Source of the DNA: Corynebacterium jeikeium
GTDB taxonomy: Bacteria > Actinomycetota > Actinomycetes > Mycobacteriales > Mycobacteriaceae
Length of the DNA stretch: 64,000 bases
Direction: 5' to 3'
Assembly: GCA_003955985.1 (NCBI GenBank)
Contig: CP033784.1
Span: 1-64,000 of the forward strand
The notes under the pieces are model-generated. The model searched no databases and was not told the origin of the DNA. It was given only the letters and a program-made list of their open reading frames with translations. Position numbers and translations under genes: made by a program. Position 1 is the stretch's first letter. The number at the start of each line of letters is the position of its first letter. This document shows positions 1-64,000 of the stretch, one piece after another.

Positions 1-532
1 GCAACGTCTTCCCCTGTAGCCACTGCGCGGTAGCGTACTGGAAATCGCGCTGAGTGAAGTCATTCATAATCGCGTACCCAGCGATAGCGTCCTGTGCCTG
101 CTCCTCCGACACCCGCAGGCAGGTCTCGCCGACGATAACCGCGAGCTCGCCTTCGTAATCGAGCTTCTCCGCGCAGGCCTCCGGCACTCGGATATCATCC
201 TTCGCACCGGCGACGGCATCGGCAAACTTCGCAAATAACGTTGGCACCTCGGGGCGCTGGTGCCCCATCTCGTCGATGTGCGCGGCATAGTTCAAGCCGA
301 CGCAGACGATTTTGCCCGGCCGCGTAATCAGCGGTGCGAACGCCCACGCGCTCTCCGCCATGACGTTGTCAGGGTTGTTCCCCGCCTCCGCCAAGAGTTC
401 TTCCGCTTCACGACGCCACGTTGGCCGCGCTAACACATCTCCGAGACAGTGGTCATCAAAAAGGACCGCTACGCCGTCGCCGAGAACAGCGGCGCGGGTT
501 GCACCCTGGTATCGCAACGTTGCTAGACGCAT
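1..532 (-). CDS. FAH-family (fumarylacetoacetate hydrolase-like) protein, 3' end outside the window
   Basis: The reading frame starts at an ATG at 532 (MRLATLRYQG) and runs off the left edge, so about 177 N-terminal residues are visible. The stretch KIVCVGLNYAAHIDEMGH, followed by PEVPTLFAKF and LDYEGELAVIVGE, is the characteristic entry into the FAH fold, with the acidic residues that bind the catalytic divalent metal. Family members are metal-dependent hydrolases, isomerases or decarboxylases of 2-oxo or dioxo acids; the substrate cannot be read from sequence. The ribosome binding site is weak (GAGAAAG-like). An in-frame stop lies just upstream, which supports this start. The family assignment is secure; a specific function is not. 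Confidence 0.85.
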   Translation of the reverse strand, partial: MRLATLRYQGATRAAVLGDGVAVLFDDHCLGDVLARPTWRREAEELLAEAGNNPDNVMAESAWAFAPLITRPGKIVCVGLNYAAHIDEMGHQRPEVPTLFAKFADAVAGAKDDIRVPEACAEKLDYEGELAVIVGETCLRVSEEQAQDAIAGYAIMNDFTQRDFQYATAQWLQGKTL

Positions 533-621
533 GGCTTTCTCATTTCTTCATGGCTATTCTCTGTGTCACTTCTGCCGCCTGATCGGCTCCCGGTTCCACG
601 CTACCGCCTTGTTGAGCTGAA

Positions 622-1818
622 TTAGGAAGCAGGTTCGCTCTTAGGCTGCCGCGGAGCCTCGCCTTCAGGCAGGGAAGAAGGATTCTGACTGCGCTGAAGG
701 GCACGCTGCCCCGGCGTAGTCATGCGCACTACCCACGCAGGACGGACAAAGAGCCACCCGGCACCGATGGCAAGCAGCAACCTGTGCAGACCAAGACACA
801 GCATCGCCGCAATGATAGTCACCAGCGGCGTCATGATGACCAAATGTGGGTCCTTCGGCAGAATGAGGTCACAAATAATCATGACCACAACCAACATTGG
901 AATGTGCATGAGGAAGATAGGCAGCGTTCGGCCGCCAACCTTTTCAAAGGGCACAACTAGGCGAGTGTTCTGCAGCATCGCCATAATATTGATTGCAGCC
1001 AGTGCGCCAGTGGTGGACAGGTACACGCGGGTGAAGCCGACGTTGCCTTCGTTAAAGCTCGAGTAGGTCGCCTGCACCCAGATCGCCACCGACAGGAACG
1101 CCGTCAGCGTCACTAGCAGTGAGAGGCCGCTGCGACGCTGTGCCATCCGGAAAATCCAGGGCGCACCGTACATGCCCAGCACGTAGAAGAACAGCATCTT
1201 GGTGACAAAGTCCCACGACCAGCTGGACGAGGCAAAAGGTGCCCATGCACTAATGAGGCCTGTAACGATGAGCTGAATCACCGGATGTACCCAGCGAAAT
1301 GCTCGTGTGAGAATTGCGAACAGCGCCAGCGCCCACAGGAACCAAAGGTAGGAAGTTGGTTCGATGATCGCGTGAAGCGTGTTGTAAATTCGCGGCCCCC
1401 ACGCGCTGTGGTCCGTGATCGGCGGCGGAGATACTATGCCATCGGCATCCACGTGCGTATACGGCATGAGGAAAAGCACGAAGTCACGCAGTGGAACCCA
1501 AATCACGTAGAGATAGACCATCACCCAGATTCGGCGATTGGCTAACTTATGCCACGACTCCTTAAGTGCCTTGCCGGCGAACAGCCCAGATAGCAGGAAA
1601 AACAGCGGCATACGGATTGGTCCGAGGAAGAAGTTAATCCCCGCCCACTGCGCCGTGTAGTAACCGTGCGCTTGCAGCTCTGTGATGGCATGGCCAAGCA
1701 CAACTAAAAGAATGCACAGCCCCTTAGCCGCATCTACCCAACCGACGCGCTGTTTCGGCGCACTCTTCTGCCTTTTCGCTTTGGCCTCCGCTGCCACGGG
1801 AGCGGCAGTTGGTGACAT
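622..1818 (-). CDS. Acyltransferase family 3 integral membrane protein
   Basis: 398 aa with about ten hydrophobic segments. The N-terminal WVDAAKGLCILLVVLGHAI contains the D-x-x-K-G-x-x-I...GH motif of acyltransferase_3 proteins, whose His is thought to be catalytic. Members transfer acetyl or other acyl groups to extracytoplasmic sugars or lipids. The N-terminus (residues 1-25) is Lys/Ala-rich and cytoplasmic, and the C-terminus (about 370-398) is polar. It lies downstream of dnaB on the same strand, separated by a strong hairpin, so it is probably transcribed separately. The acyl donor and target are unknown. Confidence 0.85.
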   Translation of the reverse strand: MSPTAAPVAAEAKAKRQKSAPKQRVGWVDAAKGLCILLVVLGHAITELQAHGYYTAQWAGINFFLGPIRMPLFFLLSGLFAGKALKESWHKLANRRIWVMVYLYVIWVPLRDFVLFLMPYTHVDADGIVSPPPITDHSAWGPRIYNTLHAIIEPTSYLWFLWALALFAILTRAFRWVHPVIQLIVTGLISAWAPFASSSWSWDFVTKMLFFYVLGMYGAPWIFRMAQRRSGLSLLVTLTAFLSVAIWVQATYSSFNEGNVGFTRVYLSTTGALAAINIMAMLQNTRLVVPFEKVGGRTLPIFLMHIPMLVVVMIICDLILPKDPHLVIMTPLVTIIAAMLCLGLHRLLLAIGAGWLFVRPAWVVRMTTPGQRALQRSQNPSSLPEGEAPRQPKSEPAS

Positions 1819-1914
1819 AGTGCTTCCCCGCTTCCCGACGACTCCGCGTAACCCTCAAAACCTTCAAAACCATCAACGCACGAAAACTCGCCCTATTGAC
1901 TGTCACTCACCTTA

Positions 1915-1952
1915 CCTAGCCACCCGGATTGCACTAATTCTGGGTGGCTAGG
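1915..1952. terminator. Strong hairpin between dnaB and the acyltransferase gene
   Basis: A perfect 11-bp inverted repeat (CCTAGCCACCC at 1915-1925, GGGTGGCTAGG at 1942-1952) with a 16-nt loop lies directly 3' of the dnaB stop. There is no T-run on either strand, so it is at best a non-canonical terminator. An operator for the acyltransferase gene is the alternative. Confidence 0.5.
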
Positions 1953-1960
1953 CCAGGCAC

Positions 1961-3553
1961 CTAGAGAGAACCGCTGGGCTCCTCCGCCAGGTTGGCGAAC
2001 CTGGAGTAATGCAGCTGGTGGGCCACAGCAATGCTTCCGGTCGGTCCACCACGGTGCTTTGCGACGATAATATCCGCCTCACCAGCACGTTCATGGTCAG
2101 CCTCCTGCGAGTCCGGCCGGTAAATCAGCATGACGATATCGGCATCCTGCTCCAGCGAACCCGACTCACGCAGGTCCGAGACCTGTGGCTTCTTATCTGT
2201 GCGAGCTTCCGGACCACGATTCAGCTGCGAAATTGCAATCAGCGGTACCTCGAGCTCCTTCGCCAACAACTTGAGCTGACGGGAGAACTCCGAGACCTCT
2301 TGCTGCCTGGACTCGACTTTTTTACCCGAGCTCATCAGCTGCAGGTAGTCGACCACGATCATCTTCAGATCGTGCTTCTGCTTCAGCTGACGTGCCTTCG
2401 CGCGAATTTCCATCATGGTCAGGTTCGGCGAGTCATCAATAAACAGCGGAGCATCACGAATCTTGTCGCCGACCTCGACCAGCTTTGTCCAGTCCCGCTC
2501 ATCCAGGTCACCGGAGCGCAAAGATGCCATGTTGATCTTCGCCTCTGCGGACATGATGCGCATCATGATTTCGTTGCGCGACATTTCCAACGAGAAAATT
2601 GCGCTGGTCATGCCGTTGCGAATCGAGGCCGAACGCATGAAGTCCATTGCAAGCGTGGACTTACCCACACCCGGACGGGCCGCAATAATCACCATCTGAC
2701 CTGGGTGAAGGCCATTTGTCAGCTTGTCCAGGTTGGTAATCCCCGTCGGCACACCCTGCGCCAGACCGCCGTTTTGGGTAATAAGATCCAGTTCCTCCAG
2801 CGTGTCATCCAGGACATCGGCGATGGGAACGTAGTCATTCTTCGTGTTCTCACGTCCAACGCTGAAAATGAGCTGCTGCGCCTCATCCACCAGCTGCTCC
2901 GGCTCCGTGTCCTCCGCGCCCGCATAGCCAATCTGGGCGATTTTCGTGCCGGCCTCTACCAGGCGACGGATTGTCGCCTTCTCCGCAACAATGCGGGCAT
3001 AGAACTGCGCATTCGCCGCCGTTGGCACCAGGGAGGCCAAGGTGTGCAGGTACAGCGGACCACCGATGCGCTCCAGGTCTCCAGTTCGATCCAGACGACC
3101 TGCCAGCAAAATGGGGTCAATTTCCGAGGACTCACCGTAGAGGTGCAAAATCGCCGAGTAAATCGTCTGGTGCGCTGGCCGGTAGAAATCCTCCGGCGTC
3201 AGCTGCTCGTACACATCCGCAACGACCTCTGAGTTCAGCAGCATCGCGCCGAGCACACTCTGCTCCGCCTCGATATTGTGCGGCGGGGTGCGCTCAAAAG
3301 TCGCGCCCGCGACCGCACTCGCACGAGCGCCACGACCACGGTCTCGCTCCCAGTCCCGCGCCCCAGATCCGCTTGCCGACGATCCGTTGCCCGAGCTCTG
3401 CGAGAAGGAATACTCCTCCGGTGGCGCATCCTCTACCGGCGGTTCCGGGGGCAGCGGAACGTCATCGAAGGAATCATCGTGGGAATTTACCGAGTAGGAG
3501 GACGCCTCGTCCCCTGCTCCGGAATGACCACCATCACCTACAGGCTGACTCAT
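1961..3553 (-). CDS. dnaB: Replicative DNA helicase DnaB
   Basis: 530 aa if started at ATG 3553 (MSQPVGDGG), which has a GGGAGGAG ribosome binding site 12 nt upstream. The open frame extends further upstream, but that extension lacks family similarity and crosses DnaA-box DNA. Residues 1-90 are acidic, Ser/Gly-rich and probably disordered. Next come the N-terminal dimerisation domain (HNIEAEQSVLGAML) and the RecA-like motor with Walker A ARPGVGKST (about 290) and Walker B-type VVDYLQLM (about 400). The protein is the hexameric fork helicase loaded at oriC. No intein is present, unlike in several mycobacteria. The neighbours rplI-ssb-rpsF are the classical corynebacterial arrangement. Confidence 0.96.
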   Translation of the reverse strand: MSQPVGDGGHSGAGDEASSYSVNSHDDSFDDVPLPPEPPVEDAPPEEYSFSQSSGNGSSASGSGARDWERDRGRGARASAVAGATFERTPPHNIEAEQSVLGAMLLNSEVVADVYEQLTPEDFYRPAHQTIYSAILHLYGESSEIDPILLAGRLDRTGDLERIGGPLYLHTLASLVPTAANAQFYARIVAEKATIRRLVEAGTKIAQIGYAGAEDTEPEQLVDEAQQLIFSVGRENTKNDYVPIADVLDDTLEELDLITQNGGLAQGVPTGITNLDKLTNGLHPGQMVIIAARPGVGKSTLAMDFMRSASIRNGMTSAIFSLEMSRNEIMMRIMSAEAKINMASLRSGDLDERDWTKLVEVGDKIRDAPLFIDDSPNLTMMEIRAKARQLKQKHDLKMIVVDYLQLMSSGKKVESRQQEVSEFSRQLKLLAKELEVPLIAISQLNRGPEARTDKKPQVSDLRESGSLEQDADIVMLIYRPDSQEADHERAGEADIIVAKHRGGPTGSIAVAHQLHYSRFANLAEEPSGSL

Positions 3554-3750
3554 CGTGAGCAGCTCCTCCCCTTCTGGACCACTTAGGTGCCTTTTCAACC
3601 CTGTTGCTGACTGACCGTCACACTCAATATGTCTGTTCCGACCGCCAGCAGTGGACACCTGACTACCTACCGCAGTTATACCTGTTCGAGCGGATTGATG
3701 GACCTGTAAAAGTACCCTTGGAGTCCCCAGAAAACAATCTTCTACGGTGT

Positions 3751-4098
3751 TTATCCCCGAAGTTATCCACAGCACCTGTGGATAAGCCTGGGGAGAACAT
3801 GTGCACAATCAAGAAAAGTCCAGGTGAACGGTCCGTAACCCTAAACCGCCGCTTGAATGTTAACGGGGGTAGCGGAGTTTCAATCCGAAAATATTCTATC
3901 TACGCAGGTCAGTGCGTATTTGCCTTAATCCTGCACAAATGTAATCCTCTGCTACCCCTTTAGCATCGATGCTGCTCATGCGGAGATTATTAACGATGAA
4001 TTAATAAAAATCTCGCGCTCTCCAGAAAAGTTATCCACGGCAGCCAGGCAAGTTACCCACAGGTCTATCCACAGCAATCGTCGTTAGCCTGTGGACAA
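3751..4098. promoter_or_regulatory. DnaA-box cluster in the dnaB upstream region
   Basis: The 735-bp gap between rplI and dnaB holds TTATCCACA at 3763-3771 and its inverse TGTGGATAA at 3777-3785, the pair being only 5 bp apart. One-mismatch boxes follow: TTATCCACG (4031), CTATCCACA (4065) and TGTGGACAA (4090), plus the weaker TTACCCACA (4053). An AT-rich stretch at about 3985-4012 lies between the two groups. The boxes are seen directly. Control of dnaB by DnaA, or titration of DnaA, is inference. Confidence 0.65.
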
Positions 4099-4158
4099 GT
4101 CGTAGACGCTCTTTCCAGCACCTGCGTAAAAGGCTTTAAACCAGCCTTAAACCACGAA

Positions 4159-4193
4159 AAGCCCCGACCTTTCACTACGAAAGATCAGAGCTT
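4159..4193 (-). terminator. Intrinsic terminator of the rpsF-ssb-rplI operon
   Basis: On the minus strand a 15-bp stem (with some G-U pairs) and a 5-nt loop are followed by TTTTC, about 95 nt after the rplI stop codon. Confidence 0.75.
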
Positions 4194-4288
4194 CACGTGT
4201 GCTGTTGTCATTGGGCCTCAGAGCCCGCGCAGTCTTTAAACGCGGTGCTCGTCAGCCGCCGTCAAAGTAAAAACTCTAAACCGCGAAC

Positions 4289-4741
4289 TTACGCGGCGAC
4301 GACCTGTACGGAAACATGCGCGGTAATCTGCGGGTGCAGCGCGATGTCAACGGTGTGCTTACCAAGGGACTTGATCTGGCTCGGAGCAAGCACGACTGCG
4401 CGCTTGTCGATAGCCTGACCGGAAGCCTTACGAACTGCATCGGCGATGTCACCCTTGGTGACAGAACCGAACAGCTTGCCATTTTCCGAAGCCTTCACAG
4501 CAACGGAGACGTTGTCGAGCGAATCAATCTTCTGCTTGACTTCACGTGCATGGTCGAGGTCGCGGATAGCGCGAGCCTCCTGGGCACGACGAATGCCCTC
4601 GATCTGCTTTTCTGCGCCGCGGGTGGCAACAATTGCCAGTCCGCGAGGAAGCAGGTAGTTACGTCCGTAGCCGGCCTTGACCTCAACGATGTCGCCTGCG
4701 ACACCGAGCTTGTCAACGTCGGCGGTGAGGATCAGCTTCAT
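4289..4741 (-). CDS. rplI: 50S ribosomal protein L9
   Basis: 150 aa, the normal length for bacterial L9. The N-terminal RNA-binding domain shows [34 protein letters not shown] and a connecting helix rich in charged residues. The C-terminal domain runs from about residue 80. L9 binds 23S rRNA near the L1 stalk and helps keep reading frame. It is the last gene of the rpsF-ssb-rplI unit, 100 nt after ssb. rpsR, which lies in this operon in many bacteria, is absent here, as is usual in Corynebacterium. Confidence 0.97.
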
Positions 4742-4841
4742 GATCCCTGCCTTTCGCTGGATATGTCTTTAAAAGATTTTGAGAATTGTGGATGCTAAAT
4801 CTGCTGCAAACTAGTCACGTAGTGCCGTGGCTGGAAGGAGT

Positions 4842-5408
4842 TTAGAACGGAGGCTCATCGCCGCCGAAGCCGCCACCGGCCGGAGGAGCTGAGTTCCACG
4901 GATCTTCCGCAGGAGCTCCGCCACCAAAACCGCGATCGCTCTGTCCACCCTGGTTGCCCTGGTTTCCACCAAAGCCACCGCCGAAACCACCACCGGCATT
5001 TCCACCCTGGCCGCGGTTGCCGCCGCCAAAGTTTCCACCGCCGTTGCGTGGAGTGCGCGTGACCTGAGCTCGAGCGAACTTCAGGGACGGGCCCACCTCA
5101 TCGACCTCAACCTCAAAGACGGTACGACGCTCGCCCTCGCGGGTCTCGTAACTGCGCTGGCGCAGACGACCCTGGACGATGACGCGCATGCCCTTGGAGA
5201 GACTTTCGACAGCGTTCTCCGCTGCCTCACGCCACAGGCTGCAGGTGAGGAACATGCCCTCGCCGTCAACCCACTGGCCATCTCGGTACACCCGCGGAGT
5301 CGACGCAACGCGGAAATTCGCCACGGCGGTGCCATTCTGGGTGTACTTAAGCTCCGGGTCAGCAACCAAGTTGCCAACCACCGTGATTTGTACGTCTCCC
5401 TGAGCCAT
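4842..5408 (-). CDS. ssb: Single-stranded DNA-binding protein
   Basis: 188 aa. The OB-fold domain covers residues 1-115 ([40 protein letters not shown]). A long Gly/Asn/Gln-rich flexible linker follows, and the tail ends in the conserved acidic tip DEPPF that docks SSB partner proteins. It coats single-stranded DNA at the fork as a tetramer. Its position between rpsF and rplI couples it to ribosomal protein expression. Confidence 0.97.
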
Positions 5409-5529
5409 GCTTCTTCTCCTCGGTTGTATTCTGTCGAGCTGATGATGGGGCTTTCGCCCGCTATCCTACGACTTTCGCATTACCGGTGTGTCCCATTCGA
5501 GCACTCTGGTTACGCAAATATGACGCAGA

Positions 5530-5817
5530 TTAACGATCAACCCGCAGCACCTTGGTGCGCAGGATGCTGTCGTTCAGATTCAGACGACGGTCGAGTTCCA
5601 GCACGGTTGCGGACTCGCAGGTGAGGTCGACGACAACGTAGATGCCGTCTTCCTTCTTCTCGATCGGGTAGGCGAGGTGGCGCTTACCCCAGATGTCCAC
5701 CTTCTCCACCTTGCCGTTCTCCTTGCGGACAACGTCGAGGTACTTCTCCAGGGACGGGCCTACGGTGCGCTCATCCTGAGACGGATCGATAATAATCATT
5801 ACTTCGTAGTGACGCAC
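5530..5817 (-). CDS. rpsF: 30S ribosomal protein S6
   Basis: 95 aa when started at GTG 5817 ([16 protein letters not shown]), which matches the start of other actinobacterial S6 proteins. GTG 5829 and ATG 5826 are also in frame but sit on top of the AGGAGG ribosome binding site. S6 pairs with S18 in the platform of the small subunit. It is the first gene of the operon rpsF-ssb-rplI. Confidence 0.95.
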
Positions 5818-6023
5818 GGACCTCATCACCTCCTATGGTCTAGTTCTTGTATTTCGGCTACACAGCGTGGTGCGCTGGCACTGTCTTTCATGCCAACCGC
5901 TATGCAGCAGGAGGATCGTTGCGTCAAGCAACCCTGCCAGGGTACCGCAGGCAGAGGTATATGTCCTAATCGCAGGCGCCATCGGCAAGCAGTACTGGCA
6001 AGCGGTGTCAGGGCGCCGAATAG

Positions 6024-6060
6024 AAAGAGACGCACACAGAGCTACTGCGTGCGCCTCTTT
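6024..6060 (-). terminator. Hairpin terminating the ponA operon
   Basis: On the minus strand a 12-bp stem (arms 6024-6035 and 6049-6060, one G-U pair) ends in TTT, 70 nt beyond the small membrane protein gene. The rest of the 310-bp gap at 5818-6128 shows no gene; it should hold the rpsF promoter. Confidence 0.65.
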
Positions 6061-6128
6061 GAATTGTGAAGTTGTCGCGTGCTTGGTGGGCAGTTAACGC
6101 TCTAGCAACTGACTACCTGGCCTGCGTC

Positions 6129-6320
6129 CTACATTGATGTCGAGGAAGCATGTGCCAACGCAATAATCACCGGAATGACTGTCGCGAATAGGAAAGCTGC
6201 CAGGCACAGAGCCCAAATGATTGCCGGTTTCCACTTCTGCATGAAGCCCCAAAAGGCCGTGCCGAACATCAGGAAGCCAATCGCGACGCAGACGATGGTG
6301 AAAATCACCCACGTGTCCAC
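6129..6320 (-). CDS. Small two-helix membrane protein next to the class A PBP gene
   Basis: 63 aa starting at GTG 6320 immediately after the TAA of the PBP gene (6323-6321), so the two are translationally adjacent. Two hydrophobic helices (about 5-27 and 34-56) are joined by a short basic loop (MQKWKP). No family is recognised. The zero-spacing arrangement suggests co-translation with, and possibly a role near, the penicillin-binding protein. The reading frame is well supported by position; the function is unknown. Confidence 0.65.
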   Translation of the reverse strand: MDTWVIFTIVCVAIGFLMFGTAFWGFMQKWKPAIIWALCLAAFLFATVIPVIIALAHASSTSM

Positions 6321-8798
6321 TTACTGTCCACCTCCAGGGTTACCGGGGTCTCCGCCGCCTTCATTGCCACCGCCGAAACCACCGCCTCCCGGAATCGGGA
6401 TGGGCAGTAGGTCAGCGATTCCGCCGCCACCGCCTCCGCCATCGCCACCCGGAACCGGAAGCGGTGCAGGCTGCTCCTCGGAGGACTCAGAGGTCGACTC
6501 CTCGGCCGACTCCTCTTCTGTGGTCTCCGGGGCATAGCCCTGGTCATAGCCAGAGTCAGAGGTCGACGGCGCCTGGTACTGCGGCGCACCTGCGACACCA
6601 CCGATTGGCTCCGGCTTGGTGAAGTACTCAAAGTCCTCGTTAGACAGTGCGTTATCCATGGTGTACTTCCACAGATCACCCGGGGTTTGCGAGCCGTACA
6701 TGATGCCACCATAGGAGTTGTAGAGCGCCGAACCATCGACGTTGCCAACCCACACTGCAGTCGACAGCTGCGGTGTCGAACCGATCATCCACGCATCCTT
6801 GTTCTGGCCGGTGTCACCCAACTGCGTAGTACCGGTCTTGGCGGCCGACGGGCGACCACCACTCAAGGGCTTGTTGCTGTAACCGGCAATAGGCTCCATG
6901 GCCGATATCATATTGGTGGCCACTGCCTTGGAAACTCGACGGTCGCCCTTGTCAGCGTTGGACTCGTAAACAATCTCGCCCTTGGAGTTTTCGACCTTCT
7001 CTACGAAGTGAGTCTGCTGATAGACGCCATCGTTAGTCAGGGTAGCCAGACCAACGGCCATATCCAGCGGACGTGAGAGGTACTGACCCAGGGCGATACC
7101 GTCCTGCGAGTGACCGTTGTCGTCCATCAGAGTCTTTTCAATACCCGGGATGGACTCAGCCACGCCCAGACGATGAGCCATTTTGGCGGTGTCATCCGGA
7201 CCATTCTTCAGGTCGCGCTGCAGGCGAATAAACGGGGTGTTCAGCGACTGCTTCAGGGACTCATAAAGCGGAAGCACGCCACCGCCGGCACCGCCGTCGT
7301 TGTGCAGAGTGACGTTACCGGACTGCACAGGTGCCGAAGAGTACTGCGCGGTCAGTGGAATACCTTGATCGAGAGCTGCTGCCAGCGCAAAAATCTTGAA
7401 AGTAGAGCCGGTCTGCAGACCGCTGTTTGCGTAGTCCCAACCAGTCGGATCGTCGCCACCGTAGTAGGCGCGGACAGCACCGGTCTTCGGCTCCACCGAA
7501 ACGATGGCGGCACGCAAACCCGTTGACTGATCGACGTAGTTTTCCATCGCATCCAGGGCAGCCTGCTGCACCGTCGGGTCAATGGTCGTCGTAATGCGTA
7601 GACCGCCAGTGTTGACCTCCTGCTCGGAGATACCTTCGCGCTCCAACTCAGCCAGAACCTGATTCTTAATCATGGCAGCCGGGCCGGGCTCCGGAGCCTG
7701 CTTCGGCGCCAACGCCGGATCGATGGTCTCCGGGTACTGCATTCCCGCGCGGTCCTGCGGCGAGACGATGTTCATCTCCACCAGGCCATCGAGGACGTAG
7801 TTCCAACGCTGCTCAGCCTCCGGGCGGTTAGTCCACGGATCCAGTGCAGATGGACGCTGAATCGAGGCTGCCAGCACAGCACCCTCTTCGGCATTCAGCT
7901 CACCGACTTCCTTACCGAAGTAGGCCTTCGACGCTGCCGCGATACCGTATGCGTTACGACCAAAGTAAATCGTGTTGAGGTAGGCCTCAAGGATTTCGTC
8001 CTTAGTCCACTCCCGCGCCATCTTCGCCGACATGACCAGTTCCTTGGCCTTACGGGTCAGCGTGCGCTCATTGCCCACCACAGCATTCTTGACGTACTGC
8101 TGCGTAATGGTCGAGCCGCCACCGGCACTGGAATTACCAGTCACGACTCCCAGAGCCGCACGGGCATAACCAGTCAAGGAAAAACCCGGGTTGGTATAGA
8201 AATCACGATCCTCAGCTGCCAGCACTGCATTGCGTACAGCATCCGGCACCTTGTCGATAGTGATGTTGCTTCGGTTACCGCCCTCGGGGACGATGCGCGT
8301 GATTTCCTTTTCACCACTGCGGTCATAAATCACCGCAATCTGGCTATTGGCCAACTCCTCTGGCTCCGGCACGTCCGTTGTCGCATAAGCAACACCGAAC
8401 ACAACTACCGGCAACAGCACGACCAGCGCCACGGCTAGACCGAGCCACGCTAAAATTCGCCGCTTATTATCAGTCGGCTGTTCTTCTTGCGCCATCGAGC
8501 TTTCCTCTTCATGGTCATCTGGTTCATGGTCATCTGGGGCGTACTGCCCCTTCTCCGGGTCCGGCTCGCTTGCCGACGTCATCTCTGAATCGGTAGCCAG
8601 ACCCTCGTCACTGCCACCGACCGAAACAGCATCAATGCTGTCGCTGGAATCGTCGTCAAGCGATGCGTCATCGGAGCGTGCGTGCGTATTGAAGGAATCA
8701 GCATCCGGCTGATCCCACCACTCGCCTGATGAATTAGAACCCTGGCCCTCGTGAGGGCTGTTAGGACCGCCTGGGCTATCGGGTCGATCATTGCTCAC
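6321..8798 (-). CDS. ponA: Bifunctional class A penicillin-binding protein (transglycosylase/transpeptidase)
   Basis: 825 aa from GTG 8798 (VSNDRPDSPG), with GGGAGAG upstream and the preceding gene ending 11 nt before. An acidic Ser/Asp-rich cytoplasmic region (1-110) leads to one transmembrane helix (about 115-138). The GT51 glycosyltransferase follows, with catalytic AAEDRDFYTNPGFS and GGSTITQQYVKN. The transpeptidase has S-T-F-K (TGSTFKIF), S-L-N (KQSLNTP) and K-T-G (AAKTGTTQ), all intact. The C-terminus is a Gly/Pro-rich extracytoplasmic tail. It polymerises lipid II and cross-links peptidoglycan. It corresponds in position and domain plan to the mrcB-type PBP near malR in C. glutamicum. 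Confidence 0.94.
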   Translation of the reverse strand: MSNDRPDSPGGPNSPHEGQGSNSSGEWWDQPDADSFNTHARSDDASLDDDSSDSIDAVSVGGSDEGLATDSEMTSASEPDPEKGQYAPDDHEPDDHEEESSMAQEEQPTDNKRRILAWLGLAVALVVLLPVVVFGVAYATTDVPEPEELANSQIAVIYDRSGEKEITRIVPEGGNRSNITIDKVPDAVRNAVLAAEDRDFYTNPGFSLTGYARAALGVVTGNSSAGGGSTITQQYVKNAVVGNERTLTRKAKELVMSAKMAREWTKDEILEAYLNTIYFGRNAYGIAAASKAYFGKEVGELNAEEGAVLAASIQRPSALDPWTNRPEAEQRWNYVLDGLVEMNIVSPQDRAGMQYPETIDPALAPKQAPEPGPAAMIKNQVLAELEREGISEQEVNTGGLRITTTIDPTVQQAALDAMENYVDQSTGLRAAIVSVEPKTGAVRAYYGGDDPTGWDYANSGLQTGSTFKIFALAAALDQGIPLTAQYSSAPVQSGNVTLHNDGGAGGGVLPLYESLKQSLNTPFIRLQRDLKNGPDDTAKMAHRLGVAESIPGIEKTLMDDNGHSQDGIALGQYLSRPLDMAVGLATLTNDGVYQQTHFVEKVENSKGEIVYESNADKGDRRVSKAVATNMISAMEPIAGYSNKPLSGGRPSAAKTGTTQLGDTGQNKDAWMIGSTPQLSTAVWVGNVDGSALYNSYGGIMYGSQTPGDLWKYTMDNALSNEDFEYFTKPEPIGGVAGAPQYQAPSTSDSGYDQGYAPETTEEESAEESTSESSEEQPAPLPVPGGDGGGGGGGIADLLPIPIPGGGGFGGGNEGGGDPGNPGGGQ

Positions 8799-8809
8799 GG
8801 GTGCTCTCC

Positions 8810-9181
8810 CTAGTTTTCTGACTCTTCTCGAGCTGCCTGAAGTGTCCGGGTCAGGAAACTCCACTTGCAGTCGGGGCACACCTCAACTTCTTTGACGGTG
8901 CACGAACCATATTCATTAACTATTGCGGATAATTCGTTTTCAGTACAAGCAGAGCCGGAACGACGGCCCAAGTTTTCTCCGAACACCCAGAATACGAGTC
9001 GGAGGTCGAATTTGCGACATACTGGGCACTCTTCCTGGGGCTTTCTGCCGTGAAAACGCGCGGCAGCGACCAGCCGAGCATCGGCATCACAGAGTGATTT
9101 CCGTGAAATCTCCCCTGCACGCCACTGCTCCAATAACTGCTTCTTGAGCAAGGAGTGATCGATCTCGCCCTGCCATGTCAT
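8810..9181 (-). CDS. DUF5318 family protein, upstream of the PBP gene
   Basis: 123 aa from ATG 9181 (MTWQGEIDHSLL); a GTG at 9184 is also possible. The protein has two Cys pairs, CPVCRKFD in the middle and CPDCKW near the C-terminus, which look like a zinc ribbon. The sequence and position match the actinobacterial DUF5318 proteins encoded just ahead of class A PBPs. There is no catalytic motif and no known function. A strong ribosome binding site is missing, so a leaderless start is possible. Confidence 0.85.
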   Translation of the reverse strand: MTWQGEIDHSLLKKQLLEQWRAGEISRKSLCDADARLVAAARFHGRKPQEECPVCRKFDLRLVFWVFGENLGRRSGSACTENELSAIVNEYGSCTVKEVEVCPDCKWSFLTRTLQAAREESEN

Positions 9182-9359
9182 CACGAAGACAGATTAGCAG
9201 GCGCGTGCGGGCTGATTTCACCCCCGCTTTATCGGTAAACACATGCCCCCTCACGGTTCGGGCATCGGCAAAAAACGCATAAAGGTATAACGTCACGCTC
9301 GTTACCTCAATGCGTGCACCCACTCACGGCCGCACCGCTGGCGTAAGGCCCTGGCGCGG

Positions 9360-9411
9360 GGTCCTGATGCTAGGTCCTGATGCGAGTTCCCGGTGTGAGT
9401 TCCCGGCGCGA
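9360..9411. repeat. Four tandem 13-bp units in front of ino1
   Basis: Two copies of GGTCCTGATGC (starts 9360 and 9373) are followed by two copies of GAGTTCCCGG (starts 9384 and 9397), all on a 13-bp register, ending about 43 nt before the ino1 start. The units are seen directly; a regulatory role is a guess. Confidence 0.6.
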
Positions 9412-9453
9412 GGTCAAAGCCTCCGAGCACATAGTTTCAAGGAGAATTACCAA

Positions 9454-10539
9454 ATGAGTTCAATTCGCGTCGCTATCGTCGGCGTCGGCAACTGCGCTTC
9501 CTCCCTGGTGCAGGGTGTCGAGTTCTACCGCGATGCAAAGCCCGATGAGACCATTCCTGGCCTCATGCACGTCGTCTTCGGCGACTACCACGTCTCCGAT
9601 GTCGAGTTCGTCGCAGCTTTCGATGTTGACGACAAGAAGGTCGGCAAGGACCTCTCCGAGGCCATTGTTTCCTCCGAGAACTGCACCATCAAGATTGCCG
9701 ATGTCCCGACTCTCGGCGTTGAGGTTCAGCGCGGCCCGACCCTGGATGGCGTTGGCAAGTACTACGCGGACACCATCGACGAATCCCCGGCTGAACCGGT
9801 CGACGTTGTTCAGGCGCTGAAGGATGCCAAGGTCGATGTCCTGGTCTCCTACCTGCCGGTCGGTTCAGAACAGGCTGACAAGTTCTACGCACAGTGCGCC
9901 ATTGACGCTGGTGTAGCTTTCGTCAATGCCCTGCCGGTCTTCATCGCTTCCGACCCGGAGTGGGCCAAGAAGTTCGAAGACGCAGGGGTTCCGATTGTCG
10001 GCGACGACATCAAGAGCCAGGTCGGCGCAACCATCACCCACCGCGTCATGGCCAAGCTATTTGAGGACCGCGGTGTTCGCCTCGAGCGCACCCTGCAGCT
10101 CAACGTCGGCGGCAACATGGACTTCAAGAACATGCTCGAGCGCGACCGCCTCGAGTCCAAGAAGATCTCCAAGACCCAGGCCGTCACCTCCAATCTCACC
10201 GGTCCGCTGGCCGGCAAGATCGACGACCGCAACGTCCACATCGGCCCGTCGGACTGGGTGGACTGGCTGGATGACCGCAAGTGGGCCTACGTCCGACTCG
10301 AGGGCAAGGCCTTCGGCGAGGTGCCGCTGAACCTTGAGTACAAGCTCGAGGTCTGGGACTCCCCGAACTCCGCTGGCATCATCATCGATGCTGTTCGCGC
10401 TGCCAAGATCGCCAAGGATCGCGGCATCGGCGGCCCGGTCTACGCCGCTTCTTCCTACCTGATGAAGTCCCCGCCGAAGCAGCTTGCCGACGATGTTGCG
10501 CGAGCACAGCTCGAAGCATTCATCAAGGGCGAAGACTAA
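9454..10539 (+). CDS. ino1: myo-Inositol-3-phosphate synthase
   Basis: 361 aa from ATG 9454 with AAGGAG 9 nt upstream; the frame is open further upstream but without homology. The Rossmann motif is [16 protein letters not shown]. The [15 protein letters not shown] and LNVGGNMDF signatures are those of actinobacterial inositol phosphate synthases. It converts glucose-6-phosphate to inositol-3-phosphate with bound NAD. The product feeds mycothiol, phosphatidylinositol, PIMs and lipomannan in corynebacteria. In C. glutamicum ino1 is controlled by the LacI-type regulator IpsA; no IpsA gene is in this window. A terminator follows. Confidence 0.96.
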
Positions 10540-10592
10540 AAGGTACAAGCACTCAAAAGTACAAGCGAGCAGCTCCGAGAGCATGTGCCTTG

Positions 10593-10640
10593 AAAAGTGC
10601 CAGCCGGTTACCCATGCGGTAGCCGCTGGCGCTTTTGTGC
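10593..10640 (+). terminator. Intrinsic terminator of ino1
   Basis: An imperfect stem of about 18 bp starts with AAAAG at 10593 and closes with CTTTT at 10632-10636, 54 nt after the stop codon. The remaining DNA up to 11023 (about 380 bp) shows no gene. Confidence 0.7.
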
Positions 10641-10957
10641 TTCTCTCTCCCCTATCCTCCCCGCGTCTCTTCCACGCCTTCTCGCCCTACTCGCTGCTGC
10701 GCCCATCTCGTCCCCGCCATGGATGCGTGCGCTGCAGTCGTCGTAAAGCAGAAAGCAATACACCCGCGAGGATGAATCTGCGAGACATATCACAAGCCAA
10801 AAGCATTCGCGAAAGTAGCCGTATGGCTACCTCCAACCCAACGTTCTAAGTACAGAAGAAGTGACACTTTAGGGGGTTTCTGCCAGCACCGAAAAACCTT
10901 ATACGCAGATAGGTTTAATGTTTTGTACTGGGGTTTTAGATGTTTGGTGGAAAATTC

Positions 10958-10985
10958 CTGGTGATTTCATCGCCGAAATCACCAG
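10958..10985. promoter_or_regulatory. Perfect 11-bp palindrome upstream of the MarR gene
   Basis: CTGGTGATTTC and its exact inverse GAAATCACCAG are separated by 6 nt (ATCGCC), 75 nt before the MarR start codon. No T-run follows on the plus strand and no gene on the minus strand would need a terminator here. An operator, or an RNA hairpin of another transcript, is more likely. Confidence 0.5.
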
Positions 10986-11023
10986 TTGTAGAAAAATAAA
11001 TAGCACCCCAAATAAATTTCGTA

Positions 11024-11051
11024 TTGGCAACTAGCACTGTTCGCATATAAC
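11024..11051 (+). promoter_or_regulatory. Sigma-A type promoter of the MarR gene
   Basis: TTGGCA (11024-11029), a 16-bp spacer and TATAAC (11046-11051) precede the ATG by only 9 nt. Transcription should therefore start at or next to the start codon, giving a leaderless mRNA. No Shine-Dalgarno sequence is visible, which agrees. Confidence 0.65.
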
Positions 11052-11060
11052 ATCGTCGCT

Positions 11061-11552
11061 ATGACATTATCTTCGGGCTCGATTGGCAATCCTGATGCCG
11101 TTACTCCTCTGTCGCTCGCTAAGCGCATTCGCCCTCTCCTGACTCGCGCTGAGCTGCTCTACAGCCGCCGCTCCTCGGAGTCCCAGCTCAGCCGCGCGCA
11201 GCTGTCCATCATGATGACCCTGGAGGCACTGGGCGCCTGCCGTATCAGCCAGTTGGCTGAGGCCGAGGCCATCCGCATGCCCACCGCCTCCAACGCCGTG
11301 CACCACTTGGAGGTCGCCGGCATGGTGGAGCGCGTCCGCGACAGCAAAGACCGCCGTGGCGTCCGCGTTGAACTGACCGACCGTGGCCGTGAAGAGCTGC
11401 ACCGTGTTTCTGAAGAGCGCAATCAGCAGATGGCGGAGATGTTCAGCACGCTGACCCAGGAAGAGCTGGAATTTGGTGCTGGTCTTGAGACGATTCTGTC
11501 CAAGATCCTCGAAAACTACCCGGAGCACCCAAAGACAAACCCAAGCGTCTAG
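11061..11552 (+). CDS. malR: MarR-family transcriptional regulator, MalR-like
   Basis: 163 aa. The winged-helix domain covers about residues 45-125: SRAQLSIMMTLEALGACRISQLAEAEAI, the recognition helix MPTASNAVHHLEVAGMVER and the wing VRDSKDRRGVRVELTD. MarR proteins are dimeric repressors that usually answer to small ligands or oxidation. The order PBP ... ino1 - marR - uspA matches the C. glutamicum locus of MalR, which acts in stress-responsive envelope remodelling and controls the adjacent uspA; orthology is inferred from this synteny. Palindromes lie both upstream of this gene and upstream of the stress-protein gene. Confidence 0.85.
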   Translation: MTLSSGSIGNPDAVTPLSLAKRIRPLLTRAELLYSRRSSESQLSRAQLSIMMTLEALGACRISQLAEAEAIRMPTASNAVHHLEVAGMVERVRDSKDRRGVRVELTDRGREELHRVSEERNQQMAEMFSTLTQEELEFGAGLETILSKILENYPEHPKTNPSV

Positions 11553-11657
11553 TCTCTTTTCCAGCTAGCCCTGCCCGCTTTAAGCCCACAGGCAGGATAC
11601 ATAGCTTTTACACGTCCTCGGTGCCGTTTTAAATATGCCCGCCTATCCACGTAGGCT

Positions 11658-11694
11658 ATTACCCAGAAGCACCACTTGGATATTTCTGAGTAAT
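11658..11694. promoter_or_regulatory. Palindrome in the leader of the universal stress protein gene
   Basis: ATTACCCAGAA (11658-11668) and TTCTGAGTAAT (11684-11694) form an 11-bp inverted repeat with one mismatch and a 15-nt spacer. It ends 4 nt before the GGAGGA ribosome binding site. A shorter one (GCCTA...TAGGC) sits at 11641-11656. Candidate MarR operator or translational hairpin. Confidence 0.45.
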
Positions 11695-11710
11695 CACAGG
11701 AGGATTAGCG

Positions 11711-12643
11711 ATGGCTTCCCGCCCGCTTCGTATCATGATTGCGTGGCGTCCAGGCGAGTACGGCACCGAAACGCTTGCTTACGCCGCTTGGTTAGCTCGC
11801 ACCACGAAGGTGCAGATTCGCGTTGTCAGCGCACTGTCGCGCGGCTGGCCGCTGACCTCACTGGCTCGGTTGAGCACCAATGACTCCTGGGTTTCCCACG
11901 AAACCGAGTCTCTTGAAAAAATCATCAAGGATGAGCTTAAGCTCGCTGGCCTGCGCAAGGGCATGCTTGACGACGATGCCGTACGGATCATCGAATCCTC
12001 CAGCGAATCCACAACTATCTGCAACGAAGCCGAAGAATTCGAAGCCGATGTGGTTTTGCTTGGCACCCGCCGAAGCAATACCAAGGACTGGACCGCCAAG
12101 AACCGCAGTCGCTTTACTGCGGGATCAACCTCTGATGCGCTGCTGCATTACTCGCCAATCCCGCTGGGATTGGCGATCCCCGGCGCGAAGCTTTCTAAGC
12201 ACGGTGTGACCCGTGTCAGCATTTGCTACATTGACACCCCACAGTCGCACCACGCATTGAATAAGGCTGCTGACCTGGCATATCGCTGGGAAGTTCCCCT
12301 GCGTTTGGTCTCGTTTACGCCGCGTGGTGCGACCATGTACCCGACGGAGAACGGCTACGGCCCCTCCTCTGACCTGATGATTGAGTGGCGCGAGCAGGCT
12401 ATGGGCCTGCTCGACCGCGGTATGGACCGCGCGCATACCCGTTACCCAGACCTTTCCATTGATGCGGAAGTAGCCTCCGGCAACGGTTGGGAAGAGGCCA
12501 TTCAGTCCATCAAGTGGAAAAAGGGAGACTTGCTCGTTTTGGGTTCGTCTACTCTTGGCCCATTCGGGCGAATTTTCATCGGCTCGTCGACTAACCACAT
12601 CGTTCGCCACAGCCCGGTGCCAATGCTGATTACTCCGGCCTAG
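11711..12643 (+). CDS. Universal stress protein with two Usp domains
   Basis: 310 aa from ATG 11711 with AGGAGGA well placed. Two Usp alpha/beta domains are in tandem (about 1-150 and 160-305). The second ends with the nucleotide-loop motif VLGSSTLGPFGRIFIGSSTNHIVRHSPVPMLI, matching the G-x2-G-x9-G(S/T) ATP-binding pattern; the first is degenerate (LLGTRRSN...). Its probable role is ATP-linked stress adaptation in the cytoplasm. Its place behind the MarR gene matches uspA next to malR in C. glutamicum. Confidence 0.88.
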   Translation: MASRPLRIMIAWRPGEYGTETLAYAAWLARTTKVQIRVVSALSRGWPLTSLARLSTNDSWVSHETESLEKIIKDELKLAGLRKGMLDDDAVRIIESSSESTTICNEAEEFEADVVLLGTRRSNTKDWTAKNRSRFTAGSTSDALLHYSPIPLGLAIPGAKLSKHGVTRVSICYIDTPQSHHALNKAADLAYRWEVPLRLVSFTPRGATMYPTENGYGPSSDLMIEWREQAMGLLDRGMDRAHTRYPDLSIDAEVASGNGWEEAIQSIKWKKGDLLVLGSSTLGPFGRIFIGSSTNHIVRHSPVPMLITPA

Positions 12644-12686
12644 TATGGCAGGCACATCAGACGGCATTTAGAGGCGAGGGGAGCAG

Positions 12687-13103
12687 ATGGTGGATAATTC
12701 ACCGAAGCGCAGTACACCAGAGCGCAATGAGGATGAAATCTTCGACGAGCTTGAGCGCAAGATGTATTCCGGCAAGCGCGCCTACATCTACACCGCGGGT
12801 GTGATTCTTACGACGCTGCTCGCGGGCCTCATTATTGGCATCGCCGGCGCCATTGTCGGTGGCCCCACCTGTGATGCGGGTAAGTCCAGCTTCCTCTGCT
12901 CCCGCACTTGGGAGATCCTTTTCCCCGTTGTCCCGGGCGTAATCTCCCTGGTCGGCTGCCTTTTGGGCTTCTGGCAGACCTACGTGGAGTGGAAGAACTT
13001 CCGCAACTGGCGCGCGTGGCTCGCTATGTGCTGGGTGCTCATGCCCTTCACTTTGATGTGGATGCTCTCCACATTCGGCGTCCTGATTCTGGGCGTTAAG
13101 TAG
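12687..13103 (+). CDS. Conserved small integral membrane protein
   Basis: 138 aa. A charged N-terminus (1-30, with KRSTPERNEDEIFDELERK) is followed by three or four membrane segments (about 32-55, 75-97 and 105-135, with WRAWLAMCW). Two Cys (PTCDAGKSSFLC) lie in the first outside loop and could form a disulphide. It starts 43 nt after the stress protein gene with GGGGAG upstream, so it is probably co-transcribed. No function can be assigned. Confidence 0.8.
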   Translation: MVDNSPKRSTPERNEDEIFDELERKMYSGKRAYIYTAGVILTTLLAGLIIGIAGAIVGGPTCDAGKSSFLCSRTWEILFPVVPGVISLVGCLLGFWQTYVEWKNFRNWRAWLAMCWVLMPFTLMWMLSTFGVLILGVK

Positions 13104-13170
13104 GGGTAAGAGGCGGCCAGCCTCGGAGCCACCCCTTGAGGCTTTTGCGAGAAAGTCTCAAGCGAGAAAG

Positions 13171-14666
13171 TGTCTGGGTTTATGTCAAATTTGAGCCGGT
13201 AGGTTCAGGCGGTGAATGCATCACCACTTTCGACCAGGAGAAGTAGTGAAGCAAACCCGCCGAACGAAATACAGTGCCATCAAACCCATTGCGCTTCAAC
13301 ACATTGCCAACGGGGCATCAGCAAGCGCAGTTGGACGCGATTTAGCGATTCCCTCACCAACTGTCAGGCGGTGGGCGCGACAAGCCGGAATTGCGATTCA
13401 GCACCAATCGCACTGCCCGAAGTTATCGATGATGGATAAGCATCGCGTGATCTACGAGATGCTTATGGCCGGCTCATATAGTGTTGCCGAGATTGCCGCG
13501 CAGGCTGGGGTGTGCACAACCACGGTGTATAACCGGCGGGCTAGTTTAACCACTATGAATACCCGCAGTCGGATAACACCTGGTGATGTATCTCGTGTTG
13601 GCGCTGGTCGGCGGCTAGGGCTGGCCGAACGCTTACTTATTGCCGATTGCCTGCGGGCAGGTCATTCGCACCGGCGTATCGCCCAGATAGTCTGTCGTAG
13701 TCAATCCACTATCAGTCGTGAAATCGCACGCAACAGCGTCGATGGTATCTACGATGCCTATCACGCTGATCAGGCCAGCCGCGGGCGTCTTGCTCGTCCA
13801 AAGCCGCGCAAACTCGATGACAATCGATTCTTACGCGCCCAGGTTGTCAATCTGCTCAACCGTGGCGCCTCGCCGCGTCAGGCCAGTGGCAGGTTGGCTG
13901 CACTGTGGGGTGATAATACGTCCATGACTATTAGCCACGAGTCGATTTACCAGGCCCTTTACGTACAAGGGGCAGGCAGCTTGCGCAAAGAACTTGTGTT
14001 TGAAAAGTCCTGCCGGACTACCCGGCCAGGGCGTAAACCCCGCTCGCTTCTCGCAGGGGTGCCCAAGCCACGTGGAAAACGCTGGACTCATGATGCCAAT
14101 ATTTCACTTCGCCCAGCCGAAGCCAATGATCGTGCGGTACCCGGTCATTGGGAAGGCGATTTGATTATTGGCGCAGATGGCACCAGTGCTTTAGCGACGT
14201 TGGTGGAACGCCGCAGCAGGTTTGTGCTGCTCGGCAGACTCGGCACTGACCATACTGCCGCCAGTGTCAATGAGGTGATGGTACGGATGATTCGTCGGCT
14301 CAAAGAGTCGATGGACACCACGATTTCGACGTTGACCTGGGATCAGGGAGTGGAGTTTGCCAAACACACGGAGTTTTCTGTCGCGGAGAATATCCAGGTG
14401 TTTTTCGCCGATCCGCATTCGCCGTGGCAGCGAGGTAGCAATGAGCGGATGAACCGGGATATCCGGTTTTATTTCCCCAAAGGCACCAACTTTACCGATG
14501 TCACCGACCAAGAGGTCGCCGAGGCGGAAGCATTGCTGAATAACCGGCCACGGGTAGTGCTCGACGGGTTAACTCCCCGGGAGGTAATCTCTGGTGTTAT
14601 CCATGATGCAATGACCGCCTGACCCTACCGCCGATTTTAGGCTTCAAACTGACATAAACCCAGACA
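13171..14666 (+). mobile_element. IS30-family insertion sequence, copy 1
   Basis: A 1.5-kb element with one transposase gene. The ends match as inverted repeats: TGTCTGGGTTTATGTCA at 13171-13187 and its inverse at 14650-14666. The match continues outward for a few bases (AGAAAG), so the true tip may be at 13165/14672. No target duplication is obvious. It lies between the convergent genes for the membrane protein and leuS and disrupts neither. Confidence 0.85.
13216..14622 (+). CDS. IS30-family transposase, copy 1
   Basis: 468 aa as the longest frame. A GTG at 13246 with AGGAG upstream is the better-supported start and gives 458 aa (VKQTRRTKYS). The N-terminal helix-turn-helix regions contain ASAVGRDLAIPSPTVRRWAR and YSVAEIAAQAGVCTTTVYNRR, and a third, HRRIAQIVCRSQSTISREI, is typical of IS30. 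The DDE catalytic domain has GHWEGDLIIG (first D), TWDQGVEF (second D) and HSPWQRGSNERMNRDIR (E). The gene is intact. Compared with the copy at 58249 it differs at residues 42, 44, 60, 70, 74 and 158 only. Confidence 0.93.
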   Translation: MHHHFRPGEVVKQTRRTKYSAIKPIALQHIANGASASAVGRDLAIPSPTVRRWARQAGIAIQHQSHCPKLSMMDKHRVIYEMLMAGSYSVAEIAAQAGVCTTTVYNRRASLTTMNTRSRITPGDVSRVGAGRRLGLAERLLIADCLRAGHSHRRIAQIVCRSQSTISREIARNSVDGIYDAYHADQASRGRLARPKPRKLDDNRFLRAQVVNLLNRGASPRQASGRLAALWGDNTSMTISHESIYQALYVQGAGSLRKELVFEKSCRTTRPGRKPRSLLAGVPKPRGKRWTHDANISLRPAEANDRAVPGHWEGDLIIGADGTSALATLVERRSRFVLLGRLGTDHTAASVNEVMVRMIRRLKESMDTTISTLTWDQGVEFAKHTEFSVAENIQVFFADPHSPWQRGSNERMNRDIRFYFPKGTNFTDVTDQEVAEAEALLNNRPRVVLDGLTPREVISGVIHDAMTA

Positions 14667-14692
14667 CTTTCTTGTAGGCATTAGCCTCCCGG

Positions 14693-17611
14693 CTACTTCT
14701 TCACAACTAGATTGACCATCTTGCCCGGAACGACAATGACCTTCACGATATTGCCACCGGCGTTCTCCACAGCTGCGACAACCTTTTCGTCGGCACGCGC
14801 GGCGGCCTCGATGTCCTCGCGGGAAGCATCGGTAGCCACGTCAATGCGAGCGCGAACCTTGCCGTTGATCTGAACTGGCAGCTCAACGGTGTCGTCGACC
14901 AGCCACTTTTCGTCAACTGCCGGCCACGGACCGTGTGCCAGGGACTCGGTGTGGCCGAGACGGCTCCACAGTTCCTCCGCGATGTGCGGTGCCACAGGGC
15001 CAAGCATGAGGGCCAGCGGTTCCACGGCGGCGCGCGGGGCACCGGTCGAACCGTAGGTCTTAGTCAGGTAGTTGACGTACTCAATGAGCTTTGCGACGGC
15101 CGTGTTGTCACGCAGCTCTGCGTAGTCAGAGGTAACCCCTTCCACGGTGCGGTTGAGCGCCTTGAGGTCGTCGTCGGAAAGCGCTGCGTCCGTGACGGCG
15201 AGCTCACCGGAGTCCTCATTGACCACCAGGCGCCAAGCGCGCTGGAGGAAGCGCTGCGAGCCGACCAGATCCTTCGTCGCCCACGGGCGGGAGGTGTCCA
15301 GCGGACCCATGGCCATCTCGTAGACGCGCAGGGTGTCAGCGCCGTAGTTGTCGCAGACCTCGTCGGGGGAGACGGCGTTCTTCAGGGACTTGCCCATCTT
15401 GCCGTACTCCTGGAAGACCTCCAGGTCAGAGCCGTCTTCGGCACCGCCTGGGATGAGGAACTTACCATCGCGCTCAACAACCTGATCCGCCGGCTGGTAG
15501 ACACCACGGGCATCGGTGTATGCGTAAGCCTGGATGTAGCCCTGGTTGAACAGACGGCGATACGGCTCCTTGGAGGTCACGTAGCCGAGGTCGAAGAGGA
15601 CCTTGTGCCAGAAGCGGGAGTAGAGCAGGTGCAGCACTGCGTGCTCGACGCCACCGACGTAGAGGTCGACGCCGCCTGGGTCGTCCTTACCGTGAGTCTC
15701 CGGGCGAGGGCCGGTCCAGTAGCGCTCGTTTTCCAGGTCAACGAACTCCTCAGCGTTATTCGGGTCGATGTAACGCAGCTGGTACCAGGAGGAACCTGCC
15801 CAGTTCGGCATGACATTGGTGTCACGGCGGTACTTCTTCTTGCCATCGCCGAGATCGAGCTCGACATTGACCCAGTCAGTGGCCTTGTCCAGTGGAGCCT
15901 TTGGCTCGGTGTCAGCATCGTCCGGGTCGAAGGTGACCGGCTTGTAGTCCTCGACCTCTGGCAGCTCGACCGGAAGCATGGACTCGGGCAGCGCGTGGGC
16001 GTGACCGTCCTCGTCGTAGACGATGGGGAAGGGCTCGCCCCAGTAGCGCTGGCGGGCGAACAGCCAGTCGCGCAGCTTGTACTGGACCTTCTCGTGACCC
16101 GCACCTTCCTTCTCCAACCACTCAATGACGGTGGCGATGGCGGTGTCCTTGTCCAGGCCATTGATGTCCAGGCCGGAATCATTGGCGGAGTTCACGCACG
16201 TACCGTTACCGACGTACGCCTCCTTTGCAATGTCACCACCTGCGACGACCTCGCGGATTGGCAGACCGAAGGCAGTGGCGAACTCGTAGTCGCGCTCATC
16301 GTGGGCCGGGACAGCCATGATGGCACCGGTGCCGTAGCCAATCAGGACGTAGTCGGAAATGAATACCGGCACCTGCTCACCGCTCACCGGGTTGGTGGCG
16401 TAAGCGCCCAGGAAGACACCGGTCTTTTCCTTGTTCTCCTGGCGTTCCAGGTCGGACTTGGAGGCAATTGCGGCGCGGTAAGCGGCGACGGCCTCGGCTG
16501 GGGTTTCCTTGCCGAAGGTCCAGCGCTCATCCACGCCCTCGTAGGAACCGCTGCCGGCTTCAACCAGCTGATCCACCAGCTCGCGCTCAGGAGCGAGCAC
16601 CATGTAAGAGGCTCCGAAGAGAGTGTCCGGACGAGTGGTGAAGACCCTGATCTTGGTGGAGACCTTCGGGCCGACCTCGGCTGTGAAGTCGACCTCGGCA
16701 CCGCGGGAGCGGCCGATCCAGTTGCGCTGCATGGACTTGACCTTGTCCGGCCAGTCCAGCAGCTCCAGGTCGTCGACCAGGCGGTCAGCGTATGCGGTGA
16801 TGCGCATCATCCACTGGCCCAGCCGCTTGCGGAACACCGGGAAGTTACCGCGCTCCGAACGGCCCTCGGCGGTCACTTCTTCGTTGGACAGCACAGTGCC
16901 GAGGCCCGGACACCAGTTGACCATCGAATTCGACTGGTAAACCAGACGGAATTCGTCGACTGCTTCGCGCTGCTCGGTCTCGCTGAGCTCAGCGTAGACG
17001 CGACCGTCCTTGGTAGCCATCTCGCCCGACTCCAACAGTGGAATCAGCTCATCGATGCGACGGGCCTTCTTCTGATCCTCATCGAACCAGGCGTTGTAAA
17101 TCTGCAGGAAAATCCACTGCGTCCACTTGTAGTAGTCCTGGTCAGTGGTCGCGAAAACACGGCGGCGGTCATGGCCAAGTCCCAGGCGGCCCAGCTGTCG
17201 CTCCATGTTGGCGATATTCGTTTCCGTCGTCACGCGCGGGTGCGTACCGGTCTGGATTGCGAACTGCTCCGCCGGCAGACCGAAGGCGTCGTAGCCCAGG
17301 GTGTGCAGCACGTTTGCGCCCTGCATGCGGTGGAAGCGCGCGAAGACGTCGGTGGCGATGTATCCCAGCGGGTGGCCTACGTGCAGACCGACACCGGACG
17401 GGTACGGGAACATGTCCTGGACGAAAAGCTTGTCCTTCGGCGGAGTCGAGCCGTCGGCAGCTGCCAAATCGCCCACCGGGTTGGGGGCGTAGAAGGTGCC
17501 GTTATCTTTCCAATACGCCTGCCACTTTCCCTCTAGCTGAGTCGCCAGCTCGGGGGAGTAGCGGTAGTCGGTGGCTTCTGCCGAGGACGAGGACTTTTCG
17601 CTGTTGGTCAT
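14693..17611 (-). CDS. leuS: Leucyl-tRNA synthetase
   Basis: 972 aa from ATG 17611 ([20 protein letters not shown]); an upstream in-frame extension of 13 residues has no support. Class I motifs: HIGH appears as HVGHPLGY (about 86) and KMSKS as [16 protein letters not shown] in the C-terminal half. The editing (CP1) domain is present ([19 protein letters not shown]). The enzyme charges tRNA-Leu and hydrolyses mischarged tRNA. The leader is very short and has no T-box. It points against the IS30 element, which ends 26 nt beyond its stop. Confidence 0.96.
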
Positions 17612-17671
17612 GGTCTCACAGTCTAATAGGTGCGTTTGGCACGTGCTCAACCACCTATATAAATTGGAAGC

Positions 17672-18283
17672 ATGATTGTCATCCCTGTAATTACCCTGGT
17701 TCTGGCTGTTTGCATAGCCGTTGTCGCTGGTTTGGCATGGTCGGCGAAGCTACCGGGTAATAACTGGATCGGAATTCGTGCGCCTGAGGCTCGAAAGTCC
17801 CAGGAAAACTGGGATATTACGCACCGCGTTGCCGGCCCGCCGTGGGCTGTGTCCGCTGTCGCTTTCCTCGGTGCCACCATGCTCGGCTTCCTCGCCATCC
17901 GCCCGGAGGCCTCTGGTTGGATGTGGCTGTGGTACGCCGTCGCTCTGCTCGCCGGTATCGCCATGCTCGGCATTGGTGCGGCTATCGGCTCGCACACCAT
18001 CGCGCTTTACGACGCCAAGGTCTCCGCCGAGTCCGGCTCCGGTTGTGGGTGCGGTGACGGTGACAGCGGCTGTGGCTGTGACTCCGCCGCCACTGATGCC
18101 GCCGACACTGCGGCTGATGATGCCTGCTGCTCCGACAACCCGGCAGCAGACTGCGGTGTCTCCGGTGGCTGCAGCTCCTGTGGCCTGGAAGGACTGTGCA
18201 CGGACAAGGGCTCATCCGCGAATGCCACTTTCAAGCCTGTGGACAAGGATGCGCTGCGCAAGGCAGCTGAGCAGAAGAAGTAA
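17672..18283 (+). CDS. SdpI-like membrane protein with a cysteine-rich C-terminal tail
   Basis: 203 aa. Residues 1-110 carry three membrane helices and the SdpI/YfhL signature [26 protein letters not shown] between helices 1 and 2. SdpI in Bacillus gives immunity to the SdpC toxin and senses it. From about residue 120 the protein changes to a soluble tail with about 14 cysteines in clusters ([28 protein letters not shown]), suggesting metal or iron-sulphur binding. The tail is not part of the standard family. It is divergent from leuS with 60 bp between. Confidence 0.75.
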
Positions 18284-18354
18284 AAAATTATTGCAGAGAA
18301 AAGCTTCTGCAAAATAGTAAGACAACATCTGGTTGCCCACTAAGCTATTTGTCC

Positions 18355-19338
18355 ATGTGGCAACGAATTGTGAATTGGCGTCCAGATCCCCTCATCGTCG
18401 GTATCGTTGCTGCAGCGATACTGGCGATTATTTTTCCTGCAAGCGGCACTACCGCTGAGGTTTTCAGCTGGGCCACAAAGATCGCCATTGGCTTCTTGTT
18501 CTTCCTCTATGGCGCGCGCCTGAGCCCGCAGGATGCGTTGGCCGGTGTTAAGCATTGGCGGCTGCACATAACCATTCTGGCTTTCACATTCGTGCTGTTC
18601 CCAATCCTCGGCCTGCTGATGAAACCCCTGGATTGGATTCTTTCTCCTGGCCTCTACCTGGGCATTTTGTACATGACGCTGGCACCGTCGACGGTGCAGT
18701 CGAGTGTGAACTTCACGTCCATCGCCAAGGGCAATGTCGCCGGCGCCATCGTCAGTGCCTCGGCATCTAACCTGCTGGGCATTGTGGTCACACCGGTGCT
18801 GGTGATGCTGTTGATGGCCACCGGTGGCGGCATTCATGTGGATTCGTCGGTGTTCTTGGATATTTCGCTGCAGTTGCTGCTGCCATTCGCAATCGGCCAG
18901 CTCACTCGCCGTTGGACCCTGAAGTTTGCCGCCGCGAAGACGACTAAGAACGTTGACCGCCTATCCATCGCAATGGTCGTTTACGCAGCCTTCTCCGAGG
19001 GCATGGTGCAGGGCATCTGGTCGAAGGTGCCGGCAGGGGACATTGTCATCCTGTGTGTGCTTTCGGTCGTGCTGGTGGAATTCGTTTTGCGGTTGTCCGG
19101 ATTCATCGCAAATAAGATGGGCTTCGACCGCAAGGACCGCATTGCGATTCAGTTCTGCGGTTCGAAGAAGTCCCTGGCCACCGGTCTGCCCATGGCTGCC
19201 GTTATCTTCGGTGCCGATGCCAGCCTCTACATTTTGCCGCTGATGATTTTCCACCAGATTCAGCTGATGATCTGTGCGGTCTACGCCGCTCGCTGGGGCA
19301 AGGAAGCAGAAGCTGAGCCGGAGCCACAACCCGCTTAA
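18355..19338 (+). CDS. Bile acid:sodium symporter (BASS) family transporter
   Basis: 327 aa from ATG 18355 (MWQRIVNWRPD); a TTG six bases upstream is also in frame. About nine to ten membrane helices. It contains the SBF-like pattern FFLYGARLSPQDALAGVKHWRLH, then TLAPSTVQSSVNFTSIAKGNVAGAI and the second crossover region IQFCGSKKSLATGLPMAAVIFG. These motifs place it in the SBF-like (YfeH/PSE) branch, which moves organic anions with sodium. The substrate is unknown. The C-terminus is short and acidic (EAEAEPEPQPA). Confidence 0.88.
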   Translation: MWQRIVNWRPDPLIVGIVAAAILAIIFPASGTTAEVFSWATKIAIGFLFFLYGARLSPQDALAGVKHWRLHITILAFTFVLFPILGLLMKPLDWILSPGLYLGILYMTLAPSTVQSSVNFTSIAKGNVAGAIVSASASNLLGIVVTPVLVMLLMATGGGIHVDSSVFLDISLQLLLPFAIGQLTRRWTLKFAAAKTTKNVDRLSIAMVVYAAFSEGMVQGIWSKVPAGDIVILCVLSVVLVEFVLRLSGFIANKMGFDRKDRIAIQFCGSKKSLATGLPMAAVIFGADASLYILPLMIFHQIQLMICAVYAARWGKEAEAEPEPQPA

Positions 19339-19446
19339 CGCGGTCTAGCGCATGGACCCGAGGGGCGAATCCGGCTTGGCACATATACTGGGGCGCACAA
19401 CATAAGGTTCGGTTTTAAACGAGCAAACGAAAGTGTGAGATTCAGC

Positions 19447-20577
19447 ATGGCTAACGAGAATCCGGCTCCGTTCTCCCCGGAACAGCGCGCCGCAGAAGAG
19501 ACCGCGATCAATGAGTTCTGGTCGTGGTGGAACTCTTTTGGCGCCGATGCGCTCGACTCGATGTTTAGTGTCCAGCTCGGTATCGATGGTGCCCCGAACG
19601 CCGCCGATGTGGACATTATTGATGTCCAGAAGGAGGTCGGCGGCCGCATCGCCGCTATTAATGACCGGCTCATCTGGGGGTTTGAGGCTGGCGCTCCGTA
19701 TTCTCGCCATCTTCTGACTGTGAGCGCTGCCGGCGATCCGGAGCTGCGCCCGGTCGCTCGCCGTTGGCTGGAGGCCGCGCCTGACGACGGCGCGGTGTGG
19801 TCTTTCACCGACCTCCGCCAGGCGGATCCGGCGATGAAGCTGTCGCTGGGGGATGTCGCAGCTACGTTGGTTGCACAGGGTGCTCTCGAGGCCGATGCTC
19901 CCGCCGAGGTCGATCCGGCAGACGCCCGCGTGGCTGTTAGCAGTGGTCATGGGGCAGTGGACGTTCGCCTATTCCACCCGCTGTTCCCGGCAATTGCTCA
20001 GTTGGAGGACGGTGAGCGCTTGGTAGCTCAGCTAGGTTTCACACTGCTGCAGCTGGCTCTGGGAGAGGAGGACTTCGGCCTGTGGCTGCGCGGTTTCGCC
20101 TTCGCTGGCGAGGAGCCGGAAGATGCTATCCCGCTACCGGAGCTGGGCGGTGTCGTCGAGCAGCTCGCGGAAGAGTGCCCGGAGTGGCTCACCATTGATG
20201 CCGAAGCCAACGGCCAGCCGCTCGTCGTCGCTACTCGCGCTCCGATTACGCAGCTGGTGAGCCCGACTATGACGCAGCATGTGCTGATTCAGCTCATGCT
20301 CGCTCACATTGACGACAAGGGCTTGCCGACGGACGAGTCGAAGGAATCCCTCTCCGAGTTCAATACCGCTGCCGCTGAAGCCATCGCTGAGGACAAGGGT
20401 ATTTTTGTCGCAACTGAGCAGTCCGACGGTATGGCTCTGCTGCACTTCTTTATTGACCCGGCATCTGATGCGGAGGCGGGTCTGCGAGCTGTTGCGCAGA
20501 CGTGGACCGACGGAGAGCACGTTGTCGACACCGCTTACGATCCAGCTTGGCAGCGCGTCGGCCACCTGCGCGTGTAG
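19447..20577 (+). CDS. Conserved acidic hypothetical protein
   Basis: 376 aa from ATG 19447 (MANENPAPFSPEQRAAEE). It is acidic, has no signal peptide or membrane helix, and is rich in Trp near the N-terminus (NEFWSWWNSFG). It may contain two related halves but no catalytic motif is recognised. Codon use and the regular third-position GC are like its neighbours, so it is a genuine gene. The next gene, for a secreted protein, starts 14 nt after its stop, suggesting an operon. Confidence 0.75.
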   Translation: MANENPAPFSPEQRAAEETAINEFWSWWNSFGADALDSMFSVQLGIDGAPNAADVDIIDVQKEVGGRIAAINDRLIWGFEAGAPYSRHLLTVSAAGDPELRPVARRWLEAAPDDGAVWSFTDLRQADPAMKLSLGDVAATLVAQGALEADAPAEVDPADARVAVSSGHGAVDVRLFHPLFPAIAQLEDGERLVAQLGFTLLQLALGEEDFGLWLRGFAFAGEEPEDAIPLPELGGVVEQLAEECPEWLTIDAEANGQPLVVATRAPITQLVSPTMTQHVLIQLMLAHIDDKGLPTDESKESLSEFNTAAAEAIAEDKGIFVATEQSDGMALLHFFIDPASDAEAGLRAVAQTWTDGEHVVDTAYDPAWQRVGHLRV

Positions 20578-20591
20578 ATTGGTTTTTTGTT

Positions 20592-21479
20592 ATGAACGCT
20601 CGTCATCGTCTTACTCCACGGCCTTCCCGCGCGATTCGCATGGGTCTTACCGGTGTCATCGCTGTCACCAGCCTTCCGCTGGCAGCTGGAAACGTCGCTG
20701 CGGCTCCGCAGCCAAAACTGACTCCGCAGGGCACTATTGATGCTCCGGGGCGAACCCAGATCAGCTTTACCCACACCCCAAGTGGCACGCACTACGGTAC
20801 GGCGAACGAGAATGAAGCTCGTCCGGGGCTTTCGATTGTCAAGCTCTACATTGCGGACTACGTCTTCAAACATGGCACAGAAGCGGACAAGGCGAAGGCC
20901 ACAGAGATGATTCGCTACTCCGATGACAATATCGCCAGTGAGCTCTATGGCCGTTACCCGGATTCCATCAACGCCACTGCGCGTGAATACGGCCTCAGCA
21001 ACACCCACGATGCAGGTCACTGGGGAAATTCAACTACGTCCAGCGCGGACACTGTGAAGTTCCTGGAGGCCAAGAAGCGTGAGAACACTTCTGACCCGGT
21101 TCTGGTTGCTATGAGCACCGCGTCACCTGTGGCAGCGGATGACTACCGTCAGGATTACGGCACCGCCACGCTGCCGGGTGTTATTGGCACAAAGTGGGGT
21201 TGGTCCGATGACCGCCAGAGCGTTCACGCCTCGGCATCCATTGGACCTGACTTCAGCGTCGCTGCTAACACCTACGGCACGAAGGAAACTCACACCAGCG
21301 ATGTTCAGAATGCCTTCGACGGCACGCTGGGCACTCCATCGCTGCCGGACATCCCAGGCGTCCCGAACCTGCCCGAGAGCCCAAATCTCGGCGAACTACT
21401 GAATCTGCCGGAATCCCCGCAGCTGCCCCAGATTCCGGGACTACCGGACTTCACTGGTCAGGTACCGGCACAGTTCTAG
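20592..21479 (+). CDS. Secreted serine hydrolase of the beta-lactamase-like fold
   Basis: 295 aa from ATG 20592. A Sec signal peptide (about 1-38: basic start, hydrophobic MGLTGVIAVTSLPLAAG, cleavage after AAA) precedes a mature domain with the three landmarks of the fold: S81-I-V-K84 (SxxK), YSDDN at 109-113 in the SxN position and GTKWGW in the KTG position. The C-terminal 55 residues are Pro/Leu-rich with repeated LPESP/IPGVPNLP units, like a wall-spanning stalk. Peptidoglycan or peptide substrates are plausible; beta-lactamase activity is not shown by sequence. Confidence 0.75.
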   Translation: MNARHRLTPRPSRAIRMGLTGVIAVTSLPLAAGNVAAAPQPKLTPQGTIDAPGRTQISFTHTPSGTHYGTANENEARPGLSIVKLYIADYVFKHGTEADKAKATEMIRYSDDNIASELYGRYPDSINATAREYGLSNTHDAGHWGNSTTSSADTVKFLEAKKRENTSDPVLVAMSTASPVAADDYRQDYGTATLPGVIGTKWGWSDDRQSVHASASIGPDFSVAANTYGTKETHTSDVQNAFDGTLGTPSLPDIPGVPNLPESPNLGELLNLPESPQLPQIPGLPDFTGQVPAQF

Positions 21480-21530
21480 CCACTGCCGCTAGCCACTGGT
21501 CCGCTGGCACCGTCCCACACACAGCGCACC

Positions 21531-21881
21531 TCACGCGACAAGGTTCACGAGGACCATATACAGCGCCGTGCCTACAAAAATCGAAATCACGGTGTTGCGC
21601 CGCCACCAGTGCAGGCCAACGGTGACGGCCAGCGCTACGGGCACGGCCCAGGCAGCGCCGGGGTCGCCACTCTCACCGCTGAGTCCTAGCCGCCCGAAGA
21701 CGGTGTAGGCAACCAACGCCACCATGACTCCAACCGGCATGGTCGTGCCGAGGAACTCGAACAGGGGAGACCCCTTCAGAGTGCGCACGAACGCAAACGG
21801 CAGCGCACGCAGCGCAACTGTCACCGCTCCCATCGCAAAGAGCGCGGCAAGCACATAGCCGGAATCGGGCAACGCAGTCAT
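21531..21881 (-). CDS. brnE: Branched-chain amino acid exporter small subunit (AzlD/BrnE-like)
   Basis: 116 aa from ATG 21881, overlapping the azlC-type stop by 4 nt (ATGA). Four hydrophobic segments; the AzlD pattern RALPFAFVRTLKGSPLFEFLGTTMPVGVMVALV is clear. With the AzlC-type partner it forms the exporter for isoleucine, leucine, valine and methionine known as BrnFE in C. glutamicum. There the regulator lrp is divergent from brnFE; it is not present here. Confidence 0.88.
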   Translation of the reverse strand: MTALPDSGYVLAALFAMGAVTVALRALPFAFVRTLKGSPLFEFLGTTMPVGVMVALVAYTVFGRLGLSGESGDPGAAWAVPVALAVTVGLHWWRRNTVISIFVGTALYMVLVNLVA

Positions 21882-22672
21882 GCTCGCTCTCCCTCCGTCG
21901 TACGCGGCTTGCTTGCCGACGTCATGCGCATCACCCGATCCACCCGCGGTGACCACACGCGCAACAGCAGCAGGCCGAAGTACATCAGCAGTCCGATAAC
22001 CAGCATCTGGTTCGGGTTAATCAGCCAGCCCACCAGCGTGCAGACGATAGCGGACAGGGGCAGTGACCAATCCTTGGAAGTCTCAAACGCGTCCATGGCC
22101 AGCACCGTAAAGAGCGCCACCAGTGCGAACTCGGCACCGCGGATACCCTCGGGCAGTGCTGCGCCGGTTAGAGCCCCGACAATACCGGAGCCCACCCACA
22201 GTAACTGACAGAGAATCTGAATCGTCAGCAGTCGGTGGCCCGACATCTTTTCGTCCGCATTTGCCGCAGAGACGATGGCATACGACTCGTCGGTAAGCGC
22301 GTATGTGGAGTATGCGCGACCGAGACGAGACTGTATCCGGTCGCGTGGGAACGTCAGCCCATAGAAGACGTGGCGGAAGTTGACCATAAAGGACGTCACG
22401 GCACAGCCGAGCAGACCCGTATGCGCCATAACCAGGCCGACAGCGAGGAATTCCATCGACCCCGCGTAGACCACGAAGGAGAAGATGGGTGCCCACCACC
22501 AGCTAAAGCCAGTTTGTGCAATAAGCAGGCCGAATGCGAGCCCCAGCGGAATGAGGCCCATGCCCACAGGCAGTGTCTGCCGGATGCCGGCAGCTATGTC
22601 GCTGCGGTCGCTGTTTCCTGTGGCGCTACTTCCTTCAGCCCTGTTTCCTTCGGTATTGATGTGCTCACTCAT
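21878..22672 (-). CDS. brnF: Branched-chain amino acid exporter large subunit (AzlC/BrnF-like)
   Basis: 264 aa. After a polar N-terminus (1-28) come about seven membrane helices with the AzlC signature GLIPLGLAFGLLIAQTGFSWWWAPIFSFVVYAGSMEFLAVGL and NFRHVFYGLTFP. The start codon directly follows the yqgE stop (TAGATG), and the stop overlaps brnE, so yqgE, brnF and brnE are likely one transcript. It exports surplus branched-chain amino acids and methionine. Confidence 0.9.
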   Translation of the reverse strand: MSEHINTEGNRAEGSSATGNSDRSDIAAGIRQTLPVGMGLIPLGLAFGLLIAQTGFSWWWAPIFSFVVYAGSMEFLAVGLVMAHTGLLGCAVTSFMVNFRHVFYGLTFPRDRIQSRLGRAYSTYALTDESYAIVSAANADEKMSGHRLLTIQILCQLLWVGSGIVGALTGAALPEGIRGAEFALVALFTVLAMDAFETSKDWSLPLSAIVCTLVGWLINPNQMLVIGLLMYFGLLLLRVWSPRVDRVMRMTSASKPRTTEGERA

Positions 22673-23314
22673 CTAGTTGTCACGTACATCTACGGGATAG
22701 GTGCCATACAGTGGCAGCGGCCAGGGCTGACGGCGCATGCAATCACCCCAGATGTCCGCGGCAGCAGGCGCGAGTACATCTGAGGGCAGGGCAGGGGCGA
22801 CGTACCAGTCACCGCGCTCGAGCTCGTCTTCCAGCTGCCCCGGATCCCAGCCTGCGTAACCGGCGAAGATGCGTGCGCCATCTATGCGGTCGCGTACGCC
22901 CTCCGGCTCCGCACCGAGGTTGACCAGCGCAAACCTGTGAGCGATGCGTTCCATCAGCGGGGCACCGGTAATACTGTCGGTCTCCTCTGGGAGGGTGGCA
23001 CCATTTCGCACCACACCAATGCAGATTGGCTGTGTCTGGTTGACCGGACCCCCGACGTAGAGCACCGGCGGCTTGGCCATCAGCGGCGCCCAAGGCTCGA
23101 GCACATTGTGCACCGGCGTCTGCGAACGCTGTGTGAGATCGACACCAAGGGTGCCGTGTTCATCGTGCTCAATAAGGAAAATCACCGAGCGGGAAAACTC
23201 CGGCGAGAGCATGCCGGGTGCTGCGAGCAGCAGCATCCCGGCAGCCGGGTCGTTGCGCTCAAGGCTGGTAAAAAGCCGGTCGCCGTAGAGATTTTCCGGA
23301 TTAATCGATGCCAT
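22673..23314 (-). CDS. YqgE/AlgH family protein
   Basis: 213 aa. Family landmarks: LLAAPGMLSPEFSRSVIFLIEHDEHGTLGVDLTQRS near the N-terminus and IFAGYAGWDPGQLEDELERGDWYVAPA in the middle (the GYAGW...Q(L)E..E...W signature). It is a cytoplasmic protein of unknown biochemical role, widely conserved. The start overlaps the pcnA stop by one base (TAATG). Confidence 0.92.
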   Translation of the reverse strand: MASINPENLYGDRLFTSLERNDPAAGMLLLAAPGMLSPEFSRSVIFLIEHDEHGTLGVDLTQRSQTPVHNVLEPWAPLMAKPPVLYVGGPVNQTQPICIGVVRNGATLPEETDSITGAPLMERIAHRFALVNLGAEPEGVRDRIDGARIFAGYAGWDPGQLEDELERGDWYVAPALPSDVLAPAAADIWGDCMRRQPWPLPLYGTYPVDVRDN

Positions 23315-24876
23315 TAGCTCTCACTTTCGCTTTCAGCCTGCTCACCGGACTGCTCGTACCACCATTTCTTCAGCGCCAAGATAGCATCCTCACGCTCCAA
23401 CGGACCGGACTCCAATCGCAGCTCTTTCAGGTAATTCCAGGCCTGTCCGACTTCCTTGCCGGGCTTCAGGTCCAGAATTTCCATGATTTCGTTGCCATCC
23501 AGGTCGGGGCGGACGCGTGCGAGGTCCTCCTGCTCAGCGAGCTCCTTGATTCGCGCTTCCAGGCTGTCGCAGGCGCGTGCGAGGCGTGCTGCTTTACGAC
23601 GGTTTCTTGTCGTACAGTCGGCCCGCACGATTTTGTTGAGTCGTTCCAACAAATCTCCGGCATCGTTGACATAACGTCGCACCGCCGAGTCCGTCCACTT
23701 GCCTTCGCCGTAGCCGTGGAAGCGCATGTGCAGGTAGACCAACTGCGAGATTTCGTGGTTGGTCTTCTTCGGGAACTTCAGTTTCCGAAGGCGGCGTCGC
23801 ACCAGCTTCGCGCCGACAACTTCGTGCTGGTAAAAGGTGACGTTTCCCTGCTCGTTGTAGGCACGGGTAGCGGGTTTGCCGCAGTCGTGCAGCAGTGCCG
23901 CCCAGCGCAGTACGAGGTCCGGTTCACCGGGTTCTTCCTGGTCAATAGCTTGCCGCATGACCTGCAGAGAGTGTTGGTAGACATCCTTGTGCTGGCGGTG
24001 TTCATCCTGCGTCATGCGCATGTCGGAGATCTCCGGCAGCACGCGGTCGGCCAACCCCGATTCCACCATCAGGTCGATACCTCGGCTTGGGTCCGCACCC
24101 AGGATGAGCTTGTTCAGCTCGGTGGAGATGCGCTCGACCGTGATGCGGTCAATTTCGCTGGACATTTCCTTCAACGCCTTGAGCACACGCGGTGCCACGT
24201 CGAACCCCAGCTGGGATGCGAAGCGGCAGGCACGCAGCATCCGCAGGGGGTCGTCGCCAAAACTGACCTCCGGCGCCCCCGGGGTGTCCAACACACCCGC
24301 GACAAGATCCTCGAAACCTCCGAGCGGGTCGAGGAAGGTGCGGGTGCCGTCACCATGGAGCTCCACGGCGATGGCGTTACAGCGGAAGTCACGGCGAATT
24401 AGATCGCCCTCCAGCGTGTCACCGAAAGTGACCTCCGGATTGCGGCTGACCTGGTCATACGTATCCGCACGGAATGTGGTGATCTCCACCTGACGGCCAT
24501 GCCGTTCCGCGGAGAGTGTGCCGAATTCAATGCCGGTATCCCAGACAATATCCGCCCAGTCATCGAGGATCGCGCGCGTCACTTCCGGGCGCGCGTCGGT
24601 GGTGAAATCGAGATCCACGCCCAGTCGCCCTAAGAGAGCATCGCGCACAGAACCGCCCACGAGGTACAGGCGATGGCCGGCTGCACTAAACGCAGCTGCC
24701 AGCGAATCGAGGATCTCAGACTCCTTGGCGATCGCCTGATCCGCCACTGCCAGCATTGCCGTCCTGCGCACCTTTGGGTCCGCGTCAGCAGCCGCCGGAG
24801 TAGCACCGGGAGGTGTAGTCCCCCCGGGCTGGTCACCATTTGTCGTTGAAGGAGTCGATTGTGTCACGACCGACAC
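23314..24876 (-). CDS. pcnA: CCA tRNA nucleotidyltransferase
   Basis: 520 aa. The polymerase-beta-type head contains [29 protein letters not shown], with the D-x-D catalytic pair, then [13 protein letters not shown] and the neck [20 protein letters not shown]. An HD domain follows ([11 protein letters not shown], with H and D ligands), as in the actinobacterial Rv3907c type. It adds or repairs the 3' CCA of tRNAs; both tRNAs in this window lack an encoded CCA, so the enzyme is needed. Residues 1-35 are Pro/Thr-rich and variable. It is divergent from the Nudix gene. Confidence 0.95.
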
Positions 24877-24916
24877 AATACCCGCTTATACCTATAAACC
24901 CGGTAGTCTAAGTGGA

Positions 24917-25774
24917 ATGAACAACGTGGTACGCAATGACAACTCGGCGGCGAAGAGCCGTCGACGTCGTCGGCGACCGCGCAGAAGAGGTGGCGTTTCC
25001 TCGTCCACCAACACGAGCAACGCTACTACCAGCGGAAATTCTGCAAAACGTAGTGGCTCCGGTGCCAATGGCCCCCAAAAGGCCAAGCCAAACTCCGGTG
25101 GCGCCAAGAAAAATTCCAAATCACCGAAGTCGGCACGACCCTCGAAGCAGTCGAACAACCGCGGTGGCCGTAAGAACGGTCAGGATAGGAACAATCGCCG
25201 TCGTCACGCACAGACGAAGCGCACGAACAATCGCCGCGCGCACTCGTCGCGCGCGCAAAATGCAGCGCCGATGCAGACCTCGATTGAGACTTCGGCGGGC
25301 GGACTGGTCGTCTCGGGGCTTGCCGAGGCGGTCGGAGATGGCGGCAAGGTCAACCTGTCACGGATTTATGTCGCGCTCATTGGTCGGCACGATCGTCGCG
25401 GGCGCCTGCTGTGGTCGATGCCTAAGGGCCATGTCGAACCCGGCGAAGCTTTCGATTCCACCGCCGAACGTGAGGTGTGGGAAGAAACGGGCATTCGCGG
25501 CGAGGTCATCGAAGAGCTCGGTGTGATTGACTACTGGTTTGTCTCCGATGGCACGCGAATTCACAAGACCGTGCACCATCACCTTCTGCGCTACGTCGAT
25601 GGCGATCTGAACGACGAAGACCCCGAGGTCACCCAAGTCATGTGGGTTCCTGTGGATACCCTGGTGGAACGGTTGGCCTACGCTGACGAACGCAAACTGG
25701 CCCGGCGCGCGCACAATCTGCTGCCCGATCTCGCCCGCGCGGAAAAGCGAGCAGGCCGGCAGACGCCGAGGTGA
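24917..25774 (+). CDS. Nudix hydrolase, MutT4-like, with a basic N-terminal extension
   Basis: 285 aa. Residues 1-115 are a disordered Arg/Lys/Asn/Ser-rich extension ([14 protein letters not shown]). The Nudix domain starts at about SAGGLVVSG and has the full box G-x5-E-x7-REVWEETG in [20 protein letters not shown]. The gene lies between pcnA and the DUF6049 gene exactly as mutT4 (Rv3908) does in M. tuberculosis, and that protein has a similar basic extension. The substrate (oxidised or damaged nucleotides, or diadenosine compounds) is not determined. Confidence 0.9.
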
Positions 25775-25780
25775 TTGCGC

Positions 25781-28318
25781 ATGTTCAGGTTGCAGTTGCC
25801 AAGAAATGTTGTTCGTAAAGTCACGGCCGCCACCGCAGCGCTCATACTGTGCTTGCCGACGACCGTTGCGCCCCCAGCTTTTGCGCAAGATGAGCAGTTG
25901 TGGGGCAGTGGCACCAATCGTGTCGGTGAACAGGGCCCCCTTCGGCTTTCGATAACCAGCTTCACTCCGCATGTCGCGGCTCTACATTCGACGCTGACCA
26001 TCAAGGTGCAGGTGCACAACACCTCCGATGCGGATATCAGCAATGTTGCGCTGCGCCCACAGCGGGCCGGCGCACTGGCTTCCTCTGCAGATGCGCGGAC
26101 GATTCTCGCTGAGCCTGAATCGGTGTTTGATGTGGCTGGGACCTTCAGTGCCCCCATCGAGCTGAAAGCGGGGGAGAAGCGTGAGGTTACGCTAAGTGTT
26201 CCTATCTCCGCACCGGCTCCAGAAGGACTCGACATCACGGAAGCCGGCACGTTTCCGCTGCTCATCAATGCTAACGGGCAACCGGCAGATGACATCGACC
26301 GCCTGCTGGCGGAAACACGCGCACTGCTTCCGGTGACGGATCCGCAAGCGGAAGGTGATGAGCCGGAACCGCCTGCCGGTGATCAGAACGACAACGATGA
26401 GACCGACAATTCCGATGCGCCCACCCGCCGCGACCCAGTGCCGTTTTCGCTGATTTGGCCCATCAGCCAGCCAGTGCCACTGGTCGGCGGTGAGACCGGT
26501 GACGCACCCTCGTCGCCGAATCTCATCCTCACCGACAATTCTTTGGCCGAGTCTCTCGAACGCGGTGGCCGCCTCGACGGTTTGCTCACCTCGTTGGAAA
26601 AGGGCTTTGCCGGCCCGGATGGGCAGAGGTTGCGGGAATCAACCTGCATCGCCATCGACCCGGAGACCCTCGACGCAATCTCCAGGATGACCCGCGACTA
26701 CTGGATTGGCACCAGCCGCCCAAGTCCTGTGGAGTCCTCTCCGCGACTGCGGGATTCCTGGGGAAACGCGGATGACACCAATCTCACGCATATGCCCGCC
26801 AGTGACAATGCTGCCGCCTGGCTCAATCGGCTGCACGATCTCACACAGGACACCTGCACACTGTCACTGCCGTGGGGCGGCACCGATGCCAGCGCCGTGG
26901 CTCGCGTGGGGGATCACGAGCTTTCGATGGAGGCACTCGCCGCTGGTCGGCAGACTATCGCCAAGCATTTGGACGTTCAGGCACTGCCGGGCCTCTATTT
27001 GCCGGCCGAGGGATACGTGACGTCGGAAAGCGCCCCGCTGTACTCGGCGGCGACGGCCCTGAGCGGGACCGCCCCGGAGCGCGCATTCGAAGACCGCGTA
27101 GATACCGGCGAGGCGATGCCACCGTCGCCCACTCCACCCGAAGCCGCGCACGACACCACCGTGTTAGTCGCAGACAACACCGCCGTCACCGCCGATGGTC
27201 AGACACTGCGCCCCGGCCATAGTGGCGTGCTTGCCGACGGTAGCCGCGCCTTCGCCCTCCCTGGGGCACTGACAACCTCTCTGGCTGCAACAGGACGGTC
27301 TCCCCAGACTGTGGCGTATTCGAATCTGCTCGGACGCTACGATTTCCGAATCGACTCCGAAGCTGCACGGATGCAGACAGCGATTGGCACTCTGTTCCAA
27401 TCATTGACTGATTCGGATGACCCTCGCGCGGCTGTGGTGGCAGCACCGCCGTCCGGTTGGGATCCACGCGCTAGCGACGCTGAAGATTTCATGGCTGCGG
27501 TCAGGAAAGCCGTGGACGATAACCTGGCTGAGCTGACTCCGCTGATGGACTCCATCACCGCTTCAGCTCACGACCTGGATGCGGGCTCGGTTACTCCAAT
27601 TGACAAGCTTGCCGATCCCGCGCCAGTGAGTGAGACGCTCGTGGAGAAGGCTCAGACGGCCTCCCGCGAGATCACCGACCTGACCACAATCATGTCCAAC
27701 GATCCCAATGTCGCGCTGACGCGGTATGAATTCACCCGTCCCCTGCGGCACGACTTGCTGCGCTCGTTTACAACTCTCGGCCGGCGAAATCAGCTGCAGT
27801 CAACTGACGTGCAGCGGCGGAGCGAAGAACTCAGCGACCAGGCACTGATTATGAATCGACGCCTGCGCAATTCGGTGACGTTGGTAGCTCCCGGCGGTGT
27901 CTACACCCGCGCAACGCAGCTGTCGCCGATTGCGGTGCTGGCTCGTAATGGCCTGCCGCTGCCGGTTCCCGCGTTCGTGCGCGTCGGCGCTGGAGATTCG
28001 GTGTTGGAGGAGAAGTATGAGGCCGCCATCCCCGCCAAGGGGTCGGTGACTGTTCAGTTCACTCCGAAGTCGGGTGATGATGCAGAATCCACTCCGGCGA
28101 CCAATGCTCCAGAGGGAGACCGGCCACGGGATAGTGGAGACAACTCCCACAACCTGTTGCTGTGGCTCGAATCACCTGGCGGCACGCCGATTTCTCGATC
28201 AGTGAGTATTTCCGTGCAATCGGGCGCTTCGGTTGGGGTTTTGGCTATCGTGACCCTCGTCATCGTCACTGTTGGTGGGTTTTTTGCCGCAAAACGGTCT
28301 CAGTACTTTCGGAAATAG
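25781..28318 (+). CDS. Secreted, membrane-anchored DUF6049 protein (Rv3909-like)
   Basis: 845 aa from ATG 25781, 6 nt after the Nudix stop, with the ribosome binding site GAGGTGAT overlapping that stop. A signal peptide (about 1-35, cleavage near AFAQ) leads to a large extracytoplasmic region and a C-terminal helix (SVGVLAIVTLVIVTVGGFFAA) with a short basic tail. An acidic linker lies at about 195-215. The family always sits upstream of murJ in Corynebacteriales, which suggests a part in envelope assembly; no enzymatic motif is visible. Confidence 0.87.
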   Translation: MFRLQLPRNVVRKVTAATAALILCLPTTVAPPAFAQDEQLWGSGTNRVGEQGPLRLSITSFTPHVAALHSTLTIKVQVHNTSDADISNVALRPQRAGALASSADARTILAEPESVFDVAGTFSAPIELKAGEKREVTLSVPISAPAPEGLDITEAGTFPLLINANGQPADDIDRLLAETRALLPVTDPQAEGDEPEPPAGDQNDNDETDNSDAPTRRDPVPFSLIWPISQPVPLVGGETGDAPSSPNLILTDNSLAESLERGGRLDGLLTSLEKGFAGPDGQRLRESTCIAIDPETLDAISRMTRDYWIGTSRPSPVESSPRLRDSWGNADDTNLTHMPASDNAAAWLNRLHDLTQDTCTLSLPWGGTDASAVARVGDHELSMEALAAGRQTIAKHLDVQALPGLYLPAEGYVTSESAPLYSAATALSGTAPERAFEDRVDTGEAMPPSPTPPEAAHDTTVLVADNTAVTADGQTLRPGHSGVLADGSRAFALPGALTTSLAATGRSPQTVAYSNLLGRYDFRIDSEAARMQTAIGTLFQSLTDSDDPRAAVVAAPPSGWDPRASDAEDFMAAVRKAVDDNLAELTPLMDSITASAHDLDAGSVTPIDKLADPAPVSETLVEKAQTASREITDLTTIMSNDPNVALTRYEFTRPLRHDLLRSFTTLGRRNQLQSTDVQRRSEELSDQALIMNRRLRNSVTLVAPGGVYTRATQLSPIAVLARNGLPLPVPAFVRVGAGDSVLEEKYEAAIPAKGSVTVQFTPKSGDDAESTPATNAPEGDRPRDSGDNSHNLLLWLESPGGTPISRSVSISVQSGASVGVLAIVTLVIVTVGGFFAAKRSQYFRK

Positions 28319-28345
28319 ACCCCCTTTTAAGCAACAATAGGACAT

Positions 28346-31300
28346 GTGACTGACTCAGACGCGCATAAATCTGGACTTCGAGGCCGCATTCGTCGCCCCG
28401 CGCCACCGGCCCCAGTTCCGGCGGCGCGGCCAACGGCTGAATCTCAGCCGGCCGAAGCGGCCCCGGACCTAACTCGCGTATCCGGCCATAAGGCAAATGC
28501 CGATACCGCCGCTGACGCGATGACGGAATCGGCATCACCATCGCCAGCAAAGGCGGCAACTGCGACAGCAACCGCTTCCAGCGATTCCTCCGCAGGCTCG
28601 ACGGCGGACGCAAATCAGGGACAGTCGAACTCGGACATCGTCGCCTCCACGGGCTCGATGGCAATCGCTACCCTGATTTCGCGCATTACGGGTTTTTTGC
28701 GAAACCTGCTCATCGGCGCGACGCTGGGTCCGGCTGTGGCTTCAGCCTTCAACGTCGCCAACACACTGCCGAACCTGATTACGGAAATCGTCCTCGGCGC
28801 AGTGCTGACTTCTCTGGTGGTGCCAGTGTTGGTGCGCGCGGAGAAGGAGGATCCAGATCACGGTGCCGCCTTCATTAGACGTCTCTTGACTGTCTCTATG
28901 ACGCTGTTGGCAGTGGTGACGGTGCTGGCGGTGATAGGTGCGCCACTGTTGACCAGATTGAGCCTTAACGAGGCCGGTAAGGTCAACGTTCCGCTGGCAA
29001 CGTCATTTGCGTTCTTACTATTGCCGCAGATTATCTTCTACGGCATATTTGCGCTGCTCATGGCGGTGCTAAACACCAAGGGAATCTTTAAACCCGGTGC
29101 GTGGGCACCTGTCGCTAACAACGTCGTGGCCATTGCCACGCTCTTGCTATATCTGTTCCTGCCCGGCCAGTTGAGTCCGGATTCGGACGGTTCACTCTCC
29201 GATCCGCACATCCTGCTTTTGGGTCTTGGTACCACCCTGGGTGTCGTCATTCAGGCAGCCATCATGATTCCCTACCTCAAGCGCGCGGGCATTGATTTGC
29301 GTCCGCTGTGGGGTATCGACGACCGCATCAAACAGTTCACCGGCATGGGTGTCGCGATTATCACCTACGTGGCAATTTCCCAGGCTGGTTACTTCATCAC
29401 CACCAATATTGCCTCGACTGCCTCCAAGGCAGCGCCGACGATTTACCAGCAGGCTTGGCTGCTGTTGCAGGTGCCCTACGGCATCATCGGCGTTACCTTG
29501 CTGACCGCCATCATGCCGCGACTGTCCCGCAATGCAGCCGACGGCAACGATGGGGCAGTGGTCCGAGATCTGTCCATCGGTACCCGCCTGACCATGATTG
29601 CGCTGGTGCCGATCGTTGCCTTCTTCACCGCATTCGGCCGCCCCATCGCCGTCGGTCTTTTCGCGTATCTGGAGTTCCCCCGCGAAACCGCAGAGATTCT
29701 CGGCTGGACGCTGTCCTTCTCGGCGTTCTCGCTTATTCCATACGCCATTGTGCTTTTGCACTTGCGTGTTTTCTACGCCCGTGAAGAGGCCTGGACCCCG
29801 ACTTTCATCATCCTCGGCATTACCACCGTCAAGGTGATTCTGTCGTTCTTCGCTCCTCGTCTGGCTTCTGACGATGAGACCGTCGTCGTGTTGCTCGGTG
29901 CCGCCAACGGTTTCGGTTTCGTCGCCGGCGCAATAATTGGCTTCTTGCTCTTGCGCCGCACTCTCGGACACTTGGACAGTAAGGCGACCGTCCACACCGT
30001 GCTGTGGGCACTGGGGGCGTCGCTTGTCGGTGTCGCCGTTGCTTGGGGCGCATTCGCATTGACCGACCTTGTGCTGTTCGATTTCTTCGGTTCCTTCGGT
30101 GTGCTACTGCAGACCATCGTCACCGGCGTGGTCTTCCTCATCGGTACCGGCCTGGTGCTCGCTCAGGCTCCATTGGAAGAGGTCCGCGTTCTGGGTGGCT
30201 TCCTCGGCCGCATTCCGGGTCTACGTCGCTTTGCTCCGCAGCCTCATGCAGCCGACAATGCCGTCGCCGACCGTGAGGATATGGAGCGCGAACGTGGCTT
30301 CGCCGCTGATGCTTTCTCGATTGCCCCGTCGAACCTGATCGGCGAGGCCACGGGTCTGGCAAACGAGGGCTTCACCGCTTCGCCGCTGCTGCCGCCGATG
30401 CCGACGCAGGGTTCTCGCCCAACCCGCTATGTACCCGGCGAGATGGTCTCAGGTGGTCGTTTCCGTCTGCGTTCTGAAGTCGCGACCTACCCAGGTCTGC
30501 GCCTGTGGCGCGCCATGGATATGGGCGATCCCAACAACTCAGATGTCGCACTCGTCTTCGTCGACACGATTGCACTGCCGTACTACGACACTTCGCCATC
30601 GGTTGCCGCCCAGAAGATTGCCACGACGACCAATGAGCTGCGTGACCTGGCTGGCACCGGGATGTCCCACATTCATAGTGTGGCGAAGACACGCACCGAG
30701 GTGCTCATCGTCGCCGACTGGACCAGCAGTATCGGTATTGAGCGGTTCGATCAGGCCGCCCACCCGGATGCCCTGGCACTCGCAATAGCATCACTTGCCG
30801 AGACAATCGCCGACGCCCACGAATCTGGACGCTGCCTTGGCCTGACAAACAAGCCTGGACAATTGCGCATCAGCAGCGACGGCCACATCTACGACGCTTT
30901 CCCCGTCGTTTTGCCCGATAGCTCGCAACGTTCGGACTACAACGCGTTGCTTTCTGTCATCGACGAGCTGTTCTACAACTTGCCAAATATCCCCTCCGAT
31001 ATTTCTGCTGCCATCGACCGCGCGAAGCAGGTTCGCCCGGAGAACTTCAACCAAAAGGAGTCGCCAGCTCGCACACTCGCGGAGGATTTGCGCACTGCAG
31101 CGCTCGGCCCCGACTCTTCGGAGTTTCTCGCAATCGACCCCGACACCGGTGCGCGCGAATCCGTCGATGCCGACGGTGCAGCCCAATCAAACGCTCACCA
31201 CACCAAGAATCGCACCCGCGCATTCAGCACCGGCGCAGTCGTTGTCGGTGTAGTCATTGTCGGTGCACTTATCGCCGCGGGCATCTTTGGACTGGTTAAC

Positions 31301-31966
31301 CGTTCCTCGGACGCACCGATTAACTCCGAGTCCGTACGACGCGGTCCGGCTCCGGTCACGACGCTCTCGCTTGCCGACGCTAGCGAGTGGCAAGCCGACA
31401 CCGACAACCCTGCAGCAGGTCCGGACAATCCGGACATGGCTGAGCTGACCATCGATAATGACGAGGAAAGCTTCTGGGTAACTTCTACTTACCTCAGCCA
31501 GTTCGGCAATCGTCCAGAGGACTTTAAACCTGGTGTTGGTATTCGGGTCACTCTGGATGAACCGGCAACCATTCGAGAGCTTAAGGTCTCTGCGACCCCG
31601 GGCGCACACATTGAAGTTCGCGGCCTACGCGATGCTGACTCGACAAACTTGGATGACACAACGGTTCTCGGTAGCGCAACCGCCATCTCAGGTACGACAA
31701 CTATCGAAATTGATAGCCGCGACACTGAGTGGAAGAACCTTGTTGTCTGGATCTCCGGCTTGCCGACGGCTGCGGAAGCGGTAGCCGACAGCAACTCAGA
31801 CACTGATGCTGATACGAATGCTGATACAGATGCTGATACAGATGCTGAGTCGCAGAATTCCGATGCGGACAACCCACTTGTCGGCGACCGCAATCTGGCT
31901 GAGCAATCTCCGGATTCGTTGCTGCCAGTTGCTATTGGCGACATTCAGGTGCGTGGTACGGAATAA
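28346..31966 (+). CDS. murJ: MurJ lipid II flippase fused to a pseudokinase and an outer C-terminal domain
   Basis: 1206 aa from GTG 28346. Residues 1-95 are Ala/Pro-rich and cytoplasmic. The MATE-like MurJ core with 14 helices (about 100-630) includes IATLISRITGFLRNLLIGATLGP. A cytoplasmic kinase-like domain follows from about 700 (SGGRFRLRSEVATYPGLRLWRAMD) but lacks the kinase catalytic motifs. A helix at about 963-985 leads to an outer domain of the discoidin/CBM type and an Asp/Thr-rich low-complexity stretch (DTDADTNADTDADTDAES). The mycobacterial MviN (Rv3910) has this plan; its pseudokinase is phosphorylated by PknB and binds FhaA. It exports lipid II for peptidoglycan synthesis. Confidence 0.95.
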   Translation: MTDSDAHKSGLRGRIRRPAPPAPVPAARPTAESQPAEAAPDLTRVSGHKANADTAADAMTESASPSPAKAATATATASSDSSAGSTADANQGQSNSDIVASTGSMAIATLISRITGFLRNLLIGATLGPAVASAFNVANTLPNLITEIVLGAVLTSLVVPVLVRAEKEDPDHGAAFIRRLLTVSMTLLAVVTVLAVIGAPLLTRLSLNEAGKVNVPLATSFAFLLLPQIIFYGIFALLMAVLNTKGIFKPGAWAPVANNVVAIATLLLYLFLPGQLSPDSDGSLSDPHILLLGLGTTLGVVIQAAIMIPYLKRAGIDLRPLWGIDDRIKQFTGMGVAIITYVAISQAGYFITTNIASTASKAAPTIYQQAWLLLQVPYGIIGVTLLTAIMPRLSRNAADGNDGAVVRDLSIGTRLTMIALVPIVAFFTAFGRPIAVGLFAYLEFPRETAEILGWTLSFSAFSLIPYAIVLLHLRVFYAREEAWTPTFIILGITTVKVILSFFAPRLASDDETVVVLLGAANGFGFVAGAIIGFLLLRRTLGHLDSKATVHTVLWALGASLVGVAVAWGAFALTDLVLFDFFGSFGVLLQTIVTGVVFLIGTGLVLAQAPLEEVRVLGGFLGRIPGLRRFAPQPHAADNAVADREDMERERGFAADAFSIAPSNLIGEATGLANEGFTASPLLPPMPTQGSRPTRYVPGEMVSGGRFRLRSEVATYPGLRLWRAMDMGDPNNSDVALVFVDTIALPYYDTSPSVAAQKIATTTNELRDLAGTGMSHIHSVAKTRTEVLIVADWTSSIGIERFDQAAHPDALALAIASLAETIADAHESGRCLGLTNKPGQLRISSDGHIYDAFPVVLPDSSQRSDYNALLSVIDELFYNLPNIPSDISAAIDRAKQVRPENFNQKESPARTLAEDLRTAALGPDSSEFLAIDPDTGARESVDADGAAQSNAHHTKNRTRAFSTGAVVVGVVIVGALIAAGIFGLVNRSSDAPINSESVRRGPAPVTTLSLADASEWQADTDNPAAGPDNPDMAELTIDNDEESFWVTSTYLSQFGNRPEDFKPGVGIRVTLDEPATIRELKVSATPGAHIEVRGLRDADSTNLDDTTVLGSATAISGTTTIEIDSRDTEWKNLVVWISGLPTAAEAVADSNSDTDADTNADTDADTDAESQNSDADNPLVGDRNLAEQSPDSLLPVAIGDIQVRGTE

Positions 31967-32011
31967 CGCTCTGAGCTTGCCTTAGGTGGCAACAGTTCAA
32001 GTTGTCCCAAG

Positions 32012-32050
32012 TTATCCACAGCTACTGGGACGTTTTGAAATTCATCCACA
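32012..32050. promoter_or_regulatory. Two DnaA-box-like sites upstream of sigM
   Basis: A perfect TTATCCACA at 32012-32020 and a one-mismatch TCATCCACA at 32042-32050 lie in the 235-bp gap between murJ and sigM, about 150 nt before the sigM start. Confidence 0.5.
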
Positions 32051-32201
32051 GCCCGCGGTCTCCACGGCAGTTTTGCCAAGCGGAGAGCGCGGGTTTCGTG
32101 TTTGCATAGGAGCCATGAACTTTGGGGGAAGAAATCGAATTGGGGACAGTCACCGTAAGGCCCGCATGGGTCGGCGACTGGGGGATTGTGGCGTCGTCGG
32201 T

Positions 32202-32765
32202 ATGCAAAAGCATGCATCTGCGGACGAGGTCGATCGTGAATTATTGAAGGCGCACCTGGCGGGGGATCGTCGCGCGTTCGCGGTGTTGGCACGGCGTTAT
32301 TATCCGCAGTTGGTAGCGATGGCGCGGCGCTATCGTCGGGATGATTTCGATCCCTTGGATGGGGTACAGGAGGGGCTGGCGCGGGCAATTGCGGGGGCGG
32401 CGAATTTTCGCGGGCGTTCGACGGTGGCGACGTGGCTGACGTGCATCGTGAAGAATGCGTGTATTGACCACAACCGCGGTCGTTTCGGGGAGATCCCTCT
32501 CTGCGATAAGGAGGAGGATTTTGAGACGTTTATGAGTTCACAGCCGATTCCCTGCCCGGATGTTCCGCTACGTGTGACTATGGCCGCCGCATTGGAGCAG
32601 CTGCCAACGGATCAACGGGATGCCCTGCTGTACTTGGACATCTTTGGATATTCGCTGCAGGAGACCTCTCGCAGTATTGGGCAGCCGAGCGGGACGTTGA
32701 AGTCTCGGCGGGCGCGGGCGCGTCGTACGCTTCGGCGACAATTGGAAGAAGTGCAGGTGGCCTAA
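32202..32765 (+). CDS. sigM: ECF RNA polymerase sigma factor SigM
   Basis: 187 aa from ATG 32202. Region 2 is visible in AFAVLARRYYPQLVAMARRYRRDDFDPLDGVQEGLARAIAGAANFRGRSTVATWL, and region 4 in LEQLPTDQRDALLYLDIFGYSLQETSRSIGQPSGTLKSRRARARRTLRRQL. Position between murJ and trxB fixes it as SigM, the disulphide-stress sigma factor of corynebacteria. The anti-sigma gene rsmA that follows sigM in mycobacteria is missing: only 164 bp separate sigM from trxB. The start is not certain, because the ribosome binding site is poor and the frame is open upstream. Confidence 0.9.
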   Translation: MQKHASADEVDRELLKAHLAGDRRAFAVLARRYYPQLVAMARRYRRDDFDPLDGVQEGLARAIAGAANFRGRSTVATWLTCIVKNACIDHNRGRFGEIPLCDKEEDFETFMSSQPIPCPDVPLRVTMAAALEQLPTDQRDALLYLDIFGYSLQETSRSIGQPSGTLKSRRARARRTLRRQLEEVQVA

Positions 32766-32791
32766 CAACTGCGGAGCAGGGGAGAGGCTGG

Positions 32792-32820
32792 GGGAATAGA
32801 GATGGCTAACCTCACGTTGG
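32792..32820 (+). promoter_or_regulatory. SigM-type promoter in front of trxB
   Basis: GGGAAT (32792-32797), a 17-bp spacer and CGTTGG (32815-32820). These elements agree with the SigM consensus I recall for C. glutamicum (GGGAAT and YGTTGR). They lie 110 nt before the trxB start. Confidence 0.6.
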
Positions 32821-32929
32821 TTGAGGTGGCTGGTTCCGGTAATTTCTTTCCCGGAGCTGAAAAATTTGCTTACTACTGAGCATCACTGTGCGCCATGTGA
32901 TGTGAGAGATAAAAATTATAGGAGTCTTC

Positions 32930-33868
32930 ATGAGCGATATCGTTCACGACCTGATCATCGTCGGTTCCGGTCCCGCCGGTTACACGGCTGCCACCTACGC
33001 AGCCCGTGCCGACCTGAAGCCTGTGGTGTTCGAGGGCATCGAGTTTGGCGGCCTGCTTATGACGACTACCGATGTGGAGAACTACCCAGGTTTCTCCGGG
33101 GGCATCATGGGCCCAGAGCTGATGGATCAGATGCGCGCACAGGCAGAGCGCTTCGGCGCTGACCTGCGCATGGAGATTGTCGATCGCATGGATCTCACCG
33201 GCGATATCAAGTCTGTCTGGGTTGGCGAAGAAGAGCACAAGGCTCACGCTGTCATCCTGGCAACCGGTGCCGCTCCGCGTTATGTCGGTGCTCCGGGTGA
33301 GCAGGCGCTGCTTGGTCATGGTGTCAGCGCCTGTGCCACCTGTGATGGTTTCTTCTTCCGCGACCACGATATCGCCGTCATCGGCGGCGGTGACTCCGCA
33401 ATGGAAGAGGCAACCTTCCTTACCAAGTTCGCCCGCTCGGTGACGATTGTCCATCGCCGCGATGAGTTCCGTGCGTCGAAGATCATGGTCGAGCGCGCGC
33501 AGAACAATGACAAGATTCGCTTTGCGACGAACAAGGTTGTGTCCCAGGTTCTTGGTGAGGACAAGGGTTCGGTTACCGGTCTCGAGCTGGAAGACACCGT
33601 CACTGGTGAGAAGTCCGTCCTGGATGTGACTGCCATGTTCGTAGCAATTGGCCACGAGCCACGTTCGCAGATGGTTCGCAATCAGCTGGATTGCGATGAG
33701 AATGGCTACATTCAGGTAGCCGCTCCGAGCACCCAGACCTCTCTCAAGGGCGTCTTTGCGGCGGGCGATGTTGTTGACTCGCATTACCAGCAGGCAATTA
33801 CCGCCGCTGGTTCTGGCTGCAAGGCTGCGCTGGATGCTGAGCACTACTTGGAAACTGTTACTCGGTAG
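32930..33868 (+). CDS. trxB: Thioredoxin reductase
   Basis: 312 aa. FAD-binding [27 protein letters not shown] at the N-terminus, redox-active C-A-T-C in [15 protein letters not shown] (about 135-138), NADPH-binding [14 protein letters not shown], and the FAD-side [23 protein letters not shown] near the C-terminus. It reduces thioredoxin with NADPH. TAGGAG stands 5 nt before the ATG. It is probably under SigM control. Confidence 0.96.
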
Positions 33869-33907
33869 ATGACAGCAGGGCAGTCGCACTAGCTGGATAA
33901 ACACCTA

Positions 33908-33964
33908 ATAGTTGGGGTATCGCAATTGTTGGATAAGCCCTACGATTGCAGATATCCAACTATG
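33908..33964. repeat. Nested inverted repeats between trxB and trxC
   Basis: The 393-bp gap after trxB contains ATAGTTGG (33908-33915) with its inverse CCAACTAT (33957-33964), enclosing GTTGGATA (33928-33935) with TATCCAAC (33953-33960). No coding frame or canonical terminator is seen in the gap; the remainder is AT-rich and holds the trxC promoter. Confidence 0.45.
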
Positions 33965-34261
33965 GGGAATATCCGATAGTCGGTAAGCCCAATTGTTGTT
34001 AGCTGTAGCTCAATCAGGGTGCAGCGGGACGTGTTATAGCCCGGTACGCCCCGTACTCATCGAGCACTTGCAGCGTTCTCAAGAACACCATTAATTAACA
34101 ATTTAGTACTTCACTCGCACCACCGGAAGCCCTAATTTTTGACGCCTTGAGCGCCAAATCCGTACGCGAGGCTGAAGAAGCTAGGTTGAAAAATTAGAAT
34201 CAAGACCACAAAACAAAACCACTAAGAACTCAAACGAGCTCATTCTAAGGAGAAGAATTTC

Positions 34262-34582
34262 ATGGCTCCGGTAACCGTCACCGCCAACACCTTTAAGTCC
34301 GATGTCCTCGAATCCGATAAGCCGGTGCTTGTTGATTTCTGGGCAGAGTGGTGTGGCCCGTGTAAGAAGATTGCTCCCGTTTTGGACGAGGTTGCGACCG
34401 AGCTCGATGGCAAGGCCGTCATCGCCAAGGTCAACGTCGATGAGGAGCGTGCACTGGCTGGCATGTTCCAGATTATGTCCATCCCAAGCCTGCTCCTATT
34501 CAAGGACGGCAAGAAGGTCGAAGAGATTCGCGGAGTCCGCCCGAAGGGCTCAATCACGTCGCTCATCGAAAAGCACCTTTAA
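34262..34582 (+). CDS. trxC: Thioredoxin
   Basis: 106 aa. Active site W30-C31-G-P-C34-K with the usual DFWAEWCGPCKKIAPVLDE context and cis-Pro in IMSIPSLLLFKDG. AAGGAG lies upstream with good spacing. It is the disulphide reductant fed by TrxB; in M. tuberculosis the gene at this position is trxC. The two genes are separated by 393 bp here, so they are probably transcribed separately. Confidence 0.95.
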   Translation: MAPVTVTANTFKSDVLESDKPVLVDFWAEWCGPCKKIAPVLDEVATELDGKAVIAKVNVDEERALAGMFQIMSIPSLLLFKDGKKVEEIRGVRPKGSITSLIEKHL

Positions 34583-34771
34583 AAGAACTTGGGGTTGCTC
34601 CTTATCCGATACGAGGTTACGACTGCCCACCCGTCACTTCGCCACTGCCACCTTCGTTGGACACACCCCATTATGATGTGACTGAAGTTGTGGTTGTGAT
34701 TTAGAGTTAGTCCTGGGGTTCTGCCGTCGGGCTAGCCGACGCGCCCTCGTAACAATCAATTCGCGCCTGCG

Positions 34772-34841
34772 ACCTGGTAATCTTGCTGGAAATGGCGGTT
34801 TACGTCTTCCTTAATACCGTGAAGGAACCAGGTTGCCGCCA
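34772..34841 (+). ncRNA. Candidate structured leader of cwlM with a crossing (pseudoknot-type) pairing
   Basis: In the 410-bp gap before cwlM three complementary pairs occur: ACCTGGT (34772-34778) with ACCAGGT (34827-34833), TGGCGG (34793-34798) with CCGCCA (34836-34841), and TTCCTT (34807-34812) with AAGGAA (34822-34827). The first two cross, so they make either a pseudoknot or two exclusive states. It does not match the c-di-AMP (ydaO) riboswitch consensus. Evidence is from one sequence only. Confidence 0.3.
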
Positions 34842-34992
34842 ACTTGAGAGGTATTGCTGACCATATCCTCTGAGAGTGCGCGGGATTTCTTAACTGAAGT
34901 TTCGTTTAGCTCACTGGCCAGTAATACTGATTAAGTGTTGTGAGGACCCACAACGGCCTAAACATAATTGTGGAGTTCGGAAGGGAGTTTTC

Positions 34993-36177
34993 GTGCCAGA
35001 GTTTCTGAAGGTGGGCGATAGGTCACCTCGTGTAGCCGAGGTACGTTCTACCCTGGCTCGTCTTGGGCTTCTGCCCAATTGGGAGGGCTCAGCCGCGGAG
35101 GAGAACTCGCCTCAGTGGTCTGGTGACGATGACCTCTTTGATGAGGACATGCGCAACGCTCTTCTGGCGTTCCAACAGTCCCGCGGTGTCTATGCCGACG
35201 GGATTATCCGCGACAGCACCCTGCGCCTACTGCGAGAAGCCTCGTACACTCTGGGCACCCGCGTACTGTCCTACGATCCACTGTCACAAATGACCGGTGA
35301 GGACGTAGGCGTTCTCCAAGCTACCTTGCAGGAACTCGGCTTCCACGATGCCCGAGTAGACGGCCACTTTGGCCCGAAGACCGATGCCTCTGTACGTGAA
35401 TACCAGCTCAATTACGGGCTGGAGCCCGACGGTATCTGTGGTCCCGTTACTCTCCGGGCGCTCAGCTACTTGGGCAGGAGGGTTACTGGTGGCTCTGTAA
35501 ACGCCTTCCACGAGAAGGAAATACTGCGCACGATGGGGCCGAAGCTCTCTGGAAAGCGCATTGTCATTGATCCAGGTCTTGGGGCAGGGGAGCCCGGCAT
35601 TGTGGTCGACGGCCCTTACGGTCAGATTTCTGAAGAAGAGATTCTTTGGGATTTGGCCTCTCGCATTGAGGGTCGCCTTGTCGCGGCAGGTGCAGAGACT
35701 ATTCTGTCTCGTCCTCGTACCGACAATCCGTCCATCGAGGATCGCGCTGAGATGGCCAACGCATTTGGCGCTGACGTCTTCATCTCCCTGCAGGCTGACC
35801 ACTATCACAACAACCGCGCCAGCGGTATTGCGACCTTTTACTTTGGCTCGATGAAGGGCTCCAACTCCATTCTGGGCGAACAGCTCTCTGGCCTTATCCA
35901 GCGAGAGATTGTTGCCCGTACGAGCCTGGTAGACTGCCGCTCGCACGCCCGTACCTGGGATCTCCTCCGTCTGACCAGGATGCCCACGGTGGAAGTCGCC
36001 GTTGGTTACCTGACCAACGAGGATGACGTCGCAATTCTTTCTTCCCCAGATCAGCGGGACGTAATTGCCGAATCTATCGTTGTCGCTGTAAAGCGTCTGT
36101 ACCTGGGCGATGAAGAGCAGCAGCCAATGACCGGCGCTTACAGCTTTGCGCAGCTGATTGAAGAGGAAAAAGCCTAA
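34993..36177 (+). CDS. cwlM: CwlM, amidase-like regulator of peptidoglycan synthesis
   Basis: 394 aa from GTG 34993 with AAGGGAG upstream. There is no signal peptide. Two peptidoglycan-binding type 1 domains (about 5-75 and 90-165) precede an amidase_3 domain (about 180-375). The usual zinc-binding His in IDPGHGG is Leu here (IDPGLGAGEPG), and the second His position after ISL is Gln (ISLQADHYHN), so it should be catalytically inactive. This agrees with mycobacterial CwlM, a cytoplasmic PknB substrate that activates MurA and binds FhaA. Its place near murJ and parAB is the conserved one. Confidence 0.92.
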   Translation: MPEFLKVGDRSPRVAEVRSTLARLGLLPNWEGSAAEENSPQWSGDDDLFDEDMRNALLAFQQSRGVYADGIIRDSTLRLLREASYTLGTRVLSYDPLSQMTGEDVGVLQATLQELGFHDARVDGHFGPKTDASVREYQLNYGLEPDGICGPVTLRALSYLGRRVTGGSVNAFHEKEILRTMGPKLSGKRIVIDPGLGAGEPGIVVDGPYGQISEEEILWDLASRIEGRLVAAGAETILSRPRTDNPSIEDRAEMANAFGADVFISLQADHYHNNRASGIATFYFGSMKGSNSILGEQLSGLIQREIVARTSLVDCRSHARTWDLLRLTRMPTVEVAVGYLTNEDDVAILSSPDQRDVIAESIVVAVKRLYLGDEEQQPMTGAYSFAQLIEEEKA

Positions 36178-36203
36178 ACACGGCTGACCAATGAAACCCA
36201 GCG

Positions 36204-37157
36204 CTAAAGACTGAACAGCTTTGAGCGCATAAAGGGTTCTTTCGCACTTAGATCCAACGCATGGCCGATTTCTTCGTCCCAGTCCAATTCCGCATCCAAC
36301 TCGATACGGAGTTTCGGATGAATCGGATGTGGAGTCACCACCCGAAACCCGGAGTCAAGAAGGGTTCGCGTACGAATCAAATCACCGGCGTTATGGTTAA
36401 TCGCCGCCAACGAATCTGAAATACACGGCTTTGGATTCAGCTTTTCTTCGAGTTGCGCTTCGAAATCAGCGATTAGATTCTCCGTACCGTCGTCAGGCGT
36501 TGGCGACGACGGCGTGGATGCCGACATAGAATCCGCCGTGCCACTGCAACCAAACGCTTCTACCGCTGAAATCCCGCGCAGCGCGAGCTTGTGCAGAGCG
36601 GTCACAATGAGCACGCGGAGCATGTCATCGTCAACCTCTAAAGCGTTGTAATGCAGACTCGTCAGCGCAATCGCATCCGGCGATATTGGTCCGGAAGGCA
36701 TGGAAAATGTCGTCGGGCAGAAGCGTGGCGGAGCAAAGAGCAGCGTGCCGACGGTCTCAAGTTTCCCATCGATAAGTGATGCCGGTGGCTTTCGTCGTAG
36801 TGAATATCCGCACGGTCCCCAGGAAAGGTAGACGGTATTGAGCCATGCTTCCTTCTCCAAGCGCACCTGGGCGGCTAAATCAGGGCTTAAATCGCCATTT
36901 AAGAGGCTTTCACTAGCTCCGCCTGGCCGAGTAGGGGGTTGGCCGTCCGAATGCTTTAAATCACCGTTGAGCGCTTCATCCTCTTCTGGCGTGCTGGGGT
37001 CCAAATTAGGTTCGCGCGGCTCAGTCGAGAACTGGGGTAGGGCAGTTGCTGTACGGATATGCTCCATGCCCTGTTCCCAAAACAGGCTTAACATCGTCTC
37101 TGGATAGATTCCTTCGATGTCGGCCAGCGAAATTTTCTCGATGAATACTTCAGTCAC
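36204..37157 (-). CDS. Conserved protein at the Rv3916c position, GNAT-like
   Basis: 317 aa. It is convergent with cwlM (26 bp apart), and its stop lies 11 bp from the parB start on the same strand side, the position of Rv3916c in M. tuberculosis. N-terminal FIEKISLADIEGIYPETMLSLFWEQG and the central PRFCPTTFSMPSGPISPDAIALTSLHY are the conserved parts. The region about 45-90 and a Ser/Thr/Pro stretch near 215-230 are low-complexity inserts. An acetyltransferase (GNAT-type) fold is suggested for the family, but no acetyl-CoA motif is convincing here. Confidence 0.8.
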   Translation of the reverse strand: MTEVFIEKISLADIEGIYPETMLSLFWEQGMEHIRTATALPQFSTEPREPNLDPSTPEEDEALNGDLKHSDGQPPTRPGGASESLLNGDLSPDLAAQVRLEKEAWLNTVYLSWGPCGYSLRRKPPASLIDGKLETVGTLLFAPPRFCPTTFSMPSGPISPDAIALTSLHYNALEVDDDMLRVLIVTALHKLALRGISAVEAFGCSGTADSMSASTPSSPTPDDGTENLIADFEAQLEEKLNPKPCISDSLAAINHNAGDLIRTRTLLDSGFRVVTPHPIHPKLRIELDAELDWDEEIGHALDLSAKEPFMRSKLFSL

Positions 37158-37168
37158 AGTAACCGGGT

Positions 37169-38446
37169 TTACTCTTCGTCGAGATGCATCAGTGACATGA
37201 TGCGATCAAAGTCCTCGAGGTTGCCGAATTCGATAACGATTTTGCCCTTACGCTTGCCCATCTGGGCAGTCACCTTCGTATCAAAAGAATTGGACAGGCG
37301 GTCAGCCCAATTGTGAAGGACCTCCGGCTGCGGAGTGGGCTCGCGGTGCTGCTTTTTCGGTCGCTCGCCGGCATTGAGTAATGTCACTGCTTCTTCGGTC
37401 GCACGGACGGATAGTCCTTCAGCAACAATTCGCTCGGCGAGGCGCTGCTGTTCTTCCTTACCTGCCTTAACTCCAAGCAAGGCACGTGCGTGACCAGCCG
37501 ACAGAACACCGACCGCTACTCGTCGCTGTACCTCCACCGGCAACTGCAAGAGTCGAATCATGTTGGTAATAACGGGCCGCGAGCGACCGATTCGATCCGC
37601 CAGCTCTGCCTGAGTTACACCAAACTCTTCGAGTAGCTGCTGGTACGCAGCGGCCTCTTCGAGTGGGTTCAGCTGAACGCGATGGATGTTCTCTAGTAGG
37701 GCATCGCGAAGCATGTCCTGGTTTGGAGTATCGCGAACGATGGCGGGAATCGTGTCGACCCCAGCTCGCTGAGAAGCACGCCAGCGCCGTTCACCCATGA
37801 TGATTTCAAACTCGGGTTGCGGCGCGTTCGGATCTTCCTTGCGCGCTGCCTCGAGTGCGGCCGCACGACTATCCTCAGAGATTGGTCGTACGATAATCGG
37901 CTGCAATAGACCGAACTCACGAATAGAGTGAGCGAGCTCATTTAGGGGCTCCTCATCGAAGACCTCTCGTGGCTGCTTCGGGTTCGGCGTGATCAGCTTC
38001 AAGTTGATTTCGCGATAGGTCGCGCCAAACTCGTTTGCGGCCGAAGTGTCAACATCGGTCGGCTTGGCGCCGCTATGGTCCGCTACTCCCGATGTCGTCG
38101 AGGGCGATGTTTCACGTGAAACATCGCTACACTTACCAATAGTCTTATTGTCACTGTGACGTTTCTGCGCCTCATTGGTATGAGGTTTGCTCTGGCCGGA
38201 TTTTGCAGATTTTCCGGCGTTTTTCCCTTCAGTCAACGAGGTGCCGGATCCCGTCGCGGCTGCCCCCAGTACGTCGGCAACTCCGCTACTTCCAGGCTGC
38301 TTCGTCCCCTGGGTACGGCGGGGACCGAAGATAATATCCGCGGCACTCTCACCTACCGAGGGGTTAGCCGCCGGAGCAGTTGGGATCAGCGCGGCGATAC
38401 CGCGACCGAGCCCTCCCTTGCGGTTCTCCTTTTTTTGATTCGACAT
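37169..38446 (-). CDS. parB: Chromosome partitioning protein ParB
   Basis: 425 aa. A long variable N-terminus (1-140) starts with [14 protein letters not shown]. The CTPase/ParB domain contains [35 protein letters not shown] and [16 protein letters not shown] (the GERRxR clamp motif). The helix-turn-helix for parS is at about [28 protein letters not shown], and a C-terminal dimerisation domain follows. A perfect parS site lies inside the gene in the variable linker. It spreads on origin DNA and recruits SMC; in corynebacteria it also connects to DivIVA at the poles. Confidence 0.97.
38108..38123. other. parS site within parB
   Basis: Perfect 16-bp palindrome TGTTTCACGTGAAACA. In the parB frame it encodes V-S-R-E-T in the non-conserved linker. 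Confidence 0.93.
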
Positions 38447-38467
38447 CGGTAACTACTCCTAGTGGCT

Positions 38468-39424
38468 TTAATTTGTCTCAGTGGAATTGGACGGGGTAGG
38501 GGAGGAAGCTGGTTTTTGCCCAATCGCACTTCCACCCGAAACTGCTGAATAGTCGCCACGCGTTGCCAATTCCTTCGCGGCGTCAAGATAAGCAACTGCG
38601 CCCCGAGACCCTGGATCGTAGGAAATTACGGTCTGCGAATATCCCGGCGCCTCCGATACCTTCACAGATCGAGGGATGAGATTACGTAGCACAACCTCAC
38701 CGAAGTAGTTACGAACCTCATTGGCAACTTCTTCCGAAAGCTTGGTGCGGCCATCGAACATAGTGAGCAGCACAGCAGAAATATGTAGCTCCGGATTGAG
38801 ATGCTGACGAATCATCTGCACGTTATTCATCAGCTGAGTCACACCCTCCAAGGCGTAAAACTCACACTGAATCGGGATCAAAACCTCGTTGGCGGCAGTC
38901 ATCGAATTCAGAGTCAACAGACCGAGCGAAGGAGGGCAGTCAATAATGAGAAAGTCAAAGCCGTTGTCAATCAGGTACTGATCTGACACTGCATCGAGAA
39001 GTCGGCGCTCACGGTTCAGGAGCGAGACCAGCTCAATCTCGGAGCCCGCCAAGTCCAATGTCGCTGGCACACAAAAGAGATTCTCAGATTCAGGGGAACG
39101 CTGGATGACATCGTCAATCTGTAGTTCGCCAATTAGAAGCTCATACGTCGACGGGGTCCCGGAAACATGCTCAATCCCCAGGGCCGTAGAAGCATTTCCC
39201 TGCGGGTCATTATCGATGACTAGCACCTTGAGACCATGCCGCGCGAGCGCCGACGCGATGTTGACTGCCGAAGTGGTCTTGCCCACGCCACCCTTCTGGT
39301 TGGCGATAGTAATACGGCGCGGGCGTTCGGGGCGTGGAAGCGATAAACGGTTCGGGGCCTTAACTTGCGCTGCCCGTTGAGCTGCCGCAGCGATGGGTGT
39401 GTCTTGCCAGGACTTCCGGCTCAT
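38468..39424 (-). CDS. parA: Chromosome partitioning ATPase ParA
   Basis: 318 aa. Deviant Walker A in RRITIANQKGGVGKTTSAVN, Walker A' DNDPQGNASTALG and Walker B FLIIDCPPSLGLLTLN. It is a dynamic DNA-bound ATPase moved by ParB-parS complexes to segregate the origins. parB follows after 21 nt, so the two form one operon. A parS site lies 130 bp upstream of the start codon. An ATG further into the frame is possible, but the residues before it align with other actinobacterial ParA proteins. Confidence 0.96.
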   Translation of the reverse strand: MSRKSWQDTPIAAAAQRAAQVKAPNRLSLPRPERPRRITIANQKGGVGKTTSAVNIASALARHGLKVLVIDNDPQGNASTALGIEHVSGTPSTYELLIGELQIDDVIQRSPESENLFCVPATLDLAGSEIELVSLLNRERRLLDAVSDQYLIDNGFDFLIIDCPPSLGLLTLNSMTAANEVLIPIQCEFYALEGVTQLMNNVQMIRQHLNPELHISAVLLTMFDGRTKLSEEVANEVRNYFGEVVLRNLIPRSVKVSEAPGYSQTVISYDPGSRGAVAYLDAAKELATRGDYSAVSGGSAIGQKPASSPTPSNSTETN

Positions 39425-39554
39425 TAACTATTCCCCTTACAAGCACAGCAATCACCAATCATGGCCACTGGAGTGCGAATAAAAACTTAGTAACTATCTG
39501 CAAAAGCGTAATCATCAAGCCCCAACAAGCGTTAGACGCCGACGATTGTGGAAA

Positions 39555-39570
39555 TGTTTCACGTGAAACA
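39555..39570. other. parS site upstream of parA
   Basis: Perfect TGTTTCACGTGAAACA in the 278-bp gap between parA and rsmG. The rest of this gap shows no gene. Confidence 0.93.
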
Positions 39571-39702
39571 TCCACCTTGGCCGGTAGGACTTTGCCATAC
39601 CGCGATACTTATCCCACTCTAGCCCGACGGCACTACGCGCCTCAATGTCGAAACCAAAACACAAGCGAACCGGCAGTGGAGTAGGGGAGGGGGACTTACA
39701 AC

Positions 39703-40443
39703 CTACTTCTTCTGAATAATCACGGCGTACGTCGAAGTTCCCAACACGGAACCGCCAACCTCTACAACGCGGGGATTAGTTCCCTTCGCCTTGGCAATAA
39801 GCTTTGCGTCCCGATCAATCTCCTCTTGCGCAGTTCCACCCTTCAGTGCAACCATCGCGCCTCCGGATTTAACTAAAGGAAGCGACCAGCCCGCCAATTT
39901 CCCAAGAGGGGCAACAGCGCGAGAAGTGACGACATCTACTTGGCCAACCTCAGCGCGAACCACTTTCTCCTCAGCGCGGCCGCGAACCACGGTCACATTG
40001 TCCAGCTCGAGATCTTCCACAACCTCGTTCAAGAAAGTCGTACGGCGCAGCAATGGTTCCACAAGAACCACCTTCAAATCTGGTCGTGCAAGAGCAAGCG
40101 GAATCCCGGGCAAGCCTGCCCCCGAACCAATGTCCGCAACTAGAAGCCCTTTGCCTATCGCTTCTCCAACTACCGCAGAATTGATAATGTGCCGATCCCA
40201 CAGCTTTGGAGTTTCACGTGGCCCAATCAAACCTCGGACTGTAGCCTCCTCAGCCAACCATGAATGGTAGCGGTATGCTCGATCGGCATTCCCTCCAAAC
40301 ACGGTATCTATCACCGAACGCAGATCCGGATCGACCAAACCTGCGGAGGCTTCTTGATTATCGACGTCTTTCGCGGAGTTACTCAACAGTTCCACTAACC
40401 TTTCCAATGGGGCAGCTGTGCCGTCACCCGTCGAGCTTTTCAT
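39703..40443 (-). CDS. rsmG: 16S rRNA (guanine-527-N7)-methyltransferase RsmG (GidB)
   Basis: 246 aa from ATG 40443 with AGGGG upstream; the frame is open further upstream through a parS site. SAM-binding VADIGSGAGLPGIPLAL, PKLWDRHIINS and VVTSRAVAPLGKL are the family signatures. It methylates G527 of 16S rRNA; loss gives low-level streptomycin resistance. All motifs are intact here. Confidence 0.95.
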   Translation of the reverse strand: MKSSTGDGTAAPLERLVELLSNSAKDVDNQEASAGLVDPDLRSVIDTVFGGNADRAYRYHSWLAEEATVRGLIGPRETPKLWDRHIINSAVVGEAIGKGLLVADIGSGAGLPGIPLALARPDLKVVLVEPLLRRTTFLNEVVEDLELDNVTVVRGRAEEKVVRAEVGQVDVVTSRAVAPLGKLAGWSLPLVKSGGAMVALKGGTAQEEIDRDAKLIAKAKGTNPRVVEVGGSVLGTSTYAVIIQKK

Positions 40444-40473
40444 TACCCCTAGTGTACGACAGTGCAACAGCCA

Positions 40474-40489
40474 TGTTTCACGTGAAACA
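40474..40489. other. parS site upstream of rsmG
   Basis: Perfect TGTTTCACGTGAAACA, 31 bp ahead of the rsmG start codon; it may overlap the rsmG promoter. Confidence 0.93.
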
Positions 40490-40587
40490 TTGACCGGAGT
40501 TGGATGCCAAACTCCAGGCCCCACAGAAAATTACATGCCTGTAATAACAGCGACGTTGTCTGCGCGATAGAGTACCAAGGCAAGCAA

Positions 40588-40616
40588 AAACGCCCCGCAT
40601 CAACTGCGGGGCGTTT
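40588..40616 (-). terminator. Intrinsic terminator after yidC
   Basis: A perfect 12-bp stem (AAACGCCCCGCA / TGCGGGGCGTTT) with a 5-nt loop; on the minus strand it is followed by more T residues. It separates rpmH-rnpA-yidD-yidC from rsmG-parA-parB. Confidence 0.9.
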
Positions 40617-40658
40617 CGATTAATTAACTTATGTAGACGAAGGGCGATTCCACTTCAG

Positions 40659-41807
40659 CTATTTCTTTTTCCGCTTCCGGTTCTTCCGATTTGCGGGTTT
40701 CTGTCCTGGCGCTGGCTTCGAGACTGGGCCCTGCTGTCCCTTCCCCGAATTACCATCCGGAAGATGGCTAGAAGCCTTGTTCGCTGCAGAGGCCTGACCG
40801 GACTGCGCCTGCTGCGCATTCTGCGCTGCCTGACGCTTGCCACCCTTCTTCGGATTGATTGGCTTCTGGCCAACCTTCGGAGCGAGCTTCTCCTGTGCCT
40901 CGCGCTTGGCAGCCTTCTTAGCTGCGACAGCTTCCTTCTCTTCCTCATCCAGCTTGCCGAAGATGTAGCGCTGCTGGAAGTAGGTCCAGACGTTGTTAGT
41001 CACCATGTAGACAAGAAGGCCGATGTGCCAGAAAGCACCGGTAACAAGAATCATGATTGGGAAGAACCAAAGCATCATCTTGTTCATCATGTCCATCTGC
41101 TGACCCATAACGCCTTCCTGGCGCTTCACCAGACCGGCTTCCTGGCGGGCACGCGTGCGGTCAACAGACATGCGAGCGTTGAAGTGCGTTGCAAGTGCCG
41201 CGATAACAATCAGCGGAATGGCAACGATCATGATGTCCATGCGGGTGAAGTCCGCAGGCGTACCAGGCACAGTAAAGGCTGCGTATTGATCCTCACCCAT
41301 ACCAACCGAACTGGACAGTGGAGCATTGAGCACACGAGCCAGCAGGAAGGACCGCACCTCATCTACACCGAAGACGTAGTTAGGCGTATTCCAGTTCTGC
41401 TCCACCGACATGCCGAGCGCATTGCCCGTCGTACCCGTTCGGTTGAACGAACGCAGCACGTGGAAAAGGCCAATGAACACAGGCATCTGAACCAGAATCG
41501 GCAGACAGCCGCCGAGCGGGTTGACACCCATTTCCTTCTGTAGCTGGCGCATAGCAAGAGCCTGAGCCTGCTGATCGTTCTTGTACTTCTCCTTGATGGC
41601 CTGCATCTCAGGAGCGAGCTGCTGCATCTTGATGGCAGAACGCTGCTGGTTCAGCATCGGCTTAAACAGGAGGATACGGATGGTGACCACAAGCAAAATA
41701 ATGGCCAGCACCCAGGAGATACCCGAGGAGGGATCGAATAGGAAACCTGAGGCCTTATGCCAGAACCACAGGATGGCCGAAATCGGCACATACACGAAAT
41801 TGAGCAC
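40659..41807 (-). CDS. yidC: Membrane protein insertase YidC
   Basis: 382 aa of the short Gram-positive/actinobacterial Oxa1 type. Membrane segments lie near 5-20, 30-52 (SWVLAIILLVVTIRILLF), 100-120 and 235-290. The charged hairpin QQRSAIKMQQLAPEMQAIKEKYKNDQQ is typical. The C-terminal 100 residues form a basic Gln/Ala/Lys tail (ending KNRKRKKK) that can contact ribosomes. It inserts membrane proteins alone or with SecYEG. It belongs to the rpmH-rnpA-yidD-yidC group. Confidence 0.95.
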   Translation of the reverse strand: MLNFVYVPISAILWFWHKASGFLFDPSSGISWVLAIILLVVTIRILLFKPMLNQQRSAIKMQQLAPEMQAIKEKYKNDQQAQALAMRQLQKEMGVNPLGGCLPILVQMPVFIGLFHVLRSFNRTGTTGNALGMSVEQNWNTPNYVFGVDEVRSFLLARVLNAPLSSSVGMGEDQYAAFTVPGTPADFTRMDIMIVAIPLIVIAALATHFNARMSVDRTRARQEAGLVKRQEGVMGQQMDMMNKMMLWFFPIMILVTGAFWHIGLLVYMVTNNVWTYFQQRYIFGKLDEEEKEAVAAKKAAKREAQEKLAPKVGQKPINPKKGGKRQAAQNAQQAQSGQASAANKASSHLPDGNSGKGQQGPVSKPAPGQKPANRKNRKRKKK

Positions 41808-41893
41808 GGTCTAAGATCACTCCGTTCTTTAGGGGACAGCGCACTCGCGCCTTCGTCTACAAAGCCCCGTCAAAGGCTAAGCATTACTAGAGG

Positions 41894-42226
41894 TTACCTG
41901 TGCATTCGCCTCAACCACGAACCCAGGCCGGGGAATGTGGCAGGAACTGGATCCCAGCCACCCGGATGCCAGGGTGCGCAACGGAAGATGCGCAAGAAAG
42001 TCAGCCACAGGCCACGAATAGCTCCGAAACGGCGCACAGCCTCAAGACCATATGCGGAGCACGTCGGTTCAAAACGACATGTGCTCGTGGGCTTCAGATT
42101 AGAGATACGACGGCGGTAGAAGAGAATCGCCCTCTCAGCCACACGTGCGCCGGGGGTCTGAGCGAGGGGGCCGTCGTCAAGCGAATTAGCGCCGACGTTC
42201 GTATGTGGCGAGTGCCGATTGCACAT
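41894..42226 (-). CDS. yidD: Membrane protein insertion efficiency factor YidD
   Basis: 110 aa from ATG 42226, overlapping the 3' end of rnpA by 41 bp; the frame could start further upstream. The family core is [55 protein letters not shown], with the three conserved Cys. It is a small amphipathic protein on the inner membrane side that supports YidC. The start is uncertain; the gene is not. Confidence 0.9.
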
Positions 42227-42566
42227 CGTGGGACAGCTCCTGGCTGGTGGCTGTGGCAGATGCAGGCAGCGCGCGAACGACAATGTCCATGGTGGACGGA
42301 AGATTCTGCGCGGCCGCGGCCATAACATGGCGGAGCCTGCGGGATACAGCGTGACGAGTCACGGCGTTGCCCACAGCTTTAGATACGACAAGACCGACAC
42401 GCGGACCACCAAACCTGGCAATCTGCGTATCGGTCTTATCTTCACCGCCAGAAGCGGCGGTGTCACGAATATGCAAGACCAAGGTCTTGCGTCCGATTCG
42501 GCGTCCACGTCGTACGGTGACCGTGAAGTCACGCGAAGAACGCAGCTTATTGCTCTGAGGGAGCAC
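42186..42566 (-). CDS. rnpA: Ribonuclease P protein component
   Basis: 126 aa. [23 protein letters not shown] opens the protein and the RNR motif region appears as [22 protein letters not shown]. It binds the catalytic RNA of RNase P for tRNA 5' maturation; rnpB is not in this window. It lies 20 nt after rpmH. Confidence 0.95.
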
Positions 42567-42586
42567 CGAAATCGGTGTCCTCTTGC

Positions 42587-42724
42587 TTAAGCGGACAGGC
42601 GGGCACGGCCCTTGCTGCGGCGTGCTGCCACAACGGCGCGACCGGAACGGGTACGCATACGGGTACGGAAGCCGTGCACGCGTGCACGACGGCGGTTATT
42701 CGGCTGGAACGTCCGCTTCGACAC
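42587..42724 (-). CDS. rpmH: 50S ribosomal protein L34
   Basis: 45 aa from GTG 42724 ([20 protein letters not shown]...), with AAGGAG upstream. It is a highly basic, canonical L34. It is transcribed away from dnaA; the 694-bp gap between them holds part of oriC. Confidence 0.97.
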
Positions 42725-43082
42725 GGTTGACACTCCTTGAAACTCAAACGACCACGAGTCCACGCTGAACACACCGCAGTAAACTCCTCGCTTCGAGTGC
42801 GAGGCAGCGATGCGTCTGACGCATTCCCGTGATGCACGGAAAAATTACTTACCGACAGATTGAAAGCTACATGCGTTCTGTCGGGTCCAAGCACAAGCTC
42901 GGACTCATATCTCAATGGATATGAAACACCCAGATAGGTTACGTCGAATCGAGCGAGAAATTCAAATCAACACGCCGGATTTACCTGGAGAATCATTTTC
43001 CAAGTTTTCCGACGGTACCGATGTTGACCTGTGGAAATACTAACCTATGCACTGCAATCCACAGGGCGTTTATCCCATCAGC

Positions 43083-43236
43083 TGTGGATAACTTCCACAC
43101 CATGAATCACAGCGAGCAGGGGAAATAACGTGTTTACCTAGGTAAACGCAGACTAGGGGGCTATTTTTCATTGTGGGCAAACTGTGGATAAACTGTTAGT
43201 CAATTAGCGACAAGGTTTATCCACAGGTGTGGACAA
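43083..43236. other. oriC: oriC, rpmH-dnaA part: DnaA boxes
   Basis: The rpmH-dnaA gap contains TGTGGATAA at 43083 and 43183, TTATCCACA at 43217 and TGTGGACAA at 43228, with TGTGGGCAA at 43172 as a weaker box. The promoters of rpmH and dnaA must lie in the same gap; nothing coding is seen in it. Confidence 0.85.
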
Positions 43237-43418
43237 ACATGTGGAAGTCCTGCTCGGGGCGTATAGCACCTTGTGTAGAAACACCCCACAGGGCGAATTA
43301 CAAGAAATAGCCCCCAAATGGGCAGATATGGCGCTCTCGCCATGCCAAAAACACTCCACAAAAACAGGTCGCCTCGATAAATTTGATGAACGTAAACATG
43401 TAAAAGGACATTCACACA

Positions 43419-45167
43419 GTGAGCGAACAACCAGAATTGCCAGGTGGACTCTGGGAGCAGGTCGTTTCTATCCTGACTTCACCAGAAGGTGCGCCGGAGT
43501 TGGGCATTGCACCACTACGCCCGCCACACAAGGCACTGCTGCGGTCAGTGACGCACACTGGTGACTTTCCAGGTTTTTTCCTGCTCAGCACTCAATCGCC
43601 AGTGGTGCAGGCACTGGTAAAAGAAGAGCTCAAGGGCATTATCGAGGCCGTCTTAGCCTCGCTGACCGGCGAGGAGTTGGAAACGGTCATCACCGTTGCC
43701 GATCCTGCTGACGACGCTGAAGATAGCCAGGCAGCAGAGACCACTCAACCATCTGCACAGCACTCGGGGCAGATGCCATCTGCAGCTTCGCGTCCGCAGC
43801 AGGCTCAGCGTCAACAGCCAAACCAGCAGCACCAACAGCAATCTGGCCGCAACTACCCGTTCCCCAGTGCAGATGCGAATGACTTCAATCGCCACGAGCA
43901 GCACCAGGGATCGACGCAGACGCCACAGGTGCCGCAGACACACCAGCAGAATGTCCATAATCAGCAGAGTGCCCAGTCACAGCACCGATCGATGGACGCA
44001 GTGGATTCAATGGCGCAGGGGCTTTCGCACTCATCTGCCGAGAATCCGATGACTATTGCTGATCAGCGCCAGGTCACAAGTCCTTTCCGCTCCGAGAGCC
44101 ACGGCACTCCAACCGAGATGAGCATGCCTTTCGAGGAGCCCACCCTCAACCCGAACTACACCTTCGAAACCTTTGTTATTGGTCCGCAGAATAAGTTCGC
44201 CGCCGCAGCCGCCGTCGCTGTTGCAGAGTCTCCGGGGCGCACCTACAACCCGCTGTTTATCTCCGGCGGTTCGGGTCTTGGCAAGACGCACCTGCTCCAC
44301 GGCATTGGTCACTACGCCAAGCATTTGTACCCTAACCTGCGGGTTCGTTACGTTTCTTCGGAAGAGTTCACCAACGACTTCATTAATTCCGTGCGTGACG
44401 ACGCCCAGGAATCCTTCAAGCGTCGCTACCGCGATTTGGACATGCTCATCATCGATGACATCCAGTTCTTGGAGGGCAAGGAAGGTACACAGGAAGAGTT
44501 CTTCCATACGTTCAATGCCCTGCACCAGTCCAATCACCAAATTGTGCTGTCGTCGGACCGCCCACCACGCGAGCTTAAGACCCTGGAGGATCGCCTTCGT
44601 ACCCGCTTCCAGTGGGGGCTCAATCCGGATCTGCAATACCCGGACTTGGAGACGCGAATCGCAATTCTGTCGAAGAAGGCACAGCTGTCTGATTTGGTCG
44701 TTCCGCATGATGTACTCCAGTACATCGCGGAGAACACCTCGTCTTCTATTCGTGAGCTCGAGGGGCGTCTACTGCAGATTAGCGCTCACGCATCCATGAT
44801 TCATGAGCCTGTGACCTTGAAGTTTGCGCAGGAGATCCTCGGTGCCGACGAAATCGAGGTGCAGATTACCCCGGAGATCATCATCTCCACCACCGCTGAG
44901 TACTTCGACCTAACGGTTGCGGATTTGGTGGGCCCGGGTAAGACTCGCCCGGTCGCTCATGCTCGCCAGATCGCGATGTACTTGACAAGGTCCTTCACTG
45001 AGCTTTCGTTGCCGTCGATTGGCCGGGAGTTCGGAAATCGTGACCATTCGACGGTTTTGCACGCTGAACGCAAGATTGTTAAGGAAATTCAGGAGAAGAA
45101 GCCCTCAAAGGACCAGGTCAACGACCTGACTACACGCATTCGAGACCGAGCTCGCGGCACGGCTTAA
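43419..45167 (+). CDS. dnaA: Chromosomal replication initiator DnaA
   Basis: 582 aa from GTG 43419. Domain I is at 1-90; a long Gln/Ser/His-rich domain II lies at about 105-245. Domain III has Walker [14 protein letters not shown] and Walker [19 protein letters not shown]. Domain IV carries the DNA-binding signature [22 protein letters not shown]-DnaA opens oriC and also acts as a transcription factor. The Gln-rich linker is longer than in Bacillus or E. coli, as usual in actinobacteria. Confidence 0.98.
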
Positions 45168-45228
45168 AAACCTTGGGCTCGGCGTGCGGAATTCTTGTTA
45201 TTAACTGCGGTTTTTCCGTGCACAGAGC

Positions 45229-45440
45229 TGTGGACAACTCGTAAATTTTGTGGATGAAAGATGAAGCCCGAACACTATCCACAGACACCCCAAGTTATCC
45301 ACAGTTAGACGCACTGGTTATCCACAGCGCGAAATCAGTGAAGACCAGCGGGAATCATGTAATTTCACAATGTGCACACCCCCTATTACTACTCCCGACT
45401 TTAAAAATCTCTAGAAACTTCTAGATAAAAGGGGGCCAGC
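45229..45440. other. oriC: oriC, dnaA-dnaN part: dense DnaA boxes and AT-rich stretch
   Basis: Boxes in about 100 bp: TGTGGACAA (45229), CTATCCACA (45275), TTATCCACA (45295) and TTATCCACA (45318), all on one face or its inverse. An AT-rich stretch follows at about 45353-45440, including the palindrome TCTAGAAACTTCTAGA. This is the expected form of an origin with its unwinding element. Confidence 0.85.
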
Positions 45441-45669
45441 GCACAACCTCTGGCAAGCAACCTCTCGCGCACAACTTCATAAATGCCAAGAACGAGCAAG
45501 AACTAGGATTAAGCACTAGACGGACTACAAGAATGCCAGTGAGGTCTTTGGCAGTCTGCAGTAGAGTTGTACGATGGAATCTTTGTAACTCCAGTCATGT
45601 GCGCTGACATAGCGTGCTGACAACACAAAAGACGGCTAATAACAGACATCCAATACCGGTGGAGGAACG

Positions 45670-46860
45670 ATGGAGCAGACCGAAGTCCGTATTCGCGCGG
45701 CTAAGGACGATCTCGCGGGTGCGGTGAGCTGGGTTGCTCGTAACCTGCCTGCACGCCCGACTCAGCCGATTCTGCGTGGCATGATTTTTCTCGCGGATGA
45801 CAATGGTCTGCAGCTCGCTGGCTATGACTACGAGGTCTCGACTCAGATTCGTATTAGCGCAGAGGTCGATGAGCCCGGTCGCTTCGCCGTCAATGGCAAG
45901 TTGGTTTCTGACATTGTCTCTAAGCTGCCGAATAAGCAGGTAGAGATGCACTTTGATGGCACGAAGGTCATCGTTCGCTGTGGTTCTTCCCGCTTCGAGC
46001 TACCAAGCCTGACCTTGGAGGATTACCCTCAGCTACCAGAAGCTCCGGCTGCTACCGGCACTGTCGATGCCGCTCTGTTGGCTGAGGCTATTGGTCAGGT
46101 CGCTATCGCTGCCGGCAAGGATGAGTCGCTGCCGATGCTGACCGGCATCCGGATGGAAACCGAAGGTAACGAGGTCACTCTCGCTGCCACCGACCGTTTC
46201 CGCCTGGCGGTTCGCAGTTTCGAGTGGGAGCAGATCCCGGAGGGGGAGACCAAGCTGCTCATCCCGGCAAAGACCTTCGCGGAGACTGCCCGCACTCTCG
46301 ATACCACTTCCAGCGAGCCAGTGACCTTGGCATTCGGCGACGGATCTGATGATCGTGAGGTCGGCTCCGAAGGTCTGCTGGCTATCCTCGCCGATCCTCG
46401 TCGCACTACCACGCGACTGCTGGACGCCGAGTTCCCGAAGTTCCGTCCGCTGCTGCCGAAGCAGCATTCCTCCATGGCTGTTGCTCGTGTTGACCAGCTG
46501 CAGGATGCCATCCGTCGTGTGTCTCTGATGGCGGATCACGGTGCGCAGATTCGCATGGACTTCTCCGACGGCCAGGTTGTCCTTTCCGCTCATGGCGACG
46601 AGGTCGGTCACGCAGAAGAGACTGTGGCCTGCAACTTCTATGGGGAACCACTTCTGATCGCCTTCAACCCGCAGTACCTGCTCGAGGGGCTCAGCGCTGT
46701 TCGCTCCCACCGCGTTCTGCTGGGCTTTACGCAGCCGTCGCGTCCCGCGATTCTCATTCCAGAGCCGGAAGCTATCCCGGAGCTCGGTGAGGACGGCTTC
46801 TACCCAACGCCGGAGACCGACTTCACTTACCTGCTGATGCCTGTGCGCCTGCCGGGCTAG
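45670..46860 (+). CDS. dnaN: DNA polymerase III beta sliding clamp
   Basis: 396 aa from ATG 45670 with GGAGGA upstream. Three clamp domains; AIAAGKDESLPMLTGIRME and TDRFRLAVRSFEW are in domain II and the C-terminus ends YLLMPVRLPG, as in all DnaN proteins. It is a ring-shaped processivity factor loaded around DNA. recF starts 9 bp downstream. Confidence 0.97.
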   Translation: MEQTEVRIRAAKDDLAGAVSWVARNLPARPTQPILRGMIFLADDNGLQLAGYDYEVSTQIRISAEVDEPGRFAVNGKLVSDIVSKLPNKQVEMHFDGTKVIVRCGSSRFELPSLTLEDYPQLPEAPAATGTVDAALLAEAIGQVAIAAGKDESLPMLTGIRMETEGNEVTLAATDRFRLAVRSFEWEQIPEGETKLLIPAKTFAETARTLDTTSSEPVTLAFGDGSDDREVGSEGLLAILADPRRTTTRLLDAEFPKFRPLLPKQHSSMAVARVDQLQDAIRRVSLMADHGAQIRMDFSDGQVVLSAHGDEVGHAEETVACNFYGEPLLIAFNPQYLLEGLSAVRSHRVLLGFTQPSRPAILIPEPEAIPELGEDGFYPTPETDFTYLLMPVRLPG

Positions 46861-46869
46861 TTTGCGGCT

Positions 46870-48069
46870 ATGCACATTCGGTATTTGTCCTTGCGGGACT
46901 TCCGCTCCTGGCCGGAGTTGGAAGTCGAGTTCACGCCTGGAATTACCGTATTTACCGGGCAAAATGGCTACGGCAAGACCAATATTGTTGAGGCCGTTGG
47001 ATATCTCTCCACGCTCGGCTCGCATCGAGTGTCTACGGATGCTCCGCTGGTTCGTTCGGGGACCCCGTCGGCACGCATTTCGGCGACGGCAGTCAATGAT
47101 GGCCGCGAGCTGACGGCGCATCTGCTCATCAATCCGCATCGCGCGAATCAAGCGCAGATTAATCGCACGCGGCTGAAGTCTCCGCGGGAGCTGCTGGGGA
47201 TCGTCAAGTCGGTCTTTTTCTCGCCCGAGGATCTCACGCTGGTCAAGGGCGAGCCCGCTTCCCGTCGCCGATACATCGATGATTTGCTCGCTTTACGACG
47301 GCCACTGTCCGCCGGTATCCGCATTCAATATGACAAGATTTTGCGTCAGAAGAATGCGCTGCTGAAGTCGGCGGGCTCGACGCTGCGCCGTGGCTATTCT
47401 TCCTCGGAGGGGCAGGCCGCACTGAGCACGCTGGATACCTGGGATGCGCAATTGGCGCAGGTGGGAGCGGCGTTAATGGCTGCGCGCATGGATTTGATCG
47501 CCGAGCTTTCCGAGCATGTCAGCGAGGCCTATGCCACGCTTGCCCCGCACTCGCGCCCAGCCACGATTGCCTATGCGCCGAAGGTCGACAGCCTGGATGG
47601 CGGGCCATTGCCCAGCGAACCGGAGCTGCTCGAGGCACTGCTGCTGACGAAGATGGCGGAGCGCCGCACCGCGGAGATTGAGCGCGGTTCCTGTCTCGTT
47701 GGTCCGCATCGCGATGATCTCGACCTCATTCTCGGCAATGACCCCGCCAAGGGCTTTGCTAGCCACGGCGAAACCTGGTCTTTTGCACTCGCGCTGCGTC
47801 TCGGCGCGTACTTTTTGCTCCGGGCCGATGGACCCGACCCGATTTTGGTGCTTGACGACGTGTTTGCGGAGCTCGACCGGCATCGTCGGGAAGCTCTCAT
47901 GGAAATCGCGCAGCAGGCTGAGCAGGTGTTGATCACCTCGGCGGTGGGGGAGGAGTTGCCTCAGGCACTGGTCGAGGATTCTTCTGTCACTCATCACACG
48001 GTGACGGTGGCGCAGACTGAGCAGGGGAGAATCTCACTGCTGGATGAAAACCCAGTCGCGGAAGAGTGA
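46870..48069 (+). CDS. recF: DNA replication/repair protein RecF
   Basis: 399 aa. SMC-like ATPase: Walker A in [22 protein letters not shown], signature region [19 protein letters not shown] and Walker [19 protein letters not shown]. It helps load RecA at gaps with RecO/RecR. The stop overlaps the start of the DUF721 gene by 4 nt. Confidence 0.96.
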
Positions 48070-48737
48070 CGGGTATGGTCGAGAACATGGAGCCGGATAA
48101 CTCACCGGAAGAAGAAAAGGACCTGATCAGCGACGCTTTCTTCCGCATGCGCGATGCCGCTAAGGAGGGCGGTCACAAGTTACCGAATCTCCAGCGGCCA
48201 CCGAAGAAGAAGGGCTCGTGGTCTGGCCTCGATAGCCGTGTGCCTGTGAAGGCCGCGGAGGGGATTGTTGCGGACGTCGATAAGCAGCGGGCAGCGCAAG
48301 CAGTGGTACGAGATCGTGCCGGTACGGTGATTTCGCCGAGCTTATTGAAGGAGGCGGGGATTCGGCTGTACCGGAAATATGACCGTCGACCTGCGCCGAT
48401 TGGTGCGGTGCTGAATAAGGCAGTAGTTGATCGCGGCTGGCAGATCCATATTGCCCACGGTGTGATCATGACGGAGTGGGATTCGATGGTCGGCAAGGTT
48501 GTCGCGGAACACTCCCAGGTCAAGGAGTTCAAGGACGGCACTTTGGTGGTCGAGTGCCAATCGACAGCATGGGCAACACAGCTGCGGCTAGCACAGCGAC
48601 AGGTTTTGAAGTCGATTGCGGAACGCGTCGGGGATGGAGTGGTTGAGGAAATTAAGGTGCTTGGGCCAAAAGCGCCGAATTGGCGCAAGGGCAAATTGCA
48701 CATCGAGGGCCGAGGACCGCGTGATACTTACGGGTAA
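48066..48737 (+). CDS. DUF721 (DciA-like) protein
   Basis: 223 aa from GTG 48066, overlapping recF. A polar N-terminus (1-100) is followed by the DUF721 domain (about 105-195): [47 protein letters not shown]. DciA proteins load or regulate DnaB where DnaC/DnaI are absent; the mycobacterial homologue (Rv0004) lies at the same place. This fits with dnaB being in the same window. Confidence 0.9.
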
Positions 48738-51064
<2,327 letters not shown>

Positions 51065-51066
<2 letters not shown>

Positions 51067-51096
51067 GCCGATACCAAGTCTGGTTATCGGCTTGTC
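51065..51096 (+). terminator. Hairpin at the gyrB stop codon
   Basis: A perfect 9-bp inverted repeat, AAGCCGATA (51065-51073) and TATCGGCTT (51085-51093), starts inside the stop codon; the T-run is short. Confidence 0.6.
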
Positions 51097-51140
51097 GGTT
51101 CCCCTGACAAAACCTCCGTTCAGCCATTAATGTTTATGAA

Positions 51141-52037
51141 ATGGAAGATACTCGGGGAAGCATGGTCAACGGGGAACCGCCAGTCGAGCCACGTATTGTG
51201 CAGGAGACATTGCCAGATGGCTCCGTGACCCCGATGGCGCTTCGGTTTCCCGAAGGTTCGCCTCGGGGCATTGTCGTTATTTGGCCGGGCTTTGGCATGG
51301 GTGCTCGCTACTACCGGCCGATTGCCCAAGAGTTACAGCGTCGAGGTTTTTGCGTCCTGACCTCGGAGTTGCGCGGCCAGGGTAACCAAACTGCGGTGGC
51401 CACCCGCCGTCACAATTGGGGCTACCAGGATCTCGCGTCGGTGGATTATCCCTTGGCGGTGGCTTGTGCTCGGAAGGAATTCGACCATCTGGCAGCAGGG
51501 GAGAAGCTTCCCGTTTATTTGCTGTGTCATTCCATGGGCGGCCAGATTGCTTCTCTGTATTTGGCCCGACCGGAAGCGGATGTGGCCGGCGTGGTGATGG
51601 TCGGATCCGGCACCCCGCACTATAGGTGTTTTACTGGCAACGAGTACAAGCGGCTTCGTTACGGTGCACCATTTATGCAGGTGGTATCCCAGATTTTGGG
51701 TTATTGGCCGGCAGGCAGGTTCGATGTGGCTGGTTACGGTCGGCAGGCTCGCAATCATGTGGTGGAGTGGGCGCGCTTCTCGCGCACGGGCTTTCTGCGA
51801 CCACGGGGTGCAGACATCGACTATGCCGCTGAGATGCCGAAAGTAACTACCCCAGCGTTATTGCTGAACTGTGGCGGTGACCGTGATTGCCCAGCGGAAT
51901 CTGCGCAAGCGCTAGCTCGGATGTTGCCTAAGTCTGCGAAGTACGAGTTCATTGAGCAGCGCCTTGGCCATAATCGGTGGGCGCGTGAGCCACAGGCTGT
52001 GGTTGACCGTTTCGAGCGATTTATCGAGGAGAATTAA
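51141..52037 (+). CDS. Alpha/beta hydrolase (monoacylglycerol lipase/lysophospholipase-like)
   Basis: 298 aa; the ATG at 51162, with GGGGAA upstream, is an alternative start. The nucleophile elbow is in YLLCHSMGGQIASLYL (H-S-M-G), and the catalytic His is probably in EQRLGHNRWAREP near the C-terminus. There is no signal peptide. The pattern resembles serine aminopeptidase S33/lysophospholipase-type hydrolases acting on acyl-glycerols. The gene for an exported phospholipase C follows 41 bp downstream, which would make a lipid-using pair; this link is inference. Confidence 0.82.
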   Translation: MEDTRGSMVNGEPPVEPRIVQETLPDGSVTPMALRFPEGSPRGIVVIWPGFGMGARYYRPIAQELQRRGFCVLTSELRGQGNQTAVATRRHNWGYQDLASVDYPLAVACARKEFDHLAAGEKLPVYLLCHSMGGQIASLYLARPEADVAGVVMVGSGTPHYRCFTGNEYKRLRYGAPFMQVVSQILGYWPAGRFDVAGYGRQARNHVVEWARFSRTGFLRPRGADIDYAAEMPKVTTPALLLNCGGDRDCPAESAQALARMLPKSAKYEFIEQRLGHNRWAREPQAVVDRFERFIEEN

Positions 52038-52078
52038 GCGGCAGTTCGCCGGCTGGTAATCTGCGCTTCTTAACGTAG

Positions 52079-54037
52079 ATGCCTATGGCAACTTCACCTA
52101 AAAATATATCTGAATTTTCCCGTCGGCACTTCCTGCAGACCGCCGCTGGAGTCGGTGCTGTCACCGCTGCGAGCACGCTGCTGCCGCCATCGTTGCTCCA
52201 TGCACTCGCGCAGCCCCGACCGGCTGGCTCCCTCGACCAGGTTGAGCACGTTGTCGTGTTGATGCAGGAAAACCGCTCTTTTGATCACTACTTCGGCACG
52301 CTCCGAGGTGTGCGGGGGTACAACGACAATTCCGCTTTGCCGGGCGTTTTCAACCAGAGTGGGGTCAGTCCATACCTGATTCGCAACGCCGCTAATCGCG
52401 GTGATCTCTCGGTGGAGTACATTGCAAGTTTGCCGCACGGTTGGGAAGACGGGCAGGTTGCACTAAATGGCGGCCGCTGTAACGGCTGGATCGAGGCCAA
52501 GGGTAAGGGCACGATGGCCTGTTATGACCGCCAGGACATCGCGTTCCAATTCGCTCTCGCAGAGACGTTCACTATCTGCGATGGTTACTTTTCCTCGATG
52601 CCTACGTCGACAAGCCCGAACCGCAACTACCTGTTTTCAGGTGATACCCGAAGGGAACCGTGGGGGACTGGAGCGGTTGGCAATGCGGCGTACGAGCCGA
52701 CGCACCCGGGGTACAGGTGGCGCACGTATGCCGAGGATCTCTCGGCGGCTGGGGTGCCATGGCGCGTTTACCAGGAGTGGGATAACTACACGGACAACAA
52801 CCTGGATTTCTTCGCCGCGTTTCGAAATATTGGCCGCAAGGTCATTCGTGAGGCCGGGCTGCCTGGGCTCGACATGACGGGTTTCCACGAGAAGCTGCTG
52901 GAACTGGGCGATGGGATGCCGCCAACTGCAGAGCAGCAGGAGATGGTCGACCGCCTGAATGCCGCTGTGGAGAAGCTGCCTGAGGCGGAACGGGATCTCT
53001 ATGATCGCGCGCTGGACCGCCGCCAGCCGGGCACGCTAACCGACGCTTTCCGACGGGATGTTGAATCCGGGCAGCTGCCAAAGGTGTCCTGGATTGTGCC
53101 TTCGTCTGCGGAAAGCGAGCACCCGGGAGCGTCCTCGCCGATTCAGTCGGCGAATATCACTTACCGCCTGTTGGATGCGTTGGCCTCCAACCCGGAGGTG
53201 TGGGCCAAGACCGTCTTCCTGATTAACTTTGACGAGTTTGATGGTTACTTCGACCATGTGGTGCCGCCGTTGCCGCCGAAGAATGAGCCGGGGGAGTGGT
53301 ACCTGGGCAAGCCGAAGGGGCTCGGTTTCCGCGTCCCGATGACTGTCATTTCACCGTGGTCGGTGGGTGGTTTGGTGTCCTCAGAGGTCTTCGATCACAC
53401 TTCGGTGATCCGTTTCCTGGAGCAAGTCACCGGCGTGAGCTGCGGAAATATCACTGATTGGCGTCGTCGGGTATGTGGTGATTTGGTATCCACACTGGAC
53501 TTCTCGGCGTCTACGGGAATGCAGCTTCCAGAGCAGCCGGGACCAGCGCCGGAGTTTGTGAAGCGCTGGGAGGCGGAGCCGGCCGGTGACTATCCTGTGC
53601 AGGAGTCCGAGCAGGCGACCGCGCTGCCGACACCGTACCGGCTGCACGCCTACCTCAAAGACGGCAATCTTGTACTGGTCAATGACGGTTCCCGTGAGGC
53701 TGTTTTTGCTGTTTACAGTGGCAATAGGGTGGAGCATCACACGGTGCTCGGTACGTTAGAGCTGCGAATTGGACTCCTGGAGCGCGAACTTACCGTGTGC
53801 GGCCCGGACCGCTTCCTGCGTGTATTCAGCAAGACGGCGAAGGCGTTGCCGGAAGTCACTTTGGAGCACGCGGCGGGACGTGTTCTGGTTGGCGGGCAAG
53901 ACCGGACGGCTGATTATGTCCGTGATGGCTGGTACGAGGTCGAGCTGACTGAAGGTGAGGCCACGGCGTATTACACGGGCCGGCTGGAGTCCGGCAATCG
54001 CATTCCGACGAGCCCGTTTACCCGAAAGGGTGACTAG
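52079..54037 (+). CDS. plcC: Tat-exported phospholipase C (phosphoesterase family)
   Basis: 652 aa; ATG 52085 is an alternative start. A twin-arginine signal S-R-R-H-F-L-Q at 14-20 precedes AAGVGAVTAASTLL. The phosphoesterase domain has HVVVLMQENRSFDHYFGTLRGVRG and FLINFDEFDGYFDHVVPPLPP. The C-terminal part (about 490-640) looks like the paired beta domains of bacterial PLC-type enzymes (DUF756). Related enzymes of mycobacteria and Pseudomonas split phosphatidylcholine or sphingomyelin and can act on host membranes. The symbol is by similarity only. Confidence 0.87.
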   Translation: MPMATSPKNISEFSRRHFLQTAAGVGAVTAASTLLPPSLLHALAQPRPAGSLDQVEHVVVLMQENRSFDHYFGTLRGVRGYNDNSALPGVFNQSGVSPYLIRNAANRGDLSVEYIASLPHGWEDGQVALNGGRCNGWIEAKGKGTMACYDRQDIAFQFALAETFTICDGYFSSMPTSTSPNRNYLFSGDTRREPWGTGAVGNAAYEPTHPGYRWRTYAEDLSAAGVPWRVYQEWDNYTDNNLDFFAAFRNIGRKVIREAGLPGLDMTGFHEKLLELGDGMPPTAEQQEMVDRLNAAVEKLPEAERDLYDRALDRRQPGTLTDAFRRDVESGQLPKVSWIVPSSAESEHPGASSPIQSANITYRLLDALASNPEVWAKTVFLINFDEFDGYFDHVVPPLPPKNEPGEWYLGKPKGLGFRVPMTVISPWSVGGLVSSEVFDHTSVIRFLEQVTGVSCGNITDWRRRVCGDLVSTLDFSASTGMQLPEQPGPAPEFVKRWEAEPAGDYPVQESEQATALPTPYRLHAYLKDGNLVLVNDGSREAVFAVYSGNRVEHHTVLGTLELRIGLLERELTVCGPDRFLRVFSKTAKALPEVTLEHAAGRVLVGGQDRTADYVRDGWYEVELTEGEATAYYTGRLESGNRIPTSPFTRKGD

Positions 54038-54050
54038 GCCCTGTCCCCGG

Positions 54051-54389
54051 CTAAGTGCCACCTTTGACTAGCTCCCACGTCTCTGCGAATGACAGCTCTT
54101 CGCCGTTGGTGGTGAGGAGTATGTGTGCAAGTAGTGCGCCCAGTGCGGTGTTGCCAAAACTTAGTGGTTTCACGTGAAACGTTGCGTAAGCGACCGCCTG
54201 CGCTGCCGCAGAAATCGCGGGAAAGCTACGGTGACCAGCAATGACTCCTGAGCTGGCGGCGACAATAGCGCTGATTGTCCACGGCCTCGCAAGTGTAGCG
54301 TCGGCCAATTCCGGCACTGTGGCCACCAGTTCATCGGTAGCCGCCAGGATAGCGGCCTCGCTGAGAGGCTGAATCTGGGGCGCGCTCAT
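54051..54389 (-). CDS. Doc/Fic-like toxin with a degenerate catalytic motif
   Basis: 112 aa. It overlaps the upstream RHH antitoxin gene by 4 nt (ATGA), the classic toxin-antitoxin layout. The C-terminal part K74-P-L-S-F-G79-N80 followed by TALGALLAHILLTTNGEEL resembles the Doc/Fic motif H-P-F-x-D-G-N-x-R-T-A followed by a helix ending NG. The catalytic His is replaced by Lys and the Arg is missing. AMPylation or phosphorylation activity is therefore doubtful. The family link is moderate and needs a profile search. A parS-like palindrome overlaps codons 70-75. Confidence 0.6.
   Translation of the reverse strand: MSAPQIQPLSEAAILAATDELVATVPELADATLARPWTISAIVAASSGVIAGHRSFPAISAAAQAVAYATFHVKPLSFGNTALGALLAHILLTTNGEELSFAETWELVKGGT
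54166..54181. other. parS-like palindrome inside the Doc-like gene
   Basis: GGTTTCACGTGAAACG: the 14-bp core GTTTCACGTGAAAC is identical to parS and only the two outer bases differ from TGTTTCACGTGAAACA. It is about 9 kb from oriC on the side opposite to parAB. Confidence 0.75.
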
Positions 54390-54613
54390 TCTTGTACTCC
54401 GCGGGGCCTTGGGGAGCTCAACTTTCGCAGCAGCGCCATGTCGGTATCAATTACGCTTGCCGTAATTTCCCGGGCCTGACCTTGTTGAAGGGCTCTCGTG
54501 GCGGCGGATTCGATGGCGCGAATGACGGCCTCGTGTTTAGACACGCCCTCCATGTGCGCCAGCAGAGCCAAGGCGGTGTCCTGTTCTTTCGTGAGCCTCA
54601 AGGTCATCGCCAT
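54386..54613 (-). CDS. Ribbon-helix-helix (CopG-type) antitoxin
   Basis: 75 aa from ATG 54613 (MAMTLRLTKEQ); ATG 54607 is also in frame. Short beta strand MTLRLTKEQDTAL, then two helices with GVSKHEAVIRAIESAATR, the RHH fold, and a C-terminal part for toxin binding. It is first in a two-gene operon with the Doc-like gene and probably represses that operon. It is divergent from gyrA. Confidence 0.8.
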   Translation of the reverse strand: MAMTLRLTKEQDTALALLAHMEGVSKHEAVIRAIESAATRALQQGQAREITASVIDTDMALLRKLSSPRPRGVQE

Positions 54614-54794
54614 CGCATTTGCTCCCTGCTATCTAACTGCGCTTCTTAACTGCGCTAGTTTGTTTCTCGCTATCAGGCCTAAAACCCAGATTTGATACCA
54701 CAATGGTATCGAAAAGTTGCACACGGCGTCGTAAAGCGGGCTCTAAAGCCCTGTAGAATGGATGCGAACCTCTTTTAAGTAAAGGAAGCAGTCA

Positions 54795-57398
54795 TTGAGC
54801 GACGATAACAACAACGACGGCTCATCTTTCGGAAGTGGAGTATTGGGCCACCAGGTTCGCCCGATCGACATCAATGAAGAGATGCAGTCGAGCTATATCG
54901 ACTACGCCATGAGCGTGATTGTTGGCCGTGCGCTGCCGGAGATCCGTGATGGTCTCAAGCCGGTGCACCGCCGCATTCTCTACGCCATGTTCGACAACGG
55001 CTACCGCCCGGAGCGCGGCTATGTGAAGTCCGCAAAGCCGGTTTCGGACACGATGGGTAACTACCACCCGCACGGCGACATCGCTATTTACGGCACCATG
55101 GTGCGCATGGCGCAGCCGTGGTCCATGCGCTATCCGCTTGTCGACGGTCAGGGTAACTTCGGCTCCCGCGGTGACGACGGCCCCGCAGCTATGCGTTACA
55201 CCGAGGCCCGTCTGACGCCGTTGGCCATGGAAATGGTGCGCGACATTCGCGAAAACACCGTCGATTTCCAGCCGAACTACGACGGTCGTACGACAGAGCC
55301 GGTTATTCTGCCGTCGCGTGTCCCGCAGCTGTTGATGAACGGCTCTGGCGGTATTGCCGTCGGTATGGCCACCAATATCCCACCGCACAACCTGCGTGAG
55401 GTCGCGGATGCCATCAACTGGTGCCTGGACAACCCGGAAGCGGATGAAAAGACCACGCTGGATGCGGTCATGGAGCGCATCAAGGGCCCGGATTTCCCAA
55501 CTGCCGCCCAAATTGTCGGCGACAAGGGCATCAAGGAGGCCTACACCACCGGCCGTGGTTCGATTCGCATGCGCGGTGTGACCTCGATTGAGCAGGAGGG
55601 CACCCGTCAGTCGATTGTCATCACTGAGCTGCCGTACCAGGTCAACCCGGACCGCATGATTGCCAACATCGCGGATCAGGTCAAGGATGGTCGTCTGCAG
55701 GGCATTGCCTCGATTGATGATGAATCCGACCTGAAGTGGGGCATGCGTATCGTCGTCAAGCTCAAGCGCGACGCCGTACCGCGTGTGGTGCTGAACAACC
55801 TGTACAAGCACTCCCAGCTGCAGACCAGATTCGGTGCGAACATGCTCGCCATCGTCGACGGTGTGCCGCGTACGCTGCGCATTGACCAGATGGTGACGCT
55901 GTATGTCGCCCACCAGATTGAGGTCATCGTTCGACGGACCCAGTTCCGCCTGGACGAGAAGGAAAAGCGCGCCCATATCCTGCGTGGCCTGGTCAAGGCC
56001 CTGGATATGTTGGACGAGGTCATCGCCCTGATTCGCCGGTCTGCCACGGTTGATACCGCGCGCACGGGCCTGATGGGTCTGCTCGAAATCGACGAGATTC
56101 AGGCTGACGCCATTTTGGCGATGCAGCTGCGTCGTCTGGCTGCTCTGGAGCGCCAGAAGATCATTGACGAGTTGGCTGAGATCGAGCTCGAGATCGCCGA
56201 CCTGAAGGACATCCTGGCCAAGCCGGAGCGTCAGCGCGCCATCGTTAAGGAAGAGCTGGGCGAGGTAGTGGAGAAGTACGGCGATGACCGTCGTACCCAG
56301 ATTGTGGCCGCTGAGGGCGACGTCACCGAAGAGGACCTCATCGCCCGCGAAAACGTGGTTGTGACCATTACTTCCACGGGCTACGCCAAGCGCACCAAGG
56401 TCGATGCCTACAAGGCCCAGCGCCGTGGTGGCAAGGGCGTGCGCGGTGCGGACCTGAAGCAGGACGACATTGTCCGCCACTTCTTCGTCTGCTCCACGCA
56501 CGACTGGATTCTGTTCTTCACCAACAAGGGTCGCGTCTACCGTCTCAAGGCTTACGAACTGCCGGAGGCCACTCGTGCCGCCCGCGGCCAGCATGTCGCC
56601 AATCTGCTGGAGTTCCAGCCGGAGGAGCGCATCGCCGAGGTGCTGCAGATTCAGAGCTACCAGGACAGCCCGTACCTGGTGCTGGCCACCAGCGAGGGCA
56701 AGGTCAAGAAGTCTCGCCTGGAGGACTACGAGTCCGCTCGTTCCGCTGGCCTGATTGCCATCAACCTGCGCGAAGGCGACTCCCTCATCGGTGCCCGTCT
56801 GTGCTCTGCTGACGATGACCTGCTGCTCGTCTCCGAGCGCGGCCAGGCTATCCGCTTCACCGCCTCCGACGACGCGCTGCGCCCGATGGGCCGCGCCACT
56901 GCCGGTGTCCAGGGCATGCGCTTCAAGGGCGACGACAAGCTGCTCAGCATGGTCGTGGTCGAGGAAGAGCACAACCTGCTGGTCGCAACGACCGGCGGCT
57001 TCGGCAAGAAGACCAAGCTCAGCGAGTACACCCCGCAGAACCGCGGCGGTATGGGCGTGCTGACGCTCAAGTACGACCCGAAGCGTGGTCCGCTGATGGG
57101 CGCCCTGGTGGTCGACAACGACGACGAAATCTTCGCTGTCACCTCCGCCGGCGACATCATCCGCACCAACGTCAACGAGATTCGCGCCACCTCGCGTGCC
57201 ACCAAGGGCGTGCGCCTGGTCAACCTCGCTGACGGTGTGGAACTGCTGGCTATCGACCGCAACGTCGAAGATGAGGGCGAGGAGACCGCTTCTAAGGTCT
57301 CTGAGGCCGGAACGCTGGACGTAGTCCCGAAGCGCACCGGCGCCACCAAGAGCACCGGTGCTGCCGAGTCCGGTGACTCGGAGGCGGAGAAGGAGTAA
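54795..57398 (+). CDS. gyrA: DNA gyrase subunit A with two quinolone-resistance-type substitutions
   Basis: 867 aa from TTG 54795 with AAGGAAG upstream. The breakage-reunion domain has catalytic Tyr in [10 protein letters not shown]; six GyrA-box repeats follow, with QRRGGKGV as the box. The quinolone-resistance region reads HPHGD-I96-A-I-Y-G100-T; E. coli positions 83 and 87 are normally Ser and Asp, and corynebacterial wild types have Ser and Asp there. Both changes are single-base (AGC to ATC, GAC to GGC) and are of the type linked with high fluoroquinolone resistance in C. striatum and C. amycolatum. The C-terminal tail is acidic. Confidence 0.97.
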
Positions 57399-57402
57399 GC
57401 GC

Positions 57403-57735
57403 ATGGCCGAAACTAACTTGGTAGTCGACAAGGTGAGCCCCTGGTCCGCCATGCGCATTACGGCGGCCACTGGTTTCATTTGCTTCCTCGTCTGGCTTGC
57501 CGCGGTTGGCCTGCTCTACCTCTTGCTCTCCGGGATGGGATTGCTCGCTCCGATTAGTGAAATGGTCGGCGGGGAGGATTCCATCAGCGCGGGTCTCGTC
57601 CTTGGCCTGGCGGCCGCTGTAGGAGCGCTGTGGTGGGTGCTGTCGATTGGGCTCATGGCTCTCGGCGCGGTCATCTACAACGCTTGCGGCGGTCTCGTCG
57701 GAGGTCTCAAAATTTCGCTTGCCGACGACGACTAG
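57403..57735 (+). CDS. DUF3566 membrane protein (Rv0007-like)
   Basis: 110 aa from ATG 57403, 4 nt after gyrA, with AAGGAG overlapping the gyrA end. Two membrane helices (about 20-45 and 65-95); the DUF3566 pattern KVSPWSAMRITAATGF...YNACGGLVGGLKISL is present. The order gyrA - DUF3566 - tRNA-Ile - tRNA-Ala is conserved in Corynebacteriales. Function unknown. Confidence 0.92.
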   Translation: MAETNLVVDKVSPWSAMRITAATGFICFLVWLAAVGLLYLLLSGMGLLAPISEMVGGEDSISAGLVLGLAAAVGALWWVLSIGLMALGAVIYNACGGLVGGLKISLADDD

Positions 57736-57755
57736 GCTGCCTAGCCTCCCGCTGG

Positions 57756-57788
57756 CCCCGGTGTCACCCCCGTTCGGTGGCTCCGGGG
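57756..57788 (+). terminator. GC-rich hairpin after the gyrA operon
   Basis: CCCCGG (57756-57761) pairs with CCGGGG (57783-57788), continued inside by CACC/GGTG; no T-run. The DNA from 57789 to 57938 has no gene and should include the tRNA promoter. Confidence 0.5.
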
Positions 57789-57938
57789 TCGCGTTGGTTC
57801 AGAGGTGTTTTCAGTGATCTGGTTATGGAGTAGCCGTAATGACTACTTAATGACTACTTTTTAACTCAATATTTAGGCCTCTGACCAGGCGATTTGTGAA
57901 GTGTCATGGTTACGGGTTAAGTTATATCTCGTTCCACG

Positions 57939-58012
57939 GGGCCTATAGCTCAGGCGGTTAGAGCACTTCGCTGATAACGAAGGGGTCGGAGGTTCAAGTC
58001 CTCCTAGGCCCA
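57939..58012 (+). tRNA. ileT: tRNA-Ile (GAT)
   Basis: 74 nt. Acceptor GGGCCTA/TAGGCCC, D-arm TAGCTCAGGCGGTTAGAGC, anticodon loop CTGATAA with GAT at 57973-57975, T-arm GGAGGTTCAAGTCCTCC. CCA is not encoded. Confidence 0.97.
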
Positions 58013-58043
58013 CTGCCGAACAAGGTATAATTGCTCGGTGTAC

Positions 58044-58116
58044 GGGGCTTTAGCTCAATTGGTAGAGCACCTGCTTTGCAAGCAGGAGGTCAGGGGTTCG
58101 ATTCCCCTAAGCTCCA
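58044..58116 (+). tRNA. alaT: tRNA-Ala (TGC)
   Basis: 73 nt. Acceptor GGGGCTT/AAGCTCC with the G3-U70 identity pair, anticodon TGC at 58077-58079, T-arm with GGTTCGATTCC. CCA is not encoded. Confidence 0.97.
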
Positions 58117-58124
58117 CAAGGAAC

Positions 58125-58157
58125 AAAATCCCCCGGTCGTAAGGCCGGGGGATTTTT
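58125..58157 (+). terminator. Intrinsic terminator of the tRNA operon
   Basis: Perfect 10-12-bp stem AAATCCCCCGG / CCGGGGGATTT with an 8-nt loop and a T-run (GATTTTT). Confidence 0.93.
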
Positions 58158-58203
58158 GCGTTTTGGGGATGTAGAAGGGGAGGGGGCAAGAACGCCGAGT
58201 TAC

Positions 58204-59700
58204 TGACTGCGTTTATGACAAAAATGGCGTGGTAGGTTCAGGCGGTGAATGCATCACCACTTTCGACCAGGAGAAGTAGTGAAGCAAACCCGCCGAACGA
58301 AATACAGTGCCATCAAACCGATTGCGCTTCAACACATCGCCAACGGGGCATCAGCAAGCGCAGTTGGACGTGAGTTAGGGATACCCTCACCAACAGTCAG
58401 GCGGTGGGCGCGACAAGCCGGAATTGAGATCCAGCACCAATCGCACTGCCCGAAGGTCTCGATGATGCATAAGCATCGCGTGATCTACGAGATGCTTATG
58501 GCCGGCTCATATAGTGTTGCCGAGATTGCCGCGCAGGCTGGGGTGTGCACAACCACGGTGTACAACCGGCGGGCTAGTTTAACCACTATGAATACCCGCA
58601 GTCGGATAACACCTGGTGATGTATCTCGTGTTGGCGCTGGTCGGCGGCTAGGGCTGGCGGAACGCTTACTTATTGCCGATTGCCTGCGGGCAGGTCATTC
58701 GCACCGGCGTATCGCCCAGATGGTCTGTCGTAGTCAATCCACTATCAGTCGTGAAATCGCACGCAACAGCGTCGATGGTATCTACGATGCCTATCACGCT
58801 GATCAGGCCAGCCGCGGGCGTCTTGCTCGTCCAAAGCCGCGCAAACTCGATGACAATCGATTTTTGCGCGCCCAGGTTGTCAATCTGCTCAACCGTGGCG
58901 CCTCGCCGCGTCAGGCCAGTGGCAGGTTGGCTGCACTGTGGGGTGATAATACGTCCATGACTATTAGCCACGAGTCGATTTACCAGGCCCTTTACGTACA
59001 AGGGGCAGGCAGCTTGCGCAAAGAACTTGTGTTTGAAAAGTCCTGCCGGACTACCCGGCCAGGGCGTAAACCCCGCTCGCTTCTCGCGGGGGTGCCCAAG
59101 CCACGTGGAAAACGCTGGACTCATGATGCCAATATTTCACTTCGCCCAGCCGAAGCCAATGATCGTGCGGTACCCGGTCATTGGGAAGGCGATTTGATTA
59201 TTGGCGCAGATGGCACCAGTGCTTTAGCGACGTTGGTGGAGCGCCGCAGCAGGTTTGTGCTGCTCGGCAGACTCGGCACTGACCATACTGCCGCCAGTGT
59301 CAATGAGGTGATGGTACGGATGATTCGTCGGCTCAAAGAGTCGATGGACACCACGATTTCGACGTTGACCTGGGATCAGGGAGTGGAGTTTGCCAAACAC
59401 ACGGAGTTTTCTGTCGCGGAGAATATCCAGGTGTTTTTCGCCGATCCGCATTCGCCGTGGCAGCGAGGTAGCAATGAGCGGATGAATCGGGATATCCGGT
59501 TTTATTTCCCCAAAGGCACCAACTTTACCGATGTCACCGACCAAGAGGTCGCCGAGGCGGAAGCATTGCTGAATAACCGGCCGCGGGTAGTGCTCGACGG
59601 GTTAACTCCCCGGGAGGTAATCTCTGGTGTTATCCATGATGCAATGACCGCCTGACCCTACCGCGTGAAAAATGGCTTGAAACTGTCATAAACTTGCACA
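58204..59700 (+). mobile_element. IS30-family insertion sequence, copy 2
   Basis: The ends contain GTTTATGACA (58211-58220) and its inverse TGTCATAAAC; outer bases begin TG at 58204 and end CA at 59700. The inner 1.43 kb is nearly identical to copy 1 but the last 27-36 bp at both ends are clearly different. It lies 46 bp after the tRNA terminator and breaks no gene. No certain target duplication. Confidence 0.83.
58249..59655 (+). CDS. IS30-family transposase, copy 2
   Basis: 468 aa as the longest frame; GTG 58279 behind AGGAG is the likely start. It is intact, with the DDE residues as in copy 1. The differences to copy 1 are E42, G44, E60, V70, H74 and M158; the catalytic half is identical. 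All changed residues lie in the N-terminal DNA-recognition part. Confidence 0.93.
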   Translation: MHHHFRPGEVVKQTRRTKYSAIKPIALQHIANGASASAVGRELGIPSPTVRRWARQAGIEIQHQSHCPKVSMMHKHRVIYEMLMAGSYSVAEIAAQAGVCTTTVYNRRASLTTMNTRSRITPGDVSRVGAGRRLGLAERLLIADCLRAGHSHRRIAQMVCRSQSTISREIARNSVDGIYDAYHADQASRGRLARPKPRKLDDNRFLRAQVVNLLNRGASPRQASGRLAALWGDNTSMTISHESIYQALYVQGAGSLRKELVFEKSCRTTRPGRKPRSLLAGVPKPRGKRWTHDANISLRPAEANDRAVPGHWEGDLIIGADGTSALATLVERRSRFVLLGRLGTDHTAASVNEVMVRMIRRLKESMDTTISTLTWDQGVEFAKHTEFSVAENIQVFFADPHSPWQRGSNERMNRDIRFYFPKGTNFTDVTDQEVAEAEALLNNRPRVVLDGLTPREVISGVIHDAMTA

Positions 59701-59757
59701 GTTTCACATTTGCAGCCCGTCTTTCTGAAGTTGTCAGGTTTGCTGCTTAACCAAAAA

Positions 59758-59800
59758 CGCCCGACCGCCTGCGCATCAACTGCACAGAACAATCGGGCGT
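59758..59800 (-). terminator. Terminator-like inverted repeat left of the IS481-type unit
   Basis: ACGCCCGA (59758-59765) and TCGGGCGT (59793-59800) with a 27-nt loop and TTTTTGG on the minus strand. It probably once served a minus-strand gene that is now interrupted or displaced. Confidence 0.45.
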
Positions 59801-59948
59801 GAAAAGGCTTTTGGCTATCTAGCTGTACTGACCGGGGACGTTAGTTGACTTGCGTGGCATCGCCCGGGCTCTGTATCCTCGGCCGCATGTACTCAGGCAT
59901 CGCCTCGATGAAGCTGCGTTCCGTCCGCTGACGGCGGCGGGACCCCTT

Positions 59949-60107
59949 ATGACCTCTCGTCTGCCGTCCTGGCCATCTGCCGGGCGGCCGCTTCGTGGTG
60001 CCCGGCTCCATGACGAGCTGAAAGTACGCAATGCCAACCACAGAACCTTTACGATCATGTGCCTGGATCGGGACATCCCAAGGGCCCGCTGCACACATCC
60101 GCGCTGA
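59949..60107 (+). promoter_or_regulatory. Attenuator-like leader of the ABC-F gene (upstream reading frame and hairpin)
   Basis: A 52-codon frame from ATG 59949 (MTSRLPSWPSAG) overlaps the ABC-F start in another frame. Inside it GCCGGGC (59979-59985) and GCCCGGC (60000-60006) form a perfect 7-bp GC stem, 25 nt before the ABC-F ATG. Such leaders control many drug-inducible ABC-F and erm genes; here this is inference. Confidence 0.35.
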
Positions 60108-61683
60108 ATCACTCCACCTGACACTCGGCGACAGGCCGCTGCTGAGTGGGACTGACGTCACCGTCTCCACCGGGTCGCGACTGGCGATCGTCGGCGACAA
60201 CGGCCGGGGCAAGACCACCTTGCTCCATATACTGGCGGGGATCTTGAAACCCGACTCGGGAGTGGTGACCCGGGTGGGTTCCCTCGTCCTGGTCAAGCAG
60301 GACATGGCCACCGAGGGCGATCGCACGGTCGGTGACCTCATTGCCGAGGCGACCGCCCCATCCAGGGCCGCTCTGCAGGCCCTCGACGTGGCTACCGCGG
60401 CGCTGGCCGCGGGCGATGACGCGGCCGACGCTTATTCCGCCGCACTCGAGGCGGCCACGCGGCTGGACGCCTGGGATGCAGACCGCCGTGTTGACATCGC
60501 CCTGGCGGGCCTGAACGCCTGTAGCGACCGCGATCGGGTCCTGTCGACCTTGTCGGTCGGCCAGCGGTACCGGGTACGGCTGGCGGTCGCCCTCGGATCG
60601 ACCCCTGACCTGTTGCTGCTGGACGAGCCCACCAACCACCTGGACGCTGCAGGGCTGTCCTTCCTGACTGAGCGCCTGCGGGACCACCCCGGTGGCCTGG
60701 CCTTAGTCAGCCACGACCGCGCCCTGCTGCGCGACGTGGCGACCAGCTTCCTGGACCTCGACCCGACCCGCGATGGCCTTCCGCGCACCTACGCGGGCGG
60801 TTACGAGGGCTGGATCGAAGGGCGGCAACGAGAACGGGCCGCCTGGGAGCAAGACCATGCCGCCCAGGTCGCCCGGCATCAGGAACTGACCCGCGCCGCC
60901 GCCGACGCACGCTCCCGCCTGTCCCAGGGTGGATGGAGACCTGAAAAGGGCACAGGCAAGCACCAACGTGCCACACGCGCTGCTGGAGTGGTCCAAGCCT
61001 TCAACCGACGTATCGAAGACCTGAAAAGTCATGAAATCGGCGTCCCGGCGCCGCCACTGCGTCTTGCGTGGCCCGCCTCGGCAACCCGTGCCGGACAGAG
61101 CATCATGAACGCCACCCAGGTTACTGTGAAGGGCCGATTGGACGCTCCGGTTTCGGTCGACGTGAACGGCGGTGACCGGTTGGTGGTCACCGGACCGAAC
61201 GGCGCGGGAAAATCCACCCTGTTGGCACTTCTCGCAGGGCGGCTGGCCCCCACCACGGGACATGTGCGAGTTAATCCGAGAGCGCGCATCGCTCTGCTGT
61301 CCCAAGAGGTCCCCGACTGGGACCGCTCCAGCCCCGCACACGAGGTCTATGAGGCCTACCTGGCGAAGCTAGGCCGTCGAGCTCAGGCGCCGTCCCTCGG
61401 CTCGCTCGGGCTGCTCGAAGCCTCCGCAACCGGCACGCCGGTGGGGCGCTTGTCGCAAGGACAGCAACGCCGTCTCCACCTGGCCATGTGTCTGGCCCAG
61501 GATCCAGACCTGCTGCTCCTGGACGAGCCCACCAACCATCTGTCATCGAGCCTCGTCGACGACATCACCACCGAGCTGCTGCAGACCTCCTGCGCGGTGA
61601 TCGTTGCCACGCATGACCGTCAGATGCTCCACGACCTGGCCGACTGGCCCCACCTGAACCTTGACCTGAAGGACATGCCATGA
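60031..61683 (+). CDS. ABC-F family ATPase, probable antibiotic ribosome-protection protein
   Basis: 550 aa from ATG 60031. Two ABC domains without membrane segments: Walker [10 protein letters not shown] (about 55) and GPNGAGKST (about 390); signatures [12 protein letters not shown] and [12 protein letters not shown]; Walker [13 protein letters not shown] and [13 protein letters not shown] linker of about 80 residues rich in Arg/Glu ([20 protein letters not shown]) separates them. ABC-F factors enter the ribosomal E site; the ARE branch displaces macrolides, lincosamides, streptogramins or pleuromutilins. It lies in a mobile unit and overlaps an MFS gene, which recalls mef/msr pairs. The drug spectrum is not predictable. 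Confidence 0.85.
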
Positions 61684-62924
61684 ACCCGCTTCACCCCTTG
61701 ACCATCCCCACGTACCGTCAGCTGTTCGCAGCGATGGTGCTGACCATCTTCGCCCAGGGTGCCTGGGCCCTCTACCTTGCCATGCAGACCCTCGACCTGG
61801 GCGCCACGCCAGCCGCCCTGTCGGGTGTCGTAGTCTGGAGCGGCATTGGCCTGCTTGCAGGATCCCTCCCAGCTGGCGTAATCGCAGACCGGTTCCCCAA
61901 TAAGTCCGTCATCGTGAGCGTGCTCACCCTGAACCTCACCATCGCGACCGCGACGTCCACGGCAGCAATCCTCGACATTGTCACCTTCTGGATGCTCGCG
62001 GTCTCCGCGTTCATCATTGGCACTTCAACCGCATTCTTCTTCCCCGCCTACACGGCGCTGGTGCCAGTCCTGGTGGACGGCGACGACTTAATGGCCGTCA
62101 ACGGCCTCGAAGGCGCCGCCCGCCCGTTGGTCGGACAGGCAATTGCGCCCGCCGCCGTCGGAGCGGTCATCGGTGCCAGCATGCCCGCCGCGGGCGGGTA
62201 CCTCATCGCCGGCGCGCTCGGACTCGCCCTGATCGCCGCCCTGCGGCTTCCTGCCCCTTGCTCAGCCGAGACCGACGCCGAAGCTCCGGCCACCTCTGCG
62301 CTGCGGGACCTGCTCGACGGGTTCGGCTACGTCGCCCGCACGCGCTGGGTTCGCTCCAGCGTGCTGTTGGCGGCCGCCATGGGCCTGGCCGTGACCGGTC
62401 CGCTGGAAGTTCTCCTGCCCGCGGTCATACGCTCGACCCATGACAACGGTCCGGCTGTGTACGGAGTCGTCCTCGGAGTTCTGGGCGTCGGCGGCCTGGT
62501 GGGTTCCCTCGTCGCCGGCTCATGGCCCACCCCCTCACACTTCCTGCCCGTAATGGTCGGCGCATGGGTACTCGGCTGCCTTCCACTGGCCATCCCCGCA
62601 CTCACCAACAATCCGTGGATCATCAGCGCCGGACTGGCGGTCTACGGTGCGTCGATCGGAGTCGGGATGGTCATCTGGGGCACGGTCCTGCAGGAACACG
62701 TACCGCTGGAGATGCTCGGCCGAGTCGCCAGCCTCGACTTCTTCATCTCCATCGCCTTCATGCCACTGTCCATCGCACTCACCGGACTCCTCAGCCGACA
62801 CATCGCCGCTGCCAGCTTGTTCATCGCCGCCGGACTCGTGCCGCTCGCCACGACGATCCTCCTTGCAGTCCTGGGGCAACTCCGAACGCCGCGGACGACG
62901 CCCGTCGCAGCAGGTGAGGAGTGA
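61680..62924 (+). CDS. MFS efflux transporter, Mef-like
   Basis: 414 aa, overlapping the ABC-F stop by 4 nt (ATGA). Twelve membrane helices. The MFS_3 pattern is visible: [25 protein letters not shown], the motif-A-like [16 protein letters not shown] between helices 2 and 3, and [39 protein letters not shown]. The branch includes Mef macrolide pumps and EntS-like exporters. The C-terminal end overlaps the transposase start, so the last residues may come from the junction. Confidence 0.85.
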
Positions 62925-63907
62925 TGCACGCCAACGCCACCCTGACACCTCGCCACCGGCTCAAGGTGGCCCAGCTCGTCGTCGACGACGGTTGGCCCAT
63001 CAGCGAAGTCGCCGCCCGCTTCCAGGTCTCCTGGCCGACCGTGAAGAGGTGGGTCGACCGCTATCGCGCCGGCGAGTCGATGCAGGATCGCTCGTCCCGG
63101 CCGAAGACCTCACCGAACAAGACGGACAAGGCGACGACGAAGCGGTGCGTCAGCCTGCGGATACGGCTGCGTGAGGGCCCCGTGCAGCTCGCCGCCCGAC
63201 TCGGCATCGCGCCCTCGACCGTCCACCGCATCTTGGCCGGTGCCCGACTGAACCGGCTCTCCTACATGGACCGCGAGACTGGCGAACCGATCCGCCGGTA
63301 CGAACACCCCCACCCCGGCTCCCTGGTCCACGTGGACGTGAAGAAGCTCGGGAACATCCCCGACGGCGGCGGCTGGCGCTACGTCGGCCGCCGCCAGGGC
63401 GACCACAACCGAACGGCGACACCGGGTAAGCCGAAGAGCAAGTGGCACAACCCCAGGCTCGGGTACGCGTTCGTGCACACCGTCATTGACGACCACTCCC
63501 GCGTCGCGTACACCGAGGTCCACGACGACGAGACCGCCGTCACCGCGGTCGGGGTCCTGCATCGGGCTGTGGCGTGGTTTGCCGATCGCGGCGTCGCCGT
63601 GGAGCGGGTGCTGTCCGACAACGGTGGCGCCTATCGCTCGCACCTGTGGCGGGACACCTGCGAGGCCCTCTCGATCACCCCGAAGCGGACGCGTCCGTAC
63701 CGGCCGCAGACCAACGGCAAGGTAGAGCGCTTCCACCGGACCATGGCCGACGGGTGGGCCTACGCCCGCTGCTACACCAGCGAGCAAGAACGACGCGACG
63801 CCCTGCCGGATTGGCTGCACCAGTACAACCAGCACCGCCCGCACACGGCCTGCGACAACCAGCCGCCGTTCTCACGATTGATCAACGTCCCCGAGCAGTA
63901 CATCTAG
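62924..63907 (+). CDS. IS481-family transposase
   Basis: 327 aa from ATG 62924, overlapping the MFS stop. N-terminal helix-turn-helix LTPRHRLKVAQLVVDDGWPISEVAARFQVSWPTVKRWVDRYR, a second HTH (LAARLGIAPSTVHRIL), and the rve-type core with D in SLVHVDVKKLG, D in VLSDNGGAYRS and E in TNGKVERFHRT. It appears intact. A left terminal repeat directly upstream of it is not seen; the matching repeat lies 3.1 kb away at 59819. Confidence 0.92.
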   Translation: MHANATLTPRHRLKVAQLVVDDGWPISEVAARFQVSWPTVKRWVDRYRAGESMQDRSSRPKTSPNKTDKATTKRCVSLRIRLREGPVQLAARLGIAPSTVHRILAGARLNRLSYMDRETGEPIRRYEHPHPGSLVHVDVKKLGNIPDGGGWRYVGRRQGDHNRTATPGKPKSKWHNPRLGYAFVHTVIDDHSRVAYTEVHDDETAVTAVGVLHRAVAWFADRGVAVERVLSDNGGAYRSHLWRDTCEALSITPKRTRPYRPQTNGKVERFHRTMADGWAYARCYTSEQERRDALPDWLHQYNQHRPHTACDNQPPFSRLINVPEQYI

Positions 63908-63915
63908 CCGCCTAT

Positions 63916-64000
63916 TTACTTCTTGCGAGCCTGACCCGGCTTCGGAGCCGGCTTGGACGGCTTGGAAGAGATCTTCTTAGCGTCGTCAGCGTTCTTCTTC
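63916..64000 (-). CDS. 3' end of a gene for a Lys/Pro-rich protein, partial
   Basis: Only the last 27 codons are in the window: KKNADDAKKISSKPSKPAPKPGQARKK then TAA at 63918-63916. It is a basic low-complexity tail. The codon pattern fits the host chromosome. It lies 8 bp from the end of the IS481 unit, so it marks the chromosomal flank. The gene cannot be identified. Confidence 0.6.
   Translation of the reverse strand, partial: KKNADDAKKISSKPSKPAPKPGQARKK

Follow-up and report, generated by a model that had tools for sequence, protein, structure and literature searches.

A passenger-carrying IS481-family element with an ABC-F/MFS gene pair and a conserved leader ORF in Corynebacterium jeikeium

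Introduction

IS481-family elements that carry passenger genes were regarded as little described in a sequence-only reading of the locus reported here, but they are better described than that, with TnRErm46, Tn5564/IS5564, ISArsp12, and ISPfr21 as examples. TnRErm46/ISRe46 of Rhodococcus equi is reported as a 6.9-kb, plasmid-borne element with many insertion sites and seven genes, including erm(46) and a TetR gene (PMC6794481). ISArsp12 of Arthrobacter pA2H1 is given as 2,615 bp long with an ArsR regulator and a permease as its cargo, and ISPfr21 is named alongside it as a passenger-carrying element (PMC6305408). For Tn5564, transposition in C. glutamicum is credited to Tauch 1998, as cited in PMC5467266, and for the IS481 family in general 6 bp is given as the majority target-duplication length (PMC10045372).

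Results

The unit is an IS481-family element of 4,079 bp at positions 59824-63902 of the window, the whole 64-kb stretch of C. jeikeium DNA that was analyzed. Its left terminal inverted repeat (IRL; TGTACTGACCGGGGACGTT; 59824-59842, + strand) and right terminal inverted repeat (IRR; inverted TGTACTGACCGGGGACGTT; 63884-63902, - strand, inside the transposase ORF) are 19 bp long and match at 17 of 19 positions with 2 mismatches, and they are bordered by perfect 6-bp direct repeats, copies of the target duplication TCTAGC at 59818-59823 and 63903-63908. Matching tips of 24 bp had been proposed earlier (59819-59842 and 63884-63907); these are complementary at 21 of 24 bases (88%), but the outer 5 bases of each are target duplication and no part of the inverted repeat, so that the true ends are 19 bp. 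At up to 3 mismatches the end sequence has two matches only in the 64 kb, IRL and IRR, and with an expectation of 0.01 chance ends are ruled out. The 5'-TGT...ACA ends and the 6-bp duplication are those of the IS481 family, and one transposase with unrelated passengers within a single pair of IS ends is the arrangement of a transporter IS. A second end directly before the transposase had not been seen, and none is present in the window unit at up to 5 mismatches. The neighboring IS30 element (58228-59665) was considered as the partner in a composite transposon, which is ruled out because the IS481 ends and the duplication enclose only the three genes.

All three genes named in the sequence-only reading are on the + strand with open frames: an ABC-F ATPase of the ribosome-protection type with two ABC domains (550 aa; 60031-61683), an MFS (MFS_3) efflux-type transporter (414 aa; 61680-62924) whose first 4 nt overlap the end of the ABC-F gene, and an IS481-family DDE transposase with a GTG start (328 aa; 62921-63907) that overlaps the MFS gene by another 4 nt. 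Judged by these overlaps, the three genes are a single predicted operon. The transposase matches the IS481-type profile NF033577 over its full length (1-284 of 284) with 340.7 bits and a cut-off of 224, and it contains D139, D233, and E269, the last 35 residues after D233, which from their motif we take to be the catalytic DDE residues. Its stop codon TAG is supplied by the CTAG of the target duplication, and the transposase is present in one copy in its genome (one assembly).

The ABC-F protein matches ABC_tran in two stretches and has the two ABC domains, linker, and soluble chain of an ABC-F protein. EttA is its best PDB match, followed by ExpZ, Lmo0919, PoxtA, Lsa(A), and a chain named macrolide efflux protein. 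Its best NCBIfam model is NF000171 (TlrC/CarA/OleB/SrmB), yet the score of 323 bits is below the cut-off of 800; the general ribosomal-protection model gives 317 bits with a cut-off of 380, and no cut-off is reached among the best 25 of 195 NCBIfam matches. The gene is under purifying selection, with dN/dS of 0.12-0.23 in 19 of 21 pairs. We infer that the ABC-F/MFS pair would confer resistance.

Between IRL and the ABC-F gene there is a conserved 14-codon leader ORF (MYSGIASMKLRSVR; 59887-59931, + strand), and a -10-like hexamer TAnnnT (59874-59879, + strand), recognized by eye on the alignment, lies 7 nt 5' of its ATG; the leader is predicted to have a leaderless start. The leader is present in the mobile copies examined and, by eye, before 17 of 24 distant nonmobile ABC-F homologues, with 7 of 24 lacking it; by score, 16 of the 24 reach 6 matches, compared with 4 of 960 shuffles. 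One of the 16 scoring homologues, L088, does not have the leader by eye. A TAnnnT-N6/7-ATG spacing (6 or 7 nt) is found ahead of all 17 homologous leaders, and the length of the peptide and its K-x-[RW] end are conserved across families. A short, conserved leader ORF ahead of the gene is a property of ribosome-mediated attenuators, and the strongly conserved 5' region at 59905-60030 (+ strand), whose GC-rich helices exclude one another, is a putative attenuator. Constrained folds of this region give mutually exclusive helices with no uniform switch, and there is little covariation in the helices, at 1 of 45 pairs. A search for T-tailed terminators was negative, and Rfam provides no credible match, the single one having an E value of 2.6 and lying far under the gathering score. 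Conservation of the leader, extending as it does to distant homologues, suggests that the entire operon, together with its transposase gene, may be drug controlled and inducible.

A search for the ends and the unit in other genomes, as had been advised, identified the pair with ends in 10 of 242 same-genus genomes, its own included, as well as in Nigerium massiliense and Austwickia chelonae; the copies occupy different sites and span three families of Actinomycetota. In an evenly drawn sample of the class, the unit is present in 1 of 394 genomes at E 1e-100, the window's own genome only. The N. massiliense copy interrupts a GH32 gene and has a perfect TCTAGT duplication, and its flanks, when joined, form a single open frame, the right piece of which is Glyco_hydro_32N (E 2.3e-64, from profile position 47). 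The C. kefirresidentii copy also has a perfect duplication, and the search for empty sites recovered its unoccupied site, uninterrupted and with one CTAG, in two relatives (G219 and G105). For the window insertion, no orthologous empty site was found among 31 relatives, and in the best match of these (G090) a different gene separates the tRNAs from the right-hand gene. By these comparisons, the whole unit, passengers included, appears to move to new sites.

The transposase is frameshifted in the C. gottingense and Nigerium copies and is a remnant or missing in 8 of the 10 corynebacterial copies; the cargo is open and under purifying selection. The transposase region of the window copy is 97-99% identical to that of the C. 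gottingense copy, although their flanks differ, and a recombination tract at 60927-62181 is a C. kefirresidentii-like stretch within a C. gottingense-like unit, which makes the window copy a mosaic, of recent origin, of two lineages of the unit. Genome G040 has the pair without recognizable ends or transposase in 6 kb of sequence. The sequence-only reading had named a stable locus without ends as evidence against mobility; this one instance is of that form, but because G040 lies on a branch immediately outside the mobile clade, we read it as a related nonmobile arrangement and not as a refutation. The flanks of 27 more distant ABC-F homologues from a named scan have neither a relative of this MFS nor paired ends.

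Similar ends are found on related elements with other cargo, which makes the unit a member of a family of IS481 elements with passengers. Both ends were placed in 41 of the related elements, of which 24 have a perfect 6-bp duplication; for one with two left ends (L028), the count relies on the outer, matching end, and the inner one would reduce the perfect duplications to 23. The 17 without a perfect duplication include the C. gottingense, C. haemomassiliense-type, and Austwickia copies of this unit. The target provides the TAG stop of the transposase in 34 of 38 elements evaluated, and in all 28 whose frames have no internal stop. Most (34/41) are at least 1.85 kb, and the 7 cargo-free ones are ∼1.09 kb, have their left end ∼110 nt ahead of the usual transposase start, and form a separate transposase clade (100/97; 25 rows in the tree). 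Cargo frames were chosen by third-position GC and Pfam, which give no identity for the second gene of L029 or for L040, L042, and L043; choosing the longest ORF was dropped, as it selected wrong frames in several GC-rich elements. In this comparative set, the Corynebacterium members of this IS481 lineage commonly carry passengers.

Discussion

The unit is very probably an IS481-family transposon with passengers ("transporter IS"), seemingly autonomous, that behaves as proposed here, and the matching ends, the 6-bp duplication, the copies at other sites, and the two unoccupied sites bear out the earlier view of an IS481 element with passenger genes. From the comparisons, the transposase would recognize the TGTACTG... 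ends and insert the 4.08-kb unit into NCTAGN with duplication of 6 bp, its own gene being terminated, as its sequence indicates, by the TAG of the target. Conservation points to an operon whose promoter would lie a short way inside the left end and be followed by the leaderless 14-codon leader. By analogy with known ABC-F attenuators, the leader would keep expression low when there is no drug, and a macrolide-like drug would stall the ribosome on the leader and relieve the repression; the ABC-F protein would then dislodge the drug from ribosomes and the pump export it, with transposase made simultaneously. An IS481 lineage appears to have acquired the ABC-F/MFS module, promoter and leader included, and to have spread it from one actinobacterial family to another.

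That the pair is chromosomal and merely sits beside an unrelated IS481 element, with matching ends that are coincidental or another element's, is highly improbable. G040 has the pair without ends, and the flanks of the 27 distant homologues conform to such a view, but the expectation of 0.01 end matches in 64 kb, the perfect duplications around the same genes and end type at other sites in Nigerium and C. kefirresidentii, and the two natural unoccupied sites refute it as far as comparison allows. A better case can be made for an insertion that no longer moves, given the frameshifted transposases of C. gottingense and Nigerium, the remnant or missing ones in 8 further corynebacteria, and the single transposase copy in the window's genome; yet the window transposase is full length with its DDE residues present, its target duplication has no mismatch, and its 97-99% identity to the C. 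gottingense copy contrasts with the differing flanks, so we consider immobility unlikely.

Cargo with a role other than antibiotic resistance is somewhat less likely still; in that case, the ABC-F protein might help to translate difficult messages or act as a regulator, and the pump might export a metabolite. Such a role would accord with the named resistance-family cut-offs, none of which is reached, and with a report that ARE5-type ABC-F proteins also regulate (PMC12421871), but the best NCBIfam model is TlrC/CarA/OleB/SrmB, an upstream leader ORF is usual in accounts of resistance ABC-F genes, and related elements carry erm(46) and cmx. The leader itself could be a mere conserved RNA element or translational start device and no drug sensor, in keeping with the ambiguous folds and the T-tailed terminator that was not found; the conserved peptide length and K-x-[RW] end, and the control of other ABC-F genes by short upstream ORFs in published cases, make this about as improbable as immobility. 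If the leader is a drug sensor, the transposase would be the last cistron of a drug-sensed operon and an inducing antibiotic would also induce transposition, a possibility that we advance tentatively and hold to be doubtful. Were it true, transposition would be resistance linked and antibiotic inducible, and regulation of the cargo would at the same time regulate transposition. Other members of the family likewise have the transposase downstream of differently regulated cargo, and different members would therefore jump under different stresses. Because one predicted operon joins the transposase to resistance-type cargo and a drug-type leader, antibiotic-induced transposition is directly testable. 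The 4-kb transposon has taken its ribosome-protection and efflux module into three or more families of Actinomycetota.

Among known systems, ISArsp12 is similar, with a transposase 78.9% identical to that of the window unit, and its published ends (TGTACTGACCGGACACGTTG) are almost identical to those here, with the NCTAGN duplication and two passenger genes common to both. WYL+RidA units (Dietzia pI and pDK313-83), an Rrf2+NAD(P)H-binding unit (Micrococcus pLMV7), and a WYL+VOC unit (C. jeikeium pA505) share the end type and perfect NCTAGN duplications with the window unit and have transposases 78-89% identical to its own, but they differ in having metabolic or regulatory cargo. Gene tables for these units contain separate genes only. 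The end of TnRErm46, as published (TGTTGCGGGTCATGACGTTG), differs from that of the window unit. In Tn5564/IS5564 (cmx; C. striatum pTP10), an MFS resistance gene overlaps the start of an IS481-type transposase by 1 nt, but by annotation there is one passenger gene, and with 65% transposase identity, another end (TGTGATGTCCAGGGACGTTG), and other cargo, the window unit is not Tn5564/IS5564.

The msr/mef systems of Gram-positive cocci have an ABC-F gene and an MFS pump gene in one operon. They are only distant relatives of this pair, which scores 181 of the 680 bits required by the NCBIfam Msr model and 50 of the 675 required by MefA and is thus not assigned to msr/mef. The Are5sc and TiaA genes of Streptomyces coelicolor code for ABC-F proteins behind a short upstream ORF, as here, although the leader peptides reported for them (MLV, MRS, and MVGDDDISG) are unlike the 14-residue leader of the window (PMC12421871). 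Searches of the open-licence literature for IS481 with ABC-F, for Corynebacterium with ABC-F and IS481, and for C. tuberculostearicum with ABC-F returned no publication. The passenger-carrying IS481 kind is thus known, its ABC-F/MFS cargo is undescribed as far as these searches go, and both that cargo and the short leader ORF look new.

Structure and target site of the unit

The ABC-F/MFS unit at 59824-63902 is, by comparison, well supported as a mobile passenger-carrying IS481 element. The tips reported in the sequence-only reading (59819-59842 and, inverted, 63884-63907) are present and have 21 of 24 bases in common, although only the inner part forms the inverted repeat (left end, 59824-59842, TGTACTGACCGGGGACGTT; inverted right end, 63884-63902, TGTACTGCTCGGGGACGTT) and the outer five bases lie outside it. 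These are the only two matches to the end within three mismatches in the whole window, where 0.01 is expected. The target duplication, for which that reading advised a search, is a perfect 6-bp TCTAGC directly outside the ends (59818-59823 and 63903-63908); the hexamer is not rare, with 11 occurrences in the window, and it abuts both tips exactly. The ends enclose three open genes, coding for the ABC-F protein, the MFS pump, and the IS481 transposase, with two 4-nt overlaps. The transposase is above the IS481 model cut-off (340.7 bits versus 224) and contains D139, D233, and E269, and its TAG stop is within the right-hand duplication, such that the stop codon is provided by the target DNA. The unit is just downstream of a minus-strand gene, between the stop codon of that gene and, by eye, a 7-bp inverted repeat followed by five T on that strand. 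Adjoining it on the left is a complete IS30-family element (58228-59665) with a 468-aa transposase and 29-nt inverted ends that are 86% complementary, located behind gyrA and a tRNA-Ile/tRNA-Ala pair.

Distribution and empty sites

The unit is present in a single copy in its genome, in which there is no further transposase relative at E 1e-10, and the ABC-F/MFS pair with ends is present in 10 of 242 genomes of the genus, its own included. The Corynebacterium gottingense unit (G067; 92%, 15-4111 of 4121) has a frameshifted transposase, those of Corynebacterium kefirresidentii (G085), G221, and Corynebacterium sp. ACRPO (G201) have a transposase remnant, and those of Corynebacterium sp. HMSC05H05 (G154), Corynebacterium haemomassiliense (G091), G053, G099, and G160 are 3.2-kb units without a transposase. 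Compared with the window left end, ends of the G085/G221/G201 type have 3 to 6 differences in 19 positions, and the G160 left end has more. A scan of 39 named loci adds units of complete length, that of Nigerium massiliense SIT7, with a frameshifted transposase and TCTAGT at either end, and that of Austwickia chelonae, with an open transposase and an imperfect duplication. Of 394 evenly sampled genomes of the class, the window's genome alone has the unit, and no plasmid record among 72,556 contains 80% of it; at the protein level, the best 120 clusters listed for each of ABC-F and MFS include some with 80-87% identity from Luteococcus, Kocuria, Micrococcus, and Ornithinimicrobium. The C. haemomassiliense unit has a cmx-carrying IS481 element (L067:10000-12437) with a perfect CCTAGC duplication about 1 kb away, the Cmx of which is the same as pTP10 Cmx at 390 of 391 residues.

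Evidence on empty sites, also proposed as a check, comes from two copies. In Nigerium, the unit splits a gene, and the flanks minus one TCTAGT copy form a single open frame; the right-hand piece codes for a GH32 N-terminal domain starting at profile position 47 (E 2.3e-64). In C. kefirresidentii, the insertion site is at the TAG stop of a neighboring ABC-ATPase gene, and the joined flanks match an uninterrupted single-CTAG site in G219 (81%) and G105 (75%), the right flank aligning cleanly to the CTAG and the left being gapped near it; among the 26 genomes searched, including G085, 2 have the site, 3 match the right flank only, and 20 have no match. For the window unit no orthologous empty site was found, and G090 has a different gene at that place.

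Origin and evolution of the cargo

ABC-F proteins with at least 82% identity are encoded at 7 of the 39 scanned loci, all 7 with the MFS gene and both ends. The 27 loci coding for 49-66% identical ABC-F proteins have no relative of the unit MFS (E 1e-5 and >60 bits) and no paired ends within the flanks (up to 6 kb, less where contigs are shorter); the last five loci are remote. The ABC-F tree unites the mobile copies in one clade (100/99) and places genome G040 as its sister (100/100). The sequence-only reading held that a pair at a stable chromosomal locus lacking these ends would count against a passenger-carrying element. G040 has a pair with neither recognizable ends nor a transposase in the adjoining 1.5 kb on each side, and it is taken here for a nonmobile relative of the unit rather than for a refutation. 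G040 may have lost its ends secondarily, as an alternative to capture of the pair by the element. Its similarity to the unit extends from query 110 to 3091, from inside a 14-codon leader open reading frame (ORF; 59887-59931) almost as far as the MFS stop, and weaker similarity reaches back to the -10 hexamer; this extent is consistent with capture, and the sequences fit a promoter, leader, and both genes having been taken up between an IS481 left end and its transposase. A distant ABC-F/MFS pair (ABC-F 50% identical) on Glutamicibacter protophormiae plasmid pR912A (L008, 2308-5228) adjoins an IS5-type transposase and XerD-like genes and is perhaps an independent mobilization.

The window copy is a mosaic. 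In 300-base steps, it is 97-99% identical to the C. gottingense unit in its left part (to about 60870) and its right part (from about 62220), and 95-100% identical to that of C. kefirresidentii between these points. The 771 informative sites (501 with C. gottingense and 270 with C. kefirresidentii) fall in long runs, with switch points near 60910-60927 and 62181-62192 that delimit a recombination tract (60927-62181) spanning the C-terminal half of ABC-F and the N-terminal part of the MFS. Most simply, two unit lineages would have met and recombined recently. In 19 of 21 ABC-F pairs, dN/dS is 0.12-0.23 (0.29 and 0.39 in two near-identical pairs) and in 9 of 10 MFS pairs it is 0.15-0.29 (0.57 in one near-identical pair), values for pairs with the window copy being influenced by the mosaic; the cargo is thus kept functional, even without a transposase.

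A conserved leader ORF

The leader ORF is kept upstream of ABC-F in the mobile copies examined and in G040 (window peptide, MYSGIASMKLRSVR), as is most of the 100 nt behind it. Peptides of 13 or 14 residues with this pattern precede 17 of 24 nonmobile homologues scanned (for example, MARGIWSQKVRSAR in Streptomyces, MYPGALSLKPWSGR in Dietzia, MYSGIASMKLRTRR in Rothia, and MKFHATVVKPWSLR in Micromonospora); by eye, the other seven (L073, L088, L093, L094, L096, L098, and L099) have no such leader, and L091, L095, and L097, without an upstream stretch, are outside the scan. Leader ORFs of this kind are seen among loci L074-L092, from Streptomyces, Micromonospora, Dietzia, Nocardia, and others. 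At least six matches besides the start are present in 16 of the 24 homologues and in 4 of 960 shuffled upstream regions, with L088 among the 16 and the leaders of L082 and L089 below six. A TAnnnT hexamer (59874-59879 in the window) is 6 or 7 nt before the leader ATG in 17 of 17, as expected for a leaderless transcript. Helices downstream of the leader are mutually exclusive and nearly invariant, with a double change in 1 of 45 pairs, and constrained folds of this region disagree between copies; it has no T-tailed terminator, and Rfam has no credible match for the leader region of the window copy.

Other ABC-F genes are described as being under control of short upstream ORFs (in PMC12421871), and ketolides are described as stalling predominantly at an Arg/Lys-X-Arg/Lys motif, with macrolides broader (in PMC8298421). 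The K-L-R of the mobile leaders is compatible with this ketolide motif. A resistance function of the cargo is likely; a bolder proposal is that the transposase of the unit may be drug inducible. Antibiotic-induced activation is reported for IS256, as cited in PMC9330008.

A wider family of cargo-carrying IS481 elements

Both ends can be placed around related transposases in 41 elements: 8 copies of the ABC-F/MFS unit, 5 plasmid elements, the C. haemomassiliense cmx element, and 27 further genus loci. Excluded are loci with one recognized end (L004, L041, L042, L043, L058, and L117), L048 with no recognized end, and additional copies of the same unit loci. A perfect duplication flanks 24 of the 41, equality of flanking bases not being a selection criterion except at L028, which has two left ends and for which the outer one was chosen for its match. 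The left and the right side each have CTAG in 37 elements, counts that are biased in that ends with more than four mismatches were admitted only beside CTAG. The target supplies a TAG stop in 34 of 38 elements evaluated, with TAA in 3 and none in 1 (L041 is too short for evaluation); 10 of the 38 transposase frames have internal stops, and the remaining 28 all terminate in the target's TAG.

The cargo is varied and includes MazE/AbrB-like plus ABC exporter, TetR, WYL plus VOC, AraC plus VOC, LysR plus EamA, WYL plus NmrA, TetR plus cupin, WYL plus RidA, Rrf2 plus NAD(P)H-binding, MarR, VOC, and Cmx proteins, as well as DUF2268, in L058 together with a MerR/TipAS regulator. The transposase is at the right end of the elements. 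In the ABC-F/MFS, ABC-exporter, and cmx units it shares a few bases with the gene in front of it. The distance to that gene is about 50-90 nt in L005, L007, L033, L034, L044, L058, and L118, and in L046 and L036 about 600-740 nt separate the transposase from the last identified gene; tight coupling to the cargo is therefore not general. Seven elements of about 1.09 kb are cargo free, and the transposases of the six included in the tree group as a clade of their own (100/97). L028 (G040:C1:467364-475148, reversed) is a 7.4-kb arrangement with matching ACTAGG duplications. Within it is an ABC-exporter IS481 unit that has another hexamer beside its own left end, and the additional 4.4 kb includes an RrnaAD (Erm-like) methyltransferase gene. 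This suggests that a distant left end may be usable for cargo uptake.

Comparison with known elements

The likeness to msr/mef drawn in the sequence-only reading does not extend to membership of the named msr/mef families, and a search of the open-licence literature found none that pairs "IS481" with "ABC-F." Passenger-carrying IS481 elements are better described than had been supposed, and the unit joins an already known type with NCTAGN targets. As described in the respective reports, this type includes Tn5564/IS5564, which carries cmx (PMC8304765 and PMC5467266); ISArsp12, with ends nearly identical to those of the window unit (PMC6305408); and TnRErm46, in which the target supplies the stop codon as it does here (PMC6794481).
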